A stretch of 64,000 bases of DNA from Terriglobia bacterium (GTDB lineage Bacteria > Acidobacteriota > Terriglobia > Terriglobales > Acidobacteriaceae), in NCBI GenBank assembly GCA_020073385.1, contig JAIQFH010000014.1, positions 62,001 through 126,000 of the forward strand. Reading direction: 5' to 3'. Under the pieces are notes generated by a model. The model made no database searches. It worked only from the letters and a program-made list of their open reading frames with translations, and was not told where the DNA came from. Below, piece after piece: positions 1-64,000 of the stretch (position 1 is the first letter of the stretch; every line of letters starts with the position of its first letter). Position numbers and translations under genes: made by a program.

Positions 1-135
1 GTTGCGGAAAAACTCCTGAATGCCGGTGGTAACGTGGAAGAGTGGCGCTTTAGCGCCGCGTAGAGCGTACAGAATCAACAGTGGGCTTCAGCCCCAGTGG
101 TCGTCCTATAGCGGCGATCCGAGTTTTTCCGCAAC
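1..135. repeat. MITE-like element with 15-bp terminal inverted repeats
   Basis: Positions 1-15 (GTTGCGGAAAAACTC) are the exact reverse complement of 121-135. Between them lies a copy of repeat family B (34-100): GTGGAAGAG, the hairpin GGCGCTTTAGCGCC, then GGGCTTCAGCCCC. The window begins exactly at the left arm, so any target duplication on that side cannot be seen. No ORF is inside. It could be a small non-autonomous transposable element or a large imperfect hairpin. Confidence 0.7.
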
Positions 136-255
136 CTCTTACAGCCCGTGCCGCTAAGTACTGCACAACTAGCCTGGCTTTAGCCGCTGAGGGAAGCTTT
201 CGAGTGGTTGCACGCGCCGTCCCGGTGCGATACTTTCAAATTCACCATACCTTTC

Positions 256-915
256 ATGGAAGAACCCTGCTACAAGTGCGGCCAGATGCTGGAGGAAGGT
301 CGGGTGTTTTGCCCGCACTGCAGGGCTCCGCAGATTCGCGTAGCCGTTGCCGAACCTGCGGCGGCAATCCCCGCAGACAGCCCTGTGCGGCCGGTTCAAC
401 TGACGGCATCACAAACGGTGCCAGTCCTTGCGGTCCCCATGCGCTGGGACCAGGCTGCGCAACCGTGTGCCGTCGCCGCCTTTATCGCTGCGCTCGGCAT
501 GGTGCTGCGGTTGATTGTCCCAGTGATCGCGGTAATCGGAGCAGGATTCCTTGCCGTCGCGCTTTATCGCCGGCGTAATCCAGAAATTGCGGTAAGCGCG
601 CGCACTGGGGCGCGACTGGGAGCCATCTGCGGGTTTTTCTGCGCTGGCATGACGGCAATCCTGGGAGCTTTGCGGGTTGCGATCCTGCACGAGGGCGGCA
701 AGATTCGGGCGATCCTTCTTGATGCTCTTCAGCAGCAGTCCGGTCGATCTACCGACCCGGAATTTCAGGCCTCGCTCGATTTCTTCCGATCACCCACCGG
801 TCTTGTCTTGATGCTGGCGTTCTTTCTTATCATGGCGTTGATCATGCTCATTCTCCTGGGCATGCTTGGCGGCGCGCTGGGCGGGGTCGGCCTGGGACGC
901 CGCAACCGAAGTTGA
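256..915 (+). CDS. zinc-ribbon membrane protein
   Basis: A 219-residue protein that starts with a treble-clef zinc ribbon: MEEPCYKCGQ followed by CPHC, with cysteines near residues 5, 8, 19 and 22. After a proline- and alanine-rich linker there are about three hydrophobic segments (roughly residues 75-105, 120-142 and 180-213), the last rich in Leu, Met and Gly. The layout, cytoplasmic zinc ribbon then membrane part, is common in uncharacterised bacterial proteins; the function is unknown. The frame is open back to a TTG at 208, but the ATG at 256 places the ribbon at the N-terminus, as is usual. Confidence 0.75.
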   Translation: MEEPCYKCGQMLEEGRVFCPHCRAPQIRVAVAEPAAAIPADSPVRPVQLTASQTVPVLAVPMRWDQAAQPCAVAAFIAALGMVLRLIVPVIAVIGAGFLAVALYRRRNPEIAVSARTGARLGAICGFFCAGMTAILGALRVAILHEGGKIRAILLDALQQQSGRSTDPEFQASLDFFRSPTGLVLMLAFFLIMALIMLILLGMLGGALGGVGLGRRNRS

Positions 916-996
916 TTGCGACCTACCGCCCAACCTGCGGCATAATTTCCCCACGGACTTTCTTAGCCACATTCAACCGAAAGGACCACCCGCTCC

Positions 997-1326
997 ATGC
1001 GCACGATTGCCCTTCTTACCATCTCGAACATCTTCATGACCTTTGCCTGGTACGGACACCTCAAATTCCGTGAAGTCCCTCTCTACAAAGTCGTCGTCGT
1101 GAGCTGGTTGATCGCCTTCTTTGAATACTGCTTCCAGGTTCCCGCCAACCGCATCGGCTCCTACGAATTCACTGCGGCGCAGTTGAAGACGATTCAGGAG
1201 GTCATCACCTTGACGGTGTTCGCGGTATTCTCCGTGCTCTATCTGAAACAACCGCTCCGCTGGAACTACCTGGCGGGATTCGCCCTGATCGTCGCCGCCG
1301 TGGCCGTCATTTTCCGGAAGTGGTAG
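997..1326 (+). CDS. DMT family protein (DUF486)
   Basis: A 109-residue, very hydrophobic protein with four predicted membrane helices. It matches the DUF486 family of small DMT-superfamily proteins in length and in signature stretches: WYGHLKF near residue 20, SWLIAFFEYCFQVPANR in the middle, and a basic end after the last helix (FRKW). DUF486 proteins are presumed small-molecule transporters of the inner membrane; no substrate is known. It is monocistronic, followed by about 250 bp of repeats before the convergent DinB gene. Confidence 0.85.
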   Translation: MRTIALLTISNIFMTFAWYGHLKFREVPLYKVVVVSWLIAFFEYCFQVPANRIGSYEFTAAQLKTIQEVITLTVFAVFSVLYLKQPLRWNYLAGFALIVAAVAVIFRKW

Positions 1327-1578
1327 CGAGTAGCGCCGGCGCCTGCCCTGAGCGAAGCCGAATGGGTCCGTGGCGGCTGTCGCGAGGGCGTCTCGCCATC
1401 ACTTTCCATCGCGAGGGCATCTCGCCCTCGCTTTCCAAAAAGGCGAGGAAACTCCGCGGTTGAACCACGACCGCCCGATCCACCGTGCGTGACTGCCCGA
1501 TCCACCGCGCGTGACTGCCCGAACCACCGTGGAAGAGCGGCCCTTAAGGGCCGCGTCAAATGCCCATGATTCGTGGCT
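1327..1578. repeat. spacer with tandem 22-bp repeat and a family B element
   Basis: Three tandem copies of a 22-bp unit (CTGCCCGATCCACCG plus a short tail) lie at 1471-1492, 1493-1514 and, partly, from 1515. They run straight into family B copy 1528-1592 (GTGGAAGAGCGGCC ... GGCTTTAGCCCC). Upstream, the phrase CGCGAGGGC-TCTCGCC occurs twice (about 1380-1435). The spacer separates the convergent DMT and DinB genes. Confidence 0.6.
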
Positions 1579-2088
1579 TTAGCCCCTGTGGGAATTCTGC
1601 ATCGAGAGTTGAGCCTTCTTCAAAATCGCCATCTGCCCCGCATGATACAACTCATGCTGCGCAATCCCATGCAGCATGTGATAGAAGTCATACCGCTTCC
1701 CCGGAACCTGATCCCGCAAGCGTTTGTCCGACAACGCTGCGACCGTCTCGACGAGTGTGTCGTGCGTGCGCTTCGCCATTGCCACTGCCTCGTGCCATGC
1801 TGATTCCGTCGGTGCAGGTACGCGCGGAAAATTCGCCGTCCCCTTGAGCTGACACTTCTCGCCGCCCAGGCGCCGCAGTCCAGCTCTATCCCACGCCGCT
1901 ACATGTAATACAAGCTCCCAGATGCTGTGCGCATCCTTCAGCGGCTTCGCCGCCGCCGCAGCCGCATCCACATCTTCGAGCAGCTCCAGCACCGCCGGGC
2001 CATGCCATGCACTCCCGTAGAAAGCGCGCCGAAGCTGATCGGCAATCCGGAAGCCTTCCGAGGTTCCCGCTTTCTCTTTCCTCTTCAT
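1579..2088 (-). CDS. DinB family protein
   Basis: A 169-residue DinB/YfiT-like four-helix bundle protein. The histidines expected to bind metal are visible: one in WELVLHVAAWD (about residue 66) and two in the late helix IAQHELYHAGQMAIL (about 146-150). Family members are putative metal-dependent thiol transferases or hydrolases; the substrate here is unknown. The gene overlaps the end of lpxI by 4 bp (ATGA, 2085-2088), so the two are probably translationally coupled. Its stop codon (TAA, 1579-1581) and the last residues lie inside repeat family B, so the C-terminal tail after ILKKA looks repeat-derived. Confidence 0.85.
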   Translation of the reverse strand: MKRKEKAGTSEGFRIADQLRRAFYGSAWHGPAVLELLEDVDAAAAAAKPLKDAHSIWELVLHVAAWDRAGLRRLGGEKCQLKGTANFPRVPAPTESAWHEAVAMAKRTHDTLVETVAALSDKRLRDQVPGKRYDFYHMLHGIAQHELYHAGQMAILKKAQLSMQNSHRG

Positions 2089-2942
2089 GAATGAGCCCCA
2101 CCCGCGACGATCGCGATCCCTGCCGCATTCGCCGCCTCAATCACCTTGTCCCCATCCAGCAGCAGGCACTTGCCCGCATCCACCGCCAAACACGTCGCTC
2201 CCGCGGCCTGCATCACCTCAATCGTCTTCACGCCGACCACGGGAACATCGAAGCGCATATCCTGATTCGGTTTCGCAATCTTCACCACGGTCAAGTCCCG
2301 GCTCAGCGTCGACGCGTCCCCATGCATCGACCGCATAATCTGCCCGGCGCGCTCGATGGTGGCATCCGTCCCCTCCATCGCCTCCACCGCCACGCACGCC
2401 GACTCCGCGATCACCACAGTCTGCCCGATATCGTGCTGTGCCAACTGACTCGCCACCGCCCGCCCATACTCAATATTCTTTAGTTCCTGTTCGGTAGGCT
2501 GGCGTTGCGTCACCACACCGGCCTTCACCAGCAACGGCTCCAGCAGCCATGTGGATTTCTCCAGTGTGATCCCTTCATCTCCTAGGACTTTCGCGACCGC
2601 ACCCAGCAGCGAGTCGGTATTCCGTGTAGTTAGAGTAAGTAGAAGTTTCGCCAGTCTCCAGTCCGGCCGGATGCTCGAAAAAATCTGCTTGTGCTTCACC
2701 TGCCCAGCCATCACCGCCCGCCGCACGCCTTCCCGCTGGAACATCTCAATCAGCTTGGAAAGCTCGCCCAGCGATAACCAGTGCACGGCCGCCGCTCCGC
2801 GCGATTCAATCTCCGGAAACGCCTCTTCTTTAATAGCCGCGACAACTACGTCATATCCCTGCGCCCGCGCCGCATCGAGCACGAGGAAGGGAAACTTGCC
2901 ATTACCCGCGATCAAGCCAATTTTTTCTGGTTGAGAGGGCAT
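2085..2942 (-). CDS. lpxI: UDP-2,3-diacylglucosamine diphosphatase LpxI
   Basis: A 285-residue protein of the LpxI (DUF1009) family, which hydrolyses UDP-2,3-diacylglucosamine to lipid X and UMP in lipid A synthesis, replacing LpxH in many bacteria. Recognisable blocks are the N-terminal KIGLIAGNGKFPFLV, the central MAGQVKHKQIF with DWRLAKLL, and the C-terminal DMRFDVPVVGVKTIE and CLAVDAGKCLL. Length fits the family (about 270-290). It is not beside lpxA here (6.9 kb) but supports the same pathway. The start at 2942 gives a full N-terminus. Confidence 0.93.
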   Translation of the reverse strand: MPSQPEKIGLIAGNGKFPFLVLDAARAQGYDVVVAAIKEEAFPEIESRGAAAVHWLSLGELSKLIEMFQREGVRRAVMAGQVKHKQIFSSIRPDWRLAKLLLTLTTRNTDSLLGAVAKVLGDEGITLEKSTWLLEPLLVKAGVVTQRQPTEQELKNIEYGRAVASQLAQHDIGQTVVIAESACVAVEAMEGTDATIERAGQIMRSMHGDASTLSRDLTVVKIAKPNQDMRFDVPVVGVKTIEVMQAAGATCLAVDAGKCLLLDGDKVIEAANAAGIAIVAGGAHS

Positions 2943-3055
2943 ACAGTGTGACGCGGAGTCAGTCTAGCATTTGGCGGTGAGGAAGGAATGTAGCCGACAG
3001 CCCGCAAGTCGACAAGTCCGCGTGCTCTGTCAATGACCATTATCGCTTCATAGCG

Positions 3056-3616
3056 TCAGCTACCTGCCACGAGGGTGTTCTCTACCAGCGCCTCGATGTC
3101 GCCAAACAACGCTGAGAGAGGTTCCCAGCCTCTCGGGGCATTGCACCACCACTTGAAACGGGCTTCGACGACGAAGTGACCGCCGAGGACGAGTTCGTAG
3201 CTGGTTCCGTCAACTCCGACATGATAGTCGGCTATGTGCGCCGGTACCGTCACAGCGCCAACCTTTGACAGCAGCTTCGTGACTGGCTCAAGCTGGACGC
3301 CCGCTTGAGTCTCTTCAATCGTCGGGTGCAGGCGGGCCAATCCGTGTTTCAGTCGTACTACGGGGTCTCGGAACTTTTCAATATCGATCGATCTTCTCCA
3401 CACAGTCCTTACAGCGACGGCTCGGACCGTGTTTGAAGCTCGGACATCAGTCGATCCTCGAGGAAGCAGAATTTCGTAGGCACGACAGTCTTCGAAAGAA
3501 GGCAGGGCTATGGCTCGAAATTGGCACAGGTATCCCTTTCGGTTTGCACCCGCGGACAGGCGCGCCAGTGCCTCGTTTTGAAGGACCTTAAACTCAACTA
3601 ACAGTTCCCTCTCCAT
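3056..3616 (-). CDS. hypothetical protein
   Basis: An ORF of 186 residues from the ATG at 3616 (MERELLVEFK); the frame is open a little further, to 3670. I do not recognise the family. The protein is mixed alpha/beta with no signal peptide or membrane segment, and has a Trp-rich C-terminal stretch (FKWWCNAPRGWEPL). Codon use looks less GC-biased at third positions than in its neighbours, which may mean horizontal acquisition. It stands alone between lpxI and the esterase gene, both also on the minus strand. Confidence 0.55.
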   Translation of the reverse strand: MERELLVEFKVLQNEALARLSAGANRKGYLCQFRAIALPSFEDCRAYEILLPRGSTDVRASNTVRAVAVRTVWRRSIDIEKFRDPVVRLKHGLARLHPTIEETQAGVQLEPVTKLLSKVGAVTVPAHIADYHVGVDGTSYELVLGGHFVVEARFKWWCNAPRGWEPLSALFGDIEALVENTLVAGS

Positions 3617-3767
3617 GTTGGCAGAGGTTATCAGTGTCGTTCGTTGACGTAAAATCGCCGACACACTCAAGAGGACCTCGTTTCAACCCCAGCACCGACC
3701 CGCGCGAAGGAAAGCGCAATGTCGTTTACCCTGTCTGCCTCGCACGATCCATCACGCCATCGGCAGT

Positions 3768-4922
3768 TCACTTCTTGTCCGCTGCATACCCCTGCCAGAC
3801 ATACTCCAGCGCCTCGGCAAGCGTCTGCTGTTTCACCGCCCGGTCCACGTGCCCGGCGTTGCGAGCAAATACAAATTGGTAGTGATAGTTCTTGGCCGAG
3901 AGTACCTTCGCCATCTGCTCGTTGGCCAGCACCCAGTCGTGCATGTCGTCGCGCATTACATTTGGGTTGAACAGGTCCCGGTCGCCGACTTCCATCCAGA
4001 TTCGTATCGGCTTCACTGGGCTCTCGGAAATGAGATGCTCGTGAAATCCCCACGCCCCATGCGGCGTTTGCGGATTGTAAGGCCACTGCTGGTTGATGAA
4101 TGTTCCCGAGTAAGTAAGCACGCGGTGATAAAGCTCAGGATGGTACCAGGCCATGATCAACGCGCAAGAGCCTCCCGAACTGCCGCCCATCGTGGCCCTC
4201 CCGTCGGGATCTTTTGTGAGCTTCACGTGCGCTTGCGATTCGACCAGAGGCAACACTTCCTTTTCCACGAACTCGGCATACACTCCCGACATCGTGTCGT
4301 ACTCAAGCCCGCGTTCACTCCCCTGCGCGTCCCCGCTTCCGTTGCCGATCGAAATCGCAATCATCGCCGGAATCTTGTGCCTGGCAATCGATACATCCAG
4401 AGCTGAAAAAAGCAGCGCGTCAGGTCCGTCCGCCCCGACGATGAAAGGCGCGACGCTGCCCGGCACATACTGCTTGGGAACATAAACGGCCACCTTCCGC
4501 GTGTACGGGGCCGGATGGCTGGTAGTCACGATGAGCTTTGCAGGGTCAGCGGGATCCGGAGTTCCAAACGTATTCGCATCCCGCGCAATGCCCGGATAGA
4601 TCTTGCTGTCCGACGAGTTCATGGTGAACTCAATCACCGTTCCCTTGGGAACGCCTTCGGCAGGCGTCTCGGCAGCAGCATAGGTAGGGCCGATGATGAA
4701 ACTGCCATCCACATTCGCAGGCGGGGCTGCGCCGTCCGGCAACTCTTTCGCGGTCACGTAGCCGGGAGTATGGGGATCGCGCGTTGGCGGAGTGGGACGC
4801 ACCGCGTTTTGCTTCGGCGGACTAGTCTGGCCCAGAAAGGGAGTGACCAGCGCCAAGAGTCCAGCTAAAAGACAGATGCTCAGAGAACGTCGAGATGAAA
4901 GCATGCTGTCATTTTGCAGCAT
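3768..4922 (-). CDS. secreted esterase, alpha/beta hydrolase of the enterochelin-esterase type
   Basis: A 384-residue protein with an N-terminal signal peptide (hydrophobic run after MLSSRRSLS; a second ATG at 4904 may be the true start). The fold is that of the esterase D/enterochelin-esterase family: nucleophile Ser in ATMGGSSGGSCAL (about residue 250), acid Asp in MEVGDRDLF and His in AGHVDRAV. The substrate is unknown; family members hydrolyse siderophore or carbohydrate esters outside the cytoplasm. It is divergent from the DUF885 gene, start to start about 50 bp apart, so both may share a promoter region. Confidence 0.82.
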   Translation of the reverse strand: MLQNDSMLSSRRSLSICLLAGLLALVTPFLGQTSPPKQNAVRPTPPTRDPHTPGYVTAKELPDGAAPPANVDGSFIIGPTYAAAETPAEGVPKGTVIEFTMNSSDSKIYPGIARDANTFGTPDPADPAKLIVTTSHPAPYTRKVAVYVPKQYVPGSVAPFIVGADGPDALLFSALDVSIARHKIPAMIAISIGNGSGDAQGSERGLEYDTMSGVYAEFVEKEVLPLVESQAHVKLTKDPDGRATMGGSSGGSCALIMAWYHPELYHRVLTYSGTFINQQWPYNPQTPHGAWGFHEHLISESPVKPIRIWMEVGDRDLFNPNVMRDDMHDWVLANEQMAKVLSAKNYHYQFVFARNAGHVDRAVKQQTLAEALEYVWQGYAADKK

Positions 4923-4974
4923 TTCTAAATTCGGCGGGAGTGGTCCTGTTGTCGAATTCTTCCGAGGTGCAATA

Positions 4975-6786
4975 ATGCTTCGGACACATCCGATTTACGG
5001 AGGCACCGTCTTGCGATCTCTACTGCCCATCCTTCTCGCGATCCTGGTCGCGACAGTCGTTCGCCAAGCCACGGCACAAAGCACCAGCGGATCTCTCGAA
5101 GCCCGCCGCGCCGAACTCAAGCGCCTCCTCAACGACGAATGGGAATACACCCTGCGCACCGCCCCCGAGCTTGCCACCAACGTCGGCGATGAACGCTACA
5201 ACGACCGCATCAGTGATTTTTCCGACAAAGCCATCGCGGACGATCTCGAACACACTCGCCAGGCCCTGAAACGATTCGAAGCTCTCGACGTCGCCGGCTT
5301 TCCCGAGCAGGAAAAACTGAACCATACTCTAATGGTCCGCACCTTGCGCGAATCAGTGGAGCGCGCGCGATTCAAGGGCTGGGAGATGCCCGCCACCCAA
5401 TTCGGCGGGATTCACCTCGAATACGCGTCTCTCTCCTCTTATGTCCCTTTCCGCAATGTGAAGGACTACGAAAACTACCTCGCCCGTATCCACCAGATCC
5501 CTCGTGTACTAGACGAGGCCATCGGACACATGCGCGATGGCGTACGAGACAACTTAATGCCACCAAAGTATTTGCTCGAAAAAGTCGCGGCGCAGGCTCA
5601 ACAGGTGGCCGACACGCCGCTCGACAAGAGCTCATTCACCGAGCCGCTGCGGAAGTTTCCCGATTCGATTTCCCAGCCGGACCGCGCGCGCTTGCAGGCG
5701 GCCATTGAAGAGGCGGTCAAGAACGAGATCGCGCCCGCATATACCCGATTCGCCAAGTTCGTCCGCGAGGACTATGCCCCCCACGGCCGAGTTGATCCTG
5801 GAGTCTGGGCTCTCCCCGACGGAGAAGCACGCTACCGTTTCGCCGTGCGCCACCAGACCACCACCGATTTCACCGCCGACCAGATCCACGAGATGGGCCT
5901 GAAAAGCGTCGCCCAGATCGAACAGGAAATGCTGAAGATCGCCAAGTCGCAAGGCTTCAGTGATCTGAAATTGTTCAACGCTCACATCCGCCAGGATCCC
6001 GCTCTGCACGCCAAGTCCGGCCAGCAACTTCTGGATCTCTACACGAAATATCGCGATCAGATGTATGGGAAGCTCCCCGAACTCTTCGGCCGCCTGCCGA
6101 AAAACAAACTCGACGTTGTTCCCATGGAGGAATTCCGCAGCGCCGACAGCGTCCCCGCTGACTACTCGATCGGCGGCGCCAACGGCTCTCGCCCCGGACG
6201 CATCAACGTCAACGAGTACGCGCCCGAGAAGCGCCTGCTGTTGAACGTCGAAGCCATCGCCTATCACGAGGGCGTACCCGGCCATCACCTGCAATTTTCC
6301 ATCGCGCAGGAACTCACGGATCTGCCTCCGTTCCGCCGCTTCACACTCGATGTGAACGCCTACAGCGAAGGCTGGGCGTTCTACGCCGAGCGCCTCGGAA
6401 AAGAGGCCGGTTTCTATCAGGACCCCTACAGCGAATACGGACGCCTGCAGAATGAAATGTGGCGCGCCGTGCGCTGGGTGGTCGATACCGGCGTGCACTC
6501 CAAGCACTGGACTCGCCAGCAGATGATTGATTTCTTCCACGAGCACACCGCCATGGACGACCAGAACATCGAGACCGAAGTCGATCGTTACATCGCCTGG
6601 CCTGGGCAGGCGCTTTCCTACAAAATGGGCCAGACAAAAATCCTCGAACTGCGGGCCCGCGCACAAAAAGAACTAGGTCCCAAGTTCGACGTGCGCGCCT
6701 TCCACGACGCCGTGCTGGATCAGGGCCCGCTTCCCCTGGATGTGTTGGAAACGAAGATTTCGGAATGGATTAAAGAGCGGAAGTAG
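4975..6786 (+). CDS. DUF885 family secreted metalloprotein
   Basis: A 603-residue protein with a signal peptide (LLPILLAILVATVV, then ATAQS) followed by a full DUF885 domain. The family's zinc-peptidase-like signature AYHEGVPGHHLQ is at about residue 430, followed by NAYSEGWAFYAERLG and the C-terminal WPGQALSYKMGQ. These proteins are treated as putative carboxypeptidase-like metalloenzymes; no substrate is known. The frame is open upstream to 4792, but that part overlaps the divergent esterase gene; the ATG at 4975 gives the signal peptide and is chosen. Confidence 0.88.
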   Translation: MLRTHPIYGGTVLRSLLPILLAILVATVVRQATAQSTSGSLEARRAELKRLLNDEWEYTLRTAPELATNVGDERYNDRISDFSDKAIADDLEHTRQALKRFEALDVAGFPEQEKLNHTLMVRTLRESVERARFKGWEMPATQFGGIHLEYASLSSYVPFRNVKDYENYLARIHQIPRVLDEAIGHMRDGVRDNLMPPKYLLEKVAAQAQQVADTPLDKSSFTEPLRKFPDSISQPDRARLQAAIEEAVKNEIAPAYTRFAKFVREDYAPHGRVDPGVWALPDGEARYRFAVRHQTTTDFTADQIHEMGLKSVAQIEQEMLKIAKSQGFSDLKLFNAHIRQDPALHAKSGQQLLDLYTKYRDQMYGKLPELFGRLPKNKLDVVPMEEFRSADSVPADYSIGGANGSRPGRINVNEYAPEKRLLLNVEAIAYHEGVPGHHLQFSIAQELTDLPPFRRFTLDVNAYSEGWAFYAERLGKEAGFYQDPYSEYGRLQNEMWRAVRWVVDTGVHSKHWTRQQMIDFFHEHTAMDDQNIETEVDRYIAWPGQALSYKMGQTKILELRARAQKELGPKFDVRAFHDAVLDQGPLPLDVLETKISEWIKERK

Positions 6787-6897
6787 AATGCGCGAAATGC
6801 CGGTCAACGCCGTGATGTAAAACGTTGCTGACGCTCTGCGAACTCTGCGGCTTTGCTCAGCGAACTCAGGGTTCAAAAGAAGCCTCAAATCGGACCA

Positions 6898-7683
6898 TTA
6901 CTTAATAACCCCGCGCTCCGACGCTTCAATGAACCGGATCAGCATATCCACGTCCTCGCCACGGTCTGCCTCAGATTTGAGTTTTTCCAGGGCCTGCGAT
7001 GTATTCATCTTCGAAGCCAGCAAAACTTTGTAAGCGTGATGAATTTTCGCAATCCGCTCTTTGGAGAACCCGCGCCGCTGCAGCCCCACTTTGTTCATCA
7101 GGTAGGCATGCGTCTCACGCGCCGCAGACGTCATCGAAAACGGGAGTACATCCTGCGTAATCGTCGTGCCCCCGCCAACGTAAGAATGCGCCCCGATCCG
7201 CACAAATTGATGGACCGGGCATAGCGCTCCCACCACGGCCCACTCCTCGACGATGACGTGCCCGCCCAGCGTCGCCCCGTTCACTAGCATCGCGTGATCG
7301 CCAATCACGCAATCGTGCCCGATATGCGTGTAAGCCATGATCAGCAGATGGCTCCCCACTTTGGTGAGCCCTCCGCCCTTCACGGTTCCACGATTGATCG
7401 TCACGTATTCGCGAATCTCGTTATGATCTCCAATCTCCAGCCGAGTCGGCTCGCCCTTGTAAGTCACATCCTGCGGCGCCATCCCAATCGCAGAAAAAGG
7501 GAAGAATCCGTTATCGGCCCCGATCTTGGTGGGCCCTTCAATCGCCACATGTGACACCAGATGACAACCCTCACCCAGTTCGACGCCGGCTCCAATCACG
7601 CAATACGGCCCGACTTTGCAAGACTCAGGCACCCGCGCACTGGGGTGAATAATCGCTGTGGGATGAATATTCGAAGATGTCAT
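6898..7683 (-). CDS. lpxA: acyl-ACP--UDP-N-acetylglucosamine O-acyltransferase LpxA
   Basis: A 261-residue enzyme for the first step of lipid A synthesis, transfer of a 3-hydroxyacyl chain from ACP to UDP-GlcNAc in the cytoplasm. The left-handed beta-helix hexapeptide repeats fill residues 1-190 (IHPTAIIHPSARV, GHDCVIGDHAML, GGHVIVEEWAVVG). The catalytic His lies in MAYTHIGHDC, and the helical C-terminal domain begins near NKVGLQRRGF. Length is standard. It lies 110 bp downstream of fabZ on the same strand, the usual fabZ-lpxA order; the gap carries a copy of the CTCTGTGGTGAAAGC-type repeat. Confidence 0.96.
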   Translation of the reverse strand: MTSSNIHPTAIIHPSARVPESCKVGPYCVIGAGVELGEGCHLVSHVAIEGPTKIGADNGFFPFSAIGMAPQDVTYKGEPTRLEIGDHNEIREYVTINRGTVKGGGLTKVGSHLLIMAYTHIGHDCVIGDHAMLVNGATLGGHVIVEEWAVVGALCPVHQFVRIGAHSYVGGGTTITQDVLPFSMTSAARETHAYLMNKVGLQRRGFSKERIAKIHHAYKVLLASKMNTSQALEKLKSEADRGEDVDMLIRFIEASERGVIK

Positions 7684-7793
7684 CGAGAACCGGCAGCCGG
7701 GATCACTTCGATAAAGTTTTTCTCTGTGTCCCTCTGTGCCCTCTGTGGTGAAAGCTTTTCGTTGAAGCCAAAAATAAGACGGCGCAAAGCCAA

Positions 7794-8327
7794 TCAGCCC
7801 TCGTCGGCACTGTCATTAGAAGCGCGTCCGCGCGAACTGTCGATCAACTGACAAGATACGGCGGCCTCTGCCACGCGCCGTTCGCCCACAAACGCGTAAC
7901 CCTGCATCTTTGCCGCCGTCATGCCCGGGACCGCCCGCCAGCCCTTGACTTCCACTTCCAGCCGCAACTGATCTCCAGGTCCCACAGGCCGCCGGAACTT
8001 CGCGCGCTCGATCCCAGTAAATACCATGACCTTGTCGTGCCGATCTTCCACCTCCGTCAGCAACAGCGCGCCGCCAGCCTGTGCGATCGCTTCGACGATC
8101 AACACTCCTGGCATAATCGGCAAACCTGGAAAGTGTCCCGCAAAGAAGGGTTCGTTGATGGTGACGTTCTTAATCGCCACAATCCGCTCTTTGCGCTTGA
8201 TGTCGAGCACGCGGTCAATCAGTAGAAACGGATACCGGTGCGGGAGAATCTTTAAAATCTCGTGGATATCAAGCCCGGTCTTCCCATTGTTGGTAGGACC
8301 CTCGGGCGCAGCGATGCTCTCATTCAT
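7794..8327 (-). CDS. fabZ: 3-hydroxyacyl-ACP dehydratase FabZ
   Basis: A 177-residue hot-dog-fold dehydratase that removes water from 3-hydroxyacyl-ACP in fatty acid elongation. It competes with LpxA for the same substrate, which explains the pairing. Catalytic His is in [11 protein letters not shown] and catalytic Glu in [25 protein letters not shown] follows the family closely. The C-terminal 20 residues (after SCQLID) are an extra polar tail. A TATAAT -10 sequence lies 24 bp upstream of the start. Confidence 0.95.
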
Positions 8328-8350
8328 AGTTCGCGTGAAACAGCTTGAAG

Positions 8351-8380
8351 ATTATACTGTACGGCTTGTGCTCGGAGTCT
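8351..8380 (-). promoter_or_regulatory. candidate fabZ-lpxA promoter
   Basis: On the minus strand a perfect TATAAT (8351-8356) lies 24 bp upstream of the fabZ ATG. No good -35 hexamer is at the expected distance; the best is a GACTCC-like sequence. The inserted hairpin element at 8396-8431 begins just upstream of this promoter. Confidence 0.4.
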
Positions 8381-8386
8381 GCTGCG

Positions 8387-8440
8387 GTATTCCCAGGTCC
8401 TGTCCTAAACTGCGCACTTTAGGACAAGACCGTATTCCCA
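8387..8440. mobile_element. 36-bp hairpin insertion with 9-bp direct repeats
   Basis: The sequence GTATTCCCA occurs at 8387-8395 and again at 8432-8440. The 36 bp exactly between them (8396-8431) form a hairpin: GGTC-c-TGTCCTAAA pairs with TTTAGGACA-a-GACC around an 8-nt loop. A hairpin bounded by perfect direct repeats is the signature of a small transposed element with target-site duplication. It encodes nothing. Confidence 0.65.
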
Positions 8441-8451
8441 CAGCTAGCCGC

Positions 8452-8527
8452 AAAGCGGCGAAAGAATGCAGCTCACGGCGCAAGCCGTGGGACGGCTAAG
8501 GAATGATAGAACTCCGAAGGAGTGAAA
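8452..8527. repeat. two-hairpin intergenic repeat
   Basis: Two hairpins in a row: CACGGC-GCAA-GCCGTG (about 8473-8488) and ACTCC-GAA-GGAGT (about 8511-8523). A second copy with the same order and spacing is at 24405-24471. No coding potential. Confidence 0.6.
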
Positions 8528-8574
8528 AAAATACTCCGCACTCACGCCACCTGATTCTACGAAAGAGCTCATAA

Positions 8575-9753
8575 ATGTCTGCGCCGAAGAAAATCGTGAA
8601 TTCCGAAAATCAATCCAACTTCGACCGACTGCACTACCTCGAATCCCGCCAGGACGCACTCCTCCAAACCATCCGCGAATTTGTCGAAATCGAATCTCCC
8701 AGCGATAACAAACCCGCCGCCGATCGTATGGCCGCTTTTCTTGCCGAAAAGTTCGCGCTCATCGGTGGTCGCCCTCAACTGCATCACGCCGAAGATTTCG
8801 GCGACAATCTCCAAATCGATTTCCCCGGAGCCGGCAACACGAAACCCGTGCTCCTCCTTGGCCACTTCGACACGGTCTATCCGTTGGGAACGCTTCCTGC
8901 CATGCCCTGCCGCATCGATAACGGCCAGCTCCGCGGCCCTGGCGTCCTCGACATGAAGGCTGGCATCGCCCTGATGCTCTTCGCCATCGAAGCCTTACAA
9001 GCCTGGAACGGACAACTGCCCCGTCCTGTCACGGTCTTCCTGGTCTCCGACGAAGAAGTCGGCAGCAGTTCATCCCGCAAAATCACCGAGGATCTCGCCC
9101 GCAAATCCGCCGCAGTCCTCGTCCTCGAGCCCGCCGCCGGACTTCGCGGCGCCGTCAAGACCGCCCGCAAAGGAGTCGGCGATTACACTCTGACGGTCAA
9201 AGGTGTCGCCGCCCACGCCGGGCTCGATCCCAGCAAAGGACACAGCGCCATCCTCGAACTCGCCCGCCAGATCGCCGTGATTTCGAAGTGGAATGATCTG
9301 AAGAGCGGAGTCTCGGTCAATCCCGGAGTGATTCGCGGAGGAACGCGCACCAATGTCATCGCCGCCGAGGCCGTCGCCGAGATTGATGTCCGCATTAAGA
9401 GCGCTAAACAGGCGAACGGCCTCGATCGCAAATTTCACGCCTTGAAGCCCTTCGACAAACACTGCAAACTCCACATCGAAGGCGGCATCAACCGCCTGCC
9501 TATGGAACGCAACACCGGGGTGGCGGCGCTCTACAAGAAGGCGCAAGGGATCGCGAAACAAATCGATTGGAAGCTGGAAGAAGCGGCTGTGGGCGGCGGC
9601 TCAGACGGAAACTTCACGGCCGGCATCGGCATCCCTACGCTTGACGGGCTTGGTGCCGTCGGTGAAGGAGCCCACGCAATTCACGAGTATATCGTTATCT
9701 CTGAACTGCCCCGACGCGCACTGTTGCTCGCCGGACTGATCGAGGTCGCTTAA
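8575..9753 (+). CDS. M20 family metallopeptidase (carboxypeptidase G2-like)
   Basis: A 392-residue cytoplasmic-looking di-zinc hydrolase of the M20 family. Metal ligands and catalytic residues are all visible: GHFDTVYPLG (His, Asp), GVLDMKAG (bridging Asp), SDEEVGS (catalytic Glu pair), LEPAAG (Glu) and a C-terminal His in AVGEGAHAIHEY. The dimerisation insert contains VKGVAAHAGLDP with the conserved His. The arrangement is closest to glutamate carboxypeptidase/acetylornithine-deacetylase-like enzymes; the substrate cannot be told. The EthD gene follows after 5 bp, so the two are likely co-transcribed. Confidence 0.9.
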   Translation: MSAPKKIVNSENQSNFDRLHYLESRQDALLQTIREFVEIESPSDNKPAADRMAAFLAEKFALIGGRPQLHHAEDFGDNLQIDFPGAGNTKPVLLLGHFDTVYPLGTLPAMPCRIDNGQLRGPGVLDMKAGIALMLFAIEALQAWNGQLPRPVTVFLVSDEEVGSSSSRKITEDLARKSAAVLVLEPAAGLRGAVKTARKGVGDYTLTVKGVAAHAGLDPSKGHSAILELARQIAVISKWNDLKSGVSVNPGVIRGGTRTNVIAAEAVAEIDVRIKSAKQANGLDRKFHALKPFDKHCKLHIEGGINRLPMERNTGVAALYKKAQGIAKQIDWKLEEAAVGGGSDGNFTAGIGIPTLDGLGAVGEGAHAIHEYIVISELPRRALLLAGLIEVA

Positions 9754-9758
9754 CAGCT

Positions 9759-10082
9759 ATGTTGAAGTTCATGGTGGTTCTCTATCGCCGGCCTGATCTG
9801 ACTCCCGGGCATTTCCGCCAGCATCTGGAACAAATCCACGCGCCCTTGGCCAAGAAACTTCCGGGACTCCGAAGGTACAAGCAGAACCACGTGCTTCCTG
9901 ATCCCAGCCGGCCCCATCCCGAATGGGATGCAATCGTTGAACTCTACTTTGACAGTGGGGATTCGATGGAAGCCGCATGGGCGAGCCCCCAAGGCGCCGC
10001 CTCCGATGCAGATCTGCCGCTCTTCGCCGACATGACTCGCACCACTTGGTCGGTCGTCGAGGAACTCACTCTTCTGCCGTGA
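9759..10082 (+). CDS. EthD domain protein
   Basis: A 107-residue dimeric alpha-beta barrel protein. The EthD pattern is clear: MLKFMVVLYRRPDLTPGHFRQ with the following IHAPLAKKLPGLRRYKQN, and a late WSVVEE strand. EthD proteins were first linked to ether degradation but most have unknown roles. It starts 5 bp after the M20 peptidase gene. Its 3' end overlaps the convergent methyltransferase gene by 17 bp. Confidence 0.82.
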   Translation: MLKFMVVLYRRPDLTPGHFRQHLEQIHAPLAKKLPGLRRYKQNHVLPDPSRPHPEWDAIVELYFDSGDSMEAAWASPQGAASDADLPLFADMTRTTWSVVEELTLLP

Positions 10083-10752
10083 ACACCAGAAAGTAATCCA
10101 TCTTGTCGCCTTTGACGAAGTCATATTTTTCCGTCAATCGGTAGCCCGCCTCTTTCGCCTCGCGAATCACCACGTCACTCCCAATGCCGTGATCCTCACC
10201 GTTGCCATTGCGGTCGATGATCCCGACTTTCGCCCCCGCGCGCAGCGACGCCCGAAGATTTCGCAGCAAGTCCACCGGATTAGCCACTTCGTGATAAGTC
10301 TTCAGCAACAACACGGCATCCACCGAATCCCGCGGCAGCAGCGGATCGTCAGCTTTGCTCAGAATCGTTTTCACATTCTGTATCTTCTCCTTTTCCGCCC
10401 TCTCTGAGATATACCGCACTGCCTCAGGATTAATATCCACCGCGTACACCGCCCCACCTCCACCCACGCGCTTCGCCGCCCGCACCGTAAACCATCCCGA
10501 CCCAGCCCCGATGTCGGCCACGCGTTTCCCTGGACTGATGCTAAGGATGTCCATCACGCGATTGATCTGAAGCCGCTCCTCCCGCCCCGCCGACTCAAAG
10601 ATCGACAGGTCTCCGGTATATGGCTCGCTGGTTTTCCGCTGCTGTTCGGCAGCAGCCGCTTGTTCCAGCCCGCAGAATTCCAGCCCGCAGACACGAGGCG
10701 CCGAACCCGCCAACAAGCAAAGAGCAACCATCAGAGCTCGAATCATTCGCAT
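10066..10752 (-). CDS. class I SAM-dependent methyltransferase with N-terminal signal-like segment
   Basis: A 228-residue protein. From about residue 65 it is a Rossmann methyltransferase: motif I VADIGAGSGWFTVRAA, acidic motif II AVYAVDINPEAV, then ILSKADDPLLP and DAVLLLKTYHEV. The N-terminus is unusual for such an enzyme: MIRALMVALCLLAGSAP looks like a signal peptide, although SAM is cytoplasmic. Within it a 15-nt direct repeat encodes CGLEF/CGLEQ. It could be a membrane-anchored or mis-started protein. The substrate is unknown. Confidence 0.82.
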   Translation of the reverse strand: MRMIRALMVALCLLAGSAPRVCGLEFCGLEQAAAAEQQRKTSEPYTGDLSIFESAGREERLQINRVMDILSISPGKRVADIGAGSGWFTVRAAKRVGGGGAVYAVDINPEAVRYISERAEKEKIQNVKTILSKADDPLLPRDSVDAVLLLKTYHEVANPVDLLRNLRASLRAGAKVGIIDRNGNGEDHGIGSDVVIREAKEAGYRLTEKYDFVKGDKMDYFLVFTAEE

Positions 10753-10835
10753 CGACTCACCTCAAAGACTTTCACTTTGACAATAGACTCTCATTCCCTC
10801 GCCGGGTAAGCGCAGCCCTTTTAGCCCCACTGAAA

Positions 10836-10905
10836 CCTCGTGTTTTCTCTGCGAGCTCTGCGGAATTTCTCCTCGTCCTCTGCGGTTCAAGCTTTTCTGC
10901 ACACG
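10836..10905. repeat. CTCTGCGG-type dispersed repeat
   Basis: A stretch of imperfect repeats of the type CTCTGCGGTTCAAGC. Related copies stand in other spacers at about 7718-7765, 12262-12312, 14464-14516, 19576-19610, 28196-28228 and 46897-46950. It is non-coding; where it falls in an open frame (upstream of the VOC gene) it yields a spurious N-terminal extension. Confidence 0.55.
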
Positions 10906-10924
10906 AACAAGAACATCGCGTGTT

Positions 10925-10953
10925 TTGACTCCGGCAGTTCAGTAGCCTAGAAT
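10925..10953 (+). promoter_or_regulatory. sigma-70 promoter for tatA
   Basis: TTGACT (10925-10930), a 17-bp spacer and TAGAAT (10948-10953), about 63 bp upstream of the tatA ATG. Both hexamers are one or two bases from consensus with ideal spacing. Confidence 0.7.
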
Positions 10954-11016
10954 TTGAATTAGATGCGGCGTCACCGCCGCAGGCCCTCAGAAAGCGCCCC
11001 CGAGGAGGCTGTCACA

Positions 11017-11190
11017 ATGGAAGGAAAAATCGGAATCTGGGAGATCCTTCTCATCGTTGGCATTGCCCTCCTGCTGTTTGGACCCAGCAAGTTCGCCTCA
11101 TTAGGCAAGAGCATCGGCGAAGGACTTCGCAACTTCAAGTCTGCAATGAAAGAAGAACCTGCCAAGAAGGACGAGAGCAACAAGTCGTAG
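11017..11190 (+). CDS. tatA: Sec-independent protein translocase TatA/TatE
   Basis: A 57-residue TatA-type component of the twin-arginine export channel. One N-terminal membrane helix (IWEILLIVGIALLLFGPSK) ends in the conserved FGPSK hinge. It is followed by the amphipathic helix with LGKSIGEGLRNFKSAM and a charged tail, as in all TatA proteins. The start at 11017 is fixed by a Shine-Dalgarno-like GAGGAGG about 10 nt upstream; the open frame back to 10963 is not needed. No tatB or tatC is nearby. Confidence 0.92.
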   Translation: MEGKIGIWEILLIVGIALLLFGPSKFASLGKSIGEGLRNFKSAMKEEPAKKDESNKS

Positions 11191-11215
11191 CCCAAGATTC
11201 ATTTCCTTATTTCAA

Positions 11216-11830
11216 CTACTTCGCGTCCCGCAGCATCCGATACACCAGCGCCACCGGGAGCCCCACCACGTTGCTGTAGTCCCCCTCGATGCGAGGAATC
11301 CATCGTGACGCGATACCCTGAATGGCGTACGCTCCTGCCTTATCCATTGGCTCTCCGGTCGCGATGTAGTCAAGAATCTCCTTCTCCGAAATCTCGCTCA
11401 TCGTCACGAGAGTAATCTCGGACCCGAGATGAAGGTTCTCATTCCAGTTTTCGTCACGAGCGCTTGATGTTCGACTGGGTACTCGGTACTGAGTACTGGG
11501 TACTGGTTTTACCAGGCAGATGCCGGTAATCACTCGATGCCCGCGCCCGGAGAGCATCCGCAACATGCGCGCCGCGTCCTCCGCGTCGACCGGCTTTCCC
11601 AGGATTGTTTCATCTATGACGACAATCGTGTCCGCGCCCAGCACCGCGTCTTGCGGACGGCTTCGCCAAACTGTCAGTGCTTTCTCGCGCGCCAGCCGCT
11701 CTGCGCACTCGCGTGGCCCCTCATCCTTGAGCGGCGTCTCGTCAACATCCGCCGGCTGCACGGCAAACGAAATGCCGGCATTGCGGAGAAGTTCCTGACG
11801 TCGCGGCGAGGCCGAGGCAAGCACAAGCAT
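11216..11830 (-). CDS. maf: Maf-like nucleotide pyrophosphatase
   Basis: A 204-residue Maf/HAM1-fold protein that hydrolyses non-canonical nucleoside triphosphates. The N-terminal [27 protein letters not shown] and the late [19 protein letters not shown] are diagnostic. A segment of about 25 residues near 105-128 ([13 protein letters not shown]...) is not family-like. It is encoded by a tandem GGTACT-type repeat at 11475-11506 and looks like an in-frame repeat insertion in a surface loop. The frame is intact through it. Confidence 0.92.
11475..11506. repeat. GGTACT repeat inside maf
   Basis: Four near-identical GGTACT/AGTACT units in 32 bp (CTGGGTACTCGGTACTGAG and onward) inside the maf reading frame. 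It adds residues such as PSTQYRVPS without breaking the frame. Confidence 0.65.
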
Positions 11831-11863
11831 GAGGTTCGATTTTATAGGAAGGCAGCGGCAGCT

Positions 11864-12232
11864 CTATTCTCTGATCAGTTCAATCCGGTTCCCAAACGGA
11901 TCCGCGATGTGACAACGTCGCACGCCGGGAATGCTGGCATCCTCGTCAACCTCAACTCCGCTAGCTTTGAGTCTGTTGACCAGGCCGTCATAGTCAAAGC
12001 ACCGCAGCGCAGGATGCGCCTTTCGCGCCGGACGAAAATCCGCTTCCACTCCAAGATGAATCTGCACCGGTCCGCACCCAAACCAGCATCCCGCTCGTTT
12101 GGCCAACTCCGCGGGCTTAGGAACTTCCCTCATCCCGAGCAGCTTCCCATAAAACGCTCGCGCCCGATCCTCGCTGCCTGGAGGCATAGCAAGCTGCACA
12201 TGATCAATCGCGCTGAAAGGATATGTACTCAC
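11864..12232 (-). CDS. VOC family protein (glyoxalase/bleomycin resistance type)
   Basis: A 122-residue vicinal-oxygen-chelate fold protein from the GTG at 12232: strand IDHVQLAMPPGSEDRARAFYGKLLG, then GVQIHLGVE-like and the C-terminal HIADPFGNRIELI, with the usual ExxR-like end. The function within this broad superfamily (glyoxalase, dioxygenase or resistance protein) cannot be decided. The frame stays open to 12361, but the extra 43 residues come from the dispersed CTCTGCGG-type repeat, so the shorter start is preferred. Confidence 0.8.
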   Translation of the reverse strand: MSTYPFSAIDHVQLAMPPGSEDRARAFYGKLLGMREVPKPAELAKRAGCWFGCGPVQIHLGVEADFRPARKAHPALRCFDYDGLVNRLKASGVEVDEDASIPGVRRCHIADPFGNRIELIRE

Positions 12233-12326
12233 AAAATAGCCCGTGTACTCGCCGTCACTGATTTCCTCCGCGTTCTCGGCGGCCTTTCTCTGCGACCTCC
12301 GCGGTAAAAAGCTTTTCTCACCGCCG

Positions 12327-13769
12327 CTACCGGCTCCCCACCGTCCCCCGCACCGCTTCAATCAGCTTCGCCGAATCGTAACCCACGCCGTCTTTAAACA
12401 CGGTCTCGACATTCTCGATGTCTTGAATCTTCTTCGAAGGATCTCCTTTGATCACGACGATGTCCGCCTGTTTTCCCGCTGCAATCGTCCCGATACGATC
12501 GAGTTCGCCCAGATACTGCGCGCCGTTATAAGTGGCAACATGAATCGCTTCCAGCGGCGTGAATCCCGCCTCCACCAGCAACTCCACTTCGCGCTGATCG
12601 CCAAAACCAGCGATCACGCCGCCCATGCCCGTCGGATCCAGTCCGGCCAGCAGCAGCCCCCCGGCCTTCGCGAACGCATATTCGAATTCCAACTCTTTCT
12701 TGAATGCGGCCGGAAGCGGCGACTCTTCGCTTCCGAAGTTCCTTTTCAAGAACGCAGAATCGCTGTAGCGCAACCGGTTGGACAGCCAAGCATTCGTCGC
12801 ATCCGTTGTCATGGCGTCCGTCACGCGCCTTTGCACAGTCGGTCTTCCCGGAAAACTCCCCATCTCAAAAACTGGCAGCGTAGACGTCACAGCCACATGA
12901 TGCTGCACCAGGTATTGAATCGTGTCGTGCAGCGGCCCGGAATTCACGTCAAGCTTCGCCATTATGACGGGATCCTCAGGCTGGTCCGGACACTCGTCCG
13001 GCTTTTTCCCGAGAAGAAACTCGGTGTCCACAAACAAACCATGTTCCAGATCGTCGATGCCAAGGTCGGCCGCCTCCCGGAAATTGACCGCACACAAATG
13101 GCCCGTTACCTTGGCACCGCGCTTGTGTGCCGTCTCGATCGCCGCCTTCAGCTCCGCGCGCGTAATGAACATGTACGCTTTGAAGTTGTCCACGCCTTCA
13201 TCGAGCCAGTAGTTCACCGTCTTGACCGCATCGTCCGGCCCCGTCAATTGATGCAGTTGGATCGCCCACGATCCTTTGCCCTCGAGATATGGGCCCGTGA
13301 CGTGCATCTTCGGGCCCGGAGTCTGACCGCCATCAATCGACTTCTTCAATTCGATATCGGTGTAAGGCTCGAGCGACCCCGTGGTGCGGATCGTTGTTAC
13401 TCCGCCTGCCAGATAAAGTCGCGGGAAACTGAACGCCATCTCGCCAAACACGCCACGGCCGACCGGATAGAACAAGTGATCGTGCATCCCCACCAGCCCA
13501 GGAATCACCGAATATCCATGCAGATCGATCACCTGCGCATCTTTCGCGACATTCGCCGACGCCGCGTCGCCCACCGACTCAATCTTCCCTTTGCTGATGA
13601 CGACAGTCTGATCCTCCCGCGCCGCCGCTCCAGTCCCGTCAATCACGCGCACGTGCGTGAGCGCGACGAGTGGAGCATCCACCTTGACAAATGCCCGCAC
13701 CTCGGGCGACAAGTTCTGCGCCGCAGCAATCGAGCAGCAACCAAGCAGCACAATGAGAACACTCTGCAT
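12327..13769 (-). CDS. secreted amidohydrolase family protein
   Basis: A 480-residue metal-dependent hydrolase with signal peptide (MQSVLIVLLGCCSIAAAQ). The TIM-barrel motifs are in order: VIDLHGYSVIPGLVGMHDH (metal HxH, about residue 90), KVTGHLCAVN and DDLEHGLF (His ligands), AGLDPTG (metal Asp). The small beta-sandwich domain wraps both ends, with the late IGTIAAGKQADIVVIKGDP typical of imidazolonepropionase-like amidohydrolases. It is probably periplasmic, hydrolysing cyclic amides or dipeptides; the substrate is unknown. VOC follows about 95 bp downstream on the same strand. Confidence 0.88.
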   Translation of the reverse strand: MQSVLIVLLGCCSIAAAQNLSPEVRAFVKVDAPLVALTHVRVIDGTGAAAREDQTVVISKGKIESVGDAASANVAKDAQVIDLHGYSVIPGLVGMHDHLFYPVGRGVFGEMAFSFPRLYLAGGVTTIRTTGSLEPYTDIELKKSIDGGQTPGPKMHVTGPYLEGKGSWAIQLHQLTGPDDAVKTVNYWLDEGVDNFKAYMFITRAELKAAIETAHKRGAKVTGHLCAVNFREAADLGIDDLEHGLFVDTEFLLGKKPDECPDQPEDPVIMAKLDVNSGPLHDTIQYLVQHHVAVTSTLPVFEMGSFPGRPTVQRRVTDAMTTDATNAWLSNRLRYSDSAFLKRNFGSEESPLPAAFKKELEFEYAFAKAGGLLLAGLDPTGMGGVIAGFGDQREVELLVEAGFTPLEAIHVATYNGAQYLGELDRIGTIAAGKQADIVVIKGDPSKKIQDIENVETVFKDGVGYDSAKLIEAVRGTVGSR

Positions 13770-13850
13770 GCCTCCTCCTTAATCGTTTCCAAGACCTGAT
13801 GGTTTCGCCGTCGGAAGAATCTAGGTGTCTTCTCCGTCGTCAGCATCTCC

Positions 13851-13915
13851 GTGGAAGAGCGGCCCTTTCAGGGCCGCGTTAGTCGCTCAAAGCACTCCGG
13901 GCTTTAGCCCCTGGG
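13851..13915. repeat. family B palindromic repeat
   Basis: GTGGAAGAGCGGCC, hairpin GGCCCTTTCAGGGCC, about 25 bp of unrelated sequence, then GGGCTTTAGCCCC. It sits about 33 bp beyond the stop of the ICMT-like gene. Confidence 0.7.
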
Positions 13916-13947
13916 TTGCGCTGTGGAATCGAAGTTAATGGGTCACT

Positions 13948-14364
13948 TCAGAACCACGTTCCTGCTCGATACTTCCTGTACTCCTCCCCAAACGCCGCCT
14001 CCAGCACCGCCGACTCTTTCCCGGTTCGCCAGATCTGCAACGGAATTACCAGCAGGAATATCAGCAGCCACACCGGCTTTCCGAATACAAGAATCCCGCC
14101 TGCCATCACCATCGATCCGAACACATAAATCGGATTGCGAATCTTCGAATACAGCCCGCGCGTCACCAACTGCCTTGCCTCAGCTTTCACCGCAAACGAC
14201 GCACCCAACTGGAAGCGGGCCACTGTCCACAGAATGAATCCCGCGATCATCAGCGACAGCCCCGTAATCGGCAGAGCAGTCCATGTCACTGGAGGATGCT
14301 GCCACAGCAAGGCCCCAATCGCTCCACCCACAATGAGAGTGAGCAGAATGTGTTTTCCGACCAT
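13948..14364 (-). CDS. isoprenylcysteine carboxylmethyltransferase-like membrane protein
   Basis: A 138-residue integral membrane protein of the ICMT/PEMT family, with four membrane helices. The SAM-binding signature is visible toward the C-terminus: GLYSKIRNPIYVFGS, then the last helix and RTGKESAVLEAAFGEEYRKY with the conserved Glu and Tyr. In bacteria these methylate lipids or small molecules; the substrate is unknown. It is convergent to nothing and divergent from lepA. Complete length for the family. Confidence 0.85.
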   Translation of the reverse strand: MVGKHILLTLIVGGAIGALLWQHPPVTWTALPITGLSLMIAGFILWTVARFQLGASFAVKAEARQLVTRGLYSKIRNPIYVFGSMVMAGGILVFGKPVWLLIFLLVIPLQIWRTGKESAVLEAAFGEEYRKYRAGTWF

Positions 14365-14582
14365 GATCTCGACTCAGGCACACGAGGGTAAATCAGGCAG
14401 CGCACACATCGCAAGACGGGCAGGAAGGAATTGTCTTATGAAGGTGATGTTGTCATCAAACTAGGCTCTCTCCGCGATCTCGGAGCCTTTCTCTACGATC
14501 TCCGCGGTAAGAAAGCAACGGATCGCCGGGACAGAAATCTGAAAGCTGCGCACCTGCTAAAATCAATATTTACCGCGCTCTC

Positions 14583-16391
14583 ATGGATTCCCAGCACATC
14601 CGCAATTTCGCGATCATCGCGCACATCGACCACGGCAAGTCCACGCTGGCCGACCGCCTGCTGGAACTGACCGGATCCCTCACCGCGCGCGAGATGCAGG
14701 CCCAGGTCCTCGACTCCATGGACCTCGAACGGGAGCGCGGCATCACCATCAAGGCCCACGCCGTCCGCATGGTGTACACCGCGCAAGACGGCCAGACTTA
14801 CCAGCTCAACCTGATCGACACGCCCGGCCACGTGGATTTTTCCTACGAGGTTTCCCGCTCGCTGGCATCCTGCGAAGGCGCCCTTCTTGTCGTCGACGCC
14901 TCACAAGGCGTCGAAGCGCAAACGCTCGCGAATTCCTATCTCGCCATCAATCACGGTCTCGAGATCATCCCCGTGATCAACAAGATCGATCTGCAGAGCG
15001 CCGACATCCCGCGCACCAAAGAGATGATCGAGAGCGCCGTCGGCCTCGACGCGACCGACGCGGTCCTCATCAGCGCCAAAACCGGCCAGGGCGTTCCCGA
15101 CGTGCTGGAAGCGATTGTGAAGCGTGTTCCTCCGCCGAAGGGAAATCCCGACAACCAGCTCCAGGCGCTCGTTTTCGATTCCTGGTTCGATCCGTATCGG
15201 GGCGTGATCGTGCTGGCTCGCGTTTTTCAAGGCACGCTTCGCAAGGGACAGAGGATCCGTCTCATGTGGAACGGAACCACCTTCGACGCGGAAACTCTCG
15301 GCGTGCTCACGCCCAAGCCGGTGGAGATTGATCTACTGCAGGCAGGCGAAGTCGGATTCATCATCGCCAACATCAAGAACGTTGCCGACACAAAAATCGG
15401 CGATACCATCACTGATGACACCAACCCGGCCATCGAGCCCCTGCCCGGCTTCGAAGAAATCAAGCCCATGGTCTTCGCCGGGCTCTACACCGTCGACGCC
15501 CACGAGCACACGCAATTGCGCGAAGCCCTCGAAAAGCTGCGCCTGAACGATTCGTCCTTCTTCTTCGAGCCTGAAAGTTCCGTTGCTCTCGGTTTCGGCT
15601 TCCGTTGCGGCTTCCTCGGCCTGCTCCACATGGAAATCATCCAGGAGCGCCTCGAGCGCGAGTTCAATCTTGACCTGATCACCACGGCTCCCGGCGTGCG
15701 CTACAAGATCACCAAGACCGATGGCACCGTTGTTGAAATCGACAATCCTTCGCGCTGGCTCAATCCCGCGGAAATCGCCAAGGTAGAAGAGCCCGTAATC
15801 CTCGCCACGATTCTGACGGGAGAAGAATACGTCGGCGGAATCCTTGCCCTTGTGGAAGAGAAGCGCGGCAAGCAGAAAACATTCGAGTACGTGGCCTCAA
15901 CCCGCGTCATGTTGCACTATGAGTTGCCGCTGAACGAGATCGTCCTCGATTTCTACGACCGTCTCAAATCCGTCTCCCGCGGATACGCGTCGCTCGACTA
16001 CCACCTCGCGGGCTATTGGGAATCGCCCATGGTGAAGCTCGACATCCTGGTTGCCGGAGATTCCGTCGACGCGCTCTCGATCATCGTGCACCGCGACTTC
16101 GCCTACGAGCGCGGCAAAGCGCTCGTCTCGAAAATGCGGGAGCTGATCCCTCGCCAGATGTTCGAGGTCCCGATTCAAGCTTCCATCGGCGCCAAGATCA
16201 TCGCGCGCGAGACCGTCCATGCCATCCGCAAGAACGTCCTTGCCAAGTGTTACGGCGGCGACATCACCCGCAAGCGCAAACTGCTCGAAAAGCAAAAAGA
16301 AGGCAAGAAGCGCATGAAGCGCATCGGCCGCGTCGACATCCCCCAGGAAGCATTCCTCGCCGTCTTGAAAGTAGGAGAAAGCAGCAACTAA
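14583..16391 (+). CDS. lepA: elongation factor 4 (LepA)
   Basis: A 602-residue translational GTPase acting on stalled ribosomes and in ribosome biogenesis. All G motifs are intact: [14 protein letters not shown] (P-loop), [12 protein letters not shown] (G3), NKIDL (G4). Domain II follows at about 190-280, and the LepA-specific C-terminal domain has [34 protein letters not shown]. Length is standard. It is preceded by a CTCTGCGG-type repeat (14464-14516) and followed by repeat-filled sequence. Confidence 0.97.
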
Positions 16392-16445
16392 TCAACCCCG
16401 TGTCGAGACCGCCTTTAGGTTTTATGTGGGGCAAGGCTTTAGGTT

Positions 16446-16498
16446 TTATGTGGGGACAGCCGCCGTCGGCTGTCCGGCGAGCGCAGCTCGCCACTCCG
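16446..16498 (+). repeat. family A palindromic repeat (copy 1)
   Basis: ATGTGGGGACAGCCG, then CGGCTGTCC closing the hairpin, then GGCGAGCGCAGCTCGCC. It lies 55 bp after the lepA stop, in lepA sense orientation. Confidence 0.75.
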
Positions 16499-16518
16499 GC
16501 GGTGGCGCTGGCGTTCCC

Positions 16519-16583
16519 GTGGAAGAGCAGCCCTTCAGGGTCGCGTTGAGTATCACAAAAAAGATTGGGCCTTAGCCCCTGCG
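16519..16583. repeat. family B palindromic repeat
   Basis: GTGGAAGAGCAGCCCTTCAG ... GGGCCTTAGCCCC, same layout as 1528-1592 and 13851-13915, with decayed first arm. Confidence 0.6.
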
Positions 16584-17166
16584 TGAGAACTACGATTGAA
16601 CGAGAGCGGTGGAGCGAGTCCCACCAAAACTCCAGCCGCGTATCGACGCGATATGAAAGCTCGGCACGGAAGTGCCGGGTGAAGTGGAACAAATGCGCGA
16701 GTCCCGCAGGGACGACGTCATCCAGCCACTCAGCAGAGATATCCCGGGCTAAGGGAGGTGTATGAAGCGCATCCTGGATTGGAAAAGCCAATCATCTGAA
16801 TCGGGGTTTTCGCTTGGAAGCCGAGTCCAGCGTCCCCTCGAACAGGCTCATTTCGGCTGCAAAACGAAGGTGCCAGAACTCCAAAATGTGCAAATCTCAA
16901 AACCGGAACGATTCGCACCTCGCCCGACGCCGGTTCATGTTAATGCTGGATGAATTGCATAACTGGTTACTATTCAGATACTTAAAGGGTAACTTCCGAA
17001 TATCCGGGAACCGACCGATCGGTTTTTACAGAAAGCTATTCTGAGTGCGGTATTCACTTCCACAAGCTTTTCCACAGGATGCAGCAACTTCAAAACACAT
17101 ATGCAAACTTAAGTCACTACAGTACTTATTCCTCGCGCCTACAGGAAACACTGTAAGCCGAGAGGT

Positions 17167-18531
17167 TTATTCCTCACCAGCGATTCCCCCCTCCGCCATG
17201 GACTCAAATCGAGTGCAGTGCTTGAGGAATGCCATTTTCACCCGGCCGATGGGACCGTTGCGCTGTTTGGCAATGATGATCTCCGCCCGCCCCTGCAGCT
17301 CCGGATCATCCTGCTTGTAGACTTCCTCGCGGAAGATGAACATGACCAGATCAGCGTCCTGCTCGATCGATCCCGACTCGCGGAGATCGGCCAGCTGCGG
17401 ACGATGATCTCCGCTGCGGCTCTCCGGCGCGCGGCTCAACTGTGAGAGGGCAATCACCGGAACACTGAGTTCTTTCGCCAGCGCCTTCAGCCCGCGCGAA
17501 ATCGCCGACACTTCCTGCGTACGATTCTCAAATCTTTTTCCGCCCCCAGACATGAGCTGCAGATAGTCCACGATGATCAGATCGAGCCGCCCTTGCGATT
17601 GCTTCAGCCGTCGCGCCTTCGCCCGCATCTCGCTCAGAGAAATTCCCGGCGTGTCGTCGATGAAAATCGGCGCATGCGCCAGCTGCTCCATTGCGCGGAC
17701 AACTTTTTTCGTGTCATCCTGCCACAGTGATCCGGTACGCATCTTGTGCGCGTCGACTCGTGCCTGGGAACACAAGAGACGCATCAGCAGAGCTTCGCGC
17801 GACATTTCCAGCGAGAACACTCCCACCACTTGCTGATCTTCGATCGCGGCGTTCTCCGCGATATTCATCACGAACGCCGTTTTGCCCATCGAAGGCCGCG
17901 CCGCAATGATCACCAGATCCGACCGCTGCAGTCCACTGGTCATCTCGTCCAGATCGGTGTAGTGCGTGGCCAGTCCCGTAATGCGCTGCCCGCGCTGCAG
18001 GAGCGCATCGACGGATCCGAAGGTCTCCCGGACGATCTCCTGCACGCCCATGAACCCGCGCCCAATACGCTTTTCCGAGAGCTGAAAGATCGCCGCTTCG
18101 GTATCGCTGAGCACATCCTCGGCGGCATCCGACTGATCGCTGGCCCGCGCAATGGCGGTAGTCGCGGCGGAAATCACTCCGCGCAGCAACGCCTTGTCGC
18201 GCACGATCTTGACGTAGTGCTCAATGCTCGGCCGCTCCGGCACGCCATCCACCAGGCTCGACACGTACGCCACGTCGCCGATCGGCTGCAGATCCTTGTG
18301 CCGCTCGAGTTCCTCGATCAGCGTGATCATGTCGATCGGCCGCGAAGACTCCGCCAGATCTACCATCCGCGAATAAATCCGCCGGTGCGAATCGAGCGAG
18401 AAGTCTTCCACCCGCAGATGCTCCGCCGCCTGGTTGTAAGCAAAGTTGTCGAGCAGGATCGCGCCTAGAATCGAGCGCTCAGCATCCACATTCGCCGGAA
18501 GCGTGCTGATGGTGTAATCAGAAGTGGCCAA
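17167..18531 (-). CDS. dnaB: replicative DNA helicase DnaB
   Basis: About 454 residues. The N-terminal primase-interacting domain (NVDAERSILGAILLDN ...) is followed by a RecA-type motor with Walker A in IAARPSMGKTAFVMN, Walker B LDLIIVDYLQLM and the late SQLSRAPESR and DADLVMFIFREE. The hexamer unwinds the fork and recruits DnaG, also encoded in this window. No ATG is near the N-terminus. The likely start is the TTG at 18531, preceded by GGGAAG; TTG codons at 18543 and 18549 are alternatives. No intein. Confidence 0.95.
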   Translation of the reverse strand: MATSDYTISTLPANVDAERSILGAILLDNFAYNQAAEHLRVEDFSLDSHRRIYSRMVDLAESSRPIDMITLIEELERHKDLQPIGDVAYVSSLVDGVPERPSIEHYVKIVRDKALLRGVISAATTAIARASDQSDAAEDVLSDTEAAIFQLSEKRIGRGFMGVQEIVRETFGSVDALLQRGQRITGLATHYTDLDEMTSGLQRSDLVIIAARPSMGKTAFVMNIAENAAIEDQQVVGVFSLEMSREALLMRLLCSQARVDAHKMRTGSLWQDDTKKVVRAMEQLAHAPIFIDDTPGISLSEMRAKARRLKQSQGRLDLIIVDYLQLMSGGGKRFENRTQEVSAISRGLKALAKELSVPVIALSQLSRAPESRSGDHRPQLADLRESGSIEQDADLVMFIFREEVYKQDDPELQGRAEIIIAKQRNGPIGRVKMAFLKHCTRFESMAEGGIAGEE

Positions 18532-18653
18532 GACTCTTCCCAAGCACAAATTTAAAAGTCGGTACGACGAACACTACCCGCACTCCCCTTGTGAATGCGA
18601 CGCGCATCCTCTGGAAAACTCCCGCGAATTGAAAAAAAGTTGGCGAGCGATCC

Positions 18654-18704
18654 CAGTGGCGACGGCCGCCTTCGGCCGTCCTGTGAAGGCGAAGCCGAGC
18701 AGCG
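18654..18704 (+). repeat. family A palindromic repeat (copy 2)
   Basis: GTGGCGACGGCCG, CGGCCGTC closing arm, then the tail GAAGGCGAAGCCGAGC. It is upstream of dnaB and not behind a stop codon. Confidence 0.7.
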
Positions 18705-18844
18705 CTGCCACATATTCGAAGTGTAGGCGAATGAAAAACGAATATCAAGGCCGATAGCAGCTTGATGATTGACGTCGAGGTTTATGTCTGAGGCGTGCGG
18801 GATCAACTGGGCATGGGCACTAGGTACTGGGCCTCAAAATTCGA

Positions 18845-19061
18845 ATGCGGTCCAAGGCCAGCCACCCTGGACCGCATCTTTCGTGTGTTCTTGACCTGCC
18901 TTTGTCACCGCAGAGGCGGCGCCATGACCGCTTCAGCCCGACAACACCCGCAAGCGGGTGCTGCACTTGCCGAAGCCAGTTGCCGATTCGCTATCTCGCG
19001 ATGGCGAATCTGCAACCGTGCAGTGGCCGACGGCCTGTCTTGTGCTCCGAAGAGCAACAAG
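18845..19061. ncRNA. run of six hairpins, candidate structured RNA
   Basis: Consecutive inverted repeats: ATGCGGTCCA/TGGACCGCAT (18845-18854 with 18868-18877, perfect 10 bp); GTCA-CCGC/GCGG-TGAC (18904-18928); CACCCG/CGGGTG (18945-18960); GTTGC-c-GATTCGC/GCGAATC-t-GCAAC (18979-18991 with 19004-19016); GGCC-GAC-GGCC (19025-19035); CTTGT-GCTC-CGAA-GAGC-a-ACAAG (19039-19061). The arms differ from each other, so this is not one repeat copied. It does not match RNase P RNA, tmRNA or SRP RNA as far as I can tell. The strand is undetermined. Confidence 0.35.
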
Positions 19062-19407
19062 GGGGAGGAGGCCGCAAAGCCCGGGCAACCAGTCGCGCAG
19101 AGCGCGTTTCTGGAAGTTTCCCCCCGGTGACTCCCTCTCGAGAATCGCCGGTGACCGCTAGCTCTGCCGCATTCATTCGGCCCAGCCAGGAACTTTCACG
19201 TTTCGCTGAACACACTCTCCGTCAGTTTGTCGCGCCCCGCAAGTCAAATTCCCAGCCCCATTGTGCAGAAACTGTGGACGATGAGAGTTCCCTGTGGAAG
19301 ACCGAGGAAATCTAAGACAGAATCTTGAACGCGTGATTGAGCACAAGTGCTTTCAATAACTTACACGCGGTTAAAGAGTCAGTCTCACTTGCGGACCAGA
19401 TCCGCTC

Positions 19408-19459
19408 GTGTGGCGACAGCCGCCTTCGGCTGTCCCGCAAAGGCGAAGCCGAGCGGCCC
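19408..19459 (+). repeat. family A palindromic repeat (copy 3)
   Basis: GTGTGGCGACAGCCG, CGGCTGTC closing arm, and the same tail as copy 2 (AAAGGCGAAGCCGAGCGG). Confidence 0.7.
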
Positions 19460-19791
19460 GACCACCGAAACGATAGACTTGCCGCTTGCGCACCCACTCC
19501 CCTAACACTTGGCCGCTCCTTCCCCAATCTTCATCATCATTCAAATTTTCAACCCTAACTGGAAAGCTCCCACCCGATCCTCTGTGCCCCTCTGTGCCCT
19601 CCGTGGTGATCGCATTCTCCCTCCCCGAAACCACCGCGTTCCCACGACCTCGCATGTCCGATTCCGTACACCCCGTTCCGCCGATGGTCAAGATTCCCCT
19701 TTCGAAAGCAACCTACCTCCTTCCCTTGCAACCGATTACGGCTTGATCGGGTGGCATGGGAGTTGCATTGAAACACCAATCGGACACTGAT

Positions 19792-22266
19792 ATGGAAACC
19801 CTACTTCAAGACCTTCGCCACGCCTTCCGCCTCTTGCGGCGCAGCCCAGGCTTCACGGCTGTCTCGGTCCTCACGCTGGCCCTCGCCATCGGCGCAACGA
19901 CCGCCATTTTCAGCGTGGTCTATGGAGTCCTGCTGCGCCCGCTGCCCTACACCGATCCCGACCGCATCGTGGCCATCCACGAGGTCAACACGCGCGGCAC
20001 CTGGTCGCGACTCGCCGACCCGAATTTCGATGACTTCCGCGACCAGAACCGCAGCTTCCAGGTCATCGCCAAGTACACCGCGTACGTCATGTCGATCTCT
20101 GGCGGCGCTCAGCCAACGCGCACCATGGTCGCCAGCGTTTCACCTGATTTTCTGAAAGTATTTCAGGCTCAGCCGATCATCGGACGCGGCTTCACGTCCG
20201 CTGACTCCCACAAAGGCTCCGCTCCCGCCGCACTCGTCAGCAACGGATACTGGAAACAGCAGTTCGGATCATCAACCGATCTCTCACAGCTTCACCTCAA
20301 GATCGACAACCAGATCTTCGCGGTCATCGGCGTTCTTCCCGACGGTTTTCAATTCCCAACTGAAACCGAGGTGTACATCCCTGCCGATCTCGAAGGTGAG
20401 AATCCCAGCCGCACTTCGCACAACTACGACGCCGTTGCTCGCCTTCGGGACGGCCTCACGTCCCGGCAAGCGAGTGCCGAAATCAGCGCGATCGCCCGCC
20501 GCATTCGCGACAACTCAACCGAGAAAGGCGACTACCTCCTAGCCGACGCGGCCGTTCTTCCACTGCAGGCTTCGATGACGAGTAAATCTCGCCCGGCTCT
20601 GCTGATCCTGCTCGGCGCGGTGGGATTCCTCCTCCTTGTCGCCTGCGCCAACGTCGCTAACCTGCTGCTCGCGCAGGCTTCCGTCCGCGAGCGGGAACTC
20701 GCCGTGCGCAGCGCTCTCGGCGCCGGCCGCGGGCGCCTCGTCCGCCAATTCCTCACCGAAGCACTTCTACTCTCGCTCACCGCGGGAGCCCTCGGTGTCC
20801 TCGGAGCTTTTTCCGGCGTCCGCGGACTGGTCGCGCTCGCTCCGCAAGATCTGCCCCGCCTCGAGAGCATCGCGGTCAACGTTCCCGTACTCGTCTTCGC
20901 GTTCCTGCTCTCCGCTGCAGTTGCCGTCGGACTCGGCATCTTCACCGCCGTGCGCGCTACTTCCGGCGACGTCCGCGAAGCCCTCAGCGAAGGCGGCAGA
21001 TCACAATCCGGATCGCAAAGTAGCGAGCGTGTCGGACGCATCATTGTCGCGTCTCAGATCGCTATCACTCTAGTTCTTGTGATTGGTGCCGGACTTTTCG
21101 GACGCAGCCTGATGAAGGTCCTCGCAGTCGATCCCGGCTTTCGCGTCGATCACATCGTCACCATGGACGTTGCGCTCCCCTGGGCCGAGACTCCCAAACA
21201 AAAGTCCACTCAAATTACTTTCTTCTCCAACCTGATCGACCGCCTCAAACAGATTCCCGGTGTGCACAAAGTGGGCGCGACCAGCGGCCTTCCCATGACC
21301 GGAGGCCTTCCTGACGGCATGTTCCTGCTGATGACGCAGGAGGAAGTTCCCAAAGTGAGTCCCGAAGACCGCGAGGCGTTCGGTCGCGCCTTCGACCTCC
21401 TCTTCCACCAGAAGGAACGTTTGGGTACCGCCAACTTTGGAGTCGTCACCGACGGATACTTCCAGGCTCTCGGCATCCCGCTGCTTCGCGGACGCCTCTT
21501 CGAGGAGCGTGATACCGTCGATGCTCCGCATGTCGCCGTGATCAGCGAATCATTGGCGCATTCACGCTGGCCCGGACAGGATCCCATCGGCCACACCATC
21601 GAATTCGGCAACATGGACGGCGACCCGCGCCTCCTCACCGTTGTCGGCATCGTCGGCGACGTGCATGATTATGGCCTCGATGCTCCGCCGCGTCCGACAG
21701 TCTATGTAGATCTGTTCCAGCGTCCGCGAGCCGCGATCACACTCACGATGTTGACGGATGCTGACACGCAGCTGGTCACCGCGTCTGCGCGCAGCATCTT
21801 GCAAGAACTCAATCCGGAAATTCCACCGACCTTCCGCACCTTCGCGCAGGTCTATTCCGCGTCGCTGGGATCGCGCCGCTTCAACCTGATCCTGATCGCG
21901 TTCTTCGGAATCGTCGCGCTCCTGCTCGCAACCGCCGGAGTCTTCGGCGTGATGGCCTACTCCGTCAGCCGCCGCACCCGCGAGATCGGAGTCCGCGTCG
22001 CCCTGGGTGCGCGCTCTCGCGACGTTCTCACCATGATCCTCAACCAGGGCATGCGCACGATCCTGATCGGCATAGTCATCGGATTAGCCGGATCGTTCGC
22101 TCTAACGCGTACGCTCTCATCGCTTCTCTTCGGCGTCACCGCAACCGACCCGCTAACGTTCGCTGCGGTGATTGCACTCCTGATCGCGACAGCGCTGCTG
22201 GCGTGCTACATCCCCGCGCGGCGTGCTACGAAGGTCGATCCCATGGTCGCACTGAGATATGAATAG
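19792..22266 (+). CDS. ABC transporter permease, MacB/FtsX (ADOP) type
   Basis: An 824-residue membrane protein: a first MacB core plus FtsX unit and then a second one, without an ATPase domain. It begins METLLQDLRHAFRLLRRSPGFTA, the typical opening of the large ADOP permeases abundant in Acidobacteria. Helices lie at about residues 20-45, 265-290, 320-345, 370-395, 425-445 and in the final third. The last FtsX unit carries SRRTREIGVRVALGA. Paralogues usually work with separately encoded ATPases in lipoprotein or peptide export. The start at 19792 is preferred to 19756 by similarity to the family. Confidence 0.9.
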   Translation: METLLQDLRHAFRLLRRSPGFTAVSVLTLALAIGATTAIFSVVYGVLLRPLPYTDPDRIVAIHEVNTRGTWSRLADPNFDDFRDQNRSFQVIAKYTAYVMSISGGAQPTRTMVASVSPDFLKVFQAQPIIGRGFTSADSHKGSAPAALVSNGYWKQQFGSSTDLSQLHLKIDNQIFAVIGVLPDGFQFPTETEVYIPADLEGENPSRTSHNYDAVARLRDGLTSRQASAEISAIARRIRDNSTEKGDYLLADAAVLPLQASMTSKSRPALLILLGAVGFLLLVACANVANLLLAQASVRERELAVRSALGAGRGRLVRQFLTEALLLSLTAGALGVLGAFSGVRGLVALAPQDLPRLESIAVNVPVLVFAFLLSAAVAVGLGIFTAVRATSGDVREALSEGGRSQSGSQSSERVGRIIVASQIAITLVLVIGAGLFGRSLMKVLAVDPGFRVDHIVTMDVALPWAETPKQKSTQITFFSNLIDRLKQIPGVHKVGATSGLPMTGGLPDGMFLLMTQEEVPKVSPEDREAFGRAFDLLFHQKERLGTANFGVVTDGYFQALGIPLLRGRLFEERDTVDAPHVAVISESLAHSRWPGQDPIGHTIEFGNMDGDPRLLTVVGIVGDVHDYGLDAPPRPTVYVDLFQRPRAAITLTMLTDADTQLVTASARSILQELNPEIPPTFRTFAQVYSASLGSRRFNLILIAFFGIVALLLATAGVFGVMAYSVSRRTREIGVRVALGARSRDVLTMILNQGMRTILIGIVIGLAGSFALTRTLSSLLFGVTATDPLTFAAVIALLIATALLACYIPARRATKVDPMVALRYE

Positions 22267-22319
22267 TGAGTAATGCATGAATGATGTCGAGGTGCAATCA
22301 TCGTCATCCTGAAGCGGCA

Positions 22320-22440
22320 CCTTTCATATACTCATACTTCTGTCATTCCGACCGGAGGGAGGAATCTGCTCCTGGCCGGCGCCGAGGCGCTGCCGGCAAC
22401 AGCAGATTCCTCAACGGCTCCGCCGTTTCGGAATGACAAG
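22320..22440. repeat. TCATTCCGA-type inverted element
   Basis: GTCATTCCGACCGGAGGGAGG with AATCTGCT on the left, and AGCAGATTCCTC with CGGAATGAC on the right, form the arms of a roughly 105-bp inverted element. The centre GCCGGCGCCGAGGCGCTGCCGGC is itself palindromic. Related pieces occur at 48570-48690 and 61794-61835. No gene. Confidence 0.6.
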
Positions 22441-22484
22441 AATGTGGATATCCGGCGTCGAAGGACCTACAAAACCGGTCGAAT

Positions 22485-23057
22485 CTACCCCTTATCCACC
22501 GGCTTCCCCGTATGCACCCCACCCCGCTCCAGGTAGTACTTGAAGTAATTCATTGCCGCCTGCATCCGCGCCAATCCCGGACCAAGCGGAGTCGCAGCTG
22601 GAGGCTCTTCCGTCGCCGCCTCCTCACCCCCTGAAGCCTCCCGCAACAAAGGCCAAGCCTCCCGATACTCCTCATACTTCGCCTCACCGCCCTCGGTGCA
22701 CAGCGAAATCGACTTCAGCCCTCGAATCTCCTTCGCCGGAATGATGTACCACACATCCTCCAGCACGACGTACGCCGCCAGAAAATCGAACGCCCCCGCC
22801 TTGTATGCCTTATGACTGCTGCACACCGAACAGATATACGCTTTACCGTTCTCCAGTTTCGCTACAGTACACTTCACCTGTACCGCCACAAACTTCCCCG
22901 GACGCCCCACCACACAATCAAAACTATTCGAATCTCCCCAAGGCTTGCTCACCGGCAACCCATGCTCACTAGCCCGCGCAATAAACACCGACTCCGCCCA
23001 CTCTCCGCGTTCTTTCTTGTCTTTGATAATTCTTGTTCTCCGCCTCTTCATCCTCAA
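22485..23057 (-). CDS. PD-(D/E)XK endonuclease-like protein
   Basis: A 190-residue protein. Its first 110 residues fit the PD-(D/E)XK fold of the group I intron endonuclease-like family: an early Glu in KKERGEWAESVFIARA, the metal Asp in NSFDCVVGR and the Q-x-K half of the motif in KFVAVQVKC, then a pocket strand with a Cys pair (YICSVCSSH). Stand-alone members are common in Acidobacteria and their role is unknown. The C-terminal 70 residues (EEAATEEPPAATP ...) are low complexity and end with a helix MQAAMNYFKYYL. It sits at the edge of the accessory island. Confidence 0.72.
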   Translation of the reverse strand: MRMKRRRTRIIKDKKERGEWAESVFIARASEHGLPVSKPWGDSNSFDCVVGRPGKFVAVQVKCTVAKLENGKAYICSVCSSHKAYKAGAFDFLAAYVVLEDVWYIIPAKEIRGLKSISLCTEGGEAKYEEYREAWPLLREASGGEEAATEEPPAATPLGPGLARMQAAMNYFKYYLERGGVHTGKPVDKG

Positions 23058-23532
23058 CCTCTGTCATCCCGACCAAGCCACAGGACTGGCGCAGCCAGCC
23101 CGAAGGCGCGTGGAGGGACCTTGTGTTTTGTTTGTAAGCCGAAATTCGGAAAATGACGCGGGGGGCCCGATCTCTGGCCGGTTTTGCCAGAGGTGGGGAT
23201 TTTCGCGAACGTCGCCTTATCTCTCCATTGGAATTTTCTGACAAGCCAGAGGCAAGCAAATTCCGCGAAAAATGCGGGAAGCATTCCCAAAACGGGAACG
23301 CGACCGCGGTGAGTTGCCTCTTGAACGGTCCTTCAGGGCAGCGTCAGCACCATGTCCCGGAGGGACAACTGATAGTAGCCCGCCAGTTCACTGGCGGGTT
23401 GCGGCGCTAGGACCGCAGTGCCCCGTAGGGACACCTGAATTACTCGCCACATTCCCACCATGGGAAAACGAATCTTCCGTCCGTCGATTTGTCGACCCCG
23501 GTCACCGCACTGCGGCCTACACTGAATTGTTT
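23058..23532. other. spacer upstream of the RAYT gene, REP-like
   Basis: No gene. It includes a TCATCCCGA-type repeat near 23060, a hairpin CTCTGGC/GCCAGAG at about 23172-23193 and the triple-hairpin REP-like element 23354-23432. The remainder, 23433-23532, should contain the transposase promoter; not identified. Confidence 0.5.
23354..23432. repeat. REP-like triple hairpin, left of the RAYT
   Basis: Outer hairpin GTCCC-GGA-GGGAC (23354-23366), central CCCGCCAG-TTCA-CTGGCGGG (23379-23398, perfect), outer CCCCGTAGGGAC (to 23432). The central hairpin is identical to that at 24136-24155 on the other side of the transposase gene. Confidence 0.75.
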
Positions 23533-23979
23533 ATGCCGCACACCTACGTTTCCGACCTTGTGCATTGCGTCTTCTCGACGAAACTGCGCCGTACTCTGAT
23601 CAAACCGGAGATTCAATCGGATCTCTGGTCTTTCCTGGGTGGCATCGCGCGCAAGAACGAATGCAAAGCACTGATGGTCGGTGGCACCGAAAATCATGTG
23701 CACATGCTCTTGTCGTTGCCTGCAGATATGTCGCTGGCGAAGGCGATGCAATTGATCAAAGGCGCATCCTCGCGCTGGATGAACGAAACCCACACGCGGG
23801 ATTTCGCGTGGCAGGAGGGATACGGCGCATTCACGGTCGGCATCTCGCAAAAGGCCACCACGATTGCCTACATCCAGTCGCAGCCGGAGCATCATCGCAA
23901 ACGCAGTTTTGAGGAAGAATTCATCGCGTTCTTGAAGAAACACAACGTGGAATACGATCCGCGTCACGTGTGGGGTTAG
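23533..23979 (+). CDS. REP-associated tyrosine transposase (IS200-like, Y1)
   Basis: A 148-residue single-strand-specific Y1 transposase of the IS200/IS605 superfamily. The HUH motif is present as ENHVHMLLSLP (about residues 57-67). The catalytic Tyr is probably in TIAYIQSQPEHH, close to the family's Y-I-x-N-Q-x-x-H block. The N-terminal YVSDLVHCVFSTKLR is standard. Domesticated members (RAYTs) mobilise or maintain REP sequences. Here REP-like triple hairpins flank it at 23354-23432, 23997-24080 and 24111-24193. The ATG at 23533 is chosen; the longer open frame runs into the repeats. Confidence 0.9.
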   Translation: MPHTYVSDLVHCVFSTKLRRTLIKPEIQSDLWSFLGGIARKNECKALMVGGTENHVHMLLSLPADMSLAKAMQLIKGASSRWMNETHTRDFAWQEGYGAFTVGISQKATTIAYIQSQPEHHRKRSFEEEFIAFLKKHNVEYDPRHVWG

Positions 23980-23996
23980 GACCGGGGCGCGGGTTC

Positions 23997-24080
23997 AGGC
24001 GTCCCTACGGGACGCAATGCATTTCCCCGCACCACCCGGCGTTGAAACGCCGGGCTATTATCAGAGGTCCCTCCGGGACC
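23997..24080. repeat. REP-like triple hairpin, right of the RAYT (first)
   Basis: GCGTCCC-TAC-GGGACGC, central CCCGGCGT-TGAA-ACGCCGGG (24035-24054), then GGTCCC-TCC-GGGACC (24066-24080). Same architecture as 40864-40949. Confidence 0.75.
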
Positions 24081-24110
24081 TTTCGTCAAACGCCAAGCCC
24101 GCGATCTTTT

Positions 24111-24193
24111 GTCCCGTAGGGACAATTGAAAATAGCCCGCCAGTTCACTGGCGGGTCGCCGACGCAGGCCACACCCGCGTCCCGGCGGGACGC
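24111..24193. repeat. REP-like triple hairpin, right of the RAYT (second)
   Basis: GTCCC-GTA-GGGAC (24111-24123), central CCCGCCAG-TTCA-CTGGCGGG (24136-24155), GCGTCCC-GGC-GGGACGC (24177-24193). Confidence 0.75.
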
Positions 24194-24404
24194 CTGAACC
24201 GTCGCCACGATGTTTACAGGGAAGGACCTTCTTTGGACTGCCCTAAGCTCACTAATCATCCCGGCTTTAGCCGCTGCGGTCACGATGTGGACGAAGATCT
24301 ATAGGGGACGTGTCCGTGAAATCCCACCCTTGCGCACCGAACGCGCAAGGATAGGGCACCCGGCATCCATAGTCTGTGCGATGGCTTTCGAAGGTCGCGA
24401 GAAG

Positions 24405-24471
24405 CGGAATGCAGCCCACGGCGCAAGCCGTGGGTGCCAAGCGGAAATTGAACGAGCTCCGAAGGAGCGAA
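24405..24471. repeat. two-hairpin intergenic repeat (second copy)
   Basis: CCCACGGC-GCAA-GCCGTGGG (24416-24435) then GCTCC-GAA-GGAGC, matching the element at 8452-8527. Confidence 0.65.
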
Positions 24472-24657
24472 AGAACATCGCCGGCACGAGCTCCCTAGGA
24501 AACGGAGCGAACGGAAAACGTCCCGTCTGTCCCCGGTTTCTCAAAACGGGAACCTGGACGCTCCACCTCTCAGAAATAGTTACACGCACGACAGCGCATG
24601 TTGGAACCATGAATGATATTGTTACGCGTATACTGAGCAGTCATTCTGACCGAAAGT

Positions 24658-25641
24658 ATGCCAAATGCTCGCCATGTACTTGCATTGCTGAAGACCCACA
24701 TCCGCGGGGATGATCAAGAATTCATGTCGGTCGCAATGCAGGTTGCTGCGCAGGAAGCGAGGCAGGGCCACACCAAGCTTGCAGAGCAGATACGCGAACT
24801 CATTGATCGCGCCAAGCTAGAACGGACCCACAGCCAGCAACGCCTTTTGGTATTGGAGCCCAAGGGCGACCTTGCAAGCTTGGTCACTCTACAAGAGCCA
24901 ACCGCGCGCCTTGCCAGCTTGGTTCTGCCAACTGAGTTGGAGGCACGGTTGAGGCGAGTCCTTCTCGAATACAGGCAGCAGCGCAGATTGCGAGAACACG
25001 ATCTACAGCCGCGCAGGAAACTGCTGTTTGTAGGTGCCCCTGGGACTGGAAAAACAACCGCTGCTGCTGCTATGGCCGCTGAACTTCATATACCGTTGTT
25101 GGTGGCGCGGCTTGAAGGCATTATCACGAAGTTCATGGGCGAAACAGCAGCCAAGCTGCGAACCATTTTCGACGCGATGACAATACGTGCCGGAGTGTAT
25201 CTGTTTGATGAGTTTGATGCTTTGGGCACCAGAAGAAACCAAGCAAACGATGTGGGCGAAATACGCCGCGTTTTGAACTCCTTTCTCCAGTTCCTGGAGA
25301 AGGACACCTCAGACAGTTTGGTGATCGCCGCCACCAACCATCCTGAACTATTGGACAGAGCCCTCTTTAGGCGTTTCGATGACATCATCGAGTTCGCGGC
25401 TCCAGACCGTGAACTGGCAGAGGCTTTGATGAGAAGCCGTCTAGCCAATTTTGAGCTACACGAACTATGTTGGAGCGAGTTATTAGCTGAAGGAGAAGGA
25501 TTGAGTCAAGCGGAACTCGTGCGCGCCAGCGACGACGCAGCCAAGGATGCTGTGCTGGCTGAGTCCAGTACTGTGGCCCACGACCGACTGCTTGCCGCCA
25601 TCCGTGAGCGAAAGAGGACTCATCCTTCTGACTCGCACTGA
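24658..25641 (+). CDS. ietA: AAA family ATPase, IetA-like
   Basis: A 327-residue AAA+ protein: helical N-terminal part (residues 1-90, MPNARHVLALLKTHIRGDD...), then Walker A VGAPGTGKTTAAA (about 122), Walker B VYLFDEFDAL (about 182), sensor 1 VIAATNHPELLD and arginine finger in RALFRRFDD. An FtsH-like ATPase directly upstream of and overlapping a subtilisin-like protease gene is the arrangement of IetAS. That system is known as an addiction module on an Agrobacterium plasmid and as an anti-phage system, with the ATPase restraining or activating the protease. The stop overlaps the protease ATG by one base (TGATG), so translation is coupled. Confidence 0.85.
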   Translation: MPNARHVLALLKTHIRGDDQEFMSVAMQVAAQEARQGHTKLAEQIRELIDRAKLERTHSQQRLLVLEPKGDLASLVTLQEPTARLASLVLPTELEARLRRVLLEYRQQRRLREHDLQPRRKLLFVGAPGTGKTTAAAAMAAELHIPLLVARLEGIITKFMGETAAKLRTIFDAMTIRAGVYLFDEFDALGTRRNQANDVGEIRRVLNSFLQFLEKDTSDSLVIAATNHPELLDRALFRRFDDIIEFAAPDRELAEALMRSRLANFELHELCWSELLAEGEGLSQAELVRASDDAAKDAVLAESSTVAHDRLLAAIRERKRTHPSDSH

Positions 25642-26651
25642 TGCCGGAATATCCGCACAATCGCAACCACATCTATCTGCAGGGCCAGGCAGATAGTCAA
25701 GCCTATGTCGGCCGCGGCGGCGGCCGGAAGCACCTACCGCCTGCGCGTAATCGCCAGGAGCACGCACAACGCCTTGCAGCGGAGTTAGCCCAGGCCCTTA
25801 CGTCGGCGCGCCAAGTCGCAAGCGTCAATGTGCAGCGCACACCCGATGCCACACCTGGGTACTACCTGGAGTTTGCTCTGAGCCCACAAAGCCGAGAATT
25901 CATTCAGAGTCTTGAGAACCGCCAACAAGGGATCGAGCTTCTTTCCGTCAAGACAAGCGATCCCGGGGGGGAGGTCTACGCCGCTGTGTTTGTTCCTTCC
26001 GGCGCCGAGAACTTTTTCCTCAAGCGAATTGAGGCCTATCGAACAGAAGACACGAAAAAGGGAAAGCCCAAAAACGAGGGACTTATCGCGAGCATCGATA
26101 ATGTCAGCCTAGCCACCGTACAGCAGATGTTCACCGATGCTCCCGACCGCTTCCCAGTCGAAGACGTCCCTGTCTGGTGGGAAGTCTGGTTGCGACAGTA
26201 CGCGTCCGAGCGCTTTATCCGTGCTGCAGCAGTTCTGGAAGTGCGAGTGAAGACGACAGAGCGGTTGACTTTTCCCGAGCGCGAAGTCGTTCTAGCGAAT
26301 GCGACAGTCAGCAGAATGGCGAGGCTGATGACCCATACCGACGCCATTGCAGAGCTACGAGTCGCGTCGGACACTCCGGCTATCTTTCTCGGATTTCGGA
26401 ACTTTGAGCAAGGTGAGTGGATACGCAACCTAGCCGAGCGGGTCCGACTCCCAAACGCCGACGCTCCAGCGGTCTGTATTCTCGACAGTGGCATTACCCA
26501 CACTCACCCACTTTTGGCGGCATCTCTTCGGTCAGGGGATGCTCACACCTATGACCCGACATGGGGAACAGGCGACAGCGCCGCGTGGCAAGGGCATGGG
26601 ACCGCGATGGCGGGGTGGCTCTGTACGGAGATCTCCAAAGTCGACTCTTAG
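25641..26651 (+). CDS. ietS: IetS-like subtilisin-family protease, 5' part (frameshifted)
   Basis: A 336-residue frame holding the N-terminal domain and the first two catalytic residues of an S8 serine protease: Asp in AVCILDSGITHTHPLL (about residue 280) and His in WQGHGTAMAG (about 318). After MAG the frame drifts into 11 meaningless residues and stops at 26651. The natural continuation (VALYGDLQSRLLDHGPVF) is in the -1 frame from the GTG at 26615. The N-terminal region has no signal peptide, as expected for a cytoplasmic defence or toxin protease. Either a mutation, a base missing from the assembly, or programmed slippage on GGGG would explain it. Confidence 0.75.
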   Translation: MPEYPHNRNHIYLQGQADSQAYVGRGGGRKHLPPARNRQEHAQRLAAELAQALTSARQVASVNVQRTPDATPGYYLEFALSPQSREFIQSLENRQQGIELLSVKTSDPGGEVYAAVFVPSGAENFFLKRIEAYRTEDTKKGKPKNEGLIASIDNVSLATVQQMFTDAPDRFPVEDVPVWWEVWLRQYASERFIRAAAVLEVRVKTTERLTFPEREVVLANATVSRMARLMTHTDAIAELRVASDTPAIFLGFRNFEQGEWIRNLAERVRLPNADAPAVCILDSGITHTHPLLAASLRSGDAHTYDPTWGTGDSAAWQGHGTAMAGWLCTEISKVDS

Positions 26652-28111
26652 ATCACGGCCCGGTTTTTCTCCAGCACCGACTTGAGTCTGTTAAGATGCT
26701 CAACCCATCAGGCATTCAGCACGATCCAATGTTGTATCGAGCCGTGACCCGAGAGTGCATCGCCCGGCCTGAAGTGCAAGCACCGAACCGGCGCCGCGCG
26801 ATCTGCATGGCGGTCACAAGTGATACTCCCGCACCTGGCGGACGGCCCTCGTCGTGGTCGGCTGCACTAGATGCTCTAGCCTATGGAGACGGGACTCATG
26901 GGCAATTGATCCTTGTCTCTGCCGGCAATATTGCGAGAGAAGACATCGACCCTAACCGTTACCCAGGCAGGAACGACGAACAGCCAGTCCAGAATCCGGC
27001 ACAAGCTTGGAACATCCTAACGGTGGGTTCCTACACTGAGAAAACCGCCATAACAGACGGTCAGTTCCGCGGCTGGAACCCAATAGCTCCTGCGGGCGAG
27101 ATCAGTCCTGCGAGTCGGACATCGGTTTTATGGCACCGGCAGTGGCCGGTGAAGCCGGACGTCCTTAGCGAGGGCGGAAATTGGGCCTCTGACGGAGACA
27201 GCATCGATTCCCCGGATGACTTGGCGTTGCTCACAACTGATCATCGGCCTACGGTTCAGCAATTCACCACCCTCCGCGATACCAGTGCGGCTACCGCAGC
27301 GGTTGCCGAGATCACGGGCAAGATGTTGGCAGCACGACCTGATCTTTGGCCAGAAAGCATTCGTGCGCTTGTCGTCCACTCAGCAAGATGGACACCCTCC
27401 ATGCGTAGCAGAATGGATGCTGCCAATACGCAGGCACAAAAGGTCGCAGTGCTGAGGAGGTATGGGTATGGTGTTGCAGATCACACTCGCGCCCTTCTCA
27501 GCTCGATAAACGATGTCACACTAGTAGCGCAAGACCACCTTAGGCCATTCAAGCGCGGCGACGCAGGAAACATAGTTGGCCATCAAATGAATCTTCATGG
27601 GCTGCCTTGGCCTCGAGCAGAGCTTCAAGCACTCGGCGCCGCTAAAGTCGAGGTTAGGGTGACTCTTTCTTACTATGTAGAACCGAATCCGGGTGAACGT
27701 GGCTGGATCCGCCGTTACCGATATGCTTCGCACGGACTACGCTTCGCGATGAAGCGAAGCCTCGAGAGCCTCGACGCCTTTCGCGCTCGGATAAATAGGG
27801 CGGTTCAACTCGAGGAACAAGACATCGCGACGGACGCAGGCCCCGACAACTGGCTTATCGGAAGTCCGCGAAATGTCGGCTCACTTCATTCAGATTACCT
27901 ATGGAGTCCTACGGCTGCCGAGCTTGCGGATCGCGACGCGATTGCGGTCTATCCCGTGACAGGGTGGTGGAAGGAAAAGCCCTATCTTCGAGGCTACGAA
28001 CGCGACGCGCGATATTGCTTAGTGGTTTCCATCAATGCCACTGCCTCGGAGATAGACATCTACACGCCCATAGCGGTCCAGGTTGGTATACCCGTTGAGA
28101 TCACGTCGTAG
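26561..28111 (+). CDS. ietS: IetS-like subtilisin-family protease, 3' part (frameshifted)
   Basis: This frame becomes protease-like at the GTG at 26615. From there 498 residues complete the S8 domain: LILVSAGN (oxyanion-hole Asn) and the nucleophile Ser in RDTSAATAAVAEITGK. A long C-terminal beta-rich region follows, including VEVRVTLSYYVEPNPGERGW. Joined to the 5' part it gives about 823 residues. Asp and His are in the other fragment, so without frameshifting no active enzyme can form. A hairpin (28157-28180) lies 45 bp after the stop. Confidence 0.72.
   Translation: MGNRRQRRVARAWDRDGGVALYGDLQSRLLDHGPVFLQHRLESVKMLNPSGIQHDPMLYRAVTRECIARPEVQAPNRRRAICMAVTSDTPAPGGRPSSWSAALDALAYGDGTHGQLILVSAGNIAREDIDPNRYPGRNDEQPVQNPAQAWNILTVGSYTEKTAITDGQFRGWNPIAPAGEISPASRTSVLWHRQWPVKPDVLSEGGNWASDGDSIDSPDDLALLTTDHRPTVQQFTTLRDTSAATAAVAEITGKMLAARPDLWPESIRALVVHSARWTPSMRSRMDAANTQAQKVAVLRRYGYGVADHTRALLSSINDVTLVAQDHLRPFKRGDAGNIVGHQMNLHGLPWPRAELQALGAAKVEVRVTLSYYVEPNPGERGWIRRYRYASHGLRFAMKRSLESLDAFRARINRAVQLEEQDIATDAGPDNWLIGSPRNVGSLHSDYLWSPTAAELADRDAIAVYPVTGWWKEKPYLRGYERDARYCLVVSINATASEIDIYTPIAVQVGIPVEITS
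26610..26617 (+). other. frameshift site in ietS
   Basis: Sequence GCG-GGG-TGG with a run of four G at 26612-26615. One extra G would read M-A-G-V-A-L-Y straight through. A -1 slip of the glycine codon GGG (26613-26615 to 26612-26614) gives the same result, because the slipped codon is again GGG. Confidence 0.75.
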
Positions 28112-28156
28112 CCGCCTTTAGGAGAATCTGGGAATCACGAGCGACGTCCAACATAA

Positions 28157-28180
28157 AAGGCACGGCCGAAGCCGCGCCTT
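28157..28180 (+). terminator. hairpin after ietS, possible terminator
   Basis: AAGGC-a-CGGC-CGAA-GCCG-c-GCCTT, followed by CTATTTCTTC. The stem is strong but the T-run is poor. It lies between ietS and the convergent rpoD. Confidence 0.45.
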
Positions 28181-28228
28181 CTATTTCTTCAGTTTTCTCT
28201 GTGACTCCGTGCCTCTGTGGTGAAAACA

Positions 28229-28257
28229 CGGACGGCCGAAGGCGGCCGTCCCCACAT
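28229..28257 (-). repeat. family A palindromic repeat (copy 4)
   Basis: Core GGACGGCCG-N4-CGGCCGTCC at 28230-28251. It ends about 10 bp before the rpoD stop (28266), so it directly follows rpoD in sense orientation. Confidence 0.75.
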
Positions 28258-28265
28258 ATGTAGTG

Positions 28266-29960
<1,695 letters not shown>

Positions 29961-30044
29961 AAGGTGTCCTCTGAAAACTCAATTTCATTCACGCCGGGTG
30001 CGTGTGGTACATTCCGGATAGGTGGGAATTTGGGTCCAGCGGGA

Positions 30045-30062
30045 TTGTGCCAGCTGGCACAA
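30045..30062. promoter_or_regulatory. perfect 18-bp palindrome between dnaG and rpoD
   Basis: TTGTGCCAGCTGGCACAA is its own reverse complement. It lies 85 bp upstream of the rpoD start in the 249-bp dnaG-rpoD gap, a good place for an operator. It fits no site I can name: the TGGCAC half resembles a sigma-54 -24 box, but no GC follows at -12. Confidence 0.45.
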
Positions 30063-30209
30063 ACTTACAGAGTTTAGCACCTCCGGAGCCCTCTGTCTAT
30101 CGAGCGCCCTCTGCATTCCCTCTCTCGCGCCTATCCCGCAATCCGCTTAAATACTTAGATGGCAGCCGAAGCTGTTTTGTTTCAAGCAGTTTTCGCGTCT
30201 TGAAGGTCG

Positions 30210-32276
30210 CTAGGAGGCCTTTTTGCCTTCTTCCGGCTGGCTGGGGTCGCGCAGAGCCCGGCTGATGCGCTCCAGTTCGGCCAAAAGCTGCCGCAGGCGG
30301 TCTTTATCGGCTGCCAAACCCGGCTTCTTGAGCTCCCGCTGCACCTCTTCCTGGCGGCGGCGCAGATGGACGCGGCGCAGGGCGCGGACGGCAGCCTCCA
30401 GGATTTCGGCGGTCAGGTCCTCTTCTTCTTTCAACAGGATGGCGGCCAGCATCCGGCGATCGGATTCGGACGCCGGGATCTCGAGGACGTCCGGGACATC
30501 TGAACCAGCATTCAGCAGGCTTTCGGCGAGGGCCTCCGTGGCCAGGCCAAGGTGCAGGCCTTCATTCAGAAGGATGAACTGGGCTTGGCGGGCGGGATCG
30601 AATTCCTCTTCGGCACCGTCGCGCGTGGAAACATGCTCTTGTGCGGTCTGAATCTGGCGAGCCGAGGCCAGAGCGCGGATTAAAACCTTCTCGGCCTCGG
30701 TCACCTGAGCTTCGGCAGGAGCTTTCACCGCGGACGTGGAGCGAGTACTGGCGGCGTGACGGAGTTCCTGCCGCAGGACGGCGGAGTCGACCTGGAGTTT
30801 TTGCGCGATTTCCTGCGCGAGTTCATCGCGCATGATGCGGCTGGGGACGCGCTGGATGTGCGGCAGGAGATAGTTCACCGCTTTGTGTTTTCCCTCGGCG
30901 CTGCGGATGGGGAACTGCGTGCGCGCGCGCTCGATCAGGTAGTCAAAGTATTTTTGCGAGTGGCGCAAGGCCTCGCCGTAAGCGTCTTTACCTTTGCGGC
31001 GGATGTAGAGGTCGGGATCGAATCCCTGCTCGAGGGTCAGGACTTTGATCTGGAATTCTTCTTCGATGAGCAGGCCAAGGGTACGCTCGGTGGCCTTTGC
31101 CCCGGCGGTGTCGGGATCGAAGTTCACAACGACGTTCTTGCTGAAGCGCCCGAGCAGCTTGGCTTGCAGCTCGGTAAAGGCGGTGCCGGAGCTGGCGATG
31201 ACGTTTTGGAATCCGGCGGCGAAGACGGAGATGCAATCCATCTGGCCTTCGACGAGGATGGCGTAGTCAAATTTCTTGATCCATTCCTTGGCGAGGTCGA
31301 GGTTGAAGAGCACTTTGCTCTTGGAGTAGATCGGAGTCTCGGGAGAATTCAGATATTTTGGCCCGGACTTTTCGTCGGTGGCGAGAGTGCGACCGGTGAA
31401 GGCGATGACCTTTCCCGCGTCGCTGGCGATGGGGAACATCACGCGGTTGCGGAATTTGGAGTACATGGCAGAGCGGGCGTCAGGCGTCGGGCGTCGGGCG
31501 TCAGGCGTCAATTCCGTCGTTGGCCCGCGGTCCTCAGTAGTCGGCCCCTCTAGCGCACCTTCATCCCGAACGGAGGTGGGACGCTGCTTCTCAGGCGTCC
31601 CGCCGGAGTCGAGAAACGTTGCGTCTCGTGGAGCACCGGCCTGTTGGGGGATAGTTCCACTCTCTGCCTGACGCCCGACGCCTGACGCCTGACGCCCGTC
31701 GTCCTGCTTCCACGAAAAGAGACCGCTTTCCCGCAAGACTTCTTCGGTGAATTCGCTCTTGAGGCGGTCGCGCAGAAGGAAGCCGGAGTCGGGAGCGTAG
31801 CCGATGCGGAATTTCGCAATCATCTCATCGTTCAGGCCGCGGCCGAGCAGATATTCGCGGGCGCGGGCACCTTCGGGACGGCGCAGGCATTCCTGAAAGA
31901 AAGCGACGGCGCGCTCGTGAACATCGAGCAACTGCCCGCGCAGGCGGGCTTCTTTGGCTTCGCCGGGCGTGGAATAGCTTGCCTTGGGGAGAGGGATGCC
32001 CAGCTTTTGCGCGACCAGGCGGACGGATTCCGGGAAGGTGATGTTCTCGATTTTCTGGACGAAGCTGAAGACGTCCCCGGAGACGCCGCAGCCGAAGCAG
32101 TGATAGAACTGGCGCGTAGCGTGGACCGAGAACGACGGCGTTTTCTCGCCATGAAACGGGCAGAGCCCGGAGTAGTTCTGGGCGCCAGCCTTCTTCAGCT
32201 TGACGTAGTCGCCGATGATGCGGACGATATCCGCCTGCTGCTTGACCGTGTACGCGAAATCGCCCGGGTTCGCCAT
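30210..32276 (-). CDS. dnaG: DNA primase DnaG with repeat-derived insertion
   Basis: A 688-residue primase that lays RNA primers at the replication fork. The CHC2 zinc finger (LCPFHGEKTPSF with HCFGCGVSG) is at residues 38-65, the RNA polymerase core next, TOPRIM around 320-400 (AILVEGQMD), and the helicase-interacting helices at the C-terminus. It is about 80 residues longer than usual. Residues about 193-268, between LFSWKQDDGR and AMYSKFRNRVMFP, are encoded by an inverted-repeat element at 31473-31700 and have no primase-like sequence. The frame is intact, so the protein probably tolerates the insert in a linker of the core domain. Confidence 0.94.
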   Translation of the reverse strand: MANPGDFAYTVKQQADIVRIIGDYVKLKKAGAQNYSGLCPFHGEKTPSFSVHATRQFYHCFGCGVSGDVFSFVQKIENITFPESVRLVAQKLGIPLPKASYSTPGEAKEARLRGQLLDVHERAVAFFQECLRRPEGARAREYLLGRGLNDEMIAKFRIGYAPDSGFLLRDRLKSEFTEEVLRESGLFSWKQDDGRQASGVGRQAESGTIPQQAGAPRDATFLDSGGTPEKQRPTSVRDEGALEGPTTEDRGPTTELTPDARRPTPDARSAMYSKFRNRVMFPIASDAGKVIAFTGRTLATDEKSGPKYLNSPETPIYSKSKVLFNLDLAKEWIKKFDYAILVEGQMDCISVFAAGFQNVIASSGTAFTELQAKLLGRFSKNVVVNFDPDTAGAKATERTLGLLIEEEFQIKVLTLEQGFDPDLYIRRKGKDAYGEALRHSQKYFDYLIERARTQFPIRSAEGKHKAVNYLLPHIQRVPSRIMRDELAQEIAQKLQVDSAVLRQELRHAASTRSTSAVKAPAEAQVTEAEKVLIRALASARQIQTAQEHVSTRDGAEEEFDPARQAQFILLNEGLHLGLATEALAESLLNAGSDVPDVLEIPASESDRRMLAAILLKEEEDLTAEILEAAVRALRRVHLRRRQEEVQRELKKPGLAADKDRLRQLLAELERISRALRDPSQPEEGKKAS
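31473..31700. repeat. inverted-repeat element inserted in dnaG
   Basis: Left arm 31475-31510 is built of GGGCGTC/AGGCGTC units. Right arm 31665-31700 is its near-perfect reverse complement (GACGCC units). The 155 bp between them hold further short repeats. The whole is a multiple of three and open in the dnaG frame. Confidence 0.75.
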
Positions 32277-32433
32277 CGCGAGACAGAATTCTCCTGTGGA
32301 ATTGTCAGCTAGAAAGCCGCTCAGTTGAATATAGCGGACGTCAAATGTTGTGGAGAAGCTGTGGGAAACGAGCGTTATCGGTTGAGCGTTATGGAAAAGC
32401 AGCCATCACGGCCATTCGGGATACCCGTCGGTC

Positions 32434-32523
32434 TCAGTCGGGATCGGGCATTTCCGATTTCACAATGCGAATCAGATGATCGTGGAAGATTGCCAGGCCG
32501 TCGGCCAGTTTGACTTCACTGTC
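32434..32523 (-). other. likely original 3' end of the TPR gene in another frame
   Basis: Read in the frame shifted relative to the TPR gene, the minus strand gives DSEVKLADGLAIFHDHLIR and continues to a TGA at 32434-32436. This is far more protein-like than the tail in frame (NWPTAWQSSTII). One missing base near 32523-32526 would join them. Confidence 0.5.
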
Positions 32524-33176
32524 AAGAGCGCGTGCTGGTCCGCACTTGCGTCTTTGGGCAGGAGCTGAATGCGGAGTCCGGCGAGTCCAATCGCGACGAG
32601 CAGCTCAGCACTGGATAGTTTGTGTTCTGCGAAGGGCGCATAAGCTTTCAACGCGTCTGAAAACCTTCCCAATCGCGTCAGCAGCATGGCTTCGTGATAA
32701 CGCAAGATCTGCTCGTTGTGGGCATCACTGACTACGCCAGAGGCAATGCCCTTGCGTATGTCCGCGAGCGATTGGGGGTAATCGCCCGTTTCAAATTCGC
32801 ACAGTCCGCGCAGGGCCAGTGCTTGCGCCGATGCGGGATTCAAAGTGAGGAGGTGTGAAAAAGCGTCAAGTGCGGATGCATACGCTCCAGATCCGTATTG
32901 CTGCAATCCGAGAGACCACCATCCCTCCTCCCATTTAGCGTTGAGTTGCAGGGCTCGTGAGTAAAGTTCGATAGACTGCGGAACATCATCGACATCGCGG
33001 GCCGCAGCCGCCTCGGCGGCGACCTCCTCGAAACTCGACGAGCCATCTTGGGCGGCCAGATGGCCGAATGGAAAGAAGGCAAGAAGCAGAAGTAAGGACA
33101 CGCATGCCTCAATCCAGCGCTTACGGGTGTGGTGGAAGGGTTGCGTCACAACGGCAACGGCAATATTAACACTCAC
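32472..33176 (-). CDS. TPR-repeat protein, probably frameshifted at its end
   Basis: A 234-residue exported protein: signal or membrane segment (CVSLLLLLAFFPFGHLAAQ), then tetratricopeptide-like helices from about residue 65 (SIELYSRALQLNAKWEEGWWSLG, ALDAFSHLLTLNPASAQALALRGL). TPRs mediate protein contacts; no partner is evident. The start codon is a GTG at 33176. The last dozen residues look wrong and a better continuation exists in another frame (32434-32523), suggesting a recent one-base loss. Alternatively the short end is genuine. Confidence 0.72.
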   Translation of the reverse strand: MSVNIAVAVVTQPFHHTRKRWIEACVSLLLLLAFFPFGHLAAQDGSSSFEEVAAEAAAARDVDDVPQSIELYSRALQLNAKWEEGWWSLGLQQYGSGAYASALDAFSHLLTLNPASAQALALRGLCEFETGDYPQSLADIRKGIASGVVSDAHNEQILRYHEAMLLTRLGRFSDALKAYAPFAEHKLSSAELLVAIGLAGLRIQLLPKDASADQHALLTVKSNWPTAWQSSTII

Positions 33177-33250
33177 ATTTATGGCCCGTGGTTGACGGAT
33201 TGAATAAGGGTAGATATCCGATTCATTTCATTGATATCGAAAATCTTCAA

Positions 33251-33784
33251 TTAATTAGGCTCTGAATGGCCGCCTGGCTGCGCATGTAGCACCAAAGAAG
33301 CGAGTTCGATAGCTCGTCGGCGCGGAATCCCTCTCGCCTGCTCGATTGCTAGCATATGATCGCTTTCCTCGACCACCAAAAGTGGACGTGTACCTATTGG
33401 TTGAAGGAGAATCCGTACTTTCAAGTTCAGCGTCTCTGGGTATTCCGCCAGCGAATTGGCGAGTCGGCCCTTAAATGGACCGCGAGACTTCTCTCTTCCA
33501 TCAATTTCCCAGCAATCTTCTATTTCATCGAAGACTTCCTGACGGACCGAAGCCCACAATCCCCATAGGAAGACTTCATCCGAACCCACAATCGGTATCT
33601 CCAGACATCCTCGAATGAAGAACCACTTCTGATCGATGATGTATTGATCGGAACCCCGGATGCAGCGCGCATCACGCTCCTCTCGATTCATGTTTGCGTA
33701 CATATCCGGGGAGTCTGCGGCGAAGCTCATTTCCAGGGTTTCGTGCACTATGCCGCACGTCGCGCATTTGAAGCTCTCGGCCAT
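33251..33784 (-). CDS. DUF2199 domain protein
   Basis: About 177 residues from the ATG at 33784 (MAESFKCATC). DUF2199 hallmarks are an N-terminal CATCGIVHETLEMSFAAD with the Cys pair, RCIRGSDQYIID, the strongly conserved FFIRGCLEIPIVGSDE and FLWGLWASV. The function of the family is unknown. It is monocistronic, and a family B repeat lies just upstream of its start. Confidence 0.85.
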   Translation of the reverse strand: MAESFKCATCGIVHETLEMSFAADSPDMYANMNREERDARCIRGSDQYIIDQKWFFIRGCLEIPIVGSDEVFLWGLWASVRQEVFDEIEDCWEIDGREKSRGPFKGRLANSLAEYPETLNLKVRILLQPIGTRPLLVVEESDHMLAIEQARGIPRRRAIELASLVLHAQPGGHSEPN

Positions 33785-33807
33785 CTTGTTGTGATGCTTC
33801 ACGCCGA

Positions 33808-33872
33808 CTGGGGCTGAAGCCCGGTTTCATCTCGATCCGACTAACGCGGCCCTTGAAGGGCCGCTCTTCCAC
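33808..33872. repeat. family B palindromic repeat
   Basis: GGGGCTGAAGCCC, then CGCGGCCCTTGAAGGGCCG, ending CTCTTCCAC. Reverse orientation relative to 13851-13915. Confidence 0.7.
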
Positions 33873-34003
33873 CTTGCTCGCCGTGGGCCTCTCGCTCACA
33901 TCTAAGCAACGCAGCCGGTCCTGGTTACAAACTATCAGGATAGCGACCGATCGCCTCAACTCACAGAGGATTTTGCCGATGGAGTGACAGAGAACTCTCT
34001 GCC

Positions 34004-34762
34004 ATGTCCAACGTTGACCAATACGCCGCCTCCACGGTCGAGAAGTATCACGTCGCCGCCGACACCGAGTCGACCTCGCATCGGGCGGCCGACGAAATGA
34101 TCCCGCTGATCAAGCAGTGGGGCAAGCAATATCTGCAGGGGATTACGCTCTCGGGGGCCTACGCGAAAAATACAGCGGTCTCGCTCTGCGCAGACGTGGA
34201 CGTGCTGATCGCGCTCAAGCCGGTGCCGGACAAGGAGATGAAGAACATCTTCTGGAGCCTGTTCGAATTTCTCTCGGACCACGATGTGTCGGCGCAGACG
34301 CGGACGGTATCGATTCAGGTTAAAGCTCTTGGCATGAAAGTAGACCTGATCCCGGCGTACCGCAGTCGCGGTAGCGGCGTCATACTTTTCAACAAGAAGA
34401 CTGGACTGGAGGTCCACACCGACCTCACGCAGCACGTCCATCTGGTGGGGAATTCGGGACGACAGCAGGAGATCTGCGCTCTGAAGATCTGGCGCGAGCG
34501 CAACAAACTCGACTTCCCTTCGTTTTACCTGGAGCTCATGGTTTTGAAAGCGCTGGAACCGGAGCCCTTCGGCGCGTTAACGCACAACGTAGCTGCGGTG
34601 CTTCGTTACATTGGCAACCGCTTCGATCAGGTCGAAGTGCGTGATCCAGCGAATGAGAACAATGTGGTCTCCAACGATCTTTCGGCCAAGGAAAGGAAGG
34701 CCATTGCGAAAGCCGCGCGGGACGCGCTGTATGACGAGAATTGGAAGAAGATTCTGTGGTAG
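34004..34762 (+). CDS. orphan CD-NTase/OAS-like nucleotidyltransferase
   Basis: A 252-residue protein of the OAS/cGAS-like (SMODS-type) nucleotidyltransferase family. The active site reads LSGAYAKNTAVSLCADVDVLI: the usual G-S is G-A here, but both catalytic Asp (DVD) are present. The third is in MKVDLIPAYR (about residue 112). The C-terminal half has the helical core with VLRYIGNRFD and a D-P-A-N-E-N-N-V block as in OAS-type enzymes. Such enzymes make cyclic or linear oligonucleotide signals in CBASS defence, but no effector, Cap2/Cap3 or phosphodiesterase is adjacent. The Gly-Ser change may also alter activity. Confidence 0.75.
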   Translation: MSNVDQYAASTVEKYHVAADTESTSHRAADEMIPLIKQWGKQYLQGITLSGAYAKNTAVSLCADVDVLIALKPVPDKEMKNIFWSLFEFLSDHDVSAQTRTVSIQVKALGMKVDLIPAYRSRGSGVILFNKKTGLEVHTDLTQHVHLVGNSGRQQEICALKIWRERNKLDFPSFYLELMVLKALEPEPFGALTHNVAAVLRYIGNRFDQVEVRDPANENNVVSNDLSAKERKAIAKAARDALYDENWKKILW

Positions 34763-34764
34763 GG

Positions 34765-34853
34765 GAGACGGGACAAGCTACGTCTCTGTATGCCATCGCA
34801 GCTTGTGGCGCCGGCAAAGAGGTTGCAAGCAACGTCTCTACGAAGCGATTGGG
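34765..34853. repeat. GCAACGTCTCTACG-type repeat
   Basis: GAGACGGGACAAGC-TACGTCTC and AGAGGTTGCAAGC-AACGTCTCTACG: imperfect hairpins also found at 45605-45727. It fills the gap between the nucleotidyltransferase and the convergent mutS2. Confidence 0.55.
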
Positions 34854-37370
34854 TTAGACACTGAGTTCGACTAACGTTGCCCCTCCTCCGCCTTCGTTCT
34901 GCGGAGCCTCGGTCACTGACGCCACGTGCGGGTGTTGTTGCAGCATCTGGCGGAGGGCTTTGCGGAGGATGCCCATGCCGCTGCCGTGGACTACGCGGAC
35001 ACGCGGCAGTCCTGCCAGGAAGGCGCGGTCAACAAACTTTTCCACCTCACGGCTCGCGACGTCGACCGTCTGGCCAATGACGTTGATCTCGCTGGGCACA
35101 TTCGCGCCCTCGCTCTCGAGTTGCACCGAGATGCCTCGGGATCGCGCTGCTTTCACTGGGGTCTCGGCAGCGCGCGCACTCGAGAGCACTTCAGCGATGT
35201 CGTCGCGGGCGATCTTCATTTTCATCGCACCCATCTCGACTTCGAAATGTGTGTCGTCGATCTTGCGGGTGATTCGAGCAGTGCGTCCGGTGGACTTCAG
35301 CTTGACCGTATCGCCCTCGAGCACTCGCTTGACAACCTGCGGCTGGGCGTGGGGATCGCCTTGGTCCGCACCAGTGGAATGCGCTACGACCGTCGAGTCG
35401 AACTGCTCACGAAATTCGCGGCGCAGCTTGGCAATGCGGCGCTCGGCATCTTTGGAGAGCTTTTGCGCGGCAGCGCGATCCTGGATGGCGTTGACCGCTT
35501 CGCGGGCGTGATACTCGAAATCGCGCAGGACGCTCTCGAGTTTCTTTTCCATCTCTCGTACTTTGGCCTGCTGGTCTTTTCTTCCTTCCGCCTCCAAGCG
35601 CTTCTTTTCCCGCTCCAATTCCTCTTCGCGCGTTTTCAGGCGCAGTCGCTCGCTCTCCGCGTCGCGCAATTCGGCGTGAAGCTTGTCGAGGAACTGGCCG
35701 ACGTCGCGGGCTTGCGTGCCGAGACGCGACCGGGCGCTGTCGATGATGGACGGATTCAATCCCAGGCGCTGCGCGATGTTGATACCCGCCGACGCGCCGG
35801 GTACTCCGATTTTTAATTCGTAAGTGGGCCGCAAAGTGCGCTCATCAAACCCGACGGAGGCGTTAAGCACACCTGGCGTGTTCGCCCCGTAGACCTTCAA
35901 CGATGTGTGGTGCGTCGAGATGATGGTCATCGATCCAACTTGTCCGAAGTGGCTGGCGATGGCGACAGCGAGAGCAGCGCCTTCTTCGGGATCGGTGGCG
36001 GAGCCCAGTTCATCGAGCAACACCAGCGAGTGCGCCGTCGCGGTGCGCGATATGGAATCGATGTTGGTTACGTGCGCGGAGAACGTGGAGAGATTCTGCT
36101 CGATGGACTGGTAGTCGCCGATGTCGGCCAGGACTGCGTCGAATACGGGAAGCTCAGCGCGATCCGCGGGAACTGGCAGGCCAGATTGAGCCATCAGAGC
36201 CAGGAGGCCGGCGGTTTTCAGTGTGACTGTTTTGCCGCCGGTATTTGGTCCGGTGATGATGAGTTGGCGGCGGGCGCCTTCGAGCTCGATGCTTACTGGA
36301 ACTACGGAGTGGCCCTTTGCTTTTAGATTGCGTTCGAGCAGTGGGTGGCGGGCGTTGTGGAGAAGGAGGCTACCGCATTCCGGCGTTGGGCTTTCGGGTG
36401 AGACGGCTCGCTTCGCTTCGCCGGACAGCCGAAGGCGGCTGTCCCCACATGGTTCTTGCTGGCTTCCGCTCAGCTTCACTTCGACGCAGTTGTACTCCTC
36501 GGCGAATCTGGCTTTGGCAAATTGCAGTTCCAGCTCTGACAGAACTTCGAGGGCAGCGAGGATTGACTCGGCCTGTGCGCCGATTTGCTGTGTCATTTCG
36601 ATGAGGATGCGGTGAATCTCCGCGAGTTCCTCTTCCAGCAGGCGCACGAGTTCGTTGTTCTGCTCGATCGTCTCCAGAGGCTCGACGAAGACTGTTTGGC
36701 CGCTTGAGCTGGCGCCATGGACTACGCCCTGCACGCGGCGCTTCTGCTCAACTTTCACGGGGATGACGAAGCGCTCGCCGCGGATGGTGATGAGTTCGTC
36801 TTGCACCGTTCCGCCCTCGGCGAGGCGGCGGAGGTATCCCTGCAACGACTGCTGGATGGCGCGGCGTTGCTTTTCGATCTCACGACGGATGCGGGCGAGT
36901 TCGGGCGAGGCCTTGTCTTCAAGCGTTCCGTCGGGCTGGATCTTGTTGCGGAAAGAGCGAAGAAATTCGCCGAAGTCGGCGATACGCCCAGAGAGCGTGC
37001 GCGCCTCTGTCCATTCCGAGCGCATGGCCGCGGGCGGATGCAGGGACATCTCGCGCCATTCTGCGGCCCGATCGACGACCAGGATCACGTCGCGAATCTC
37101 GATCGTTTCCAAGGCCACGCCAGCGATACGGGCCTTCTCAACCAGCTCACCGACGTCGGTGAGTCCGGAGAAGTCGAAACGCCCGCCGACGCGGCGAAAC
37201 TCGCGGATTTCGGTCGCCAGAGCTTGTTGGGTCTGGATCCAGGCTCCATCGGTCGAAGGAGCAAGCGCTGCCACCCGGGCCTGACCAAGCGGGGACGAGC
37301 AGTATCCGCGCAGGAGTTCGCGCAGGGAATCGAACTCGAGCACGCGCGCGGAGTTGTGGATGAGGGGCAT
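34854..37370 (-). CDS. mutS2: endonuclease MutS2 with repeat-derived insertion
   Basis: An 838-residue MutS2 from the ATG at 37370 (MPLIHNSARVLEFDSLRELL); the longer frame is repeat sequence. The core and clamp domains are followed by the ABC-type ATPase (Walker A TGPNTGGKTVTLKTAG, about 360; LLDELGSATDPEEGAAL, about 440), coiled coil and C-terminal Smr nuclease domain (VRVVHGSGMGILRKA). Family members act in recombination suppression and ribosome rescue. Residues about 300-330, before LLHNARHPLLERN, contain a family A hairpin read in frame (CGDSRLRLSGEAKRAVSPES), a repeat insertion just upstream of the ATPase domain. Confidence 0.94.
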   Translation of the reverse strand: MPLIHNSARVLEFDSLRELLRGYCSSPLGQARVAALAPSTDGAWIQTQQALATEIREFRRVGGRFDFSGLTDVGELVEKARIAGVALETIEIRDVILVVDRAAEWREMSLHPPAAMRSEWTEARTLSGRIADFGEFLRSFRNKIQPDGTLEDKASPELARIRREIEKQRRAIQQSLQGYLRRLAEGGTVQDELITIRGERFVIPVKVEQKRRVQGVVHGASSSGQTVFVEPLETIEQNNELVRLLEEELAEIHRILIEMTQQIGAQAESILAALEVLSELELQFAKARFAEEYNCVEVKLSGSQQEPCGDSRLRLSGEAKRAVSPESPTPECGSLLLHNARHPLLERNLKAKGHSVVPVSIELEGARRQLIITGPNTGGKTVTLKTAGLLALMAQSGLPVPADRAELPVFDAVLADIGDYQSIEQNLSTFSAHVTNIDSISRTATAHSLVLLDELGSATDPEEGAALAVAIASHFGQVGSMTIISTHHTSLKVYGANTPGVLNASVGFDERTLRPTYELKIGVPGASAGINIAQRLGLNPSIIDSARSRLGTQARDVGQFLDKLHAELRDAESERLRLKTREEELEREKKRLEAEGRKDQQAKVREMEKKLESVLRDFEYHAREAVNAIQDRAAAQKLSKDAERRIAKLRREFREQFDSTVVAHSTGADQGDPHAQPQVVKRVLEGDTVKLKSTGRTARITRKIDDTHFEVEMGAMKMKIARDDIAEVLSSARAAETPVKAARSRGISVQLESEGANVPSEINVIGQTVDVASREVEKFVDRAFLAGLPRVRVVHGSGMGILRKALRQMLQQHPHVASVTEAPQNEGGGGATLVELSV
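36403..36452 (-). repeat. family A palindromic repeat inside mutS2 (copy 5)
   Basis: Core GGACAGCCG-N4-CGGCTGTCC (36423-36444) with the GCTCGCTTCGCTTCG tail on one side and CCCACATGG on the other. It is full length, in the sense orientation of mutS2, and open in the mutS2 frame. Confidence 0.8.
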
Positions 37371-37431
37371 GGCAGGTTTTATGTTACAGGAGGCGGACGG
37401 TGGGAAGGGGCTTTCGGCTCTCGGAAGAGGA

Positions 37432-37492
37432 CGGCTCGCTGCCCCCTCGACTTCGCTCGGGGCGGACAGCTGAGGCGGCTGTCGCCACATGA
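37432..37492 (-). repeat. family A palindromic repeat (copy 6)
   Basis: Core GGACAGC-TGAGGC-GGCTGTC at about 37464-37483, with the CTCGACTTCGCTCGG tail. It ends six bases before the histidine kinase stop (37498), and stands between the kinase and mutS2. Confidence 0.75.
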
Positions 37493-37497
37493 GTCGT

Positions 37498-39249
37498 TTA
37501 GCCGGCGGCGCCTGCGGTTTGCGCCGCGACTTCGGTGACCGCGGGCAGCTTGAGCACAAACAACGCGCCGCCTTCGGGCTTGTTGCGACAGGTGATCTGC
37601 CCGCCATGCTCCTGCACTACGCCGTAGACGGCGCTGAGGCCGAGCCCTGTACCCTTGCCCACCGGCTTGGTGGTGTAGAACGGGTCGAAGACGCGCTGTG
37701 GATCGCGAATGCCGGGGCCAGTGTCAGAGAACTGCAACACGACATCTGCATTTTGGCGTTGCGCGGAGATCTCCAGCATTCCACCGCCGGATTCATCCAA
37801 GGCATCCATCGCATTTTCGATGATCTCGACACAGACCTGGAAGAGTTGGTTGGCATTGCCGCGCACAGGAGGAAACTCCGGCCCCACGGATACCTGCAAC
37901 TTGATCTTGCCGGACTGGCGTCTGGATTCCATCAACTGCGCGGCACGAGTCAGGAGAAGGGCCAGATCGACGACAATTTTTTCGCCCGGCGCCTGCTGCG
38001 CGAAGCTAAGGAGATTGGCCACGAGGTCGCGAGTGCGACGAGCCTGATTCACAATCTTGCGCAGCAGTGCGTTCTGTTCGTCAGTAAGCCTCTGCTTCGA
38101 CCAGAGCTCTTCCGAGTAGCTCATGACGGCCGTCAAAGGATGGTCGATTTCATGTGCAGCGCCGGCGATCAGCTTGCCGAGCGAGGCAAGTTTCTCTTTC
38201 TGCACGAGCTGGTTCTGAAGTTGCATCTGGGTTTCGTAGGCGCGGCGCGACTCATGAACCAACGAAATCAGGGTCTGGTCCTGCAGATACTGGCGAAGAA
38301 ATACGAAGCATCCCAAGAGCAACATAGCGCCAAGGACGGCGAAGATGCGGAAGGTCCTCGAGGCGACCGGAGAGTGGTCGAAGAGGACAGTCCATAGCCC
38401 GAGAACAGGTAGAGACAGGATAGCCACCATGGCGACTTGCGGAATGAGGTTCTTCCAGCGGCGGTCCAGATTGAACTCGACAGACTTCAAATCCCACTCG
38501 CGCGACGAGATGGCGGCAGCGGTGATCCAAGCCACAGTTCCGACGAGAGGGACGTCGTAGAGACTGCCCGAATAGTAGCTACTGTCGGCCGAGGCACGGT
38601 CGAGAAGCTGCGAGTTTAAACCGTACAACACCGACGCTGCCAGGAGGTGCAAGTAAAGACGACGCCATCCTCCGGAACTGCTCGCGCTGGCGAGAACAAG
38701 AACGCCCACCAGCACCACGTTTTCAACTCCGTAGAGCCCGTCGTAGAAGATGTTGTACTTACCGACATTGGCTACAACATACTGGTGGGGAAAGACGATG
38801 AACGCGTAGAGAAAGACCCACCATCCACACAGCATCAGGAAATTCAGAAGACTGAGTAGCATCTTCTCGCGTTTGACGAGGAGGTCCGGGCGCCATGCAA
38901 CGGCGGCAATCATCGGCACCGTGTGAAAGAAAAGGACGACGTCAAAGACAAACGGATCGGGAATAGGACGGTGGAGGACGATTTCCCAAAGAGACCAGGC
39001 AAACTGATTGATGATCCACAGCAGAAATGCGAAGACCGTGAGCGCCCAGAAGCTGCGCTCCTGGCGCGGGCGAGCCATAGCGTTGGCGGCACAGACCCCG
39101 AGCGCAACGAGCATTACGGCTAAGCCGGTAAGATCGGCGAATGCCGTGAGAGTGGGACTGGGTCCGCGCGCGCTAAAACACACCGCAGCAAAGGCCAGAG
39201 TGATTCCGGCCGCTGCGAAGAACCAGCGGTGACGTCGAACGAGACCCAT
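37498..39249 (-). CDS. membrane sensor histidine kinase
   Basis: A 583-residue orphan histidine kinase. Residues 1-310 form about nine membrane helices resembling a 7TM/MASE-type sensor. A short coiled coil leads to the dimerisation domain with the phospho-acceptor His in AGAAHEIDHPLTAVMSYSEE (about 345; D where most have N). The ATPase has N box ENAMDALDE, G1 SDTGPGI and G2 KGTGLGLSAVYGVVQEHGG. No response regulator is adjacent, so the partner is elsewhere. Ends in a short alanine-rich tail. Confidence 0.92.
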   Translation of the reverse strand: MGLVRRHRWFFAAAGITLAFAAVCFSARGPSPTLTAFADLTGLAVMLVALGVCAANAMARPRQERSFWALTVFAFLLWIINQFAWSLWEIVLHRPIPDPFVFDVVLFFHTVPMIAAVAWRPDLLVKREKMLLSLLNFLMLCGWWVFLYAFIVFPHQYVVANVGKYNIFYDGLYGVENVVLVGVLVLASASSSGGWRRLYLHLLAASVLYGLNSQLLDRASADSSYYSGSLYDVPLVGTVAWITAAAISSREWDLKSVEFNLDRRWKNLIPQVAMVAILSLPVLGLWTVLFDHSPVASRTFRIFAVLGAMLLLGCFVFLRQYLQDQTLISLVHESRRAYETQMQLQNQLVQKEKLASLGKLIAGAAHEIDHPLTAVMSYSEELWSKQRLTDEQNALLRKIVNQARRTRDLVANLLSFAQQAPGEKIVVDLALLLTRAAQLMESRRQSGKIKLQVSVGPEFPPVRGNANQLFQVCVEIIENAMDALDESGGGMLEISAQRQNADVVLQFSDTGPGIRDPQRVFDPFYTTKPVGKGTGLGLSAVYGVVQEHGGQITCRNKPEGGALFVLKLPAVTEVAAQTAGAAG

Positions 39250-39356
39250 TCTGCTTCATTCTATGGGAGTTAATTCGGGAATCCGAGGACCATTGGGAAT
39301 GGTAGAGGTTACTTTCGTCACACGTGAGTTGCCAGTTGCCAATGGCCGAGCGTCCT

Positions 39357-39418
39357 CAGGGGCTGAAGCCCACGTTCCTATTCGATCTGACGCGGCGCTA
39401 AAGCGCCGCTCTTCCACC
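39357..39418. repeat. family B palindromic repeat
   Basis: CAGGGGCTGAAGCCC, then GGCGCTAAAGCGCC and CTCTTCCAC; same layout as 33808-33872. Confidence 0.7.
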
Positions 39419-39478
39419 AAAATCTTTCTCGCGGCGCGGCTTTAAGAGCCGCGCGCATTCAAAGACAATTGACGGTAT

Positions 39479-39540
39479 TCAGTTGCCAGTTTTCAGTTTT
39501 CAGTTCTCGGTTCTCGGTTCTCGGTTCTCGGTTCTCGCTT
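39479..39540. repeat. GTTCTCGG tandem repeat
   Basis: Seven- to eight-base units (AGTTTTC, AGTTCTC, GGTTCTC) in tandem upstream of hemB. A shorter array of the same kind is in the rpoB-rpoC gap (54028-54062). Confidence 0.6.
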
Positions 39541-39663
39541 TTGGACCCTTTAAGGCTTACAGTTACCGGCTTCTGGATCGCAACTCCTTTGTCCGGGAAA
39601 GCGGCGGGAATGGTCTAGAATCAAGGGAGGGAAGCGAGGAATCCTTCCTCAAGGTGATTTGCC

Positions 39664-40770
39664 ATGGCATTTCCTGTCACACGTCTTCGCCGTTTACGCC
39701 GCACTGCTGAACTTCGCAACATGGTCGTTGAGACGCGACTGACGCCGGATGCGTTCGTCTATCCCATGTTCGTCTGTCCGGGGGAAGGGGTGCGCAAGGA
39801 AGTACGCTCGATGCCGGGGGTATTCAACCTGTCGGTTGATGAGGCGGTCAAAGACGCGCGGGAGGCGCATTCTTTGGGCGTACCTTCGGTGATTTTGTTT
39901 GGGCTGCCCGATAAGAAAGATGAAGTGGCGACGGGTGCATGGGCAGACAACGGGATCGTGCAGCAGGCTACGCGGGCGATCAAGCGGGCGGTTCCGGGAT
40001 TGGTTTTGATGGGTGACGTGTGTCTTTGTGAGTACATGTCGCACGGACATTGCGGGATTGTGAAAGCGGCGCCACAGTCGCTGGGAGCAGCGGCGCGAGA
40101 TGCGATGAACAAAGTTCGCACCGTTGCCGTGCGCAGTCGCAAGGAGAAAGAGGAGGCGATGGAGGAGTTCGCATCTATCGTCGCCGACCGGGCGCTGGGT
40201 GAATATGAAATCGTCAACGATGCATCACTGGAGTTGCTGGCGCGGACCTCGGTTTCATTGGCGAAGGCTGGAATCGACATCATCGCTCCTTCTGACATGA
40301 TGGATGGACGAGTGGCGGCGATCCGGAGCGCGCTGGATGAAGCGGGGTTCATCAATACACCGATCCTTTCCTACGCTGCCAAGTTTGCCTCCGGATTTTA
40401 TGGGCCGTTCCGCGAGGCGGCAGATTCGGCGCCGCAGTTTGGAGATCGCCGGTCGTATCAGATGGACGGCGCGAATGTGCGCGAGGCAATGCGTGAGATC
40501 GAGGCCGATATTGAAGAGGGCGCGGACATGATCATGGTGAAACCCGCGATGCCGTATCTTGACGTGATCGCGGCGGCACGCGACCGGTTCGATCTGCCGC
40601 TGGCCGCGTACCAAGTTTCGGGCGAATACGCGATGATCGAAGCGGCTGCGCGCAATGGATGGATTGAGCGCGAGCGGGTGATGATGGAATCGCTGCTCAG
40701 CATTCGGCGGGCGGGTGCGAGCATCATTCTGACTTATTTCGCGAAGGATGCGGCGAGGGTGTTGGCTTAG
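39664..40770 (+). CDS. hemB: delta-aminolevulinic acid dehydratase (porphobilinogen synthase)
   Basis: A 368-residue HemB, which condenses two 5-aminolevulinates to porphobilinogen in haem synthesis. Schiff-base lysines are in [18 protein letters not shown] and [12 protein letters not shown]. The metal site has [16 protein letters not shown], three cysteines, hence a zinc enzyme. [14 protein letters not shown] is invariant. It is about 35 residues longer than most: between HGHCGIVK and [15 protein letters not shown] there is an extra, charged segment (residues about 140-175), normally a short loop. It could be a lineage feature; no palindrome was found in its DNA. Confidence 0.94.
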
Positions 40771-41190
40771 AGTAGGTTGATGGAGACTGGAAAACTAGCC
40801 GCAAAGAAACGATCCCATACGTAGTTTCTATTCCTGCGCTAAAGAGTGTGCGTGAGAACTTTCAGGCGTCCCTCCGGGGCGCGCTCAGTGTTCCACTTTA
40901 CCCGGCGCTGAAAGCGCCGGGCTATTCTCAGACGCCCCTCCGGGGCGCAAATCCTGCCCCGCTTGTCCCACAGCGCGGATTGAAAATGCGGTTCTCCTCT
41001 AAGGCCCTGTCGAGTTCGGATCATCAAACGCGGCGGCTGAAGCGCCGCTCTCCCACTTTGTCCGGCAGTCATAGTTTTGGGGTGGCGGTCAAAACGCGGG
41101 CTTTGCCCGCGGGACGGACCCTTCGACTGCGCTCAGGGCAGGCTGCGTGCGTCCCTACACTTGCGCCTTCGCGTTATTGATCCGAGGCTA
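40771..41190. other. repeat-rich spacer between hemB and the next gene
   Basis: No gene. It holds a REP-like triple hairpin (40864-40949), a family B fragment at 41028-41060 (GGCGGCTGAAGCGCCGC, CTCCCAC), and GCGGGCTTTGCCCGCGGGAC with GACCCTTCGACTGCGCTCAG (about 41094-41145). Confidence 0.55.
40864..40949. repeat. REP-like triple hairpin distant from the RAYT
   Basis: GCGTCCC-TCC-GGGGCGC, central CCCGGCGCT-GAA-AGCGCCGGG (40901-40921, perfect 9-bp stem), GCCCC-TCC-GGGGC. Same architecture as the copies beside the transposase at 23.5 kb, about 17 kb away. Confidence 0.75.
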
Positions 41191-41772
41191 CTAATCTTTG
41201 CTCGGCTTCTTTGGCGTCAGGTCGCAGGCTTTGCGGACCTGGTCAACGTCAAGGCCTTCCGGCTGGAACTCGGCGATCTGGCGGCCGCTGCGGGTGGGGA
41301 TGGCGATGTTGAAGACGTGCGCCTGCATCACGCCGCGAGCGGTGCCTTTGTCCATAGAGAGGAAGCGGCCTCGTCCCTCCCAGTTCCAGCCCTTGAAGTA
41401 GTGGACATCATCGATACGAACTTCGGCTTCCAACTGTGGCTGCCCCCAGAATCCCGGACGGTTGGGTGGGACTTTGACGGCGGGGTTGAAACTGGCCAGC
41501 TTGAATTTCCCGTCTTCGCAAACCAGTTCAACCCTGGGCTTGTAGTCGGGATCTTCCCGAAAGTAATTTTCGGCGAGGAGTTCGAAGCGTACGCGCTTGG
41601 CGCCGGTCATTTTGTCCTCGCCCTGGAACATCAACCATTTGCCGCCGGAGCTGACGCCATCTTTTTCATTTTGATAAGGACTCATGGAGCCGCCTTGCGC
41701 GAAAGCCAAGGCTCCGCCAAGAAGAACAACACAGGCCAGAAGTGCTTTATAAGAAGTGCGCGATCCGTTCAC
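41191..41772 (-). CDS. hypothetical secreted protein
   Basis: A 193-residue protein with a signal peptide (YKALLACVVLLGGALAFAQ). I do not recognise the family. The mature part is beta-rich, with KWLMFQGEDKMTGAKRVRFELLAEN and a repeated W/F-rich pattern (HYFKGWNWEGRGRFL). The C-terminus has a helix with one Cys (VDQVRKACDLTPKKP). It is monocistronic, on the same strand as the following small secreted proteins. Probably periplasmic. Confidence 0.65.
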   Translation of the reverse strand: MNGSRTSYKALLACVVLLGGALAFAQGGSMSPYQNEKDGVSSGGKWLMFQGEDKMTGAKRVRFELLAENYFREDPDYKPRVELVCEDGKFKLASFNPAVKVPPNRPGFWGQPQLEAEVRIDDVHYFKGWNWEGRGRFLSMDKGTARGVMQAHVFNIAIPTRSGRQIAEFQPEGLDVDQVRKACDLTPKKPSKD

Positions 41773-41889
41773 AGTGCCCTCCAGACAGATATCCGTATTA
41801 TCTAGAACCCGTGTGCCGATGGAAAAGTTGCATGAAAAGGTGCGGGCTTGCCCACAGCGGCTGACGCCCCAATCTCTTAATTAGACCTG

Positions 41890-41921
41890 ACGCCGGGCGC
41901 TAAAGCGCCGCTCTGCCACAG
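41890..41921. repeat. family B fragment
   Basis: GACGCCGGGCGCTAAAGCGC with CGCTCTGCCAC; only the second half of the family B element. Confidence 0.5.
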
Positions 41922-41992
41922 CCTTGCACGGCGATTGTAGTCCGTCGAGAATCGATTCGACCTACGCGGGCTGCGTCCGCCCCTACATTGGT

Positions 41993-42364
41993 TCAGTGGG
42001 TGTTGATCTTGAGGACCAGGGAGACCTGGGAGCGGTCGTCGAATTGGCTCACGGACTTGGTGTCGCTCTTGTGGCCGTTGAACTGGGCGTAGACCTCGTA
42101 ATCGACTGCGCTGGCGAGCGCGGGGAAGCGGTAGGCTCCATCCTTGCCGACGATGTAGGTTTTAACAGCGCGGGTGCGAGTATTCGTCACATAGACAACG
42201 GCGTCGGGTAGAGGATTGTCGTCGCCGTCGAGGACCTTGCCGAACAGTAATTTGCCGACCGGCTTCTCGCCTTTCTTGTCGGGAGAGGCATAGAGCGTGG
42301 CACAAAAGGAGATGAGAACCAGACAGCAGACAAAAGCTTTCGTCACTGAGCGGTGGTGATTCAT
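41993..42364 (-). CDS. secreted carboxypeptidase-regulatory-like domain protein
   Basis: A 123-residue protein: signal peptide (AFVCCLVLISFCATLYAS), then a single beta-sandwich of the carboxypeptidase regulatory-like type. LLFGKVLDGDDNPLPDAVVYV is the first strand pair and GKDGAYRFPALASAVDYEV the classic turn. Such modules are usual in Acidobacteria, either alone or fused to TonB receptors, and may bind carbohydrate or protein. It is part of a set with the next gene, a more divergent version of the same domain. Confidence 0.78.
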   Translation of the reverse strand: MNHHRSVTKAFVCCLVLISFCATLYASPDKKGEKPVGKLLFGKVLDGDDNPLPDAVVYVTNTRTRAVKTYIVGKDGAYRFPALASAVDYEVYAQFNGHKSDTKSVSQFDDRSQVSLVLKINTH

Positions 42365-42528
42365 GCTGTGATTATTGTCTCACGGACGACCCTCGGGGCC
42401 GTAAAACCCCCGGGTTCGTGGGCTTCAGAGGCGCGGCTCGAAGCCGCGCCCTTTCAAAGGCCACTTGCGCGCATGCTTCTCAGGCCGAGTTCTGAACACG
42501 TTTACGGGCGAGGTGTGGATGAGGAGGT

Positions 42529-42957
42529 CTAGTGGGCCAGGTGGAGGCCAACGTCCTCTCGTTCGTCGTTGTAGATGTGTATCGTGACTTCCTGGACCAG
42601 GTGGATAGGCTTGCCATCGGCAGGTTTGAGGCCCTTTAAATCAGCGGAGAGAATGTAGTCAGCCTCGCCAGGGGGAACGCGCTGGGCAAACTCGCCCATG
42701 TGATCGGAGTAGAGCTGCCAACGCACTTTATTCGGCTTATCGCTGCCTTTGCGGATTTTAACCATGACGCCGTACATGGGACGATCATCGGGTCCCCAAA
42801 CGGTCCCGGCGATCAGGGCGTAGGGTTTCCGTCGGGATTTCTGTGCAGTGAGCAGGCCACTGTGAGAACCGAGGGCTGGCAGGAGAAACAACGCGGCGAC
42901 TCCAAGGAAGAAGAGCTTGCGAGACAGCTGCGACCACCGAAGGTTAGGAGTAGTCAC
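42529..42957 (-). CDS. secreted carboxypeptidase-regulatory-like protein
   Basis: About 142 residues from a GTG at 42957 (the frame is open to 42987). An N-terminal helix acts as signal (LFFLGVAALFLLPALGS), followed by one beta-sandwich module: ALIAGTVWGPDDRPMYGVMVKIRKG and SDHMGEFAQRVPPGEADYIL. It overlaps the end of the LysW-like gene by 14 bp (44 bp if the longer start is used), so the two are translated together. The GAGGAG in the LysW-like gene can serve as ribosome binding site. Confidence 0.72.
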   Translation of the reverse strand: MTTPNLRWSQLSRKLFFLGVAALFLLPALGSHSGLLTAQKSRRKPYALIAGTVWGPDDRPMYGVMVKIRKGSDKPNKVRWQLYSDHMGEFAQRVPPGEADYILSADLKGLKPADGKPIHLVQEVTIHIYNDEREDVGLHLAH

Positions 42958-43144
42958 CGTCTTCGGTCTCCTCCTCCTCGTCGTCATCCTCTTCGTAGCC
43001 TTCTTCGACGGCTTTCAACTCGAGCGGACTTACGGTAACCACTTCGAAGTCGGTGCCGCATTCAGGGCAGGAAATGACTTCGCCCTCGTCGACTTCTTCC
43101 TCTTCGAAGTCAAGATTATTTTCGCATTCCGGACAGAGCACCAT
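42944..43144 (-). CDS. LysW-like zinc-ribbon protein
   Basis: A 66-residue acidic protein. The N-terminal zinc ribbon CPEC ... CPEC (MVLCPECENNLDF, VISCPECGTDFEVV) is like LysW, the carrier protein of lysine and arginine synthesis in Thermus and archaea. The acidic tail (EEDDDEEEETEDGDYS) lacks the C-terminal EDWGE whose last Glu carries the substrate, and no lysine-pathway gene is near. So it is probably a relative with another role. It is upstream of and overlaps the secreted gene. Confidence 0.75.
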   Translation of the reverse strand: MVLCPECENNLDFEEEEVDEGEVISCPECGTDFEVVTVSPLELKAVEEGYEEDDDEEEETEDGDYS

Positions 43145-43287
43145 ACAGCCTCCCTTGCCTATTAGAGCGTCCTGTTAATATTTAGATTCTCCCCGGCAGT
43201 TGGTCAAGTGGGTTGAGCTTCGGCCTGGGAATTTCGACGTGAGTTTGCAAGTTCCTACTGGTTTTTCCGGATGAGGCTCTCATTGCT

Positions 43288-44670
43288 ATGAATCAACAAA
43301 CCTGTAGATGGACGATGGGCAGGCTTGTTTTAGTCGCGTTAACGTGCCTGGTAACGCACATTGGCGCAGCTCAGGATGCCCCGAAACCGGTGCAAGATCC
43401 GCAGATCGCGGGGGCTTTGCACCAGATTTCAGCGCAGCGCATTCAAGCGGATATCGAGAAACTGGTGAGCTTTGGGACGCGGCTGACTTTGTCGGCCCAG
43501 GATCCGTCATCGATTGCGGCGGGACGCGGCATCGGGGCGGCGCGGGAGTGGATCAGGGCGGAGTTCGAGCGCTATTCGAAAGATTGTGGGGGATGCCTGG
43601 AGGTGAAGACCGACAGTTTCACCGAGCCGCCGGCGGACCGCATTCCTACGGCGACCGAAATCACCAATGTTTATGCGGTGTTGAAGGGGACCGATCCGGC
43701 GCAGGCTAAACGCATGGTGCTGGTGACTGGGCATTACGATTCGCGGAACAGCGACACGCTGGATGTAAAAGGCGACGCTCCGGGATCTAATGATGATGCC
43801 AGCGGAACAGCGGTGAGCCTGGAGTGCGCGCGCGTCCTGAGCAAGATTAAGTTTCCTGCAACGATCATTTTTCTTGCTGTGGCGGGGGAGGAACAGGGAC
43901 TCAACGGCAGCCGCCATTTCGCGAAGATCGTGAAGGAGCAGGGTTGGAATTTGGAGGCTGTACTCAATAACGACATCGTTGGCGGAGACAAGAGCGGGGA
44001 GCAGGATCATTCGGTGGTGCGCGTGTTTTCCGAGGGCCTGCCGATCGCCGCAACAGAGCAGGATGTGCGGCGGATTCGCGGGCTGGGTGGCGAGAATGAC
44101 TCGGGATCGCGGCAAGTGGCACGGTATATCGCCGAAGTTGGGCGGACGTATGACGCCGGGGTGAAGCCGATGCTGGTGTTCCGCCTGGACCGTTATCTGC
44201 GCGGCGGGGATCATTCAGCGTTCAACCAGGAGGGAATTTCGGCGGTACGCCTGACGGAGTTCCGCGAAGACTTTCATCACCAGCATCAGAATGTGCGGGA
44301 TGAAAACGGGATTGAGTACGGCGACTTGCCAAAGTTTGTGGATTACGACTACGTGGCGCATGTGGCCGGGCTGAATGCGGCGACGCTAGCGTCACTGGCG
44401 GCGGCACCGGCTCCTCCGGCGAACGTGCATATCCTGGTCAAAGATCTGGAGAATGATTCGACGCTGACGTGGGATGCTTCGCCTGGGGCCGCTGGCTATG
44501 AAGTGCTGTGGCGGGCGACCGCCAATCCAGAGTGGGAGCATGTGCAGAATTTCGGCGGGGCGACGCGGGCTACGCTGAAGCTTTCCAAAGACAATGTGAT
44601 TTTCGGGGTGCAAAGTGTGGACGGGGCGGGGCATCGCAGTCTCGCGGTGGTACCGACGCCAGAGCGCTAG
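43288..44670 (+). CDS. secreted M28 family zinc peptidase
   Basis: A 460-residue aminopeptidase-type protein. A signal peptide (LVLVALTCLVTHIGAAQ) leads a PA-free M28 domain with all di-zinc ligands: VTGHYDSRNSD (His), GSNDDASGTAVSLE (bridging Asp), AVAGEEQGLNGS (catalytic Glu pair), LNNDIVGGD (Asp) and RGGDHSAFNQEG (His). A fibronectin-like beta domain follows from about residue 375 (NDSTLTWDASPGAAGYEVLWR). It probably trims peptides in the periplasm. Rhomboid follows 69 bp downstream. Confidence 0.9.
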   Translation: MNQQTCRWTMGRLVLVALTCLVTHIGAAQDAPKPVQDPQIAGALHQISAQRIQADIEKLVSFGTRLTLSAQDPSSIAAGRGIGAAREWIRAEFERYSKDCGGCLEVKTDSFTEPPADRIPTATEITNVYAVLKGTDPAQAKRMVLVTGHYDSRNSDTLDVKGDAPGSNDDASGTAVSLECARVLSKIKFPATIIFLAVAGEEQGLNGSRHFAKIVKEQGWNLEAVLNNDIVGGDKSGEQDHSVVRVFSEGLPIAATEQDVRRIRGLGGENDSGSRQVARYIAEVGRTYDAGVKPMLVFRLDRYLRGGDHSAFNQEGISAVRLTEFREDFHHQHQNVRDENGIEYGDLPKFVDYDYVAHVAGLNAATLASLAAAPAPPANVHILVKDLENDSTLTWDASPGAAGYEVLWRATANPEWEHVQNFGGATRATLKLSKDNVIFGVQSVDGAGHRSLAVVPTPER

Positions 44671-44739
44671 GAAGGTGTTGCGGTCATCAAGCGAGTAGAA
44701 TTGGAGGGAGGTCAGTCCGTGCGTCGAACTGGGGAACCA

Positions 44740-45564
44740 ATGACGTTGAGCCTGCCGCCATTCACCAGGGCGGTGACGTGGCTGCTCGGAATCAACACGG
44801 CGATCTTTCTGCTTCGGTACGCGCTCGAGTTATTCGGCCTGCCCGCTCGAGCTTTCGCGATTCTCTATCTATCGTTAATTCCCGTGCAGGTCGTAGCGCA
44901 CGGATGGATCTGGCAGCTCGTAACCTATAGCTTCCTGCATTTCGACTTCTGGCACTGGTTTGGAAATATGATCGGGTTGTGGATGTTTGGTTCGGCGATC
45001 GAGGCAGCCTGGGGCAAGAGACGATTTCTGGAACTGTATTTCCTCGGTGCAATCGGAGCGGCTATAACCACCATCGCATTTTCCTATACCCATATCCTGG
45101 GCAAACCTGACACTCCTACCGTGGGCGCCTCCGGCGGAGTCTTCGCCATCCTCATCGCGTTTGGAATCCTCTTCGCGGAAAACGAAATCCTGATGATTCC
45201 GTTCCCTTTTGCGATTAAAGCGAAATACTTCGTGGGGATTCTGATCGTGGTCACGTTGGCGTTCGCGATGGCGGGCGGGGGAAATGTGGCGTATGTCGCG
45301 CACCTTGGCGGATTGCTGTTCGGCTGGCTTTATGTTCGGCGCGGGCCGAAGCCGGCGCTGGTAAATGTGGGTCTTTCGGAGCGCTATTACGGACTGCGCA
45401 ATTCGTACTATCGCTGGAAGCGGCGGCGGGCGGCGAAGAAGTTTGAAGTCTACATGCGCCAGCACGACCGGGACGTGCACTTCGACGAGCATGGGAACTA
45501 CATTCCTCCGGACGACCCGGGGCGCAAAGGGAACGGCGGGGGGAAATCGGGATGGGTGAACTAG
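44740..45564 (+). CDS. rhomboid family intramembrane serine protease
   Basis: About 274 residues with six membrane helices. The catalytic Ser is in TVGASGGVFAILIAFG (GxSG) and the His in VAHLGGLLFGWLYV. The L1 loop helix has FLHFDFWHWFGNMIGLWMFG with the conserved HxxxN. It cleaves transmembrane substrates. A basic cytoplasmic tail (YRWKRRRAAKKFEVYM) extends beyond the last helix. The ATG at 44740 is preferred; the frame is open from 44701. Confidence 0.9.
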   Translation: MTLSLPPFTRAVTWLLGINTAIFLLRYALELFGLPARAFAILYLSLIPVQVVAHGWIWQLVTYSFLHFDFWHWFGNMIGLWMFGSAIEAAWGKRRFLELYFLGAIGAAITTIAFSYTHILGKPDTPTVGASGGVFAILIAFGILFAENEILMIPFPFAIKAKYFVGILIVVTLAFAMAGGGNVAYVAHLGGLLFGWLYVRRGPKPALVNVGLSERYYGLRNSYYRWKRRRAAKKFEVYMRQHDRDVHFDEHGNYIPPDDPGRKGNGGGKSGWVN

Positions 45565-45604
45565 GGGCTACCGTCCGTCTGTAGGTTCTTGTCGGTTGAA
45601 AGAT

Positions 45605-45727
45605 CTTCTGTAGAGACGTAGCTGGCTACGTCTTTGCGTGCAGCGTTCCAAAGGCTGACAATTGCAACGAAGGCTCCACTCGGTGCTCTTCGTGGCTAAA
45701 GAGACGTTGCAAGCAACGTCTCTACGA
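45605..45727. repeat. GCAACGTCTCTACG-type repeat pair
   Basis: GTAGAGACGTAGCTGGCTAC and GAGACGTTGCAAGCAACGTC, both hairpin-forming. The same family is at 34765-34853. It borders the end of the hydrolase gene, whose stop (45722) is inside it. Confidence 0.55.
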
Positions 45728-46444
45728 TCGCAGAGCGATAAACTCTGCCACAATCTGCTTTGGCAGTTCTTCCCTTTTTCCCTTGAAACCCAGGTCGTGA
45801 CCGGCGCCTTCTACCGCGAGCAGATTTGTTTTGGCGGGAATCATTTTGATCGCGCGCTCGATTTCTTGAATCGAACCGAAGGGGTCGCGAGTGCCGTGGA
45901 CGAAGAGCGTAGGCGTGCGCAAGTCGGGGAGATGTTGCGTGCGTTGTTGCTCGGGGCGGCGCGGGGGATGCAGCGGGTAAGAGAGCAGCACAAGCGCTGA
46001 CACTAGATCGGGCTCTTCAGCGCAGAGCATGCTGGACTGGCGTCCGCCGTAGGAATGCCCGCCGAGGAAGATACGGGCCTCTTTGGGCTTGTCCGGGCTA
46101 GAATCCCCACTTCTCCCAAAATCGGGGAGAAGTGGGGCACCCAAGTTGTTTTTCAGCGCAGTGATGGCGTTCTTCAGGCCGGCGCGATCGCGAGCGGCGT
46201 CGCCGGGACCGGGCGGGCCGAAAGATCGCACTTGGCGGTAGGGCAGGTTGCAACGCAGCACCGTATAGCCGGCGTTGGCGAATGAGTCGGCTAACGCGCG
46301 CAGCAGCGGGGCTTGGGCGTTGCCTCCGGCGCCGTGGGTCAGGACCAGAGCGTCGCCATTGGGCGTTTCAGCGACGTGCAGAAATCCGCGGATGTGTGGA
46401 TCGACGGCGGCGTCAACAAATTCGCGGATGGAGGACGAGGACAA
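45722..46444 (-). CDS. alpha/beta hydrolase of the KANL3/Tex30 type, with repeat-derived insertion
   Basis: A 240-residue cytoplasmic hydrolase: LVLTHGAGGNAQAPLL (oxyanion), nucleophile Ser in LGGHSYGGRQSSML (about 124), Asp in GTRDPFG and His in EGAGHDLGF. Between KNNL and ARIFLGG about 22 residues (GAPLLPDFGRSGDSSPDKPK) are encoded by a perfect 12-bp inverted repeat, CCCCACTTCTCC/GGAGAAGTGGGG (46105-46116, 46126-46137). This is an in-frame insertion just before the nucleophile strand. Substrate unknown. Confidence 0.83.
   Translation of the reverse strand: MSSSSIREFVDAAVDPHIRGFLHVAETPNGDALVLTHGAGGNAQAPLLRALADSFANAGYTVLRCNLPYRQVRSFGPPGPGDAARDRAGLKNAITALKNNLGAPLLPDFGRSGDSSPDKPKEARIFLGGHSYGGRQSSMLCAEEPDLVSALVLLSYPLHPPRRPEQQRTQHLPDLRTPTLFVHGTRDPFGSIQEIERAIKMIPAKTNLLAVEGAGHDLGFKGKREELPKQIVAEFIALRS
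46105..46137. repeat. palindrome inserted in the hydrolase gene
   Basis: CCCCACTTCTCC, 9-nt loop, GGAGAAGTGGGG, perfect 12-bp stem, inside the coding frame. Confidence 0.75.
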
Positions 46445-46526
46445 GGGATCATTCTATCGCGCAGAGTGCGCCCGAACAGAGCTGTGCAGGCGGATTCCAC
46501 GTCTTCCCAAGTTGGCGGCGGGTGAC

Positions 46527-46578
46527 GTGCGGCCGCGCTTCGCGCTGACCGGACAGCCGAGGCGGCGGTCGCTACATG
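46527..46578 (-). repeat. family A palindromic repeat (copy 7)
   Basis: GCGCTTCGCGCTGACCGGAC, arm GACAGCCGAGGCGGCGGTC, CTACATGTG. The closing arm is mutated. The TAG of the ABM-like gene (46572-46574) is inside the element's edge. Confidence 0.7.
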
Positions 46579-46868
46579 TGCATGGGCACTTCAGACAGCG
46601 TCTCGTAGACCTTCACAATCTGGATTTCGTTGCCTAGTTTGGCCCAGCAACGGAGCATTTCGGGGTCTTCCTGCGCGGAGCGGCGAGCGTCTTCTGACTT
46701 CCAGTAGCGAAAGAAAACGTAGTGGTGCTCGCGGTCGCGATAGAGCAGGTCGCGGCCGTAGCCTTTTTTGGCAACGATGGATGTGAGTTCGTGGAACGTC
46801 TCTAAGGCGGCGGCTTCGTGTTCGGGGATAGGTTCCCAGATGGCTACCGAGAGAATCTCTTGTGCCAT
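46572..46868 (-). CDS. antibiotic biosynthesis monooxygenase-like protein
   Basis: A 98-residue dimeric alpha-beta barrel of the ABM superfamily: LSVAIWEPIPEHEAAALETFHEL (strand and first helix) and DREHHYVFFRYWKSEDARRSAQ (the conserved F-x-x-W region). Members oxidise aromatics, degrade haem or act as signal proteins; none can be chosen here. The stop codon is contributed by the repeat at 46527-46578. Monocistronic, 106 bp after pyruvate kinase on the same strand. Confidence 0.72.
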   Translation of the reverse strand: MAQEILSVAIWEPIPEHEAAALETFHELTSIVAKKGYGRDLLYRDREHHYVFFRYWKSEDARRSAQEDPEMLRCWAKLGNEIQIVKVYETLSEVPMHM

Positions 46869-46973
46869 AAACGGGAATTATACTTCGGCGCTCGAAATCT
46901 TGAACCGCAAAGTTCGCAGAGAACGGCCGCAGAGGACGCAGAGCGAAAACGCTGCAATATCGACGCGCAACCG

Positions 46974-48488
46974 TTAGCGGCGGTGCTTTTTGGGGTGAAC
47001 GATATTTTCGGCTTCCTGCTCGGTGACGATGTGGAGGCGCATGAGATTTGTGGAGCCGGAGGCCTGGCGGGTGCCGGCTACGACGCCCAGCACGTCTTTC
47101 GGCTGCAGGACGCCGCGACGGACCAGGTCCTGCTCGGCCATGATGACCATCTGCTCGGCGCTGCGCGCCTGGCGGCAGCGCACGGGATGGACGCCCCAGT
47201 AGAGATTCATGCGATGGACCACCGGCTCCACGTGGGTGAAGGCATAGATCGGGGCGGGCGGGCGGTACTTCGAGATCATGCGGGCGGTGTTGCCGGTTTC
47301 AGTGAAGATGGCGATGGCACCCATCGGGAGATCTTCGGCGGCGTGGGCGATCGATTCGCAGATAGTTTCGGCGACGGAGAGTCCGCGGCGGTCGCGGCGG
47401 CGGCGCATGTGGCCAAGGTCGGCGACATTGCTTTCCGCCTCGACGACGATGCGCGACATGATCTCGACGGACTCGCGGGGATACTTTCCGCTGGCCGTTT
47501 CAGCCGAGAGCATGACAGCGTCGGTACCGTCAAAGACGGCGTTGGCGACGTCGCTGGCCTCGGCGCGCGTGGGGCGCGGGTTTTCGATCATCGATTCGAG
47601 CATCTGCGTGGCGGTGATGACGGGCTTGCGCCAGGCCGCGGCGCGGCGGATTACGTGCTTCTGGATCACCGGAACTTTTTCGGGAGCCATCTCGACGCCG
47701 AGATCGCCGCGGGCAACCATGACTCCGTCGGCAGCTTCCAGGATTTCTTCCAGATGATCGATGGCCTGTGGCTTTTCGAGCTTGGCGATGACCGGGACGT
47801 CGCTTTTATGCGAGGCAATGATTCGCTTGACCTCGGTGACGTCGGCGGCGGTGCGGACGAAAGAGAGAGCGACAGCGTCGACGCCGTGCTTTAAGCCGAA
47901 TTCCAGGTCTTTGCGATCTTTGGAAGTCAGAGCCGGAATGGAAAGCGCAACGCCGGGGAGATTGATGCCTTTTTGCTCTCCAAGCAGGCCGCCGTTCATG
48001 ACGTCGCAGAGGACATCTTTTCCGTGGATGGCTTGGACCTGGAGTTCGATCAGGCCGTCGCTGAGCAGGATGCGCGCGCCGGGCGTAATCTCGCGGGCGA
48101 GGTCGGGGAAGGTGGTAGAGATGCGAGTCGCATTCCCCGGCACTTCGTCGGGCGTGATGGTGACGATCGAGCCGGTCTTCAGAAAGACGGGCTTGCGCTG
48201 TTCCAACAGGCCCGTGCGGATCTTGGGGCCTTGCAGGTCCTGGAGGATACAGACAGTGCGTCCCTCGCGCTGGGCAGCGCGGCGCAAGCGCTGGATATTG
48301 TGGGCGTGATCTTCATGGGTTCCGTGGGAGAAGTTCAGGCGGGCGATGTCCATGCCGAGCCGGAGCAGGTCGCGCATGGCGGATTCGGTAGAGCAGGACG
48401 GGCCGATAGTGCAGATAATTTTTGCGCGTCTTGCGGCGGAATTCGGCTGAATAGGGTTCTCCTCGGGATTGTGACTTCCTGTTTTCAA
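46974..48488 (-). CDS. pyk: pyruvate kinase
   Basis: A 504-residue glycolytic enzyme making pyruvate and ATP from PEP. N-terminal KIICTIGPSC and ARLNFSHGTHEDH, the K/Mg site (VMVARGDLGVEMAPEKVP, about 265), the signature PVITATQMLESMIENPRPTRAEASDVANAVFDG region and SAETASGKYP are all intact. The C-terminal allosteric domain is complete (AIFTETGNTARMISKYRP). The start at 48488 leaves a 15-residue polar leader before RRAKIICTIG. Confidence 0.95.
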   Translation of the reverse strand: MKTGSHNPEENPIQPNSAARRAKIICTIGPSCSTESAMRDLLRLGMDIARLNFSHGTHEDHAHNIQRLRRAAQREGRTVCILQDLQGPKIRTGLLEQRKPVFLKTGSIVTITPDEVPGNATRISTTFPDLAREITPGARILLSDGLIELQVQAIHGKDVLCDVMNGGLLGEQKGINLPGVALSIPALTSKDRKDLEFGLKHGVDAVALSFVRTAADVTEVKRIIASHKSDVPVIAKLEKPQAIDHLEEILEAADGVMVARGDLGVEMAPEKVPVIQKHVIRRAAAWRKPVITATQMLESMIENPRPTRAEASDVANAVFDGTDAVMLSAETASGKYPRESVEIMSRIVVEAESNVADLGHMRRRRDRRGLSVAETICESIAHAAEDLPMGAIAIFTETGNTARMISKYRPPAPIYAFTHVEPVVHRMNLYWGVHPVRCRQARSAEQMVIMAEQDLVRRGVLQPKDVLGVVAGTRQASGSTNLMRLHIVTEQEAENIVHPKKHRR

Positions 48489-48569
48489 AGGGTCCTCGAC
48501 AAGGATGAGGGTGCCTACCGAGCCTAAATCAGTCCAAGAATTCTATGATCCAACCCGATCCTCTGCCTA

Positions 48570-48690
48570 CAATGTCATTCCGAGTGAAGCGAGGAATCCC
48601 TACGTCTGGCACTACATTTCGGGTAGGGATGCTTCGACTCCGAACGAGTTCGCTTCGCGATCTCGTTCTCCGCTCAGCATGACAACTATC
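48570..48690. repeat. TCATTCCGA-type inverted element
   Basis: GTCATTCCGAGTGAAGCGAG with the TCCGCTCAGCATGAC right arm, inner GAACGAGTTCGCTTC; related to 22320-22440. Confidence 0.55.
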
Positions 48691-48711
48691 CAAAGTGGGC
48701 GAAATTCGAGT

Positions 48712-49668
48712 TTACGATTTGGAATTGTTGATCGCCGTCAATTCCTTCCCTAGCATGGCGCGAGGAAATAGTAGCGCATTGAACTCGGCGCCGACCAGCA
48801 CCACAAGAGATATCAGGTACATCCAGACGAGCAGGGCCATGCCCACGCCGAGCGATCCATAGATGGTGGTGAAGTCTCCAAAGTGCTGCAGGTAATAGCG
48901 GAAGCCGACCGTCACGGAGAACCAGACGATGGTCGCGAAAACTGCGCCGGGAATAACGCTGTGCCAGGGTTGCGTCCGGGGGACAGCATTGTGGTAGATC
49001 AAGGCAATGACCGCGAGGCTGGTGAGAGTGGCGATGAGCCAACGTATCGCCCCCCACAGCAAGAGTACATAGGGGCTGAAATCGGGGTCTATGTACGGCA
49101 GTAGGCGAATCTCGAACTTGCTGCCAACGGCCACCAGAATTGTGGCAAAGGTCATGGGGACCAGGGCAAACACAACCAGCAGAAATGCGATGAGGCGTTC
49201 TTTCACCAAGCCCCAGGTTCTTGGCAGCTCGTAGCAGCGACGGAAGCCTTCCATCCAGGAGATCATGACGCCGGAAGCCGTCCAGAGCGTGATGACCGAA
49301 GTTGTGACGAGAAATCCGACCGGATGCTTTCCTGCACCCTTCAGATAATTGAGCACGGTGTTGCTGCCGGCTGGAAGAATGCTGCCCAGGGCATACGAGA
49401 TTTCGCGAAGATAAGGCGCACCTTTGCGCCAATTTGCGAGAACTGAGCCAAGGATCACTAAACCGGGGAAGAAGGTAAGGATCGACGAGTATGCCGAGGC
49501 CTTGGCAATCGCAAAGGCATCGTGGACGAAGGCGCGGCCGAAGGATATTCCGAGAAGCCGGAGTAAGCGCCACATACGCTGACTTAGCTTAGGGCCTGGA
49601 GGTACCACACGCAAAGAAGGAAGTGGTGCAGGTTCCTCAATGCGCACTCGCTGGGGGGTAGCGTGCAT
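48712..49668 (-). CDS. YihY/virulence factor BrkB family membrane protein
   Basis: A 318-residue integral membrane protein with six helices. It matches YihY/BrkB in size and blocks: FGRAFVHDAFAIAKASAYSSILTFFPGLV, TASGVMISWMEGFRRCYE, PRTQPWHSVIPGAVFATIVW and GSLGVGMALLVWMYLISLVVLVGAEFNA. The function of this widespread family is unknown (once misnamed RNase BN). It is followed by rpoC's 3' end upstream on the same strand, 74 bp apart. Confidence 0.9.
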   Translation of the reverse strand: MHATPQRVRIEEPAPLPSLRVVPPGPKLSQRMWRLLRLLGISFGRAFVHDAFAIAKASAYSSILTFFPGLVILGSVLANWRKGAPYLREISYALGSILPAGSNTVLNYLKGAGKHPVGFLVTTSVITLWTASGVMISWMEGFRRCYELPRTWGLVKERLIAFLLVVFALVPMTFATILVAVGSKFEIRLLPYIDPDFSPYVLLLWGAIRWLIATLTSLAVIALIYHNAVPRTQPWHSVIPGAVFATIVWFSVTVGFRYYLQHFGDFTTIYGSLGVGMALLVWMYLISLVVLVGAEFNALLFPRAMLGKELTAINNSKS

Positions 49669-49741
49669 TTGTTATTGGATGAATATGAAAGCGGGCCCGG
49701 AGACCCTAGACCTGGGACTCCGGACCCTTAGTTCATTCACC

Positions 49742-53974
<4,233 letters not shown>

Positions 53975-54027
53975 GGTGTTCCTCCGCTTCCTGCGGTCCT
54001 GACGCGTCCGCTGACGGAGCTCTAAAA

Positions 54028-54062
54028 CAAGTTCTCTGTTCCCGGTTCTCAGTTCTCAGTTA
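54028..54062. repeat. GTTCTC tandem repeat in the rpoB-rpoC gap
   Basis: AGTTCTCTGTTCCCGGTTC with AGTTCTCAGTT, the same kind as 39479-39540. Confidence 0.55.
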
Positions 54063-54149
54063 AAACCGAGATCGAACTCTCGCCTTTCATGCGGCATTGA
54101 GCTCGGAATGCCGCAGTGGCCGTAAGTCAAAATCTCTTTCACCGTTGCC

Positions 54150-54185
54150 CCGGCTGGCTGTGGCGGCGAGACGCCGCCACCACAG
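54150..54185. repeat. palindrome after rpoB
   Basis: CTGTGGCGGCG-AGA-CGCCGCCACCACAG forms a strong imperfect hairpin about 20 bp after the rpoB stop. It may terminate or process the long operon mRNA, but no T-run follows. Confidence 0.5.
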
Positions 54186-54206
54186 CCGCCCGGACGGCGG
54201 CGCTAC

Positions 54207-58667
<4,461 letters not shown>

Positions 58668-59076
58668 CGTTAAGAAACTCCCAATCTCACGCGCAACCGA
58701 AGGTCACGCTTAAACCGCGGAATGTGGGGCGTGTACCGCCCCGCGGGACTTGCTTATGTGCAGAGCCGGAACAACTTAGAACCTAAAAGACGACGGGGCG
58801 CCCGCAGGGACAGTGGTTCCCGCAGACGCCTTGCAAGGCGTTTCGCCATTTCTGATTTGAACTCTTTCGTGCCAGTATCTCGGCCTGTTTCCGCTCCGCC
58901 TGCCCGCGGAGCAGCCTGCCAGAACTTCCCCGCGCGAGACTCGCTCGCGCTCGATAGCACCCTGGGAAGCGGTGTTATATAGATGCTAACATCGCCGCCC
59001 AAGGTTCACAAGTAGGAACGGACCAGAAAAACGATTTTGCACAACTTACGATGGAGCCTAGGACTGCGGCCCTGGT

Positions 59077-59122
59077 TCATGGTGGGGACAGCCGCCTCGG
59101 CTGTCCAGTCGCGGAGCGACGA
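59077..59122 (+). repeat. family A palindromic repeat (copy 8)
   Basis: GTGGGGACAGCCG-CCT-CGGCTGTCC, then CGCGGAGCGACGAAAC. Opposite to copies 9-12; with copy 9 it makes a large inverted pair. Confidence 0.75.
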
Positions 59123-59159
59123 AACAGTCCGTCTCGTCACCCCTGCTCTGGATCAGCAA

Positions 59160-59212
59160 AGACCTGTCGAGTTTTGCTCGACCGGACGGCCGAGGCGGCC
59201 GTCCCCACATGA
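59160..59212 (-). repeat. family A palindromic repeat (copy 9)
   Basis: Core GGACGGCCG-AGG-CGGCCGTCC-like at 59184-59204, CCCACATGAG edge; about 20 bp after the rplL stop, sense orientation. Confidence 0.75.
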
Positions 59213-59226
59213 GCACCTCAGATCCC

Positions 59227-59613
59227 TTACTTTACCTCTACCGTAGCGCCAGCTTCGGTGAACTTCTTCTTGATGGTCTCGGCCTCTTCCTTGGAGACGC
59301 CTTCTTTCACGTTCTTGGGCGCTCCGTCGACCAGTTCCTTGGCCTCTTTCAGGCCCAGGCTGGTGACTTCGCGAACGGCCTTGATCACGTTGATCTTGTT
59401 GGCACCGACTTCCTTGAGGACGACGGTAAATTCGGTCTTCTCTTCTGCCGGAGCCGCTCCTGCACCTGCAGCCGCACCGCCGCCCGCCACCATCACGGGA
59501 GCCGCTGCCGCCGCCGACACGCCTAAACGCGCTTCCAGCTTCTTGACCAGTTCTGCCGCTTCGAGCAGCGACAAGCCTACGATCGAGTCTTCAATCTGTT
59601 GCAGATCCGCCAT
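59227..59613 (-). CDS. rplL: 50S ribosomal protein L7/L12
   Basis: A 128-residue stalk protein that recruits translational GTPases. The N-terminal dimerisation helix ([29 protein letters not shown]), the Ala/Gly-rich hinge (residues about 35-55) and the C-terminal domain ([37 protein letters not shown]) are all present. Length standard. Second gene of the rplJ-rplL pair, 217 bp after rplJ, a wider gap than usual, filled by repeat copy 10. Confidence 0.97.
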
Positions 59614-59766
59614 GTTGATTCTCCGTTATTTAGTCTCTTGCTTTCGTCACCCACAGGCCAGGTTTCCAGTGCGACCAGGGTCCGTTTCCTCGCGCCAGAC
59701 AACGTTTGGAAAGGACCGCGCAACCCCTGAACTGCTGATGACCAAACTCGTTTATGCAGCCGGCCA

Positions 59767-59818
59767 AAACCACGTTCGCTGCGCTTGCTGGACGGCCGAA
59801 GGCGGCCGTCCCCACACA
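59767..59818 (-). repeat. family A palindromic repeat (copy 10)
   Basis: Core GGACGGCCG-N4-CGGCCGTCC at 59790-59811 with the TTCGCTGCGCTTGCT tail; 12 bp after the rplJ stop, sense orientation. Confidence 0.75.
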
Positions 59819-59830
59819 ATCTTTGCCCCT

Positions 59831-60364
59831 CTAGGCTTCCTTGAACTTCTTCTGCTGCACACCCTGGTCGACAACCACCGCCAGGTTGCGGCCTACTGCG
59901 CCCATTGCTGTGACTAGGCGCTGTGCCGGGGCATTGATCAGGAACAGGAGCTTCGCCATCAGCTCTTCCTTCGAGGGCATCGTCGCCAGCGCTTCGATCT
60001 CCTTAATGTTGATGACGCGGCCTTCAACCACACCGATCTTGAAGGTGAATTCCGGCGTGTCCTTGGCGTACTTGGTCAGGGCCTTGGCCATCGCCACCGG
60101 GTCACCGGTGGTGTAGGCAATCGACGTAACGCCAGCCAGATCCTTCAGCGCGCCTTCGACCTTGGTGCCCTTGGCTGCTTTTTCGGCCAGCGTGTTCTTG
60201 ACCACCTGATACTTGGCGCCCGCGCCGCGCAAAGCCTTGCGCAGCTCATAGTCCTGGGCGACGGTCATCTTGGTGTAGGTCGCTACGACCATGTTTGAAA
60301 CGTTGTTCAGGTCCTTGCTCAGCTTCTCGACCTGCTCTTTCTTCTTTGCTCTAGTAACTGCCAT
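59831..60364 (-). CDS. rplJ: 50S ribosomal protein L10
   Basis: A 177-residue L10, anchor of the L7/L12 stalk. MAVTRAKKKEQVEKLSKDLNNV, the KVTVAQDYELRKALRGAGAKYQVVKNTL block and a C-terminal helix for L12 dimers (PAQRLVTAMGAVGRNLAVVVDQGV) fit the family. In many bacteria L10-L12 represses its own operon by binding the leader; the leader here contains a repeat hairpin instead of an obvious L10 site. Confidence 0.96.
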   Translation of the reverse strand: MAVTRAKKKEQVEKLSKDLNNVSNMVVATYTKMTVAQDYELRKALRGAGAKYQVVKNTLAEKAAKGTKVEGALKDLAGVTSIAYTTGDPVAMAKALTKYAKDTPEFTFKIGVVEGRVINIKEIEALATMPSKEELMAKLLFLINAPAQRLVTAMGAVGRNLAVVVDQGVQQKKFKEA

Positions 60365-60404
60365 GGGTCAATTCCTCGAATCTTGTCAGTCTTAATAGCG
60401 TTCA

Positions 60405-60450
60405 GCGTTGCTCCGCAACGCGGACGGCCGATGGCGGCCGTCCCCACATG
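60405..60450 (-). repeat. family A palindromic repeat (copy 11)
   Basis: Core GGACGGCCG-N4-CGGCCGTCC at 60422-60443, tail GCGTTGCTCCGCAACGC; five to six bases after the rplA stop, sense orientation. Confidence 0.75.
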
Positions 60451-60455
60451 AATTC

Positions 60456-61166
60456 CTATGCCTTCGCGGCCGCTTCGATCGGAGTCACGTCCAACGAAAT
60501 CCCGGGCCCCATCGTCGAACTCAGATAGCACCCCTTGATGTACTTGCCCTTGGCTACCGACGGCTTGGCCTTGATCACGCTGGTGATCAGCACCGTGGCA
60601 TTCTCAATCAGCTTGTCGGGCGTGAACGAAATCTTGCCAACCGGGCAGTGGACGAGAGCCGTCTTGTCGGTACGGAACTCGACCTTGCCGGCCTTCACTT
60701 CCTGCACAGCCTTGCCCACGTCGAAAGTGACCGTGCCGGTCTTTGGATTGGGCATCAGGCCCTTCGGGCCGAGAACTTTACCCAGGCGTCCGACGGATTT
60801 CATCACGTCGGGCGTGGCGATCAGTGCGTCGAAGTCGGTCCAGTTTTCCTTGGTGATCTTCTCGACCATTTCTTCGCCGCCCGCGAAATCGGCGCCTGCA
60901 GCTTCGGCTTCCTTAATTTTGTCGCCGGTCGCGATGACCAGAACCTTTTTCGACTTGCCTAGGCCGTGCGGCAGAACGACTGTGCCGCGGACCATCTGGT
61001 CGGCGTGCTTCGGATCGACTCCCAGCCGCATGGTGACCTCGACGGTCTCATCGAACTTGGCGTACTTCACCTTCTGCAGGAGTGGAACTGCGTCCTGCAG
61101 AACATAGGGGCGCTTCTCGACTGCGGCGTGCGCCTTGGCGATGTTCTTTCCTTCTTTTTTGTTCAT
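60456..61166 (-). CDS. rplA: 50S ribosomal protein L1
   Basis: A 236-residue L1, two-domain protein of the mobile stalk. [60 protein letters not shown] and the C-terminal [10 protein letters not shown] are diagnostic. Length standard. Gap to rplK is 140 bp, with repeat copy 12. Confidence 0.97.
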
Positions 61167-61246
61167 TGCTGCTCCTTGTCTCCCACCGCTAACCGTTGAT
61201 CCGGAGAGCCGTGGTGTTCGACTACAAACTATCTACGCGGCTGGCG

Positions 61247-61297
61247 AAAACTCGCTCGCTACGCTCGCTGCACGGCCGAAGGCGGCCGTCCCCACAA
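61247..61297 (-). repeat. family A palindromic repeat (copy 12)
   Basis: ACTCGCTCGCTACGCTCGCTG tail (21 bases from the same unit repeated), core ACGGCCG-N4-CGGCCGT at 61272-61289, CCCCACA edge; about 10 bp after the rplK stop, sense orientation. Confidence 0.75.
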
Positions 61298-61306
61298 AAA
61301 CCGTTC

Positions 61307-61738
61307 CTAGCCGACTACTTCTATTCCCATGGAGCGTGCCGTGCCGCGGACGCTCTTGACTGCGGTCTCGATCGACGCGGCGTTCAGGTCGGGCATCTTC
61401 TGTTTGGCGATGTCTTCGACCTGCTTGGCGGTCACTTTGCCGACCTTATCTTTGTTCGGCGTGCCTGATCCCTTGGCGATGCCGGCGGCGCGCTTCAGCA
61501 GGATCGACGCCGGCGGCGTCTTGGTGATGAAGGTGAACGAGCGGTCGCTGTAAACAGACACGACGACCGGGATGATCAGACCTTCCATCTCCTTCTGGTT
61601 GGTTCTGGCGTTGAACTGTTTGCAGAACTCCATGATGTTGATCTGTGCCTGGCCAAGCGCCGGGCCGACCGGGGGAGCCGGAGTCGCCTTGCCCGCGGCG
61701 ATCTGCAACTTCACGTAACCTGTAACTTTCTTTGCCAC
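61307..61738 (-). CDS. rplK: 50S ribosomal protein L11
   Basis: A 143-residue L11 of the GTPase-associated centre. [49 protein letters not shown] and the C-terminal AAFIEGTAKSMG-like end ([15 protein letters not shown]) are intact. Standard length. It starts the rplKAJL-rpoBC series after nusG; a CTAGCTC repeat (61744-61776) is directly upstream. Confidence 0.97.
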
Positions 61739-61743
61739 TTCGT

Positions 61744-61776
61744 TAGCTCCTAGCTTCTAGCTCTTAGCCTCTAGCC
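61744..61776. repeat. CTAGCTC tandem repeat upstream of rplK
   Basis: AGCTCCTAGCTTCTAGCTC and further CTAGC units. Another array of this kind is upstream of rpmG (63185-63233), and a short one before the small ORF at 63382. Confidence 0.55.
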
Positions 61777-61848
61777 AAGGCTTTCAATCTCGTTGTCATC
61801 CTGAGCGGCGCTTTTTTGCCGCGAAGGACCTATGCATTTCTGCCGCGA

Positions 61849-62481
61849 TTACGCTACTTTTTCGACTTGATTAAATTCCAATTCCACCGGCGTCGACCGG
61901 CCGAAAATTGTGACCATCACCTTCAGCGTTTCGCGGTCTTCGTTCACTTCGTCGACTACGCCGGTGAAACTGGCGAATGGGCCTTCGGTGATGCGGACGG
62001 ATTCGTTCTTCTCGAACTTGACCTTGAGCTTTGGCTTCTCGCGGCTGTCAGCGACTTTATAAACGATGTGCTGTACTTCCTCATCCGAGAGCGGCGTGGG
62101 CTGCTGGCCGGTGCCGACAAATCCCGTGACGCGCGGTGTGGACTTCACGACATGCCACACGTGATCATCCATATCCATTTCGACCAGCACGTAGCCGGGA
62201 TAGAACATGCGCTCGGAGGTGTACTTCTTGCCGCCGCGAACTTCAGTGACCGATTCGGTCGGGATCAACACCTTGCCGATCTTGTCCTGCAGCCCGAAAG
62301 CTGCCACGCGGGACTCGAGCGATTCTTTGACCTTGCGCTCAAACCCCGAGTACGAGTGGATGATGTACCACTTCATGTTCGGGTTGCGTGGCGCCTCGGC
62401 GGTGGCCGTAACGCCTTCCGCGGCAGGCTGGGGCGCGCTTTCTCCGCCCGGCTGTGCTTCGTTTTTTTCTTCGTCCAGCAT
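61849..62481 (-). CDS. nusG: transcription termination/antitermination protein NusG
   Basis: About 210 residues from the ATG at 62481 ([15 protein letters not shown]). An acidic leader of about 45 residues precedes the NGN domain ([35 protein letters not shown]) and the KOW domain ([22 protein letters not shown]). It links RNA polymerase to Rho or the ribosome. The frame is open to 62550 but would overlap secE; the shorter start avoids that. Confidence 0.95.
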
Positions 62482-62527
62482 AATTTTGGTTGCTTCTCGG
62501 CCAGTTGCTGCGGCGCGGTTCTGCGAA

Positions 62528-62806
62528 TTAGTGAACTCTGAAATAGCCAAACATCGCCGTCACAGCTTTGTTAATGATGAAATCGATGATCCCGAAGTAC
62601 GCCGCGAAAATAAACACGGTGATGATGACCACCGTCGTCGTGCCGCGAACTTCCTTCCACGTGGGCGCCGTCACCTTGCGCATTTCCGTGCGTACGTCGT
62701 TGTAGAAGGCCTTGACCTTGTCCGGCCAGGACTTCAACCGCTCGAGAAAGTCGCCACCGCCTGCCACAATTGAATTCGCCATTTTCTTCGTCTCGACTGA
62801 CATCAC
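62528..62806 (-). CDS. secE: preprotein translocase subunit SecE
   Basis: A 92-residue single-span SecE (start at 62806 or the in-frame ATG at 62782). A short amphipathic helix ([27 protein letters not shown], with the conserved E-x-x-K-V-x-x-P block) is followed by one membrane helix ([24 protein letters not shown]). It stabilises SecY in the inner membrane. Located between tRNA-Trp and nusG as in most bacteria. Confidence 0.94.
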
Positions 62807-62849
62807 TACTCCTGGCCTTGGTCCTTCTCTTCCTCTTCCAAAACTCTGG

Positions 62850-62922
62850 CAGGGGCGGAGGGATTCGAACCCCCAAGTTCGGTTTTGGAGACCGACAGTT
62901 TAACCGTTGAGCTTACGCCCCT
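62850..62922 (-). tRNA. trnW: tRNA-Trp (anticodon CCA)
   Basis: Acceptor AGGGGCG pairs with CGCCCCT. The anticodon stem TCGGT/ACCGA encloses loop CTCCAAA with anticodon CCA, and the T-arm has GGTTCGAATCC. The D-arm is less regular, with an apparent mismatch. It lies upstream of secE, the conserved position for tRNA-Trp in many phyla. The terminal CCA is not encoded in this frame (a G follows). Confidence 0.93.
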
Positions 62923-62928
62923 GTGTTC

Positions 62929-63025
62929 ATTTGGTAATTTTGTAATTGAGTAATTTGGTAATTTGAAAAGCGCTTGAACCGCGGGTTTTCAATTCCCAAA
63001 TTACAAAATTTCCCAATTACCAAAT
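62929..63025. repeat. AT-rich inverted repeat between rpmG and tRNA-Trp
   Basis: TTTGGTAATTTTGTAATT and onward (62929-62965) against AATTACAAAATTTCCCAATT (62996-63025), loop about 30 nt. It is the AT-richest point in the window and lies between two genes of one transcript. Confidence 0.6.
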
Positions 63026-63178
63026 CTACTTCACTTCTTTGTGGGCGGTGTGCTTGCGGCAACGGCGGCAGAATTTCTTGAATTCCAGCCGCTCGGTCGT
63101 CGTTTTGCGGTTCTTCGTCGTCGAATAGTTCCGCTCTTTGCAATCACCGCACTGTAATGTCACTATTTCTCGGGGCAT
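63026..63178 (-). CDS. rpmG: 50S ribosomal protein L33
   Basis: A 50-residue ribosomal protein. It reads [20 protein letters not shown], then [29 protein letters not shown]: four cysteines in two CxxC pairs, the zinc-binding form of L33. Usual length and place, between tuf and secE. Confidence 0.93.
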
Positions 63179-63184
63179 CTCAAC

Positions 63185-63233
63185 AGCTCCTAACTAAGCT
63201 GCTAGCTCCTAGCTCCTAGCTGCTAGCTTCCAG
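63185..63233. repeat. CTAGCTC tandem repeat upstream of rpmG
   Basis: CTGCTAGCTCCTAGCTCCTA and neighbouring units, seven bases each; same family as 61744-61776. Confidence 0.6.
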
Positions 63234-63238
63234 CAAAA

Positions 63239-63382
63239 TCAGAGAACATCATCCTTTGGCGGCCTCTTTGCTTCTTCTTTCGCCCATCTAATCAAGGTTC
63301 CCCACGGCACGCAATTAACCGCAAGAACCGCGAGGACAGCAATCAGCCACCCTAATTCTCGCCATTGCATAAGGCGTTCCAT
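63239..63382 (-). CDS. small membrane protein, putative
   Basis: A 47-residue ORF between tuf and rpmG: MERLMQWRELG, a hydrophobic stretch LIAVLAVLAVNCVPWGTLI, and a charged end (RWAKEEAKRPPKDD). One membrane helix with a basic cytoplasmic tail is plausible. No clear ribosome binding site is seen; a CTAGCT-type repeat adjoins the start. It may be spurious. Confidence 0.35.
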   Translation of the reverse strand: MERLMQWRELGWLIAVLAVLAVNCVPWGTLIRWAKEEAKRPPKDDVL

Positions 63383-63406
63383 CCTAGCTAGTAGCTAGAA
63401 GTTGCC

Positions 63407-64000
<594 letters not shown>

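Follow-up and report, generated by a model that had tools for sequence, protein, structure and literature searches.

The window analyzed here, a 64-kb stretch that is part of contig C55 in an 8.2-Mb genome of 140 contigs, contains the ribosomal protein genes rplK, rplA, rplJ, and rplL, followed by rpoB, and 12 copies of a short palindromic repeat that we refer to as family A. The first-pass annotation had also counted 12 copies, and our recount confirmed that number. Eight of them were recovered with a pattern scan that allowed up to 3 mismatches and that gave almost no matches in shuffled windows (mean, 0.01). Copies 8 and 9, which have a 3-nt loop, were found by a separate scan, and the degenerate copies 6 and 7 were taken from a repeat listing. 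Pfam agreed with the gene names that had been assigned earlier, namely, sigma-70 (rpoD-like), histidine kinase, ABM domain, L7/L12, L10, L1, and L11. The copies and the ribosomal protein genes lie as follows.

16450..16475, plus strand: family A copy 1, with a sense stop 58 nt before it
18656..18681, plus strand: family A copy 2 (GTGGCGAC variant), no sense stop close before it in our own gene calls
19410..19435, plus strand: family A copy 3 (GTGGCGAC variant), no sense stop close before it in our own gene calls
28230..28255, minus strand: family A copy 4, 10 nt behind a sigma-70 gene
36423..36448, minus strand: family A copy 5, within an open MutS2-like gene
37463..37488, minus strand: family A copy 6, a degenerate copy with its head 9 nt past the stop of the histidine kinase gene
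46551..46575, minus strand: family A copy 7, also degenerate; the stop codon of the ABM-domain gene is the TAG in its GTAG head
59082..59106, plus strand: family A copy 8, in the rplL-rpoB gap, reversed partner of copy 9
59166..59182, minus strand: second stem-loop of copy 9, 6 bp
59184..59208, minus strand: family A copy 9, with its head 18 nt past the stop of rplL
59227..59613, minus strand: rplL (L7/L12), by Pfam
59790..59815, minus strand: family A copy 10, with its head 15 nt past the stop of rplJ
59831..60364, minus strand: rplJ (L10), by Pfam
60405..60421, minus strand: second stem-loop of copy 11, 7 bp with a 3-nt loop
60422..60447, minus strand: family A copy 11, with its head 8 nt past the stop of rplA
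60456..61166, minus strand: rplA (L1), by Pfam
61270..61295, minus strand: family A copy 12, which has one mismatch, with its head 11 nt past the stop of rplK
61307..61738, minus strand: rplK (L11), by Pfam

Seven copies (4, 6, 7, 9, 10, 11, and 12) had been described as following or overlapping a stop codon in sense orientation with the head toward the stop, and all seven do so, at 10 nt, 9 nt, an overlap, 18 nt, 15 nt, 8 nt, and 11 nt, respectively. A copy is likewise present in each of the four gaps of the rplK-A-J-L-rpoB run, every one of which had been said to be occupied. The claim of five copies in this operon holds as a count, but the fifth (copy 8) points the opposite way and pairs with copy 9. 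These two form a head-out doublet of 127 bp (positions 59082 to 59208), an inverted close pair of the kind that defines BIMEs and REPINs; none of the other ten copies in the window has a partner as close. Measured to the head, three of the four repeats behind the rpl stops (8, 11, 15, and 18 nt) lie no more than 15 nt from the stop; measured to the stem, which starts 4 nt past the head, two of the four do.

Across the genome, a strict pattern, which leaves out degenerate copies, matched 87 copies of family A, all with a GTGG head, and a broader pattern matched 130, while a control pattern read backward had no matches. The anatomy is that of a REP: a GT(A/G)G head joined to a palindrome, present in high copy number (130) and chiefly extragenic, with 70 of the 87 strict copies intergenic and 17 overlapping genes called by our own simple codon-score caller. 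In a sample of 61 genomes, the pattern occurred in 36 of the 37 that belong to this acidobacterial genus and in none of the 24 from other genera. In a comparison of L1 proteins, the nearest named relatives were two metagenome bins (palsa_361 and fen_338) that carry the label Acidobacteriaceae.

The stop lies on the head side for 48 of the 70 intergenic copies, and for 29 of them the head is within 30 nt of a stop. Intergenic space is itself found at gene ends, and such positions might in principle arise by chance among random insertions; with random placement and orientation in the same gaps, however, the number of heads this close averaged 12 and reached at most 22 in 2,000 trials. Chance is therefore an extremely improbable explanation, and the assertion that the placement is nonrandom was borne out. 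The genome-wide check of distance and orientation supported a bias toward stops but gave no significant orientation bias: copies in tandem gaps were 24 sense and 17 antisense (P = 0.35), so that a significant genome-wide rule of heads toward stops was not borne out. For convergent gaps, 17 of 24 copies had the head as the nearer end (P = 0.06). Closeness to stops is thus real, and it is known for REPs, while a head-first rule is not established. In the portion of PMC3733652 drawn on here, the REPs of P. entomophila and S. wittichi adjoin the 3' ends of genes, often at less than 20 bp in convergent gaps.

Seven genes encoding Y1-type transposases (Y1_Tnp) are present in the genome. At five or more of these seven loci (L031, L034, L035, L036, and L037), inspection of the repeat listing by eye showed GT(A/G)G-headed repeats on the flanks, of a different class at each locus. 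The gene for a REP-associated tyrosine transposase (RAYT) at L037/L109, on contig C121, has family A palindromes on both sides in inverted orientation. Its protein scored 26.6 bits against Pfam Y1_Tnp (cutoff, 23); with NF047646, the REP transposase model of NCBIfam, the score was 79.4 bits (E = 2.3e-22), just under the cutoff of 80. The copies that flank it have GTAG heads, and in one case GGAG, versus GTGG in the strict genome copies. Both the score and the heads count against the explanation that we favor below, although GTGG-headed copies do flank RAYTs in relatives. Nine RAYT loci, our own included, were fetched at 64% identity or higher, and family A-type copies lie on both sides of the gene in all nine when up to 2 mismatches are allowed in the head and in the arm (six of nine with a stricter detector). 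Seven of the nine have an outward inverted pair, and the remaining two are cut by contig ends. More distant RAYTs have the same head and other stems. Family A is a RAYT-linked REP class, of an already known kind, and the likening of the repeats to E. coli REP/BIME sequences was right, as judged by the head, the palindrome, the number of copies, and the inverted copies on either side of a RAYT.

If the RAYT aimed its insertions at gene ends, the placement of the repeats would reflect target choice and not selection. The base before the head (-1) is T in 85 of 87 copies and the next (-2) is A in 66 of 87, which argues for some target or boundary preference, and at the rplL-rpoB slot, 8 of the 10 cases in plus orientation have the head 6 to 10 nt past the stop even though the stems differ. 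The T at -1 may nevertheless belong to the element itself, and the distance to the stop is not fixed, extending from 7 to 76 nt and more, and 17 of the 87 copies overlap called genes. On these grounds, we do not favor the earlier suggestion of a mobile element directed at translation ends and regard it as decidedly improbable.

Other repeats of this general kind were observed. A second family, built around GTGGAAGAGCGGC and its reverse complement, occurs in the window at positions 17 to 61, 1512 to 1556, 16502 to 16546, 33849 to 33872, 39394 to 39417, 41033 to 41056, and 41896 to 41919, and repeats of this family also flank the RAYT at L035, in another part of the genome. The window also contains an IS200/RAYT-like transposase gene (positions 23272 to 23979) flanked by its own, different palindrome (GTAGCCCGCCAG...), which represents another repeat class. 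In the rpoB-rpoC gap (positions 53942 to 54206), a GTAGCGCC palindrome stands directly behind rpoB, with a short heptamer array further on.

In 56 of the 87 strict copies, the hairpin is followed by a second stem-loop with a stem of at least 6 bp and a loop of 3 to 4 nt, whereas 200 mononucleotide shuffles averaged 4 such copies and never exceeded 11. The most frequent form pairs 7 bp around a 3-nt loop, and stem sequences are very variable yet complementary. GNA-type loops are unusually stable in DNA. DNA folding of the four rpl copies gave two clear stems in copies 9 and 11 and did not do so in copies 10 and 12, the latter barely exceeding its shuffles (z = -1.0).

Hairpins between rpl genes might also act as intrinsic terminators or attenuators, and T is the commonest base 3 to 8 nt past the second stem (for example, in 27 or 28 of 56 copies at three positions). 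The terminator scan nevertheless listed none at the four rpl hairpins, and its 6 predictions in the region compare with 5.3 in shuffles; moreover, one terminator per gap would cut off the downstream genes of the operon. We consider this possibility very improbable, and we rejected assignment of the four hairpins to the intrinsic terminator class (a G+C-rich hairpin and then a T run). A known RNA family at the rpl gaps was rejected as well, since a search of positions 54000 to 64000 against Rfam returned only a tRNA and one match far under its family threshold.

If pairing were selected in the transcript, G·U should be tolerated above A·C. In the ribosomal-gap hairpins, G·T and A·C mismatches were equally common (55 versus 58 in the S10 gaps described below and 15 versus 11 in the rpl gaps), and the intergenic family A copies in transcript sense had no G·T and five A·C mismatches. 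Copies classed as antisense inside genes showed the opposite trend (seven G·T and two A·C), but they contain many other mismatches and may be chance matches. Since G·T does not exceed A·C, structures shaped at the DNA level are favored and a transcript function is less likely. The specific transcript-level role that the first-pass annotation had suggested was not supported, as neither mismatch test showed an RNA-level signature.

For the rpl operon in relatives, we used a sample of 41 genomes from the genus, which has more members than these; L1 was found in 30 of the 41. Gap lengths come from 28 to 30 genus genomes (our own included) and 16 to 18 genomes of other genera, and thirty of the loci are only 3 kb long. 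The rplK-rplA gap spans 65 to 269 nt in the genus versus 0 to 134 nt in other genera, the rplA-rplJ gap spans 57 to 192 nt versus 4 to 110 nt, and the rplJ-rplL gap spans 170 to 658 nt versus 21 to 153 nt. These lengths agree, for the related genera, with the earlier remark that ribosomal spacers are normally short. In the genus, GT(A/G)G-headed palindromes occupy the post-stop position in 8 of 28 rplK-rplA, 18 of 30 rplA-rplJ, 10 of 29 rplJ-rplL, and 11 of 26 rplL-rpoB gaps, and other hairpins occupy it in 11, 5, 8, and 6, respectively. No occupant was detected in the remaining 9/28, 7/30, 11/29, and 9/26, by a detector that misses degenerate copies (the rplA-rplJ gap of L101 was scored as having none, and its sequence shows one). 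In the outgroup, the gaps with no detected occupant were 15/16, 17/18, 14/18, and 8/18 in the same order; the rplL-rpoB gap is therefore not distinctive of the genus, as 10 of 18 outgroup genomes have a hairpin there.

The head faces the stop in most REP occupants of three of the four gaps, our own genome included: 5 of 8 at rplK-rplA, 8 of 10 at rplJ-rplL, and 10 of 11 at rplL-rpoB (23 of 29 in total, with head-out doublets counted as facing the stop). At rplA-rplJ, the occupants are mostly reversed, with the head toward the stop in only 4 of 18 and away from it in 14 of 18. Stems vary between species at the same gap. Where the right flank is similar, at eight rplA-rplJ loci, both sides of the stem have changed at 4 of its 9 positions, and Watson-Crick pairs fill 69 of 72 cells, a figure that leans upward because the arms were picked for pairing. 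According to the part of PMC3686654 consulted, new REP variants may take the place of earlier ones once an orthologous RAYT has undergone a switch.

Two further elements were noted in these gaps. Within the rplJ-rplL gap (window positions 59614 to 59830; L079 to L107), a segment of some 130 nt that precedes rplL is conserved and resembles a structured leader. By eye, it is present in about 27 of 29 aligned genus genomes, partial in L082, and absent in L093, and in the window, it had no Rfam match. The rplK-rplA gap (positions 61167 to 61306) contains a conserved, hairpin-like CACCACGG...CGGTGGGAGAC element right before rplA, seen by eye in most of the genus genomes listed.

The S10-spc-alpha operon of the same genome (L139, G000:C130:46000-65761) has similarly loose spacers. 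Its median gap is 82 to 107 nt in six genus genomes (27 to 28 gaps each) versus 14 to 35 nt in four other genera; two further genus genomes gave medians of 64 and 82 nt from only 8 and 7 gaps. Many of these spacers (in L139, L185, L186, L187, L189, and L190) contain variable heptamer arrays, often opposite their own reverse complement. Such arrays were found in 47 of 135 genus S10 gaps versus 1 of 76 other gaps of our own genome, 0 of 29 outgroup gaps, and none in shuffles. The heptamer at a given gap often changes from species to species. Some arrays also occur outside the genus, as seen by eye in outgroup rplJ-rplL or rplL-rpoB gaps (L157, L162, and L167), although the 29 outgroup gaps without arrays in the test above were all from the S10 operon. 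That many spacers in the ribosomal protein operons of the genus are filled by family A-like and unrelated hairpins is unusual.

One account of these spacers is a selected slot for a hairpin behind the stop in the ribosomal protein operons of the genus, which might serve, for example, segmental mRNA stability or spacer looping-out, the terminating ribosome in the latter version staying near the next start. REPs and heptamer arrays would then replace each other because any folding repeat can serve. Post-stop folding z scores below -2 were found in 14 of 24 S10-operon gaps versus 14 of 76 other codirectional gaps of the genome, and post-stop stems of at least 10 were found in 9 of 29 S10-operon junctions versus 7 of 105 others and in no shuffles. 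Stems of at least 9 occur in 10 of 28 S10-spc-alpha gaps of our own genome and in 13, 11, 15, 12, and 4 of 27 to 28 in five relatives, compared to 1, 0, 0, and 1 of 28 in four other genera. The occupancy of individual gaps agrees across six species (matched in 0 of 5,000 permutations) while their content differs, and the change on both sides of the rplA-rplJ stems points the same way. Part of the agreement in occupancy nevertheless comes from common descent and from gaps close to 0 nt, in which nothing would fit, and the choice of rplA-rplJ arms for their pairing weakens the stem comparison. Codirectional gaps of the window, the rpl gaps included, have no excess of folding: 3 of 20 gaps have a z score below -2, and 2 of 22 junctions have stems of at least 10. 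The mismatch counts, the rpl slots scored as empty, and the rplL-rpoB hairpin of the outgroup likewise speak against a selected slot. We also rejected the idea that heptamer hairpins span their gaps beyond chance, since they begin a median of 3 from the stop and end 8.5 from the start, against 6 and 7 in shuffles. Overall, we judge a selected slot to be unlikely. The broader proposition that the spacers have been lengthened and kept occupied by a hairpin behind the stop, with indifference to sequence, so that RAYT-spread REPs of several stem classes and variable heptamer arrays opposite their own reverse complement swap at the same gap, seems to us doubtful, if slightly less so.

Our preferred explanation, which we hold with considerable confidence, is that family A is a REP class multiplied by a cognate RAYT, that its copies persist mainly behind stop codons through purging of the others, and that the rpl copies are such residents. 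The palindrome would have been multiplied in the genus by the RAYT (HUH/Y1 family), presumably as a single-stranded hairpin, and copies would persist mostly just past stops because insertions in coding sequences, leaders, and promoters are lost to selection. The four rpl copies would then be residents of spacers that have lengthened in the genus and in which a hairpin-forming repeat of some kind is often present. In rpl transcripts, the repeats would give stem-loops starting 12 to 22 nt past the stop, which may incidentally affect mRNA decay or translation termination; nothing measured shows that they are kept for such an effect. This passive account is strained by the presence of five copies in one operon and of other hairpin kinds in many ribosomal spacers, and the head orientation at three of the four rpl gaps of relatives also counts against it. 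The best reading remains that these are DNA repeats tolerated behind stops, with selection for a hairpin by shape alone possible but unproven. The longer ribosomal spacers, with several unrelated and mutually replacing hairpin types, are the part most worth following, and they provide a natural experiment for telling selection of intercistronic hairpins by shape alone from mere tolerance. If occupancy is selected, a sequence-free structural requirement between cistrons would be supplied by parasitic repeats.

E. coli REPs that lie no more than 15 nt from a stop reportedly reduce translation, a finding ascribed to Liang in 2015 and relayed in PMC12306157. The rpl copies resemble these translation-limiting REPs in placing a hairpin close past the stop of an expressed gene; unlike them, the rpl hairpins show no RNA-level signature in their mismatches. 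The heptamer arrays resemble the TAACTGA repeats of Beggiatoaceae (PMC4679880) in being intergenic and in lying partly in ribosomal protein operons. As described in the excerpted text of that report, the TAACTGA repeats are direct, lie mostly upstream of starts, and consist of one fixed heptamer, whereas many arrays here oppose their own reverse complement and the heptamer differs between species. The TIRYT elements of Koribacter and other Acidobacteria, in the relevant section of PMC3733652, share with our system the phylum and tyrosine transposase genes with flanking inverted repeats. The same section attributes repeats belonging to a repeated family to only one K. versatilis gene, unlike the GT(A/G)G-headed REPs of several stem classes that we find across one genus.

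A close match is also seen with the REP, BIME, and REPIN sequences of E. coli, Pseudomonas, and Stenotrophomonas. In the passages of PMC2817692, PMC3733652, and PMC3686654 that we compared, the published REP/RAYT anatomy fits the features of family A and L037: a GT(A/G)G head, a short-loop palindrome, many copies, doublets, a RAYT between inverted copies, residence behind coding regions, and a head that supplies a TAG stop. Family A differs from known REPs in its stem sequence and host phylum, in the variable but still complementary second stem-loop of 56 of its 87 copies, and in its presence in all four gaps of one ribosomal operon. It adds to these systems a well-linked RAYT/REP pair in Acidobacteria.
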